From Gammaproteobacteria bacterium (GTDB taxonomy: Bacteria > Pseudomonadota > Gammaproteobacteria > Chromatiales > Chromatiaceae): a stretch of 38,897 nucleotides of DNA. A program made the position numbers and the translations under genes. Below, piece by piece: positions 1 to 38,897 of this stretch. Each line of letters begins with the position of its first letter. The first letter of the stretch is position 1. The notes below the pieces were generated by a model that was not told the origin of the DNA, made no database searches, and saw only the letters and a list, made by a program, of their open reading frames with translations. The stretch is from assembly GCA_024276875.1 (NCBI GenBank), contig JAJRWL010000077.1:1-38897 (forward strand), in the 5' to 3' direction.

Positions 1-1418
1 ATATGCCCAACCGCTTTAGAAATTGCCGCAAGATAGGAGCCTGCTGATGTTACCTGCTTAACGGCTGTTTGCGCCTGTTCACGACTCTGCCCCATAACCT
101 GAACAGCCTGCTTAGAACCCGATTGAAGCTTCTCAATCATCTTATGGATCTCTTCTGTTGACTGCTGTGTTCGACTAGCCAATGTACGCACTTCATCTGC
201 CACAACAGCAAAACCACGCCCTTGATCACCTGCCCGAGCAGCCTCAATAGCCGCATTCAGCGCCAATAAATTTGTCTGCTCCGCAATACTTTTGATTACA
301 TCTAATATCGTGCTAATACTGTCGCTATCTTGCTCTACCTGCTGAATAGCCGCCGCAGCACTATCAATTTGACCAGAAAGCTGTTGCATCGCATCTATTG
401 CATAACCAACAACCTGCTCACCATTTGAGGTTTCACTGTGTGCTTCTCTCGCTGCATCTGATGTATTAGAGATGTTACCAGACACCTCTTGTACTGTGGC
501 TGTCATCTCATTCATGGCAATGGCTACCTGATCTGTTTCTGACTGCTGCTGTTCAATATTGGATTTGGTTTCTGTAGCAATCACAGACATCTCTTCCATT
601 GCCGAAGCAAGCTCAACGGAGGTGTCTGTAATCTTGGAGATCATGGTCACTAATTTATCACGCATGAAGAGCAATCCTTGCATGAGTTCACCAATCTCAT
701 CTCTACGGGTTACATTAATAACAGAGGTTAAATCACCTTCTGCCACACGTTGTAGCTCAGCCACGACCTTTGGTAGCTGATTCAAAGCTTGAGACATGAT
801 GAAATAGACTACACCAATACCTAATAAAATAATCAATGCACCAATACTTACATCCAAGAGCGTTAATGCTACCAACTCCTGTTGTGCAGAGAGTGATACA
901 ACTGTCCACTTTTCCACTTCGGCAAGAAAACCATCTACTTCTTGCCCCATCTTTGCAGCCACTTCATCAAATTGCGCCATCATTTGATTGCCAGCAGCTG
1001 GGCCACCATTAATATAAGCCTGCGCCATCTTTTTTCCAGCGTCATAATAAGCATTAAAGGTCGGTATCATTGATTGATATTGCACGGCATTTTCTGGATG
1101 CAACACTTTAAGCTCATCAATCAACCTCTTAAACATTCTGGCATTATTTTCAGCCTCATCAAAACCATCATTTAACCCATCACGTCCTCGTGTGGCACTA
1201 ATATCAGTCAACCACTGCTGCACTTGAACAACGGCCAATTTCAGCTCATGGGCTCTATTAAGAGTGGGGAATTCTTTATTATTAAGTTGTGTCATATGGT
1301 CTGCAATAGCGCGACTATTGACAATGATGACACCACTTTCAATTACAACAACTGCCGTTAGAAAAATGGATAAAATAAGGAAACGTGTGCCTAGCTTTAT
1401 ATTGTTTAATGCATTCAT
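1..1418 (-). CDS. Methyl-accepting chemotaxis protein, 3' part outside the window
   Basis: Minus-strand reading from ATG at 1418 gives [29 protein letters not shown]..., a TM segment, a HAMP-like region and the MCP hairpin tip ...[48 protein letters not shown]; open to the window edge. Confidence 0.95.
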
Positions 1419-1519
1419 TTCAGCTTTCTCTCTAAATTTCATTCCTGTAGACCCATGTTTTTGTTGACACATATACAACACTGGCCACAAAACTTGAGTT
1501 AATTTCTCAGTTAAAACGT

Positions 1520-1572
1520 ATTCAACCTATCGGCAGGTTGAATTTAGTTCTTGAATTTTTTATTCAACCTGC
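1520..1572. repeat. Three-arm alternating inverted repeat (ATTCAACCT / AGGTTGAAT / ATTCAACCTGC)
   Basis: Arms at 1520-1528, 1533-1543 and 1562-1572. The middle arm can pair with either flank (9 bp or 11 bp). Confidence 0.8.
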
Positions 1573-1611
1573 TAGATAGCCAAGTATAGAAGTTAATAAA
1601 AAATCCATGTA

Positions 1612-2112
1612 TTAGAATGCAACTCCACCCTCTGGCGCATACCCTTTGCGTAAGGTATTTTCAGTTACTGTTCGTGGTTCAAGAAACTGTAATAGGTAAT
1701 CTGAGCTGCCTGCTTTGGTTCCCATGCCAGTGAGCTTAAAACCACCAAAAGGCTGATATCCCACTCGTGCCCCCGTAATTTTACGATTGAGGTAAAGATT
1801 ACCTGCCTGAAATCTCTGTTTTGCCCATGCCAGATGCATTGGGCTGCGTGAATAAACACCTCCCGTCAGGGCATAACATATCGCATTGGCCAGCACGAGA
1901 GCTTGTTCAAAATCAGGCACATTCATTACAGCCAGAACAGGGCCAAAGATCTCTTCTGTTGCTAATGAGGAATCAGGGGGTACAGCAGTAAATATAGTGG
2001 GGTCAATAAAATAGCCATCCCCTAAATGAGCACAATCTATCTCTAATGCTAGTTTGGCATCTCTCTTGCCCTGAGCAATCATCTGTTCTATTTTTTCATA
2101 GGCCGCGCGCTC
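1612..2112 (-). pseudogene. C-terminal remnant of delta-1-pyrroline-5-carboxylate dehydrogenase (aldehyde dehydrogenase family)
   Basis: About 165 aa matching only the ALDH C-terminus (EEIFGPVLAVMNVPDFEQALVLAN...RKITGARVGYQPFGGFKLTGMGTKAGSSDYLLQFLEPRTVTEN). An in-frame stop lies just upstream (2113-2115). The N-terminal and catalytic Cys region is absent. Confidence 0.85.
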
Positions 2113-2240
2113 TTAATTTATTTACGCTTTAATAGCAAGCATAGTTAATTAAAGGAGGGCACGCACTTTTGCGTTATGCCAAACTAAGAGAGAAGCAGCC
2201 GCATTAATGGAGACCGTAGATTTGCGGGGTTGATTAGAAT

Positions 2241-5200
2241 TTAAGGCTTTAGTTGATGGCGGGAGCCATAGATTACGGCAATATTTTCTTGGCCTAACAA
2301 TCTTTCTAAGCGGAACAGGAGTTCATCGGCAGGATGAATATGCCATTCTGATCCAAGATCAATACTACCTTTCGCTGCTTGCTGCTGGTAAAGCAAGCGA
2401 ATAGGGCAGGTGCCATTACAATAGGGTTCAATAATCTGTTTCAGCTGTAAACAAAAATTATTGGGCGATAGATTTTTCTCTTCCAGTAAGTGATGATTAA
2501 TATTGAGTCGCAGGTGTTTGGCACGGGTCTCACGCACCTTTTCAAAATCAAAGACTTGATCAACACGAATATTCAATCCACCACGAAAATCATCAAAACT
2601 CAGTCCACCCGCAACAACCAGTATCTTATCCACTGCCAGCAGCTCACGGTTATCTTCAAATATATCTGAAAAGAGTGTCACCTCAATTCGGCCACTGTGA
2701 TCATCCAGCATCACCGATGCCATGCGCCCTCGTTGGGTCTGAATCTGGCGAACACTCAAAACCAAACCTGCCACAGTGACCCGAACCCCACCTTTTCGAC
2801 GGCCACCGCCTTTTTTTGTCTCAACTAACCCTGAGAGCTTGCCGATCCGCGCCGTAACAATAGAGGGTAATTCAGCCTCATAACGCCCCATGGGATGCCC
2901 CGTCAGATAGAGACCCAGCGTCTCTTTCTCTCCCTGTAGCCGCTCTTTTTCACTCCATTCTTCACTCTCTTCCAATGCAATATGCGTTGCCTGGGTAGAC
3001 TGTTGGGTATCAGCTCCCATGCCAAACAGGTCATTCTGCCCTGCTGCCCGATCAGCGACTTGTTGTTCTGCCATTTTGAGGGCGGTGGATAGATTCGATA
3101 TTAGAGTGGCTCGATTTGCCCCCAATTCATCCAATGCGCCGGCACGTATTAGCGATTCCAATACTCGGCGGTTGGCTTTACGTAGATCAATGCGGCTACA
3201 AAAATCAAATAGATCAACAAAATCACCGTCTTGCTTGCGGGAGTCAATAATGCCTTCAATGGCTGCCTGCCCCACTCCTTTGATTGCACCCAGCCCATAG
3301 ATAATGGTGTCATCGCCGCTGATGGTGAATTTATATTCAGAGCAATTGACATGAGGTGAAGTCACCTCCAGCTTCATCTCTCGGCACTCCTCAATCATGA
3401 TCACCACCTTATCGGTGTGATCCATATCCGCCGAGAGCACTGCGGCCATAAAGGCAGCCGGATAATGCGCCTTGAGCCAAAGGGTTTGATAGGAGACCAG
3501 GGCATAGGCTGCGGAGTGTGATTTATTAAAGCCGTAGCCGGAGAAGTACTCCATCAGATCAAAAATGCGAGTGGCCACCGCCTCATCCACCCCCCGTTCT
3601 AGCGCACCTTTAGTAAAGACGGCGCGCTGTTTGGCCATCTCCTCTGGCTTTTTCTTGCCCATTGCCCGGCGCAGGATATCAGCACCACCCAGGGTATATC
3701 CCGCCAATACCTGGGGGATCTTCATCACCTGTTCCTGGTAGAGAATAATGCCATAGGTCGGTTTAAGGATGGGTTCCAAATCAGGATGCGGATAATCTAC
3801 TTCAGCTCGGCCATGCTTACGGTTGATGAAGTCATCCACCATACCTGAACCCAGTGGCCCCGGACGAAACAGTGCCACCAATGCCGTGATCTCATCAAAA
3901 CAGTCTGGTTGAAGTTTTTTGATAAGATCCTTCATGCCGCGGGATTCCAGCTGGAATACTGCGGTAGTGCCACAATTTTTCAACAGTTTGAAAGAGGCCT
4001 CATCATCCATCGGGATGGTGGTAATATCGATGGGTAACTCGCCCTGCCTTTGGCGTTCACGATTTACTGTTTTGAGTGCCCAATTAATGATGGTGAGTGT
4101 CCGCAGGCCAAGAAAATCAAACTTAACCAGACCCACCGCCTCTACATCATCTTTATCAAATTGGGTGACCAAATTCTCGCCACCCGCTTCACAATAGAGC
4201 GGTGAGAAATCAGTCAGCACGGTGGGGGCGATCACAACCCCACCCGCATGTTTACCGGCATTACGAGAGAGTCCTTCCAGTGATAATCCCATATCAATGA
4301 GCAGTTGAACCTCTTCCTCATCTTTATAGGCCAGCTTTAGATCATCACTCTCCTCCAATGCCTTGGTCAGTGTCATGCCAACCTCAAAGGGGATCATCTT
4401 GGCAATGCGATCAACAAAACCGTAAGGGTGACCCAGCACCCGCCCCACATCTCGCACAACCGCCTTAGCGGCCATGCTGCCGTAGGTGATAATCTGCGAT
4501 ACTGCATCTCGGCCATAACGCCGAGCCACGTAGTCAATCACTCGATCACGGCCATCCATGCAGAAATCGATATCGAAATCTGGCATGGAGATACGCTCAG
4601 GGTTTAGAAAGCGCTCAAACAGCAGTTCATGCTCAATAGGATCAAGATCGGTTATTTTAAGAACATAAGCCACCAATGAGCCAGCACCCGAACCACGACC
4701 TGGGCCTACCGGAATATCATTGTCTTTCGCCCATTGGATAAAATCCGCCACAATCAAAAAATAGCCTGGAAAGCCCATGGAGTTGATCACATCCAGCTCT
4801 ATCTGCAGCCGGTCATCATAGACCTTACGCTGCTCAGCATAATCTGGGGCTGAAGAATCAAGAATAATTTGCAAGCGTTGATCCAGCCCCTTTCGAGACT
4901 CAGCCGCAAGAAATTCATCAATGGTCATCCCTTCAGGCACAGGGAAGTCTGGCAGGTAGTTCTTTCCGAGGGTGAGTTCCAGATTGCAGCGCTTGGCAAT
5001 CTCTACACTGTTTTCTAACGCCTCAGGGATGTCAGCAAACAGCGTCTGCATCTCTTCTGGGGTGCGCAAGTATTGCTGATCACAGTAATTTTTGCGTCGT
5101 CTGCGATCATCCAGGGTGCGTCCTTCATGGATGCAGACCCGAACCTCATGCGCCTCAAACTCTTCAGCTTTGAGGAAACGGACATCATTGGTGGCCACGA

Positions 5201-5789
5201 CTGGCACACCCCGCTCCATTGCCAGATCAACACTGGCGTGCAAACAATCCTCTTCACGCCCACGCCCCGTGCGGTTGAGTTCAAGGTAGTATCGATCACC
5301 AAAAAGTGCCAACCAACCATCCAGCAACGTTCTTGCCTGTGAAGTATCGCCATTCAACAAGGCAAGACCCACATCACCCAAGCAACCACCTGAAAGTGCA
5401 ATCAGCCCCTCACAAGCACCTGATAACCAGCCACGATTCAACATCGGTCGCCCTAAATGCTGTCCCTCCATATAGCCGCGAGAAACCAAACGGGTGAGGT
5501 TTCGGTATCCTTCATTATTTTGAACCAGCAGCACCAATCGAAAGGGTTTATTGACATCATCCTCATTGCGCAGCCACAGATCCACACCGATGATAGGTTT
5601 AACACCTGCAGCCAGTGCGGCTCGGTAAAACTTCACCATGGCAAAAAGGTTGCATTGATCTGTGATTGCCACAGCAGGAATGCCGACATCAGCCACGGCT
5701 TTAACCAGTGGTTTGATGCGGACTACACCATCAACCAGGGAGTACTCTGAGTGAAGCCGAAGATGAACAAATGTCGGTTGCATGATCAA
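2241..5789 (-). CDS. dnaE: DNA polymerase III subunit alpha
   Basis: 1182 aa; PHP start FVHLRLHSEYSLVDG, catalytic PDFDIDFCMDGRDRVIDYV, GPGRGSGAGSLVAY. Confidence 0.97.
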   Translation of the reverse strand: MIMQPTFVHLRLHSEYSLVDGVVRIKPLVKAVADVGIPAVAITDQCNLFAMVKFYRAALAAGVKPIIGVDLWLRNEDDVNKPFRLVLLVQNNEGYRNLTRLVSRGYMEGQHLGRPMLNRGWLSGACEGLIALSGGCLGDVGLALLNGDTSQARTLLDGWLALFGDRYYLELNRTGRGREEDCLHASVDLAMERGVPVVATNDVRFLKAEEFEAHEVRVCIHEGRTLDDRRRRKNYCDQQYLRTPEEMQTLFADIPEALENSVEIAKRCNLELTLGKNYLPDFPVPEGMTIDEFLAAESRKGLDQRLQIILDSSAPDYAEQRKVYDDRLQIELDVINSMGFPGYFLIVADFIQWAKDNDIPVGPGRGSGAGSLVAYVLKITDLDPIEHELLFERFLNPERISMPDFDIDFCMDGRDRVIDYVARRYGRDAVSQIITYGSMAAKAVVRDVGRVLGHPYGFVDRIAKMIPFEVGMTLTKALEESDDLKLAYKDEEEVQLLIDMGLSLEGLSRNAGKHAGGVVIAPTVLTDFSPLYCEAGGENLVTQFDKDDVEAVGLVKFDFLGLRTLTIINWALKTVNRERQRQGELPIDITTIPMDDEASFKLLKNCGTTAVFQLESRGMKDLIKKLQPDCFDEITALVALFRPGPLGSGMVDDFINRKHGRAEVDYPHPDLEPILKPTYGIILYQEQVMKIPQVLAGYTLGGADILRRAMGKKKPEEMAKQRAVFTKGALERGVDEAVATRIFDLMEYFSGYGFNKSHSAAYALVSYQTLWLKAHYPAAFMAAVLSADMDHTDKVVIMIEECREMKLEVTSPHVNCSEYKFTISGDDTIIYGLGAIKGVGQAAIEGIIDSRKQDGDFVDLFDFCSRIDLRKANRRVLESLIRAGALDELGANRATLISNLSTALKMAEQQVADRAAGQNDLFGMGADTQQSTQATHIALEESEEWSEKERLQGEKETLGLYLTGHPMGRYEAELPSIVTARIGKLSGLVETKKGGGRRKGGVRVTVAGLVLSVRQIQTQRGRMASVMLDDHSGRIEVTLFSDIFEDNRELLAVDKILVVAGGLSFDDFRGGLNIRVDQVFDFEKVRETRAKHLRLNINHHLLEEKNLSPNNFCLQLKQIIEPYCNGTCPIRLLYQQQAAKGSIDLGSEWHIHPADELLFRLERLLGQENIAVIYGSRHQLKP

Positions 5790-5851
5790 TTAAAGAGGCT
5801 CTAGACTAGGAGATGTTTACTAAACAGCATGGTTAAGCTACGGGTGGAAAA

Positions 5852-6439
5852 TCAGCCTGCTTCAATCAAGCGGCGTACTGGCCCAAAAGAGCGGCGATGA
5901 ATGGGGGTCACCCCCAACTGCTGCAATGCGGCAAGATGAGCCTTTGTTGGATACCCTTTATGCTGAGCCAAGCCATAACCAGGGTATTGCTGATCCAATG
6001 CTACCATCTCCCGATCCCGTGCTACTTTAGCCAGGATTGAGGCGGCACTTATAGCGGCAACTGTTCCATCACCGCCCACAATAGCTTCAGCACTACAGGG
6101 AAGCTCAGGGCAGCGATTGCCATCAATCAAGGCATGAGTCGCGGCAATCGGCAGTGCTTCAACGGCACGGCGCATCGCTAACATACTGGCCTGTAGAATA
6201 TTGATTCGATCAATTTCATCAACCTCTGCACGCCCCAGCGCCCAAGCCAGCGCCTTCTCCTGTATCTCTATCTCCAGTAGATTACGACGTTTTTCAGTGA
6301 GCCGTTTTGAATCGGCAAGCCCTTCAATCGGTCGAGCAGGGTCGAGTATCACTGCAGCTGCAACCACCGCGCCCATCAACGGCCCACGCCCAACCTCATC
6401 AACACCGGCTATCAATCGGCTATCAACCATTTCATTCAC
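5852..6439 (-). CDS. rnhB: Ribonuclease HII
   Basis: [24 protein letters not shown] ... [11 protein letters not shown] motifs. Confidence 0.96.
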
Positions 6440-7608
6440 GTTACTGGCAACTCAATCTCGTTCTCTGTTTTTGAAATAAGTGCCAACACGGCCTCTGCTG
6501 CTTTCTGGCTGGAGTTTTGTCGCATATCTCGGTGAATTTGACGGTAGCTTTGCTGGATCTCTGCGACCTGCTCAGGTGATTCTAAAAATGCCATCAATGC
6601 TTCTCCCAGATTTTCTGGCGTACACTCATCTTGGAGATATTCCGGTGCCAGTCCTTTCCCCGCCAATAGATTGGCCATTGCGATATAAGGCACTTTGACC
6701 AATTTTAGATGTTTAATAATCCAAAATGTAAGCCATTGCATGCGATAGCCCACCACCATTGGGCGCGTCAATAAGAGGGTCTCGAGCGTTGCCGTACCTG
6801 AGGCAGTTAATACCACATCTGCAGCTGTTATTGCATCCCGCGCTTGGCCATCCAGCAACAGAATAGGCAGCTCTGGTGCTAATGTTTGTAACTGTTGCTC
6901 AAAGGCATTTCGCACCGCTAAACTCACCAGCGGAGTGACAAAACAGAGTTCAGGCTGCCGCACCTGACACCACTGCGCAGCACCGATAAAACTCGCAGCC
7001 AATCCTTGAATTTCACTCATACGGCTGCCAGGGAGGATTGCTATAATGGGTTTATCCTGCGCCAACCCAAGCCGACTGCGCGCCTCAGCTTTGTCATTTT
7101 CCAGCGGTATCTCATCCGCCAATGAATGCCCCACATAGTTGACTGGCACCTGATGTTGTTTCAGGAATTCCGTCTCAAATGGGAAGATGCTCAACAGTAG
7201 ATTTACTGCATCTTTAATTTTATGCACCCTACCTGGTCGCCAGGCCCAAACGGTAGGGCTGACATAATGTACCGTAGGGATACCGGCTTTTTTTAGACGC
7301 GTTTCTAAGCCCAGATTAAAATCGGGGGCATCGATACCAATAAAAATATCGGGGGGATCGGCTAAAAAATGATCCGTTAGTTGACGGCGAATGGCGAGCA
7401 GTTCAGGCAGATGTTTCAATACGTCAACCAACCCCATAACGGAAAGACGCTCCATCGGAACCAGGCTTTTGCAGCCCTGTGCAAGCATGCGCGACCCACC
7501 CACACCTTCAAAAACCACATCACCCTTTAGCGTTTGCAGGGCTTGCATGAGACCCGCACCTAGCAGGTCACCCGATATCTCATTAGCAACAATACCAACC
7601 CGCAACAT
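6436..7608 (-). CDS. lpxB: Lipid-A-disaccharide synthase
   Basis: [23 protein letters not shown]..., [26 protein letters not shown]-like; 4-nt overlap with rnhB and synteny with lpxA. Confidence 0.96.
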
Positions 7609-8390
7609 TAGCGAATAATACCGCGCGTACTTTTACCTACAAAATCAGACATCAGGCTGATTTCACTACACTCTTTAGCCAGTGCTTTAATCTCAAGAAC
7701 CGCCTCATCCAATTTTAGCTGTGATTTATACAGCAGCTTATACGCCCGTTTAATCAGTTGGATGGTCTCTTCATTGAAACCACGACGACGCAGACCTTCG
7801 GAGTTGATGCCGTGAGGCTTTGCTGGATGCCCTCCAATGGTGACATAGGGCGGCACATCACTTTTGATGACGCTCCCCATTGAACTAAAGCTATGTGCGC
7901 CAATATGGCAAAATTGGTGGGCAATACTGAAGCCTCCCAGAATAGCGTAATCGCCAATGACAACATGCCCACCTAAAGAGGCGGCATTGGCAAGGATGAT
8001 GTGATCACCTAACTGACAATCATGTGCAACATGGGTATAAGCCATAAAGAGGTTATCATGTCCAATGCGTGTTACTGCCGCATCCTGCACTGTGCCGCGA
8101 TGAATTGTTGTAAATTCACGAATCTGATTACGATCACCCATCTCCAGTCGCGTCTCTTCCCCTGCATATTTCATATCCTGGGGGGCTTCACCAATAGAGG
8201 CAAATTGAAAAATCTTATTATCTATACCAATTGTTGTTGGGCCATTAATAACAACATGGGGGCCAATGGTTGTACCACGCCCAATCTGCACATCAGCACC
8301 AATGACGGCGAATGGTCCGACACTGACACCTTCATCTAATTCAGCCGCAGGATCAATGGCGGCACGAGGATCAATCTGTGAGTGGTTCAA
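7608..8390 (-). CDS. lpxA: Acyl-ACP--UDP-N-acetylglucosamine O-acyltransferase
   Basis: Left-handed beta-helix hexapeptide repeats, 260 aa, IREFTTIHRGT; synteny. Confidence 0.96.
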   Translation of the reverse strand: MNHSQIDPRAAIDPAAELDEGVSVGPFAVIGADVQIGRGTTIGPHVVINGPTTIGIDNKIFQFASIGEAPQDMKYAGEETRLEMGDRNQIREFTTIHRGTVQDAAVTRIGHDNLFMAYTHVAHDCQLGDHIILANAASLGGHVVIGDYAILGGFSIAHQFCHIGAHSFSSMGSVIKSDVPPYVTIGGHPAKPHGINSEGLRRRGFNEETIQLIKRAYKLLYKSQLKLDEAVLEIKALAKECSEISLMSDFVGKSTRGIIR

Positions 8391-8417
8391 TGCTATATTA
8401 CTAACCCAATTAATAAA

Positions 8418-8861
8418 TTAATGCTCTTTGGCTGTACACATGATCTCAGCTGTTGCTGCAATCCTGCCATCAACCGTTGCTTTACCAGAGAACATCCAAA
8501 TACCACGTTTCGTACCCTTCAATTCAACCTCAAGATGCAATTGGTCCCCAGGTTCTACAGGCCGTTTAAAGCGAGCTTTATCAATACCTACAAAATAATA
8601 AAGTGCATTTTCACCCACTAAGTCAGGGTGAGATTCCATCGCTAGTATTCCAGTAGCTTGCGCAAGCGCCTCAATAATCATGACCCCAGGCATTACGGGG
8701 CGAACAGGGAAATGGCCATTAAAAAACGGTTCATTGAAGCTAACATTTTTCAATGCCAATAACCGTTTGTCGTGTTCAAATTCTAAAACTCGATCAATCA
8801 TTAAAAACGGATAGCGGTGCGGTAATACGCTCAACACCTTATGTATATCCATACTCTCCAA
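8418..8861 (-). CDS. fabZ: 3-hydroxyacyl-ACP dehydratase
   Basis: [41 protein letters not shown]. Confidence 0.97.
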
Positions 8862-8924
8862 AGTCTATCCCCTCAATTACTTTTGTATTAAACCATCAAG
8901 TGATTTAATTAAATTACTGGCCAA

Positions 8925-9971
8925 TCAAGTATTCTGATCCGGTTTATCATTAGTCTCTGACTGAGACTGTTTTTCAAGTTGCCTGACGCGTTGTGTTAAC
9001 GCTTCAAGATGCCTAATTCTAGCAATCGTTTTTCGCCAGACACGGTTTGGAACAGCAGGTAGATTACCACTAAAATAACCTGGCTCAGAAAATGAGCGAG
9101 TAACTAATGTCTGTGCTGAAAAATGCACGTTATCGGCGATCTCAAGATGCCCTACAATACCCACACCACCCGCCAAGGTACACTGCTTTCCAATCTTGGT
9201 TGAACCTGCCACCCCAACACAAGCGGCTATCGCTGTGTGCGCACCAACCTCAACGTTATGGGCTATCTGAATCTGATTATCCAGTTTTACACCATCTCCA
9301 ATGATCGTATCTTTAATAGCCCCTCGGTCAATGGTTGTATTGGCACCAATCTCTACATCATTACCGATACAAACAGAACCTAGCTGCGGAACCTTAATCC
9401 ATACACCATTATCATTGGCCAAGCCAAATCCATCACTTCCAATAACAGCCCCCGGATGAATCAAAACCCGCCGGCCAATAGTAACGTGATGGCATAGTGT
9501 TACATTTGCCACCAAGCGGCTACCATCCTCTATCTGACAACCTTTACCGATAGTGCATCCAGCACCAATATCAACCTCTGCACCAATGATCACATTATCC
9601 TCAATCACCACGCCAGGCCCAATGCTAGCACTGACATCAATTTGTGCTGAAGGCGCTACTATTGCAGAGGCATGCTGTCCTGCTTGTTTTTCTGACAACG
9701 GTGCTATTAATTGTGCGACTTTTGCAAAGAGAAGATAAGGATTATCACTTACCAACGCATTTGTAGGACACTCATCTAAAAACTTCTGTTCTAAAATGAC
9801 GGCCGATGCCTTGGTGGTTTTGAGGTATTTCCGATACTTTGAATTAGATAAAAAACTGATACTACCAGGCACTGCATCCTGCAATACAGATAAGCTATCA
9901 ATGCTGCAATCAGCATCACCTACCAGCCTGGCATCTACTTGATGCGCAAGATCTTCCAGCCGATAAGTCAC
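8925..9971 (-). CDS. lpxD: UDP-3-O-(3-hydroxymyristoyl)glucosamine N-acyltransferase
   Basis: N-terminal LpxD domain plus hexapeptide repeats, GSDGFGLANDNGVWIKVPQLG. Confidence 0.96.
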   Translation of the reverse strand: MTYRLEDLAHQVDARLVGDADCSIDSLSVLQDAVPGSISFLSNSKYRKYLKTTKASAVILEQKFLDECPTNALVSDNPYLLFAKVAQLIAPLSEKQAGQHASAIVAPSAQIDVSASIGPGVVIEDNVIIGAEVDIGAGCTIGKGCQIEDGSRLVANVTLCHHVTIGRRVLIHPGAVIGSDGFGLANDNGVWIKVPQLGSVCIGNDVEIGANTTIDRGAIKDTIIGDGVKLDNQIQIAHNVEVGAHTAIAACVGVAGSTKIGKQCTLAGGVGIVGHLEIADNVHFSAQTLVTRSFSEPGYFSGNLPAVPNRVWRKTIARIRHLEALTQRVRQLEKQSQSETNDKPDQNT

Positions 9972-9979
9972 TTGATGCT

Positions 9980-10504
9980 TTATTTCCCAGCTTCAAACTT
10001 CTCTTTTAAACGCTGCAAAATCTTAGCGGAGATATTAACTCGCTTGCTAGCAAATATAACACCATCAGTTAAAATAATATCCATGCTCTCTTCTTTGCCA
10101 ACTTGTTGCACTATTTCAGCCACTTGACGGCTTATTAAACTCTGCAACTCATTGCGACGAAGATTAAAATCCTCACGATACTCTTCGCGAGCATTTTTGA
10201 GTTTACGATGGCGAGAGACAATATCCCTTTCCAACCGCTTTACTTCAGATTCACTCATCACAGCACCATCTCTGGAGAGCTTCTCTTCCAGCTTTTTAAC
10301 TTGTTTTCGCTGTGCAATCAGATCACTCTCTTTACGACTAAATTCAGCCTCTAAATTTTTTCTAGCCGCTGCATATTGTGGCGACTGTTCAAAAACTTTA
10401 ATTGCATTTACAACACCAATTTTTAATTCCTGCGCAGTAACGACATTGATACAAATCAGCCAAAACAGTGCAATTAAAATAATTGAGGGGTATATTTTCT
10501 TCAA
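9980..10504 (-). CDS. skp: OmpH/Skp family periplasmic chaperone
   Basis: Signal peptide, coiled-coil, Skp-like KIGVVNAIKVFEQSPQ; located between bamA and lpxD. Confidence 0.9.
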   Translation of the reverse strand: MKKIYPSIILIALFWLICINVVTAQELKIGVVNAIKVFEQSPQYAAARKNLEAEFSRKESDLIAQRKQVKKLEEKLSRDGAVMSESEVKRLERDIVSRHRKLKNAREEYREDFNLRRNELQSLISRQVAEIVQQVGKEESMDIILTDGVIFASKRVNISAKILQRLKEKFEAGK

Positions 10505-10522
10505 GATTAATCTCCAGAACGA

Positions 10523-12823
10523 TTAGAAAGAAGAGCCAAAACTAAATTGGAAATTCTCAATTTCATCACCTGATTTAGTATTGTAAGGCTGAGCCAAACT
10601 AAAGGTTAGCAATCCCATAGGAGAGGCCCAAACAGCAGCAACTCCTGTTGAATAACGCAGTTCACTCGCCTCAAAACCCTTAGCGCCATCATCCATATCA
10701 AAAACATTACCAAAATCGGCAAAAAGACTCAGGCGAAGCGATTTATCAGCTAATTTGAATGGCGCTTTAAATAAAATCTCAGCACCGCCTGTTAGGTTGA
10801 AGTTGCCGCCCAACGCTCTATTTTTTGAGTCCCGTGGACCCAAGGTATTTTCAGCAATACCCCGCATTGTGCGAAAACCACCGGCAAAGAAGTTCTCATA
10901 AAATGGTAACGTTTCTGTGCCAGCATAACCATCACCATACCCAACATTACCTTTCATTCCCAATGTGAATATCTTATTTAAGGGGAAAAAACGTTGGAGT
11001 CTATAACTGATTTTATAGTATTCAAGATCGCTGCCTGGGAGTGATACCTCTGCTCCCATGCGCTGGCTGCCTCCCCTCGTTGGAAACATAATGCTATTCC
11101 TTGAATCAAAGACCCAACTAAGCCCAGCCTTATAATCAAGAAAACTCGTTCCCTGCACTGTTTCAAACGCCTTGATTTCATTTGATGCACTGCTGGCTAT
11201 GCTAAAGTCAGTGTTTTCGATATTAAATGTAAACAACAGCCTGTCAAAATCGCTGATTGGAACACCAAAATTAACCCCGCCGATCATAACATCGGTGGAG
11301 TAGTTGGCACTATCAAGTTTATAAAATGAGGTCTGCCTGTACTTGAAGTTGAAACCTCGGCTAATACCATCCATTGTATAATAAGGGTTGATATAAGCCA
11401 GTTGGTACAATGTATTGGCACTGCTATTATTAAAACCAAGCGTTACCCGTTTTCCCGTGCCGAGGAAGTTATTTTGCGAAATACTGGTATTAAATGTTAT
11501 ACCCTGAGATTGTGAGAAACCTATACCTGCCATAATGTTACCGGCTGGCTTCTCTTCAACAGAAATGTTTACATCAACCTGATCAGTTGAACCTGGTACT
11601 GCTGGAGTTTCTACCGTAATGTTCTTAAAAAATGAGAGCCGCTCCAAACGATCCCGTGAACGAGAAACCTTCTCTGCTGAAAACCACGCGGACTCCATCT
11701 GCCGCATTTCACGGCGCAATACACGATCACGTGTGCGGGTGTTGCCTCGTAAATTTACACGTCTAACATAAACACGTTTACCTGGATCAACAAAGTATGT
11801 AATAGCAACCTGCTTTTTTTCTGCATCAATCTCAGGGATGCTATTAACATTGGCAAAAGCATAACCATGATTGCCCAATAACTTATTAAGCCGCTCTGAG
11901 CTGGCAACCACTTTTTTACGAGAAAAGACATGCCCACGTGTTAGGTGAATCAGCTCAAACATCGCTTCTTTGGGAACAACCAGATCGCCAGCCAACAAAA
12001 TATCACTAATAGTGTAAACATCACCTTCAGTGATATTTATAGTGACATAAATATCTTTTTTATCTGGGGTAATAGAGACCTGAGTCGAATCAATTTTGAA
12101 ATTAATATAACCTTTGTTTAGGTAATAAGAGCGTAGTGCCTCCAGATCCCCCGATAACTTTTGCCGAGAGTATTGGTTGTCCTTAGTATAGAAGGAGAGC
12201 CATCCTCCTGTACTCAGTTCAAACTCATCTAGCAGATCCCCTTCATCAAAGGATGTATTGCCAATAATATTTATATTTTTAATAGTGGCTGCACGACCTT
12301 CAGAGATCTCAATGGCAATGCCTACTCGATTTCGCTCCAGCGGGGTGACTGTAGAGGTTAGCTTTGCTCCGTATTTGCCTTGACTAAAATATTGACGACG
12401 CAGTTCCTGCTCAATTTTATCTAAAATAGAGCGGTTAAAAACCCGACCTTTAGCCAGCCCAATATCTTTAAGTGCCTCTAACAGCTGCTCCGTCTCTAAC
12501 AGTTCATTACCCGAAAATGAAATATCGGCAACAGCGGGACGCTCACGGACAGTAATGACCAGGACATCACCTTCTCGCTCCAGACGCACATCCTTGAAGA
12601 AACCTGTCTTATACAGCGCGCGAATAATATCACCCGTCTGCCCATCTTCAATCTGCTGACCAACGCTTACAGGCATGTAATTAAACACGGTACCTGCAGA
12701 TATGCGTTGTAACCCTTCAACCCGAATGTCCTGAATGATAAAGGCGCTAGCAATGGCTGACAGCGGCATTAATAGCACGCAGAGCAGCATCAGTTTTGCC
12801 AGATATCTTTGGGCAAGCAGCAT
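10523..12823 (-). CDS. bamA: Outer membrane protein assembly factor BamA
   Basis: Five POTRA-like repeats plus beta-barrel, 766 aa, C-terminal Phe; synteny with rseP and skp. Confidence 0.97.
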   Translation of the reverse strand: MLLAQRYLAKLMLLCVLLMPLSAIASAFIIQDIRVEGLQRISAGTVFNYMPVSVGQQIEDGQTGDIIRALYKTGFFKDVRLEREGDVLVITVRERPAVADISFSGNELLETEQLLEALKDIGLAKGRVFNRSILDKIEQELRRQYFSQGKYGAKLTSTVTPLERNRVGIAIEISEGRAATIKNINIIGNTSFDEGDLLDEFELSTGGWLSFYTKDNQYSRQKLSGDLEALRSYYLNKGYINFKIDSTQVSITPDKKDIYVTINITEGDVYTISDILLAGDLVVPKEAMFELIHLTRGHVFSRKKVVASSERLNKLLGNHGYAFANVNSIPEIDAEKKQVAITYFVDPGKRVYVRRVNLRGNTRTRDRVLRREMRQMESAWFSAEKVSRSRDRLERLSFFKNITVETPAVPGSTDQVDVNISVEEKPAGNIMAGIGFSQSQGITFNTSISQNNFLGTGKRVTLGFNNSSANTLYQLAYINPYYTMDGISRGFNFKYRQTSFYKLDSANYSTDVMIGGVNFGVPISDFDRLLFTFNIENTDFSIASSASNEIKAFETVQGTSFLDYKAGLSWVFDSRNSIMFPTRGGSQRMGAEVSLPGSDLEYYKISYRLQRFFPLNKIFTLGMKGNVGYGDGYAGTETLPFYENFFAGGFRTMRGIAENTLGPRDSKNRALGGNFNLTGGAEILFKAPFKLADKSLRLSLFADFGNVFDMDDGAKGFEASELRYSTGVAAVWASPMGLLTFSLAQPYNTKSGDEIENFQFSFGSSF

Positions 12824-12950
12824 TTATTATCTAACCTTTTGTCTTTACACGTCTTAAATGTCTGGAAACACAGGCTTCAGCAACAATACTAATCATGCCA
12901 TTCATTCCAGCACACCACATAGCAAGTCGCTTAGTATAAGTTATCTTATC

Positions 12951-14315
12951 TCACGATCCCAGTAGCCTGGAAAAATCAACAAAGAATGCCAACCCCATTA
13001 GCATCAATAAAATAAGCATGCCGATTTTTTGCCCTTCTGCCTGCAACCTCTCTGAAAGTGGGCCTCCTTTAACGGCCTCTATCGCAAAAAAGAGCAGATG
13101 ACCCCCATCAAGAATGGGGATGGGCAGAAGATTTAATACACCAAGGCTAATGCTAAGCCCCGCAAGAAAACTTAAAAAGGAGACAAAACCATAGCTTGCC
13201 GTCTGCCCTGCTGATTTTGCAATGGTGACAGGCCCACCCAGATTATTAACTGAGGCATCACCTGAAAACATTCGCCCAGCCATCTTTAAAATCAGCCAGG
13301 AAAGATTTGCTGTTTTTTCAACCGACGCAACCATCGCATCAATTGGCCCCAGCTGAACGGTGACTTTATACGCCTCTAGCAGGTGATCGTAATTGCGAAC
13401 TCCCGCTCCAATATATCCCATTGAGTGATCTTCTTTTTTAGCACCTGTCCTCAAGCTTATTGACTGATGCCGGCCTGCCCGCTCAACTTCAAACTCCACC
13501 CGCACATTAGGGTGTTTCTGGATATATTTAACCAATTTTCGCCAATCATTTAATAACAGACCATCAACCTCAACAATGCGATCTCCAACCTTTAAACCAC
13601 CTTGTTCTGCTGCTCCCCCAGCAACCAGCTCACCAATAATAGGAGGAATAACTGGGCGACGTGGCACTATACCCACCATCCCCATGGGGTCACTGTTGTC
13701 AGATAGGTCACCGATGCTAGTCAATGACAGTAGACGCACATGCTCCATCCCTCTAACATCCTGTACACGCACAGGCACACTGTTCTTTTCTATTGATGCC
13801 GCCAATATTGCAAAAGCGGCCTTCTCCCAGCTGGGTGTTGTTTTTTGATCAACAGCTAAAATCTTATCCTCTATCTGAAATCCTGCACTATAAGCAGCTG
13901 TATCTGGTTTCACTTCAGCCACAACCGGTTGCAGTCCCGTTTCTCCCACCATAGCGGTCAACCAAAAAGCCAGAATTGCAAAGATGAAATTGGCAATGGG
14001 ACCCGCCGCTACAATGGCTGTGCGCACAGAGAGGGGTTGACAGTTAAAGGCTTGATGGCGCTGCTCTTTTGGAACGGGTGCTTCCCGTTCATCCAACATT
14101 TTTACGTAACCACCGAGTGGGATAACAGCGACTCGATATTCAGTGCCATCAACGGGACTAATGCGCGTCCACAGCGGTTTGCCAAACCCTATAGAGAAAC
14201 AGAGCACCTTCACGCCCAACTTTCGAGCCACCCAAAAGTGCCCATACTCATGGGCTGTAATCAAGATACCTAGTGTTATAACGAAAGCAAATGCAGAAAA
14301 AAAGAAGGAACCCAT
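12951..14315 (-). CDS. rseP: RIP metalloprotease (site-2 protease family)
   Basis: HExxH motif ITAHEYGHFWVARKLGVKV, PDZ domains, C-terminal NLLPIPILDGGHL. Confidence 0.96.
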   Translation of the reverse strand: MGSFFFSAFAFVITLGILITAHEYGHFWVARKLGVKVLCFSIGFGKPLWTRISPVDGTEYRVAVIPLGGYVKMLDEREAPVPKEQRHQAFNCQPLSVRTAIVAAGPIANFIFAILAFWLTAMVGETGLQPVVAEVKPDTAAYSAGFQIEDKILAVDQKTTPSWEKAAFAILAASIEKNSVPVRVQDVRGMEHVRLLSLTSIGDLSDNSDPMGMVGIVPRRPVIPPIIGELVAGGAAEQGGLKVGDRIVEVDGLLLNDWRKLVKYIQKHPNVRVEFEVERAGRHQSISLRTGAKKEDHSMGYIGAGVRNYDHLLEAYKVTVQLGPIDAMVASVEKTANLSWLILKMAGRMFSGDASVNNLGGPVTIAKSAGQTASYGFVSFLSFLAGLSISLGVLNLLPIPILDGGHLLFFAIEAVKGGPLSERLQAEGQKIGMLILLMLMGLAFFVDFSRLLGS

Positions 14316-14343
14316 CAGTGGTGCTCTAAGCTAAGTTAAAATT

Positions 14344-15522
14344 TCAGACCAGCGTGCTAATCTGTTGTTCCGCTACCCGGCGAGCTTCAGCATCAATTTC
14401 TAATAGCTCACCAAGATTTTGGCTATCCGCAATGGGAATAGCAGCCAGAGTAGACTCAACAATCTTTGGAATAGCGATAAAATTCACACGCCGACCAAGA
14501 AAGGCCGCTACGGCAATCTCATTCGCTGCATTCAAGATAGCAGGGGCGCTTCCACCCCGCTCAATCGCTTGATATGCAAGTGATAAACAGGGAAAACGCT
14601 GGCAATCTGGTGCTTCAAAATCAAGCCGAGAAACTGCAAATAGATCTAAGCTACTGACACCCGACTCGATGCGCTCTGGCCATGCTAAAGCATGCGCAAT
14701 AGGTGTCCGCATATCGGGGTTTCCCATCTGTGCCAACACTGAACCATCAGTATACTCCACCATCGAGTGGATAATGCTCTGCGGATGCAGTACCACTTGG
14801 ATCTTATCGGGTCGAGTATGAAACAGCCAACAGGCCTCAATCACCTCCAGACCTTTGTTCATCATTGTTGCTGAATCAACCGAAATCTTTTGTCCCATAC
14901 TCCAATTTGGGTGAGCGCAAGCCTGCTCTGGCGTAACCCGAACAAGTTCTGCTGCGGGCATATTACGAAAAGGGCCACCAGAAGCCGTCAGCAAAATGCG
15001 ACGTACCCCCACACCCGCAAGCCCTTTATGGTAATCGGCAGGCAGGCATTGAAATATAGCATTATGCTCGCTATCAATCGGCAGAATCTCTGCACCATGC
15101 TGCTCAGCTTCATCCATAAACAGCTGCCCAGAGACCACCAGCGCCTCTTTATTCGCTAACAGCAGACGTTTTCCTGCGCGTACAGCTGACAGCGCCGGTA
15201 ACAGCCCAGCTGCACCCACAATAGCGGCCATGACATAATCTGCTTCTGATAGCCGTGAAACCGCTTCAAGACCCTCAATACCACTCAACACTTGAACATG
15301 AGATGCTTTAGTTTTTAGTCGGCCTGCAAGATCTTGTGCACTCTGCTCGTCTGCCATTACAGCATAATCTGGATGAAACTGTTGGCACTGTTGAAACAGA
15401 TCGCCTACGTTGTTATTTGCTGTAAGTGCAACCACACGATAGCGATCAGGATGACGAGCAATCACATTAAGGGTACTGACTCCAATCGACCCTGTTGCCC
15501 CTAATATGGTTATCCCTTTCAC
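14344..15522 (-). CDS. dxr: 1-deoxy-D-xylulose-5-phosphate reductoisomerase
   Basis: [46 protein letters not shown]. Confidence 0.96.
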
Positions 15523-16343
15523 GCATCTGCACCTAATAACATAAGGCCAAAAACAAAGACTGGCGCTGCTGCTGTTACGCTATCGATACGATCAAGTATG
15601 CCACCATGCCCTGGCAATAAATTACCACTATCCTTTACATCTGCCTGACGTTTGATCAGGCTCTCGAATAGATCCCCTTCAATAGAGACCAAACAGGTAA
15701 GGATGCAGAGCGGTATTGTCACCAATAGCCCACCAAGGTCTGGTTTCAGATAGGCCAGTATTACCCCGCAGATCACAGCACCCACCAGCGCGCCATATGC
15801 ACCTTCTCTTGTCTTGCCTGGGCTAATAACAGGCGCTAGCTTTACCCGACCCCAGCGCCGCCCAGCAAAGTAGGCGCAACTATCTGAAGCCCAAATCAAG
15901 ACTAAAACAAAGATGACTAAAACAGGACCCTCTTCACCGCTCCCATGAAGAAAAACGAGCGCTATCCAACAAGGAAGTAATACTAAAAACCCCACTGCAA
16001 CCCTAAGCGGATTTGGCTCAAGCGAGATTTTCTCTATCTTTTTAATACAAAAAAGCAGCGCAGCACCCAGCAGCCAACCGGTGGTTGCCACGGCCAACAC
16101 CCCGTAGTTTAAATTAAAATTTGAGCTCATTGTGGCTGCCATGCCAAGCATCATTGCCATCAATAGCAGAAAAACGGATTTCCACAACGGCGTAGATATT
16201 TTAGAAAGCCTTGCCCATTCCCATGCACCCAGCAGGATGACAGCGGCAAAAAACAGCCCCACCCAAAAAGTGGGCAGAAAAAGAACCCCACCCACCACAA
16301 GTGGAACCAACAAAGCAGCGGTAAGAATTCGTTGAGCAAGCAT
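15519..16343 (-). CDS. cdsA: Phosphatidate cytidylyltransferase
   Basis: Multi-TM; CTP transferase signature ...[36 protein letters not shown]-like region. Confidence 0.95.
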
Positions 16344-16371
16344 GAGTGTTAAAATATTAGAGTAATGATGA

Positions 16372-17169
16372 CTAATTTTTTATTGTTCTAATCTGCTCAG
16401 AGGTTTTGCCAAATCGACGCTCCCTCTGACTAAACGCCTGTATTGCAAGATCAAACGCCGCAGCATCAAAATCTGGCCAAAGCCGGTCGCTAAAATAAAA
16501 TTCAGAATAGGCCAACTGCCACAAAACAAAATTACTTATTCGCTGCTCACCACCCGTGCGTATAAAAAGATCGGGGTCAGGTAGATCAGCAAAAGAGAGT
16601 TCTGCATTCAATGTGGCTTCGGTGATATCGCCAGGTTGCAGTTCACCGCTCTTTATTTTTTCTGCTACTTTTCTGGCCGCCTGAGTGATATCCCAGCGCC
16701 CACCATAGTTAGCCGCAATCTGTAGCACTAAGCCACTGTTTCCAGCTGTTTTCTCCTCTGCCATACGAATGCATTCTTGCAGCTTCTTTGGAAATGCCGT
16801 TTTATCGCCAATAACACGCAAACAAACATTATTTTTTTTCAAGCGTTTAATATCACGCTGCAATACAATCATAAACAGATCAAACAGCAACCCGACCTCT
16901 TTTTTGGGACGCTTCCAATTTTCACTGCTAAATGCAAAAAGCGTTAACGCTTGCACACCTTTTTTAGCACAAGCTTCAACAATTGTTCGCACCGATTCAA
17001 CGCCTGCACGATGCCCAACATGCCTTGGTGAATTCCTATTTTTTGCCCAACGGCCATTACCATCCATTATAATGGCAACATGCCGTGGTATTGTTATTAT
17101 CTGACCCTGGTCTGCTGATTGACTATCATTAGCACCCACGCCACCAAAACCTCCTATAAACAGCGTCAC
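16372..17169 (-). CDS. uppS: Undecaprenyl diphosphate synthase
   Basis: HVAIIMDGNGRWAKNRNSPRHVGHRAGVESVR; DPDLFIRTGGEQRISNFVLWQLAYSEFYF. Confidence 0.97.
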   Translation of the reverse strand: MTLFIGGFGGVGANDSQSADQGQIITIPRHVAIIMDGNGRWAKNRNSPRHVGHRAGVESVRTIVEACAKKGVQALTLFAFSSENWKRPKKEVGLLFDLFMIVLQRDIKRLKKNNVCLRVIGDKTAFPKKLQECIRMAEEKTAGNSGLVLQIAANYGGRWDITQAARKVAEKIKSGELQPGDITEATLNAELSFADLPDPDLFIRTGGEQRISNFVLWQLAYSEFYFSDRLWPDFDAAAFDLAIQAFSQRERRFGKTSEQIRTIKN

Positions 17170-17173
17170 GACC

Positions 17174-17731
17174 TTAGAACGCCATTAAGTCAGCTTCTTT
17201 TTTAGCAAGAAGCTCATCCACTTCTTTGACGTGCTGATCCGTCAATTTTTGAATAATCTCTTCACCACGGCGCTCATCATCCTCAGAGATTAACTTCTCT
17301 TTAACCAAGCCTTTAAGATCAGAATTAGCCTCTCTGCGAATATTACGGATAGAGATGCGTGACTGCTCAGCTTCATTTCTGACAACACGAATCAGATCTT
17401 TTCGGCGCGCCTCAGTCAATGGTGGCAGAGGAACACGAATGACGTTTCCTGCAGAATTTGGGTTTAAGCCAAGATCCGAATTGAGGATAGCCTTTTCAAT
17501 TGCTGCGACCATAGGTTGTTCCCATGGCGTAATTGAAAGGGTTCTAGCATCTTCAACATTGACATTAGCGACCTGGCTTAATGGAACATTTGAGCCATAG
17601 TAAGAAACACGGACATGATCAAGCAAACTTGGGTGCGCACGTCCGGTACGGACTCGCGCCAAATCATGAACCAAAGCATCTACACTCTTACCCATACATA
17701 CTGTGGCATCTTTTTTTATATCATCGATCAT
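17174..17731 (-). CDS. frr: Ribosome recycling factor
   Basis: 185 aa; [38 protein letters not shown]. Confidence 0.97.
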
Positions 17732-17734
17732 ATT

Positions 17735-18457
17735 TCACTCTCCAGCCTCTACCAACGTACCTATATCTTCTCCCTGTAGTAAACGCATCAAAGCACCATG
17801 ATCGCTGATATTCATTACGCGCAGGGGGATATTATTGTCACGACATAACACAATTGCGGTTGCATCCATTACCTGTAGTTTCTGTATCAACACTTGATCA
17901 TAATCCAAGCGAGAATACATTTTTGCTGTAGGATCTTTGTGAGGATCAGCAGAGTAAACACCATCAACCTTTGTTGCCTTTATCAACAACTCAGCACCCA
18001 TTTCAATCGCCCTCAGGCTGGCCGCAGAATCCGTTGTAAAAAATGGGTTACCTGTTCCTGCCGCTAATAGAACAACACGTCCTTTTTCCAGGTGGCGAAC
18101 AGCGCGACGGCGAATATAATCTTCGCAAATCTCATGGATACTCAGCGATGACATGACCCGAGCAGGAACATTGATACGTTCCAATGCATCCTGCATGGCG
18201 AGGGCATTCATGACGGTTGCCAGCATGCCCATATGATCGCCCGTGACTCGATCAATACCGGCCTCAGCCAGTCCGGCTCCGCGGAAAATATTTCCCCCGC
18301 CAATCACCAAACCAATTTGAACACCGGCATTAATCAGATCTCGTATTTCACCTGCCATGCGGGCAATAGTTTCTGGATCTATCCCAAAATCAGCTTTACC
18401 CATTAGCGCTTCGCCACTGAGCTTTAGCAGTACTCGTTTGTAGATTAATTCAGTCAC
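17735..18457 (-). CDS. pyrH: UMP kinase
   Basis: [51 protein letters not shown]. Confidence 0.97.
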
Positions 18458-18492
18458 ATATTGCCCCTTAAGTTATGAATGCAGCTACTTAG

Positions 18493-19380
18493 TTATTCGC
18501 CACGTACTTGTGCCATAACCTCTTCGGCAAAGTTCTCCGTCTTCTTCTCAATACCTTCACCCACCTCAAAGCGCTGAAAACGAAGCACTTTAGCGTTGGC
18601 ATTAGCTAACAGTTTTTCAACGGTCACATCTGGATCTTTGATGAAAGGTTGCCCAACAAGCGTAATCTCAGACAGGTATTTACGTACACGACCATCAACA
18701 ATCTTATCTACAATATTGTCTGGCTTACCACTCTCCAAGGCCTGCGCCTTGTAGATTTCACGCTCTTTCTCAAGCGTTTCAGCAGGCACACCATCTGAAT
18801 CAACACAGAGTGGATTGGTTGCAGCCACATGCATGGCAATATCCTTGCCCAATGCGGCATTACCACCTTCTATCTCCACCAGCACACCAATGCGAACACC
18901 GTGACGATAGCTAACAATACGGCCATTGTCTGATTCAAAACGAGCAAAACGGCGAACATTCATGTTTTCACCAATCTTTGAAATCAGGGCTTCACGTGCT
19001 GTATTAATGGTGGTCTCTTCACCTTTGTGCAAAGGTTGGTTCAGCAGTGCTTCAACATCTGCCACTTCATCCGCCAACGCGCATTCTGCAACAGCATCAG
19101 CAAACGAGGTGAAATTGTCATCCTTTGCAACAAAATCGGTTTCACAGTTAACTTCAACAATTGATGCCTGCTTATTGTCAGTGCTAGCTGCTATTACAAT
19201 AAGACCATCAGCCGCTGTGCGCCCTGCCTTTTTAGCGGCTTTAGCTTGACCTGATTTACGCATATTCTCAATAGCGACATCAATATCGCCATTGCTTTCT
19301 ACCAATGCTTTCTTGCATTCCATCATGCCGGAGCCTGTGCGCTCACGCAGCTCTTTAACCTGAGAGGCTGTAATAGCCAT
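18493..19380 (-). CDS. tsf: Elongation factor Ts
   Basis: Start assigned to [26 protein letters not shown], 15 codons inside the longer listed ORF (which begins at 19425). Confidence 0.96.
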
Positions 19381-19412
19381 GATATTTTCCTCTACAAATA
19401 ATTCAAAACTGA

Positions 19413-19453
19413 ACAGCCCCCACAAAGCATATGTTGCTTAAATTAGGGGCTGT
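19413..19453. promoter_or_regulatory. Hairpin in the rpsB-tsf intergenic region
   Basis: ACAGCCCC (19413-19420) pairs with GGGGCTGT (19446-19453), with an inner AAGCA/TGCTT stem; no strong U-tract. Confidence 0.5.
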
Positions 19454-19500
19454 AAATTTAATATTTGACTGTTAATTCAGTCAATTGGTAAGTGTTGTGA

Positions 19501-20250
19501 TTAAGCCTTTGCTGGCTCTTTTACTTCCACAAACTCATCTTCCGCAGCAGCACCCATATGAGCTGCACTGGCCTTACCTTCGAGTGCAGCGGCGGCGGCG
19601 CTCTGCACATAAAGCTGAATAGCACGCATAGAGTCATCATTACCAGGAATGACATAATCAATATTGTCTGGTGCATTGTTGGTATCAACGACACCAATAA
19701 CAGGTATACCTAATTTGACCGCTTCGCTGACGGCAATGTCTTCATTGCCAACATCAATCACAAACAGCGCATCAGGAATACCACCCATATTCTTAATACC
19801 GCCTAAACTGCGCTCCAGCTTTTCCATCTCGCGGCGCATGCCCAAGGCTTCTTTCTTATTGAAACGCTGTTCAACGCTACCATCTTCAAACATGGCCTCA
19901 AGCTCTTTCAAGCGCCGAATAGACTGCTTGATGGTTTTGAAATTGGTGAGCATACCGCCCAACCAGCGGTGATCAACAAATGGCATGCCGCAACGTAGCG
20001 CCTCGTCTTTGATGACCTTTGAAGCTGCTCGTTTGGTGCCAACAAATAAAATCTTGCCGCCATTAGCAGAGAGAGAGCCAATAAAATTCATGGCATCATT
20101 GAAGAGTGGAAGTGTTTTTTCCAGATTAACAATATGAATTTTGTTACGCTGGCCAAAGATGTAAGCACCCATTTTTGGGTTCCAGTAACGGGTCTGATGA
20201 CCAAAGTGCACGCCTGCTTCAAGCATTTGGCGCATAGAAACTGCACTCAT
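19501..20250 (-). CDS. rpsB: 30S ribosomal protein S2
   Basis: [41 protein letters not shown]. Confidence 0.98.
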
Positions 20251-20382
20251 AATGATTTACTCCTAAAAATTGTAACGGGTTAGGCCTCCACGAACCCCAG
20301 AAAACAACCCATTTTAATGGGCACCCCGCCTTCTGTGTCGGTACGTGTGAGAATTAAGCGGTAATCATTTGCGAATCCGCGG
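20251..20382 (-). promoter_or_regulatory. rpsB 5' leader, likely S2-autoregulatory RNA element
   Basis: Approx. 130-nt leader with hairpin CCCATTTTAATGGG (20308-20321), GGGTT/AACCC complementarity (20278-20298) and an AGGAG Shine-Dalgarno; resembles the described gammaproteobacterial rpsB leader. Confidence 0.6.
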
Positions 20383-20387
20383 CGCGT

Positions 20388-20416
20388 TTTATACCATAAA
20401 CAGCTTATTGTCACAA
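20388..20416 (-). promoter_or_regulatory. rpsB promoter (sigma70-type)
   Basis: Minus strand TTGTGA-N17-TATAAA followed by GC-rich ACGCGCCGCGG discriminator; context TATGGTATAAAA. Confidence 0.65.
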
Positions 20417-20473
20417 TTGCCACCACCCTAAATTAAGGCATTCTGTTCAGTTAACCGCCTGGGATTAATAATA

Positions 20474-21247
20474 ATGACCATAGTCATCAAGACACCTGAT
20501 GAAATAGAAAAAATGCGGATAGCCTGTCGATTGGCAGCTGAGGTCTTGGAGATGATCGAACCGCACATTCAACTAGGAATAACAACCAATGAAATCAATG
20601 ATATATGCCATGATTTTATTGTAAATACTCAACAAGCGATTCCTGCTCCACTCCATTATCGTGGGTTCCCAAAGTCAATATGCACCTCTATAAATCATCA
20701 GATTTGTCATGGTATTCCAGGAGGGAAAAGGCTTAAGAAAGGGGATATTATTAACATTGATATTACCGTCATCAAAGGTGGCTTCCACGGTGATACCAGC
20801 AAGATGTTTTTTATTGGTGAGCCGTCGGTTCTAGCTCGTCGACTGGTTAATATCACGCAAGAAGCGCTGTTTCTTGGTATAAAACAGGTGAAACCTGGCG
20901 CGAGATTAAATGATATTGGAAGTGCCATTCAGCAATTTGCTGAAGCCAATAATTACAGTATCGTGCGTGAGTATTGTGGTCACGGTATTGGACGTGAGTT
21001 TCATGAAGCGCCACAGATAGTTCATTATGCTACACCTGACAGGGGTGTCACACTCCAACCCGGCATGTGCTTTACTATCGAGCCAATGGTGAATGCGGGC
21101 AAACGCAGTGTAAAAGTGCTGCCTGACGGCTGGACTGTCGTCACCAAAGACCGTTCGCTCTCCGCTCAATGGGAGCATACGCTTTTAGTGACCGATAATG
21201 GCTGTGACATCCTAACTCTGCGTAAAGAAGAGAGGAAATTAGCATAA
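20474..21247 (+). CDS. map: Type I methionyl aminopeptidase
   Basis: NDICHDFIV...FPKSICTSINHQICHGIPG; NIDITVIKGGFHGDTSKMF; YCGHGIGREFHEAP; FTIEPM. Confidence 0.97.
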   Translation: MTIVIKTPDEIEKMRIACRLAAEVLEMIEPHIQLGITTNEINDICHDFIVNTQQAIPAPLHYRGFPKSICTSINHQICHGIPGGKRLKKGDIINIDITVIKGGFHGDTSKMFFIGEPSVLARRLVNITQEALFLGIKQVKPGARLNDIGSAIQQFAEANNYSIVREYCGHGIGREFHEAPQIVHYATPDRGVTLQPGMCFTIEPMVNAGKRSVKVLPDGWTVVTKDRSLSAQWEHTLLVTDNGCDILTLRKEERKLA

Positions 21248-21248
21248 G

Positions 21249-23894
21249 ATGGCTCATTATCATATTTTCGACCTTAGGGCTTTCGAGCACGAGCTTAAAA
21301 CAACGGATAATCCACTCCTCCTATTTCAACAAGCTATCAAACAGGGTGCTGATAAGCTGAAAGCCCGCTTTGAAGCCGGCGAGATAGTGACCTCATTAGT
21401 GCGTGCCAGAGCTGCATTTATTGATGATTTGCTGATACATGCCTGGCATCAATACATACCGGCTAATGCTCATCTTACATTGGTTGCTGTTGGTGGCTAT
21501 GGTCGTGGTGAACTACACCCAGGGTCTGATGTTGACATCTTAATCCTGCTGGGTGATGAAGATCATGCGCACCTAAATAAACACCTGGAATCACTGTTGA
21601 CATTTCTCTGGGATATTGGTCTAGAGATTGGTCACAGTGTACGCACCTTGCCCGAATGTATCCAAGAGGCAAAAAAAGACATTACGGTCACTACTAACCT
21701 CATGGAATCCCGCTTATTGGTTGGCTCCTCCACACTGTTCAATGCCATGCGGGAAGCCACAGGAGCAAACAAAATTTGGCCTAGTAATCAATTTTTTGCC
21801 GCCAAATGGGACGAGCAAAAACAGCGACACAATAAATACGGGGATACCGCATACAACCTAGAACCCAATATAAAAGAGGGACCCGGTGGGTTGCGTGATA
21901 TTCAAATGATTGGCTGGGTGGCAAAGCGCCACTTTAATGCTAAAAGCATGCGGGATTTGGTATTTGAGGGGTTTCTTACCGAGCGTGAATACCACGCACT
22001 TATTGAGGGTGAAACCTTTCTGTGGAAGGTTCGTTTTGCACTACACACCCTAAACAAGCGACGTGAAGACCGTCTGCTCTTTGAATACCAGCGTACATTG
22101 GCCGACCTTTTTGGCTTTAAAGATAAAGAGGACAACCTTGCAGTTGAGCAATTTATGCAGCTCTATTATCGCAACATCATGCGACTAAATCGACTCAACG
22201 AGATGCTGCTACAACACTTTGAAGAAGCCATCTTACTCAAAGATCAACTAGAAAAACCTGTGAAAATTAATGCGCGTTTTCAGTCTCGCAACGGTTTTTT
22301 AGAAGTCACTAAAAAAGATACATTTCGTACTTACCCCATCGCACTGTTAGAGGTTTTTTTACTTTTACAACAGAACCCCACACTAAAAGGTGTGCGCGCT
22401 AGCACCATTCGTTTAATACGCAGTAATAGACACCTAATCAACGATGATTTTCGCAATGATTTACGTGCGCGCAATCTCTTCATAGAGATCATGCAACAGC
22501 CTCAGGGCATCACCCACGAACTAAGACGAATGAATAACTACGGCATTCTGGCACGTTATATTCCAGGTTTTCGTAATATTGTGGGGCGAATGCAATATGA
22601 TCTATTCCATGTCTACACGGTTGATGAGCATACGCTTGTTGTTACACGCAATCTTCGTCGGTTTGCTGTACCAGAGCATGCTCATGAGTATCCACTCTGT
22701 AGCGAAATCATGGATACCATACCCAAACCAGAGCTGCTGTATTTGGCAGGACTATTCCATGACATAGGCAAAGGAAAGGGCGGCAATCACTCAACTATTG
22801 GCGCAGTAGACGCTTTGAAATTCTGCACACATCATAACCTTACTGACTTTGACAGTAAGCTCGTTGCCTGGCTGGTGGAAAAGCATCTTATTTTTTCCAT
22901 GACAGCGCAGCGCAAAGACACCAGTGACCCCGATGTGATACAGGACTTTGCTAAAGAGATTGGTGACACGACCCGCTTAGATTATCTCTACCTGCTGACT
23001 GTGGCCGATTTACGCGCCACCAATCCTGCCCGTTGGAACTCATGGAAAAGCGCCATACTTCGAGAACTCTATCTATCCACCAAACAAGCGTTTGAAAGGG
23101 GCTTACATAAACCCCAAGTGCTGAACGAACTTATCAGCGAAAAGCGAAAGGATGCCCTTAAACAATTGGCAAAGATAGGCATCACTCAGGAGCGCGCTGA
23201 AATACTTTGGGGCACACTCAGTGAAGACTATTTTCAACACATCTCTGCCAATGCACTGACTTGGCAAACAGCGCAGATTTTACAATCAACCCCCGCTGAC
23301 CTGCCTTTAGTATTACTGCGCCGCCAAACATCAAGAGGCGGCACAGAGGTTTTCCATTATGGCAAGAATAATGATGGCCTGTTTGCCTTGGTAACAACCA
23401 TATTGGATCAGCTTAATCTTAATATTGTTGAAGCACGTATTGAAACAGCCAGCACAGGCTACACATTAAACAGCTACCAGGTATTAGAGCAGAGCGGCAA
23501 TCCCATTTCTGACCAACATCGTAAGCAAGAAATCACTCATGCACTGAAAAAAGAGCTGTCTCAAAAAGTGCATATTGAACAAGCCGTATCACGCCGTGTA
23601 TCCCGCCGACTTAAAAGCTTTAACACCCCCACACAAATTACCTTTGGGCAGATTCCAGGGCATCAGTTTACCGTTATGAAATTGATCACAAGTGACCGAC
23701 CTGGCCTTTTATCGCAAGTGGGGTGGGCCTTCGCCTCCTGCCACATTAGTTTGCATACTGCAAAAATTGCGACCATTGGCGCAATAACTGAAGATATCTT
23801 TTTTATTACAGACAGCAACAACCAGCCACTCACTGAGACCTCTCAGTTTGACGGCATCAAAAAAGCACTGCTAGCAAATCTTAATGAGAAATAA
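21249..23894 (+). CDS. glnD: Bifunctional uridylyltransferase/uridylyl-removing enzyme (PII uridylyltransferase)
   Basis: GGYGRGELHPGSDVDILIL nucleotidyltransferase motif, HD domain LAGLFHDIGKGKGG, C-terminal ACT domains. Confidence 0.96.
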   Translation: MAHYHIFDLRAFEHELKTTDNPLLLFQQAIKQGADKLKARFEAGEIVTSLVRARAAFIDDLLIHAWHQYIPANAHLTLVAVGGYGRGELHPGSDVDILILLGDEDHAHLNKHLESLLTFLWDIGLEIGHSVRTLPECIQEAKKDITVTTNLMESRLLVGSSTLFNAMREATGANKIWPSNQFFAAKWDEQKQRHNKYGDTAYNLEPNIKEGPGGLRDIQMIGWVAKRHFNAKSMRDLVFEGFLTEREYHALIEGETFLWKVRFALHTLNKRREDRLLFEYQRTLADLFGFKDKEDNLAVEQFMQLYYRNIMRLNRLNEMLLQHFEEAILLKDQLEKPVKINARFQSRNGFLEVTKKDTFRTYPIALLEVFLLLQQNPTLKGVRASTIRLIRSNRHLINDDFRNDLRARNLFIEIMQQPQGITHELRRMNNYGILARYIPGFRNIVGRMQYDLFHVYTVDEHTLVVTRNLRRFAVPEHAHEYPLCSEIMDTIPKPELLYLAGLFHDIGKGKGGNHSTIGAVDALKFCTHHNLTDFDSKLVAWLVEKHLIFSMTAQRKDTSDPDVIQDFAKEIGDTTRLDYLYLLTVADLRATNPARWNSWKSAILRELYLSTKQAFERGLHKPQVLNELISEKRKDALKQLAKIGITQERAEILWGTLSEDYFQHISANALTWQTAQILQSTPADLPLVLLRRQTSRGGTEVFHYGKNNDGLFALVTTILDQLNLNIVEARIETASTGYTLNSYQVLEQSGNPISDQHRKQEITHALKKELSQKVHIEQAVSRRVSRRLKSFNTPTQITFGQIPGHQFTVMKLITSDRPGLLSQVGWAFASCHISLHTAKIATIGAITEDIFFITDSNNQPLTETSQFDGIKKALLANLNEK

Positions 23895-23897
23895 ATA

Positions 23898-23919
23898 TCC
23901 CTGCTGCAAGCAGTAGGGA
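23898..23919. terminator. Hairpin between convergent glnD and GGDEF genes
   Basis: TCCCTGCTGCAAGCAGTAGGGA, near-perfect stem; weak T-richness on the minus side. Confidence 0.5.
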
Positions 23920-23925
23920 ATAAAA

Positions 23926-25071
23926 CTAAAGCGACACTTTATCAGCAAAGCAAACTACACGGTTTTTTCCACTGTTTTTAGCTTTATAAAGTGCTTGATC
24001 CGCTTGATCAATCAATGTTTCACTCTCTTCAAAAGAGGCCGAAACTTTCTCTCCGCCCACATAAAGAGAGAGGCCAATTGAAACCGTAATCTGTAATTTT
24101 TGCCCATCGTCTAAAGTGACGGTTAACTCAGCAATCGCTTTACGAATACGCTCTGCAATTTCGAGTGTAACAGCCTCATTACTATCAATGAGTAATACTG
24201 AAAACTCTTCCCCACCAAAGCGTGCAAATACATCGGTTCCACGCAACTGTTGTTTGGTAAGAAATGAGATCTCTTTTAACACTTGATCACCGGCACGATG
24301 GCCATAGGTATCATTAACACGCTTAAAATTATCAATATCCAGCAATAGGCAACTCAACAAACTCTCTTTACGCCGCGCACGCATAATCTCTTCACTCAAG
24401 CGCTGATCAAAGAAGCGACGGTTATTAATACCGGTAAGAAAATCAGTCAGCCCCACACGTTTAAGCCGCTCATGGTTAGCCGCATTTTCTAAGCAAATAG
24501 CCACTACAGCAGAGAGGCGCTGTAGAAAATCAGTCGCTGAGCCAGTAACAAATCTTTCACTTTTAATGCTGCCTAAATTAAGGCTGCCAATAAGTTCGTT
24601 ATATCGAATAAGCGGCATTAGCGCCACACTGGTGGGGTTTATCTTTACCTTGGGGAATAAAAACTCATGCAACTCTGATTGATAAGTGCCTAATTGAGGT
24701 TCTGCTGTTATGCCATAAAAAGCATCCAAAAGATTCCCTGTAGCGATAAAATCCAGTGCAGAGTGATCTGCCAGTACAACACCTTCATCCTCCATAATAT
24801 GTTGAAGTTCATAGGAGGGATCTATCAGGGTTAAGGTCACCACATCCAATTCAAATGCTGTGCGATAATCATAGATGATGGTATTGATCAGCTTAACCAG
24901 TGAGTTGAGCTGTATGAGCTTTAGCTCCTGCTCCTGGAAGCGGCGCATTTTCTGTTCATTGCTGCGCGCCTGGGTCAGAAATGCTTTAAGTTGGCGGCGA
25001 AGTTGCTGATTCTCTGAATAAAGATCATCTGCTGTGGTTTGAGGTTCTGTTTTCTGCTGTTGTAGAGCCAA
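23926..25071 (-). CDS. Diguanylate cyclase (GGDEF) with N-terminal coiled-coil and GAF/DUF484-like sensory domain
   Basis: RGTDVFARFGGEEFSVLL: intact GG(E)EF active site and RxxD I-site; N-terminal GAF/DUF484-like segment. Confidence 0.92.
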   Translation of the reverse strand: MALQQQKTEPQTTADDLYSENQQLRRQLKAFLTQARSNEQKMRRFQEQELKLIQLNSLVKLINTIIYDYRTAFELDVVTLTLIDPSYELQHIMEDEGVVLADHSALDFIATGNLLDAFYGITAEPQLGTYQSELHEFLFPKVKINPTSVALMPLIRYNELIGSLNLGSIKSERFVTGSATDFLQRLSAVVAICLENAANHERLKRVGLTDFLTGINNRRFFDQRLSEEIMRARRKESLLSCLLLDIDNFKRVNDTYGHRAGDQVLKEISFLTKQQLRGTDVFARFGGEEFSVLLIDSNEAVTLEIAERIRKAIAELTVTLDDGQKLQITVSIGLSLYVGGEKVSASFEESETLIDQADQALYKAKNSGKNRVVCFADKVSL

Positions 25072-25146
25072 TGCTCATCTCCTAACAACTGTCGTTAACC
25101 CAATAGCGACCAGAACTCATTTTTCCTAATAGAAAATAGAAATTTT

Positions 25147-25830
25147 CTATTTTTTAGGCTTTTTTGCTACTTGGTTTCGTAGGTAAACAGGTAATGCATC
25201 TTCTGCTGCAACGGCTTCTCCAGCGCCGTAACCTCGCATCGCCAATAGTGCTACATCTTGCGCACTACACAATAGATCACCCTCTACAGCCTTTAAATGA
25301 TGGCCCATACGCTGTGTAAGTATTTCACGATAGGTCGCCCAACCTGTACCCACACCGCACCAATCATTGCCCTCTGGCAGCACGACTAATCCAGGTGATG
25401 CTACCTGTTCAACACCCACCCGCGTTGCCAAATCATCCGCTGTGACCTCATAGGCGGCCCAATAGATCTCCTGCATTCTGGCATCAAAAGCGGGCAGAAT
25501 ACGGCGAGCACCCTTTATTCGAAAATAACCTTGCGCTAATGCAGCGAGGGTAGAGACAGGCACTACCGGCAGTTCTGCGCCAAAAGCAGCACCTTGAATG
25601 ACACCTGTCGCAATGCGAACCCCCGTAAAGGAGCCTGGACCCCGTCCAAAGGCCAAGGCATCAAGCTGAGATAATTTTAGTTCAGCCTCTGCCAACAGCT
25701 GATCCATCATTGGTAGGATAAGCTCTGCATGCTGACGTGGAGCCACTTTATAACGCTCACTTATTTCACCATCAATATAGAGTGCCGCTGAACAGGCTTC
25801 TGTCGCTGTTTCAATTGCCAGTATTTTCAT
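25147..25830 (-). CDS. tsaB: tRNA threonylcarbamoyladenosine biosynthesis protein TsaB
   Basis: MKILAIETATEACSAALYIDGEI; FGRGPGSFTGVRIATGVIQGAAFG. Confidence 0.95.
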   Translation of the reverse strand: MKILAIETATEACSAALYIDGEISERYKVAPRQHAELILPMMDQLLAEAELKLSQLDALAFGRGPGSFTGVRIATGVIQGAAFGAELPVVPVSTLAALAQGYFRIKGARRILPAFDARMQEIYWAAYEVTADDLATRVGVEQVASPGLVVLPEGNDWCGVGTGWATYREILTQRMGHHLKAVEGDLLCSAQDVALLAMRGYGAGEAVAAEDALPVYLRNQVAKKPKK

Positions 25831-27743
25831 GCTTTATCTTTGCCAAAAAATCGTTGCACCTCTGCGGGGTCACGCGTTCGCGCCATGGGTGGCATGCTCT
25901 TGAGAAAGAGATGTCCGTAGGGCTTTGAGAGCAGACGTGGATCGCAGATGACCAATACCCCTCGGTCTGTTTCATCTCGAATCAATCGCCCCGCCCCCTG
26001 TTTTAGTGCAATAGCAGCCTGAGGCACTTGAAATTCCATAAAGGGGTTGCCACCTTGTTTCTTTAGCACATCTATCCTGGCTTGAAGCACGGGATCACCG
26101 GGTGAGGCAAAGGGAAGTTTGTCAATAATGACACAGGATAGTGCCTCTCCACGCACATCGACCCCTTCCCAAAAACTGGCTGTGCCCAGCAGTACGGCAT
26201 TTCCAAACGCACGAAACCGCTCCAGTAATTCACCTTTGGGAGCGCTGCCCTGAATGAGCATAGGGTAGTCAATACGATCTTCTAATGCCTCTGCGGCAAT
26301 ACGCAAGGCTCGGTGACTGGTAAAGAGCATAAAAGCCCGCCCCTTACTGGCCTCTAAAATAGGCACAGCCACATCTAATACGGCATCAGTGTAACCCTGC
26401 TCCCTTGGATCAGGCATCCCTTTTGGCACAAACCAAAGCGCTTGATTAGGGTAGTCAAAGGGGCTTTCCCAGCGGGCTGTTTGTACCCCAGTCAGCCCCA
26501 GCTGTTTTTGAAAATGGGCAAAACTCTCACCCACAGCAAGGGTAGCTGAGGTGAAGATCCACGCCCCTGAGTGCGCGTCCATTCGTGTCTGAAAGGCATC
26601 TGCAATTTCGAGTGGTGTGCGGTTTAAGCGGAAGCTCTGGCGTTGAGTTTCAAACCAACGTATATGCTGATCGCCTTCAGCATCACATATTAAACTCAGC
26701 TGTTGTTCCAGTTGCTCGCAACGACTGAGGCAACTGTCTAATCCTTTACCTCGACCTTTAGCAAGATCCAGCAGTTTGGTCAAAGCTGTCAGCTGTTCTC
26801 GCATATGGTTGAGTGCAGAGACTATCCGGTCATCATAATTGACCTCTTTCCAGTTGCCGCGTCGAATATCCAGGCCAAATCCTAAACGCAAATCACGCAC
26901 TGATTTTGAGAAGAGTGCGACCTGATCCGGAATCTCCTGCATATCGCCCGCTTCTCGCTGATATTCTGTCTCTGTATCACGCGCCAGATCCAGCAATTGT
27001 CGCCCGCTCACGGTGAGGCCAAAAAAGCTACTGGCAATCTCTGGAAGCTGGTGTGCCTCATCCAGCACAAAGCAATCCGCACTGGGTAGCAGCTCACCAA
27101 AACCACCATCCTTCAGTGAAAAATCAGCGCACAAAAGGTGATGATTGATGACGACTAAATCCGCTTCCTGTGCTTTACGCCGTGCTTCAACCAGGTGACA
27201 GCTGCCATATGAGGGGCACTCCTGCCCCAGGCAATTATCTGTTGTTGATGTCACTATCGGCCATATCGACGCACCTTCTGGAATATGAACCAGCTCTGCA
27301 ACATCCCCGCTCTGTGTCTTTCCAGCCCAACGCTGCACCTGTGCTAAATGATCCGCTGTTTCACGCACGCGTGTTCTGTTATCCAGTGCGGCATTTTCCA
27401 AGCGATGAATGCAGAGGTAGTTTGAGCGCCCTTTCAGCAGCGCAACGGTGATGGAGAGAGCTAAGGCATCTCTTACAACAGGCAGATCGCGATGAAAAAG
27501 CTGGTCTTGCAGGTTACGAGTACCCGTAGAGATAATGACCTTTCGGCCTGATAACAGCGCAGGAACGACATAAGCAAAGGTTTTGCCTGTGCCCGTACCC
27601 GCTTCAGTAATGAGAACGCCGCCAAGCTCTATCGTCTCAGCAACTTTTTCTGCCATCTCCGCTTGTTGGGAGCGATAGGAAAAACCTTCAATACGTTGAG
27701 CCAGCAAGCCATTGGAGCCGAAGATATCGGCAATTTCACTCAT
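25827..27743 (-). CDS. ATP-dependent helicase, DinG/YoaA (XPD-like) family
   Basis: Walker A TEAGTGTGKTFAYVVPAL, DEAH (VLDEAHQLPE), Fe-S-type Cys cluster C..C..C region DNCLGQECPSYGSCHL, GTASFWEGVDVRGE. Confidence 0.93.
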   Translation of the reverse strand: MSEIADIFGSNGLLAQRIEGFSYRSQQAEMAEKVAETIELGGVLITEAGTGTGKTFAYVVPALLSGRKVIISTGTRNLQDQLFHRDLPVVRDALALSITVALLKGRSNYLCIHRLENAALDNRTRVRETADHLAQVQRWAGKTQSGDVAELVHIPEGASIWPIVTSTTDNCLGQECPSYGSCHLVEARRKAQEADLVVINHHLLCADFSLKDGGFGELLPSADCFVLDEAHQLPEIASSFFGLTVSGRQLLDLARDTETEYQREAGDMQEIPDQVALFSKSVRDLRLGFGLDIRRGNWKEVNYDDRIVSALNHMREQLTALTKLLDLAKGRGKGLDSCLSRCEQLEQQLSLICDAEGDQHIRWFETQRQSFRLNRTPLEIADAFQTRMDAHSGAWIFTSATLAVGESFAHFQKQLGLTGVQTARWESPFDYPNQALWFVPKGMPDPREQGYTDAVLDVAVPILEASKGRAFMLFTSHRALRIAAEALEDRIDYPMLIQGSAPKGELLERFRAFGNAVLLGTASFWEGVDVRGEALSCVIIDKLPFASPGDPVLQARIDVLKKQGGNPFMEFQVPQAAIALKQGAGRLIRDETDRGVLVICDPRLLSKPYGHLFLKSMPPMARTRDPAEVQRFFGKDKA

Positions 27744-27755
27744 AGAGAGATGATC

Positions 27756-28253
27756 TTAGTCTGCCTGATTGTCCCAGACCTCGGATTCAATGCCATTCTC
27801 CTGAGTCCAGGCCAACCGGCCAATAATTTTAAATCGCGCAACAGAAAGCGCCCCTCGTTTTGCTCGACTACTGCTGGATTTTGCCATAAATTCTTCAATA
27901 TCATCACGCTCAGCTTCATAGATCTCGTAGGGTTCATACTCCTCATCCATCAGCACAAGTACAACGCTATCCCAAGGCTGATCCAGTTTAACCTGTCCCA
28001 TACGTTGTCCTGATTTTGATTCATCAAAGATGGTACGGCTCTTGATTTGAATGCGCTTGTTATCCCGCTCTGGGTCTATTGCATCATACCCCCCAACACT
28101 GTCTGTTTTAGGGGTTAAATTAAGCAGGCGAATCGCATCATGTTCAGCAATTTCGCTGCTAATACCAGGCAGCGGTTTACCCATGGTGCGACGATATTCA
28201 GCCGCTAGCTGGCGTGCTTGTCCAATCAACTTGTCTACTGCATAGACAGCCAC
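27756..28253 (-). CDS. Uncharacterised protein (DUF6998-like, restriction-endonuclease-like core suspected)
   Basis: GTG start. GGYDAID...RIQIKSRTI followed by WDSVVLVLMDEEYEPYEIYEA; about 12 nt upstream of the helicase gene. Family call from memory. Confidence 0.6.
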   Translation of the reverse strand: MAVYAVDKLIGQARQLAAEYRRTMGKPLPGISSEIAEHDAIRLLNLTPKTDSVGGYDAIDPERDNKRIQIKSRTIFDESKSGQRMGQVKLDQPWDSVVLVLMDEEYEPYEIYEAERDDIEEFMAKSSSSRAKRGALSVARFKIIGRLAWTQENGIESEVWDNQAD

Positions 28254-28285
28254 AGCAAATAACCTCGAAATTAATTATGGGATTG

Positions 28286-28301
28286 TATCTTATATAAGAT
28301 A
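28286..28301. promoter_or_regulatory. Perfect 16-bp palindrome upstream of the DUF6998-like gene
   Basis: TATCTTATATAAGATA, 32 bp before the GTG start at 28253. Confidence 0.5.
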
Positions 28302-28406
28302 GATTAAAAGAGAAGTTTTTACATTACAAATCATAACTAAGGCACTGAAGAGGATGGTATTTTTAAATTTAACATATTTAGTTACACTCTAAATGCTGCC
28401 CCTTTT

Positions 28407-28982
28407 TTACCGAGAAGCATTCGCCTTATTTTCGGCCAGTTGAGCACCTGACATATTACCAACGCCACGCCTGGCCTTTGCTATCAGCCGCCAGTTATCC
28501 CTCCGTAAATCCCTGTCTGATGCCGCCAGTGCATTTGATTTAGAGGCCAAATCTTCTGCTTGATAGTATTGCTTTTGCATTAAACGAACAACTGCCAGCT
28601 GGTTCCAAAGGTGTGCATTTCTTGGTTCAATCCGTAATGCCCGCTCCATTGTTGCCGCTGCTCCAATCATATTTCCTGCATTTTTTTGCTGGCTTGCTCT
28701 CTGCATAAGATCAGACACTGCGACGCTTGTGACAGGTTTGGCTTTAAAACGTGGCGGTGGTGTATAGATTGCAATCTGCACCTCTTGATTTTTTTCTGCT
28801 TGGGATGAGATCGGTGCTGGTTTACTTGCTTGTTGAGTCTCTTTTGAGGCCGCTTTAGGGGATCGGTACACAGGGCGATCTCCTCGTTCAGCGACTGGCG
28901 CACCCACACGATAGGCTGATTCTAAACACCCTGTCAGCACGGCAGGCAAAAGAACCAAGGCTGTCATCAATAATCGTCTCAT
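28407..28982 (-). CDS. TPR-containing lipoprotein
   Basis: Lipobox-type signal LVLLPAVLTGCLES; TPR segment AAATMERALRIEPRNAHLWNQLAVVRLMQKQYYQAEDLASKS; start overlaps the mrcB stop. Confidence 0.85.
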   Translation of the reverse strand: MRRLLMTALVLLPAVLTGCLESAYRVGAPVAERGDRPVYRSPKAASKETQQASKPAPISSQAEKNQEVQIAIYTPPPRFKAKPVTSVAVSDLMQRASQQKNAGNMIGAAATMERALRIEPRNAHLWNQLAVVRLMQKQYYQAEDLASKSNALAASDRDLRRDNWRLIAKARRGVGNMSGAQLAENKANASR

Positions 28983-31300
28983 TCAAAAAAATCCTCTAGC
29001 AGATCATCAAATACTGAGCCATTACTGTTAGAGATACAAGAAGCCGGCTCACTGGGTGAAAAACCGATGATATAAGGCACTTGTATTGCCCCAGCGCAAT
29101 GTGCTTCAGCCCTTAGGCCGCTCACGGGATCCACCCATACCGCTTCTATCGATTCGGGTAATAACATCTCTAATGCCAGCGGTTGAATGCCTTGCATTAT
29201 TTTACCCCATACTCGCAGTGCACCTGCACTGCCACTCAGCCCTGCGGGCTTATTATCATCCCGCCCAACCCATACTACGGCAACTTTATCACCACTAAAA
29301 CCTGCAAACCAACTATCACGCATACCATCCGTAGTACCTGTTTTTCCCGCCAAGTTCATCTGAGGTGAAATGTATTGTGCCAATGCCTGCCCTGTTCCAC
29401 TTCTGACCACTTCTTGCAATATCTGGTTAACCAGATAAATCGATTCAGCAGGCACGGTCTGCTTCACTGTTAATGGATAGCGTTGCAGCGGATTTTGCTC
29501 CGCTGTTAATACCTCACGAATAGCACGCAGTGGTGAATAGAATCCGCCTGCCGCAAAGGTTTGATAGATTTGAGTCACCTCAAGCGGTGTCAATGAAATA
29601 GCACCTAGCAATAACGAAGGATAGGTATTTATTGAACGTTTTAACCCCAACTCCTGAAGTCGCTTTACCACTTGATCCAGTCCCACTGACATGCCTAAAC
29701 GAACGGTAGCTATATTATAAGAACGTGCCAATGCTTGATGTAACGGCACTGTTCCATGTGCTCGATGATCATAGTTTTTAGGTGTCCAAATATCACCATT
29801 ACGATTTTGAACACTGAGCGGCCTATCTTCTAATGGAGAGAGCAAATTGTAGCGCTCTGGTTGCATCAATGCGGCAAGATAGACCGCTGGTTTTACCAAT
29901 GAGCCAATAGGACGAACAGCATCCAACGCACGATTAAATCCAGCAAAACCTGGAACACGCCCGCCTAAAACAGCCAACACCTCTCCACTTTGCGAATCCA
30001 CAATAACAGCCGCAGACTCTAAATTTTTTTTATTAGAAGCCAGATGCTTAAGCTGTTCTACCAATGCTTTTTCTGCCTGTTTCTGCACCCACCGATCAAG
30101 CGTTGTAAAAATACGCAACCCTTCAGAGGTAAGATCCTCCTCTCTATAATCCCGATGAAGTTGTCGTCGAACAAGATCCATAAATGCAGGAAAACGACCG
30201 GCACTGCTACCCTTAACACTTGTCGTGCCCAATGGAGCCAAGGCAGCCTGCTTAGCCTGCTTAGCTGTAATTAATCCTTGGTCACGCATAATTTTTAAAA
30301 CCAGATTGCGGCGTTTTTTTGCACGCTCTGGATGTCGCCGAGGATCATAGTATGATGGCCCACGCACCAAAGCCACCAAGAGCGTCAACTTAGGTAACGT
30401 CAACTCATCCAGTGGTTGCTTAAAGTAGAAATGGCTCGCAAGCCCAAAACCATGTATGGCACGTTCACCATCCTGCCCAAGATAGATCTCATTAGCATAG
30501 GCCTCTAAGATTTCATCTTTCTTATAACGTCGCTCCAACAACAACGCCATCAAAGCCTCATTGGCTTTGCGCCATAAGCTTCTCTCTCGGGTCAGGAAGA
30601 AGTTTTTTACCAATTGCTGAGTTAAGGTGCTCCCCCCCTGCACTACCCTTCTGGCTTGGATATTTGCCCACATTGCCCGTGCAATTGCTTTGGCATCTAC
30701 ACCATAATGTTGATAGAAACTGCGATCCTCAACAGCCACTAATGCCTGTATCAATTTTTCTGGCAATTCACTTCGCTTAACCAACACCCTATCTTCATTA
30801 TGTATGGGATAGATACTACCTATTGCTGGAGCATCTAATCGAGCCAAACCTACATTTCTTCCTGAAACTGTTTTAAGTGACGAGAGTTGAAAACCAGAAA
30901 ACTGAAGATCAAGAATCCGACTTGGTTCTTTACCATCCCAAAAAGCAAAGGATCGGGTATGCACTAAAAACCGGCGGCCATTGCGCGAGTAACTGCCCGC
31001 CTGACGAGGATATTTAACATTGGCATAGCCCAGGTACTTTAACTCATTTAACAACTGATCAATGGTTAAAGATGCACCAGGGTATAGTTCTAACGGACGA
31101 CCATAGACCCGTGCAGGCACAGCCCAACGCTTGCCTGCAAATTCATGCTGCACCACATAATCAAGGTAGAGGGAATAGACAGCAATAATCAAACAAAATA
31201 GAAGACCCACTTTTATTAGCCATCGCCGTAACCAGAAACCCACTTTCTTATTACGTCGCTTTGTTTTTTTGTGTTTTTTATTATAGCTGCGTCGTGTCAT
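28979..31300 (-). CDS. mrcB: Penicillin-binding protein 1B (bifunctional glycosyltransferase/transpeptidase)
   Basis: VAVEDRSFYQHYGVDAKAIARAMWANIQARRVVQGGSTLTQQLVKNFFLTRERSLWRK; transpeptidase motifs and AGKTGTTDGMRDSWFAGF. Confidence 0.95.
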   Translation of the reverse strand: MTRRSYNKKHKKTKRRNKKVGFWLRRWLIKVGLLFCLIIAVYSLYLDYVVQHEFAGKRWAVPARVYGRPLELYPGASLTIDQLLNELKYLGYANVKYPRQAGSYSRNGRRFLVHTRSFAFWDGKEPSRILDLQFSGFQLSSLKTVSGRNVGLARLDAPAIGSIYPIHNEDRVLVKRSELPEKLIQALVAVEDRSFYQHYGVDAKAIARAMWANIQARRVVQGGSTLTQQLVKNFFLTRERSLWRKANEALMALLLERRYKKDEILEAYANEIYLGQDGERAIHGFGLASHFYFKQPLDELTLPKLTLLVALVRGPSYYDPRRHPERAKKRRNLVLKIMRDQGLITAKQAKQAALAPLGTTSVKGSSAGRFPAFMDLVRRQLHRDYREEDLTSEGLRIFTTLDRWVQKQAEKALVEQLKHLASNKKNLESAAVIVDSQSGEVLAVLGGRVPGFAGFNRALDAVRPIGSLVKPAVYLAALMQPERYNLLSPLEDRPLSVQNRNGDIWTPKNYDHRAHGTVPLHQALARSYNIATVRLGMSVGLDQVVKRLQELGLKRSINTYPSLLLGAISLTPLEVTQIYQTFAAGGFYSPLRAIREVLTAEQNPLQRYPLTVKQTVPAESIYLVNQILQEVVRSGTGQALAQYISPQMNLAGKTGTTDGMRDSWFAGFSGDKVAVVWVGRDDNKPAGLSGSAGALRVWGKIMQGIQPLALEMLLPESIEAVWVDPVSGLRAEAHCAGAIQVPYIIGFSPSEPASCISNSNGSVFDDLLEDFFE

Positions 31301-31471
31301 TGAGTAGATCCAAAATCCACGTTAAGCACCAAAAACATCAACACATAAAATTAAGGGGTGAGAAATAGGAGAGGGAACAATCATGGGTAACATTTAACTT
31401 ATAAAAACAACGGCTAAACCACTAATGCACAGTCTGCTTGCTATTGAATGATAAAAGATAGAATAACAAAA

Positions 31472-31513
31472 AGCAGATGATCCAACGGCAGAAACAAACT
31501 TCTGCCGCGATCA
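31472..31513 (-). terminator. Rho-independent terminator of the H1-like gene
   Basis: Minus strand hairpin TGATC-CGGCAGAA...TTCTGCCG-GATCA, followed by TCTGCTTTTTGTTATT. Confidence 0.75.
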
Positions 31514-31533
31514 CCCGTTAATGCAAAAAGGCG

Positions 31534-31848
31534 TTATTTTTTTGCGGCCACTTTTTTCTTGGCTTTACGACGAGGTTTCTTGGGGGCTAAAGAGATGGCA
31601 TATTTTGCGGCTGCATCTTTAACTCTACGCGTCAGAAACTTATTAACGTCAGCCTGAGAAGACTCTAGCAATTTTAAAAGCACAGACACATTACGTTCAC
31701 CTGCTTTAATCGTCTTTTTAAGCTCACGAACCTCATCCTTAGCTGCTTTTAGCTGCTCGCGAAGTGAAGCGACAACATCCGTTCCTTTGGTTGCGCCTGC
31801 TTTTTTCTTTACTACCTTCTTCTTTGCTGCTCTTTTCTTAATCGCCAT
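31534..31848 (-). CDS. Small Lys/Ala-rich basic protein, histone H1-like/AlgP-like tails flanking a coiled-coil core
   Basis: MAIKKRAAKKKVVKKKAG... and C-terminal APKKPRRKAKKKVAAKK; own terminator downstream. Confidence 0.75.
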   Translation of the reverse strand: MAIKKRAAKKKVVKKKAGATKGTDVVASLREQLKAAKDEVRELKKTIKAGERNVSVLLKLLESSQADVNKFLTRRVKDAAAKYAISLAPKKPRRKAKKKVAAKK

Positions 31849-32221
31849 CAGATATACCTCATTATTGTGGTTACAAATAAATCATTAGTGACTTTACTTT
31901 TTATTTAAGATAAAGCCTCAAGATTTTTACCCCTTGCTACGTCCTTATAACAAAAGCATATAGAGCTACCAATGATACAAATAATTAATAAAGTAAAATT
32001 TAGCTCCGAATCCTTTCCAAGATTTTAGAACAACTTTGAAATATGTAAATATAGGAAACTAATAAAAGCGTTATTTATTTGCCATTATCAACATAGAGAG
32101 CATGATTTACAACTGTATAAATCTCTTTTTATAACGTGCGTGTCTGTGTTTTTTATTCAACCACCCTAAAATTTAATTATAAATTAATCAAAAAGACGCA
32201 ATAAAAACCAAAAATGCTAAA

Positions 32222-32233
32222 CTTAATATTAAG
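32222..32233. repeat. 12-bp palindrome CTTAATATTAAG in the upstream region of the NifS-like gene
   Basis: Perfect self-complementarity, 21 bp before the ATG at 32255. Confidence 0.4.
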
Positions 32234-32254
32234 CAAATAACGACAGCGATCATC

Positions 32255-33466
32255 ATGAACAAACAATCAATAGCATATAAAAATTCAAATAACCTGTTGG
32301 AGAATAGCAATACAGACACTACAGCAGATATTATATATTTAGATAGCGCCGCACGTACTCGCATCGATTTACGCGTTCTTAATGCAATAAATGGCAGCTA
32401 TCTTAAACACTACAGCGACCCTCAAAACAGGCAGCATATACTGGGGCAACAAGCTGCTGATGCCATATCAAATGCACAATTAAAGATAGGCAAAAGCATT
32501 GGCGGTAACCCACAAGGCATCGTCTTTGCTGGTGGCGCAGCAGAAGCTAATAATCTCGCTATTTTTGGTGCGGCAAGAGCGGCTCCTGAAAAACGCCACA
32601 TCATCACTTTTGAAACGGAACCTCCTTCTGTTTTTGCCCCTTGTAAATTATTAGAATCTGAATTTGGATACACATTATCTGTGTTAAGTGTTGATTCATT
32701 AGGTCAAGTTGACGCTACGGAAGTTATGCGCTGCATCACTGATGACACTCTTTTTGTATCACTCTCTTATGTAAACAAAGAGATCGGTACCATTCAGGAT
32801 ATCTCAGCAATAAGCAGCATGACACAAATCCATGGTGCTTTACTGCATTCCGACTGTTCGTTAGCACTTGGGCGAGTCCCTATTGATGTAAAGCATCAAC
32901 TTATTGATTTACTCACAATATCAGGGCACAAAATACATGGCCCCTATGGTGCTGGCTTTGTATGGGCGAGGCCAGATATTGCCTTTATAGCAGCATCAGG
33001 CGGAAGAAAAACACCGCATGGCGTACAGTCATATAACCTTGATGTACCCAATATTGTGGGGCTTGGGTTGGCCACAGAACTTGCTGGCTCTGAAATAAAA
33101 ACCACATCGGCCAAATTGCAGAAATTAACCCTCCATTTAAAAAATAAATTACATCAGGCAATCGACAACATACATATCGTGACACCCGAAAATAAGGCTA
33201 TTCCAGGCATTTTGTATTTATCTATTGAAGGTGTTGAGAGCAATGACTTAATTGCAGCGGTTGATGGTGTCGCATTTTCAGCTGGACTGGCATCCAGTGT
33301 TGGCAAAACAAAACCCGACAGAGCCGATCGTGCTTTAAGCCTTCCTCCTGAAGAAGCGTATAATTACATTCGCCTAAGTCCAGATAAAAATTTAACGCAG
33401 GAGCAGATTAATACCGCCGTCACTCGCCTCGCTGTTGGTGCAAAAGCACTACGATTAAAATCATAG
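32255..33466 (+). CDS. NifS/IscS-fold (class V aminotransferase) protein lacking the catalytic cysteine
   Basis: IscS-like alignment throughout (YLDSAARTRID, TEPPSVFAPCKLLE, SYVNKEIGTIQDI, TISGHKIHGPYGAGFVWAR); PLP Lys retained at residue 226, active-site Cys loop replaced by FSAGLASSVGK. Confidence 0.88.
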   Translation: MNKQSIAYKNSNNLLENSNTDTTADIIYLDSAARTRIDLRVLNAINGSYLKHYSDPQNRQHILGQQAADAISNAQLKIGKSIGGNPQGIVFAGGAAEANNLAIFGAARAAPEKRHIITFETEPPSVFAPCKLLESEFGYTLSVLSVDSLGQVDATEVMRCITDDTLFVSLSYVNKEIGTIQDISAISSMTQIHGALLHSDCSLALGRVPIDVKHQLIDLLTISGHKIHGPYGAGFVWARPDIAFIAASGGRKTPHGVQSYNLDVPNIVGLGLATELAGSEIKTTSAKLQKLTLHLKNKLHQAIDNIHIVTPENKAIPGILYLSIEGVESNDLIAAVDGVAFSAGLASSVGKTKPDRADRALSLPPEEAYNYIRLSPDKNLTQEQINTAVTRLAVGAKALRLKS

Positions 33467-33478
33467 ATGTTAACAATA

Positions 33479-34228
33479 TCAGCGAGACTTTTTCGCATGT
33501 TCTCTTTGCCTTTCTGCGATATATTTTTGGAGTGACGCTCGATCTGCTTCAGATAACTTGCAAAAATGCCCGCCAAAATTCATACCTCCACCACGGGCAT
33601 TATCACGCACAGCATCTATTTGTAGCGTAAATTTTATATCGCCTTTCTCTGGCAATTTAATGACACAAAGCTCCAAAGTATCTCCACAAGATAGGGGGGA
33701 CTTGTAATTCGATATCACACCAACCCCTCCTACGGAGAGATTCAGCAGATATCCGTTCAGCGAAGGAATGGCACTGCCACCAGGGAAGAAAAAAGGGATA
33801 TTAGCGCCTTTTAATGAGACACGGAAAGATTGTCGCTGTTGGCAAAAATACATAACCTCTGGCATTGCAACTTTATAAAATGCGACATCTGATTTTGATC
33901 CAACACCTACGAGACGCGTTTTAAATCGCAATTCAACACCATTAACACGACCCGTTACCTTAGCTTCTTTCTTTTGCAAAAATTGTTTGTGCCCTGAGGT
34001 AGAAGAAAGTTCATCCAGCACAATGAGATCATGATCAGGATAGATGCCTAAAAGTGCCGTAGTGTAAGATTCGTCCTGATCAACAACTTGTAAGGTAAGA
34101 AATGCTTTTTTCTTACGTGCCTGCTGGAGCAGTGCAATAATTTCTCTCTTTTTTGTAACCAGGAATTTAGGTGTTTTTTTAGAGTCACCTAAAGCTTCAG
34201 CTACTACTCGCTTCAGTGCATTAAACAT
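33479..34228 (-). CDS. PilZ-domain c-di-GMP receptor, YcgR-like architecture
   Basis: QRQSFRVSLKG (RxxxR) and LNLSVGGVGVI (N/DxSxxG) motifs in the C-terminal half with an N-terminal YcgR-like beta domain. Confidence 0.85.
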   Translation of the reverse strand: MFNALKRVVAEALGDSKKTPKFLVTKKREIIALLQQARKKKAFLTLQVVDQDESYTTALLGIYPDHDLIVLDELSSTSGHKQFLQKKEAKVTGRVNGVELRFKTRLVGVGSKSDVAFYKVAMPEVMYFCQQRQSFRVSLKGANIPFFFPGGSAIPSLNGYLLNLSVGGVGVISNYKSPLSCGDTLELCVIKLPEKGDIKFTLQIDAVRDNARGGGMNFGGHFCKLSEADRASLQKYIAERQREHAKKSR

Positions 34229-34348
34229 TTATGATAACCAGCCATTCAAGCAGCCACCCCATGCGGCAATACTCTATAAAATAGATAAGAACCAAATAAA
34301 ATTCAATGGAATAGCATTTCTAAAGCTAAAAATCAGAAGCTAATAGAG

Positions 34349-34942
34349 CTATATTTTTTCTGCTACAAGCAGCGCAAGATTACGCCACCCTTGTTTAACA
34401 TCTCCAAGCATGGCCTCTTCCTGATAAGCGCGTACACGCAAAGGTCGAAACAGCTCAAGTAGCTCATTATCTTTTAAACGCATTTTCGGGTTCGAAGGTC
34501 CTCCATGACTAACCGCTGTTTGAGTATATGTCTGGTAGAACAACACACCTCCTAAGCGTAATGCATCCATCAATGTAGGCATTAAATTTCTATCCAAAAA
34601 ATGGGTCACAACAATAACATCAAACTGATTAGGTTTAGGAGGCTGGCTTAATACATCTTTAACTTGGGCATTAATGGTTAAGCCTCTCACATTAGCCTCA
34701 GATCGCACTCTGTCTATTGCAATATTAGAAATATCCCAGGCATTTATAGATAATTTTGTTTTTTCAGCCAAATAAAGCGCATTGACACCTTGCCCACATG
34801 CAAGGTCAAGTAGGCTACCCTTTGCCGGCAATAGATGCAGGTTTTCTGTCACAATCTTAGCAGGCTGAGCAACGCCCTCAAGCTGAGCATGTTTACAATT
34901 CCATTTTTCCTGCGCCTTGTTATCAATTGTTATCTTTTGCAT
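34349..34942 (-). CDS. Class I SAM-dependent methyltransferase (TehB-like)
   Basis: LDLACGQGVNALYLAEKTKLSINAWDIS motif I; 12 nt after metZ. Confidence 0.88.
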   Translation of the reverse strand: MQKITIDNKAQEKWNCKHAQLEGVAQPAKIVTENLHLLPAKGSLLDLACGQGVNALYLAEKTKLSINAWDISNIAIDRVRSEANVRGLTINAQVKDVLSQPPKPNQFDVIVVTHFLDRNLMPTLMDALRLGGVLFYQTYTQTAVSHGGPSNPKMRLKDNELLELFRPLRVRAYQEEAMLGDVKQGWRNLALLVAEKI

Positions 34943-34954
34943 AACAACACACCG

Positions 34955-36142
34955 CTATAGCAGTGCCAAACCACGCGCTAAATCTGCTTTAATATCTTCG
35001 ATATTTTCTAACCCTACAGCAACCCTCACCAACCCACCGCTAATGCCAGCCTGATGTTGTTGCTCTGGAGATAGCCTACCATGCGTCGTTGTTGCCGGGT
35101 GTGTAATGGTTGTTTTTGTATCACCAAGATTTGCAGTAATAGAAAGCATTTTTGCACTATCCATCACCTTCCAAGCGGCTTCCTGCCCCTCTTTAAGAGC
35201 GAATGAAACAATCCCACCTGGACCGCTCTGCTGCTTAATCGCTAATTCATACTGGGGATGTGATTCCAAGCCAGGAAAATAGACCTGCTCTACTACAGGC
35301 TGATCTTCCAGCCACTTTGCCAATAGTGTTGCATTACGAGAGTGTGCCTGCATACGTAGCTCAAGTGTTTCCAACCCTTTTAAGAAAACCCAGGCATTGA
35401 ATGGACTCAAGCTTGGCCCTGCTGTTCGCAGCACACCATATACCTCCTCACCCACCAATTTAGCATCACCCACAACAGCACCACCGACACAGCGTCCCTG
35501 TCCATCAAGATATTTGGTTGCAGAATGAATAACGATATCTGCACCCAAAGCCAGAGGCTGTTGCAATACAGGTGTACAGAAACAGTTATCAACAATCAAT
35601 AAACAGTCATATGCCTTGGCAAGATTTGAGAGCATTTCAATATCGACCAATTCAGTCAATGGATTTGAAGGTGTCTCAACAAACAGCATGCGAGTATTGG
35701 GGCGAATAGCTTTTTCCCAACCATCCATATCTGTTTGAGATACAAAGGCCGTAGCAATATCAAAGCGACTCAGGTACTTTTCAAACAGCACTGTTGTTGT
35801 GCCAAATATGCTGCGAGATGAGACAATATGATCCCCCGATTTTAGCAACCCAATACAGACAGCCAGAATGGCTGCCATGCCCGATGCTGTTGCTATACAA
35901 GATTCACCGCCCTCCATTGCCGCCAAACGCTGCTCAAAGGTTCGCACGGTAGGGTTGGTAAATCGGGAATAGATATTACCCGGCGTATCACCTGCAAAAC
36001 ATGCCGCTGCCGCTGCTGCACTGTTAAAAACAAAACTGGAGGTTGGGAATATAGGTTCACTATGTTCTCTTTCATGGGTACGGTCATGCCCCACCCTTAT
36101 TGCTCGGGTCGCAAGACCCCAATCATCATAATCTTGGCTCAT
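34955..36142 (-). CDS. metZ: O-succinylhomoserine sulfhydrylase
   Basis: Cys/Met PLP family: VETPSNPLTELVDIE, IHSATKYLDGQGRCVGGAVVG, LGDTKTTITHPATTTHGRLSPEQQ. Confidence 0.93.
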   Translation of the reverse strand: MSQDYDDWGLATRAIRVGHDRTHEREHSEPIFPTSSFVFNSAAAAAACFAGDTPGNIYSRFTNPTVRTFEQRLAAMEGGESCIATASGMAAILAVCIGLLKSGDHIVSSRSIFGTTTVLFEKYLSRFDIATAFVSQTDMDGWEKAIRPNTRMLFVETPSNPLTELVDIEMLSNLAKAYDCLLIVDNCFCTPVLQQPLALGADIVIHSATKYLDGQGRCVGGAVVGDAKLVGEEVYGVLRTAGPSLSPFNAWVFLKGLETLELRMQAHSRNATLLAKWLEDQPVVEQVYFPGLESHPQYELAIKQQSGPGGIVSFALKEGQEAAWKVMDSAKMLSITANLGDTKTTITHPATTTHGRLSPEQQHQAGISGGLVRVAVGLENIEDIKADLARGLALL

Positions 36143-36197
36143 GCCTTCACTCCAAAATAGCTTAAAAATATTATGCGGCCCATATTTTATCAGGCAT

Positions 36198-36231
36198 AAA
36201 AAAACCCACTTGGCTATGCGACCAAAGCAGG
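36198..36231 (-). terminator. Intrinsic terminator in the metZ leader (SAM-II expression platform)
   Basis: Minus strand CCTGCTTTGGTCGCATAGCCAAGTGGG hairpin followed by TTTTTTT, 5' of metZ. Confidence 0.85.
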
Positions 36232-36241
36232 TAATTTGCTA

Positions 36242-36294
36242 CTCGCTTTAGCTGCATTTTTATAGCGCCCGCAATCTGAGACAAATCAGCGCTG
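36242..36294 (-). ncRNA. SAM-II (SAM-alpha) riboswitch aptamer
   Basis: Minus strand CAGCGCTGATTTGTCTCAGATTGCGGGCGCTATAAAAATGCAGCTAAAGCGAG. It matches the SAM-II pattern GCGCUGAUUU...AUUGC..GCGC..AUAAAUGUAGCUAAA, with P1 AGCGC/GCGCT and pseudoknot-type TTGC/GCAG pairing. Confidence 0.88.
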
Positions 36295-36300
36295 TTGAAG

Positions 36301-36329
36301 AGATTAGAACCAGAGAGAACCCTTGTCAA
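36301..36329 (-). promoter_or_regulatory. Sigma70 promoter for the SAM-II/metZ transcript
   Basis: TTGACA (36324-36329), 17-nt spacer, TAATCT (36301-36306); predicted start adjoins the aptamer P1. Confidence 0.75.
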
Positions 36330-36362
36330 GGTTAGCTCCTTTCTAGTGTGTTCGCTTATATT

Positions 36363-37877
36363 TTAGTTATCACAATCATTATACAAATCCATGCCTGAAT
36401 CAGCCACATCACTTCCACTCTTGGCATCATTATTTCGCAAAAGCTCTAGCTGCTCAAGGTATTGAGCATTAATATCACCTGTTACATAATTACAATCGAA
36501 GCAAGATGTATCAAAACGATCAATCTTTGGATTACCTTCTAGCACAGCATCAATTAGATCATCTAAATCTTGGTATATCAGTTTGTCACAGCCAATAACC
36601 TTCTGCACCTCCTCTTCAGAGCGCCTATGTGCTACCAGTTCATTGGCAGCAGGCATATCAATACCGTATACATTAGGGAATTTTACCGGTGGTGCAGCGG
36701 AAGCAAAATAGACATTTTTTGCACCCGCATCCCTTGCCATCTGCACAATCTGTTGTGATGTAGTGCCCCGAACAATGGAGTCATCCACCAACAGCACATT
36801 TTTATCTTTAAATTCAGAATCAATCGCATTGAGTTTTTGTCGAACAGATTTTTTGCGCACCTGCTGGCCAGGCATAATAAACGTACGGCCAATATAACGA
36901 TTTTTAATAAAACCTTCGTTGTACTTAACACTCAAACTAAATGCCAACTGTAAGGCGGCAGTACGGCTCGTATCAGGAATAGGTATGACGACATCTATAT
37001 CATTATTTGGCCAAACACGTTTAATCTTATTGGCTAGTTTTTTGCCCATACGGGAGCGAGCCTTATGCACAAAAACATTATCAATTATTGAATCAGGTCG
37101 GGCAAAATAGACAAATTCGAATACACAGGGAGATAACATGGGATTAGCCGCACACTGATGTGTATGCAAATTACCGAGCATGTCGATGAATACAGCCTCA
37201 CCCGGTGCTAAATCACGCACCAGCTCAAACCCCAGATTATCAAGCGCGACACTCTCAGAGGCAATCATGTACTCAACGCCTGTTTCTGTTTTACGCTTAC
37301 CATATACAATTGGGCGAATACCAAAAGGGTCACGAAAACCTAAAATACCGTAGCCCGCAATCATCGCTACCGCCGCGTACCCCCCCCGACAGCGACGATG
37401 TACCCCCGCGACAGCCTGAAAAACATCTTGCTCATTGATTTGCAATTTACCCAATGCCTGTAGCTCATGTGCAAAGACATTCAGTAGGATTTCAGAATCT
37501 GATTCTGTATTGATATGGCGCAGATCATCCTGATAAAGATCGCGTTTCAGCTCATCAGAATTGGTCAAGTTGCCATTATGTGCCAGTGCAATACCGTACG
37601 GCGAGTTAACATAAAAAGGCTGAGCCTCAGCTGAAGAGGCACTGCCAGCAGTGGGATATCGCACATGCCCAATACCCATTTTGCCTTTTAAATTAACCAT
37701 GTGCCGCGTATGAAAGACATCTCGAGACAAGCCGTTATTTTTTCTTAAATGCAACTTACCATTGTGGTAAGTAACAATACCTGCTGCATCCTGCCCTCGG
37801 TGCTGCAATACCAGCAAGGCATCATACAAAGATTGATTAACAGGCTGTTGCCCTACAATTCCAACAATACCGCACAT
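36363..37877 (-). CDS. purF: Amidophosphoribosyltransferase
   Basis: N-terminal [34 protein letters not shown]; PRTase motif [27 protein letters not shown]. Confidence 0.97.
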
Positions 37878-37926
37878 AAATAGTTACCAGAGGAACAAAG
37901 TGAGACAGAATAAATAGCGGGCGTAC

Positions 37927-38436
37927 TTAAACATACTTAAATTTACTTGCAATATCTGCCGGCAAAAAGTCTCGCAAAAAGATGGCTAAATCTTGAAAAT
38001 AACCAATCAACACCGATTCACGCCACCAAGGATCTAATGGGATGGCTGTTAAGCCCGCTAATAACACCGCAATACCAACGAGCAAAGCACCCCGCGCCAT
38101 ACCAAAAAAAATGCCCAGCATTCGATCTGTACCCGTCAGCCCTGTTTTTTCAACCAACTGACCGACCAGATAATTTATCAAACCGCCCAAAATAAGTGTT
38201 GCAACCAGTAGCAGTAAAAATGCCACACCAAGTCGCATAGAGGGGACGCTAATCCACTGTTCAAAATAGAGAGCCAGCTCACGGAAAAAAGTCCAGCTGA
38301 CCCAGAAAGCAAGAATCCAAACGGCAAGTGATAACGCCTCTCGCATAAAACCACGTACCAAGCTAATAAGCGAGGAGATGAGGATTATAACGATAATGAC
38401 ATAATCAACCCAAATCAGAGTTTCGAGCGAAGACAT
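37927..38436 (-). CDS. cvpA: CvpA family membrane protein
   Basis: Four TM segments, WVDYVIIVIILISSLISLVRGFMREALSLAVWILAFWVSW; upstream of purF as in the conserved cluster. Confidence 0.93.
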   Translation of the reverse strand: MSSLETLIWVDYVIIVIILISSLISLVRGFMREALSLAVWILAFWVSWTFFRELALYFEQWISVPSMRLGVAFLLLLVATLILGGLINYLVGQLVEKTGLTGTDRMLGIFFGMARGALLVGIAVLLAGLTAIPLDPWWRESVLIGYFQDLAIFLRDFLPADIASKFKYV

Positions 38437-38516
38437 AATCTTAATAACAGTGGCTGCACAACATAATTAGGATGTTAAGTTTGTTTAACGATGGCGATTT
38501 TAACAGAGCACTGTTA

Positions 38517-38897
38517 TCAAGGGTATCGCTCTATCTTACCTTTGAGTTTTAATTCTCGTTCAATTCGGGATCGAATGGCTGCTGCTTTTTTATGATCGAT
38601 CTCAGGCCCTACGCGCACTCGGAATACCGTTTTTCTATTAACGGATGCCTGCTCAACAAAAGCAGGTAGCTTTTTTTTCTGGAGGCGCTTCATCAACTTA
38701 TTGGCATTGGTTCGTTTTGAAAAACTAGCCACCTGTATCACCCATGCAGACAATGCGGCTCTGGCTTTTGGTTTGGCTTTTGGTGTCGATTTAACCTGTT
38801 TTGCTTTTGGGGACGAATCAACAATTGTAGCTGACTTAATCTTGGACAAGGCAGGCGTTAGCGGCTGCACTTCTTTTTTGGAAATAATTCGAGTGGG
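38517..38897 (-). CDS. SPOR-domain protein (DedD-like), 5' part outside the window
   Basis: AWVIQVASFSKRTNANKLMKRLQKKKLPAFVE...VFRVRVGPEIDHKKAAAIRSRIERE SPOR domain. The frame stays open to 38897, so the GTG at 38870 is probably internal. Confidence 0.88.
   Translation of the reverse strand, partial: PTRIISKKEVQPLTPALSKIKSATIVDSSPKAKQVKSTPKAKPKARAALSAWVIQVASFSKRTNANKLMKRLQKKKLPAFVEQASVNRKTVFRVRVGPEIDHKKAAAIRSRIERELKLKGKIERYP

Follow-up and report, generated by a model that had tools for sequence, protein, structure and literature searches.

The window, by which we mean the whole stretch of 38,897 nucleotides analysed here, carries a gene for a protein of the IscS/NifS fold that lacks the catalytic cysteine of cysteine desulfurases (the Cys-less protein). 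Its open reading frame was found exactly as a preliminary description of this DNA had given it. The gene and its immediate surroundings are as follows.

31534-31848, minus strand, H1-like gene, divergent and upstream of the Cys-less gene
31849-32254, no strand assigned, intergenic region common to the Cys-less gene and the divergent H1-like gene, considered for its conservation
32255-33466, plus strand, gene for the Cys-less protein of the IscS/NifS fold, open reading frame of 403 aa from ATG to TAA
33479-34228, minus strand, YcgR-like PilZ gene, converging downstream of the Cys-less gene

Beyond the PilZ gene lie a methyltransferase gene and then metZ, purF, cvpA and dedD. With PBP1b, H1-like, PilZ and metZ genes as its neighbours, the Cys-less gene stands alone; as previously stated, no Isc or Suf genes are adjacent, and the gene lies outside any isc, suf or nif operon. 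On the strand opposite the gene, the only open reading frame is a chance frame of 83 aa. The conserved core of the protein starts at about residue 24, the first 24 residues being variable, and the position of the start codon is uncertain because in one of the orthologous genes (in G004) the aligned codon is not ATG. Conservation in the intergenic region is highest in a block at 32022-32049 (minus strand, TTTACA-16-TAAAAT), some 170 bases ahead of the H1-like gene; this block is probably the promoter of that gene, not of the Cys-less gene. A promoter of the latter was not identified within the conserved upstream region, and no riboswitch or structured RNA was found upstream of it. Elsewhere in the window, a t44 RNA (Rfam RF00127; 20279-20369, minus strand) precedes rpsB (19501-20250, minus strand) and is an ordinary ribosomal-protein leader.

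The sole Pfam domain of the Cys-less protein is Aminotran_5 (PF00266), with 176.6 bits against a cut-off of 21.5. The NCBIfam models for NifS and IscS matched it from end to end with 258 and 255 bits, values that lie far below the respective cut-offs of 530.75 and 643.2, and its identity to real desulfurases is 33-36%. Its solved relatives NFS1 and IscS aligned over residues 27-400 (phmmer E ~1e-59). An AlphaFold prediction from the six orthologues alone was useless (pLDDT 35), and it was rerun with 48 added viral-contig homologues. The resulting 54 sequences gave a model with pLDDT 86.4 and pTM 0.86, in which residues 1-21, the flap around 241-260 and the catalytic loop 345-355 are the weak segments. 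The best Foldseek matches of this model were NFS1 complexes (TM 0.89-0.90) and E. coli IscS (TM 0.86-0.89), at about 2 Å and 32-34% identity. Since most rows of the alignment are active-type desulfurases, the model is pulled towards their fold, and what it shows is compatibility with the desulfurase fold, not proof of details. The end-to-end alignment with IscS and NifS that had been proposed earlier is borne out by the homology searches and the model fold alike. Membership of fold type I is indicated by the PF00266 domain and the fold match, together with the Schiff-base lysine and the PLP-N1 aspartate, which are present in all six species; the length of the catalytic loop is of the class I type. 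The PADLOC models for DndA and SspA also matched the protein (305 and 293 bits), but this match is generic because the ordinary IscS of the same genome scores twice as high (609 bits). An identity as the DndA/SspA desulfurase of DNA phosphorothioation was rejected, there being no dnd or ssp neighbour genes.

To compare active sites, the six orthologues were placed in one alignment with E. coli IscS and another 79 homologues. For E. coli IscS we used what we take to be the correct sequence, the numbering of which was checked on K206, C328, H104, D180, Q183, T76 and T243. The relevant positions, all on the plus strand, are listed below with their IscS equivalents.

32354-32356, plus strand, R34, replaces T12 (Thr in 78 of 79 homologues)
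32540-32542, plus strand, A96, replaces the PLP-phosphate Thr76 (Thr or Ser in 79 of 79 homologues)
32621-32623, plus strand, P123, replaces His104 (PLP stacking, acid-base)
32777-32779, plus strand, K175, replaces the pocket Asn155
32852-32854, plus strand, D200, retained (Asp180, PLP N1)
32861-32863, plus strand, L203, replaces Gln183 (PLP O3')
32921-32932, plus strand, SGHK motif, residues 223-226, in which K226 is the retained Schiff-base Lys206
33035-33037, plus strand, N261, replaces Thr243 (which contacts the phosphate from the other subunit)
33275-33304, plus strand, FSAGLASSVG, residues 341-350, equivalent of the catalytic loop, in which S347 (33293-33295) replaces Cys328
33371-33373, plus strand, R373, retained (Arg354, substrate carboxylate)

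At five positions the IscS residue is present in 79 of 79 homologues and replaced in 6 of 6 species, the changes being C328S, H104P, N155K, Q183L and T243N; T76 has likewise become A96 in all six. Three residues expected of a functional desulfurase are absent throughout: the loop cysteine is Ser347, and His104 and Gln183 are Pro123 and Leu203, in each of the six species. Further changes near the pocket are T12 to R34, Y337 to R/K356 and S326 to L345. By contrast, the equivalents of K206 (K226), D180 (D200), H205 (H225), S203 (S223) and R354 (R373) are retained in all six species. Because these losses and retentions match it, the residue description given previously (loop Cys lost, His to P123, Thr to A96 and Gln to L203, with K226, D200 and the Arg kept) was right, and the reported change of VNNEIG to VNKEIG can be specified in that N155 itself becomes K175. 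The C-terminus of the protein corresponds to about residue 384 of IscS, and R220, R223 and R225 of IscS are lost. When positions that are universal among the homologues were considered, 5 of 9 had changed in the active site compared to 15 of 50 elsewhere, a difference that is not significant (Fisher P = 0.13).

The desulfurase activity of E. coli IscS depends on each of H104, D180, Q183, K206 and C328. It is abolished by changes at H104, Q183 or C328, and changes at D180 or K206 block the reaction with the amino acid; PLP or adducts of it are still found on the Q183E and H104Q proteins (PMC9978102). Judged from the alignment, the residues retained in the Cys-less protein are the set that serves PLP and the aldimine, and those lost are the ones needed for the sulfur steps. 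We consider it very improbable that the protein works as a desulfurase by means of another cysteine, for example C201 beside D200 or C260 of the flap. C201 is invariant and C260 occurs in 4 of the 6 species, but C201 adjoins the PLP-N1 aspartate and would be no substitute, because a cysteine is also found there in desulfurases that retain the loop cysteine. Moreover, position 260 is Tyr in the window protein, and His104 and Gln183 would still be absent. The earlier statement that no cysteine follows residue 201 holds for the window protein but not for its relatives, which have non-conserved cysteines at 260, 278 or 300; in the six-species alignment, no cysteine after residue 201 is common to all species, and no conserved cysteine occurs elsewhere in the catalytic loop.

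The Cys-less gene is present in every genome of the genus that we examined (six species, 73-94% pairwise identity), and in all six it lies between the H1-like and PilZ genes. The clade with the same Cys, His and Gln losses that the preliminary description had envisaged therefore exists, with identical substitutions in its six species. The six frames contain no internal stop or frameshift, and their only difference in length is a three-residue N-terminal deletion. Values of dN/dS (Nei-Gojobori, six pairs) range from 0.084 to 0.158; as dS is saturating in the distant pairs, the closer pairs, with values of 0.095-0.158, weigh most. The range resembles that of the neighbouring PBP1b gene (0.063-0.115); PilZ has 0.095-0.142 and metZ 0.05-0.06. 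The Cys-less gene is under strong purifying selection and shows no decay. In the pocket, 11 of 11 tested positions are identical in the six species, as opposed to 251 of the 379 columns in total (hypergeometric P = 0.010), a pattern that we read as a pocket that was altered and then held. With only six species, all close to one another, the sampling is shallow, and the invariance of K226 or D200 alone is weak evidence. Viewed in a single genome, the loss of catalytic residues resembles the decay of a desulfurase copy, but the notion of a recent pseudogene or an annotation accident is hardly credible: the gene is intact in six species, with a dN/dS of about 0.1, identical substitutions and the same locus. 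The conservation data refute it, and the tree described below also speaks against it.

To trace the origin of the gene, profile and protein searches were run against relatives and across the order, the class and the phylum, covering about 930 different genomes in all, and they returned no relatives closer than ordinary desulfurases; in these searches the best outside match scored 248 bits compared to 843-858 bits inside the genus clade. A pattern scan of the genomes of 84,980 species, which detects close relatives only, found this genus and distant desulfurases alone. No plasmid match exceeded 36% identity, and a plasmid origin was rejected with this value as the best match. The catalytic cysteine is retained in every one of the 79 aligned homologues and in the viral-contig homologues. 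In the tree, the six species group on a long third branch that lies between IscS and the NifS-like enzymes, with a stem of 4.3 changes per site compared to crown paths of 0.25-0.6. The IscS group excludes the clade with an SH-aLRT of 96, the other side being unresolved (85). Because the tree separates the clade from the IscS group on a long stem, we regard the gene as an old, fast-diverged paralogue and not as a copy of the iscS of the genus; a recent iscS duplicate is rejected by the tree. An earlier tree seemed to join the clade to a Planococcus protein, but this was due to long branches meeting. When an empty site by which to date the insertion was sought in sister genera, the PilZ gene was found to have different neighbours there. 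The Cys-less gene is also carried by contig JAKISI010000070.1 of a metagenome-assembled genome named 'Candidatus Polarisedimenticolaceae' (Acidobacteriota). This appears to be the same genome as that of one of the six species (G002), for which reason its public name looks wrong. In Candidatus Comchoanobacter bicostacola we noted an IscS-like protein (L038, 6001-6636 and beyond) that is highly diverged and sits on a very long branch; it has an HICNETG motif and a CQQSASCHQQG loop and still retains the cysteine.

The same genomes contain a separate iscS in an isc operon. This gene, the presence of which had been suggested as a check, adjoins iscR-, iscU- and iscA-like genes in the genome of the window, is 92-96% identical among the species compared and has all desulfurase motifs in each genome. 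It is intact in five of them; in the assembly of the sixth (G005; contig C151, L235 1225-2439) an in-frame stop divides it into frames of 265 and 132 residues, which may be an assembly or sequence error. The genome of the window also encodes a second protein of the class V aminotransferase fold, with a weak kynureninase C-terminal match (contig C219, L003 467-1603).

Based on the present data, the Cys-less protein probably does a job different from that of IscS. The proposal that it is no standard desulfurase and is selected for another role is well supported, since the tests suggested for its refutation (relaxed dN/dS, frameshifts in sister strains, an active cysteine elsewhere) were run and none refuted it. 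The explanation that we favour, and consider fairly probable, is a neofunctionalised homologue of group I desulfurases that has probably kept the PLP-lysine aldimine, has no desulfurase cycle and has acquired a more basic pocket. The subunit is predicted to fold as a class V aminotransferase. To judge from strict conservation, PLP would probably form the internal aldimine on K226 and be held by D200, S223 and H225, and R373 would still grip the alpha-carboxylate. The loop cysteine that accepts the sulfur, the His104 that orients and protonates and the Gln183 at O3' are all lacking, and without them the desulfurase cycle should be impossible. N155K and Y337R/K would add positive charge near the substrate site, and T12R possibly likewise; such a more basic site (K175, R/K356 and possibly R34) suggests a more anionic amino-acid ligand. 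This ligand would serve either another PLP reaction or sensing or scaffolding without turnover, so that the protein may act as a regulatory or scaffold partner or catalyse a different PLP reaction. More specifically, and only tentatively, the sequence raises the prospect of a new PLP-based amino-acid sensor or enzyme on the group I scaffold, from which persulfide chemistry has gone and in which K175 and the other basic residues accommodate an anionic substrate.

It is also conceivable that the protein has ceased to bind PLP, given that the PLP-stacking histidine and two phosphate contacts have been lost. It would then be a true pseudoenzyme that serves solely as a protein partner and might, for instance, pair with IscS or its partners or titrate them. 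H104P, Q183L, T76A and T243N do strip away the stacking and several PLP contacts, the flap and the catalytic loop are the poorly modelled parts, and the desulfurase-dead IscS of Archaeoglobus fulgidus, whose sole contribution to an Fe-S cluster is a cysteine ligand (PMC7585200), provides a precedent. We nonetheless consider this explanation unlikely, as K226, D200, S223, H225 and R373 were retained despite very long divergence, the gene is in no isc operon and the features on which IscS partners dock are absent. Deletion of the C-terminal segment of IscS stops IscU binding (PLoS Biol 2010, PMC2854127). Since this segment is mostly missing beyond about residue 384 and R220, R223 and R225 are lost, it is unlikely that known IscS partners dock on the Cys-less protein in the usual way.

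Less likely still is a Cys-independent C-S lyase, or another PLP enzyme acting on sulfur amino acids. The sulfur amino-acid synthesis gene metZ is only three genes away, but it forms no operon with the Cys-less gene because the PilZ and methyltransferase genes intervene on the other strand. The model scores point to class I NifS/IscS and not to EgtE or another lyase, and a change of His to Pro together with Gln to Leu is unexpected in a working lyase. What favours a lyase is the cyanobacterial enzyme C-DES, which works without an active-site cysteine (PMC8300815).

With the neofunctionalised homologue as the preferred explanation, the clade shows the two halves of the IscS mechanism separated by nature: the residues for sulfur transfer have been lost and the PLP-lysine machinery is frozen. 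Few descriptions exist of pseudoenzymes among PLP proteins, and none of desulfurase or class V pseudoenzymes was found in the literature searched, most of it other than subscription papers. There is also a warning for automatic annotation, because this protein will probably be given the label 'cysteine desulfurase' wherever it turns up.

The Cys-less protein resembles IscS, NifS and NFS1 in its fold, full-length alignment, class I loop length, the Lys, Asp, Ser and His residues for PLP and the carboxylate Arg. It differs from them in lacking the catalytic Cys, His104, Gln183, Asn155, Thr76 and Thr243, and from IscS also in its missing C-terminal extension for IscU docking and its position outside isc, suf and nif operons. 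The IscS of A. fulgidus and IscS1 of Methanosarcina lack the PLP lysine, and the cysteine of the former is an Fe-S cluster ligand (PMC7585200). Here too an IscS homologue was kept after losing a catalytically essential residue; however, the inactive IscS of the A. fulgidus type lost the lysine and kept the cysteine, whereas the Cys-less protein has the opposite pattern. The L-cyst(e)ine C-S lyase C-DES of Synechocystis is active and monomeric and makes the persulfide on the product, not on the enzyme (PMC8300815). It shares with the Cys-less protein a class V fold without an active-site cysteine, but the Cys-less protein scores as class I and has no PLP-stacking histidine. As aligned, the combination of retained Lys, Asp and Arg with replaced Cys, His, Gln and Asn, fixed across the genus, matches neither precedent, and for this reason we place the protein, as a descendant of IscS/NifS, in class V (fold type I), and not among the cysteine desulfurases.
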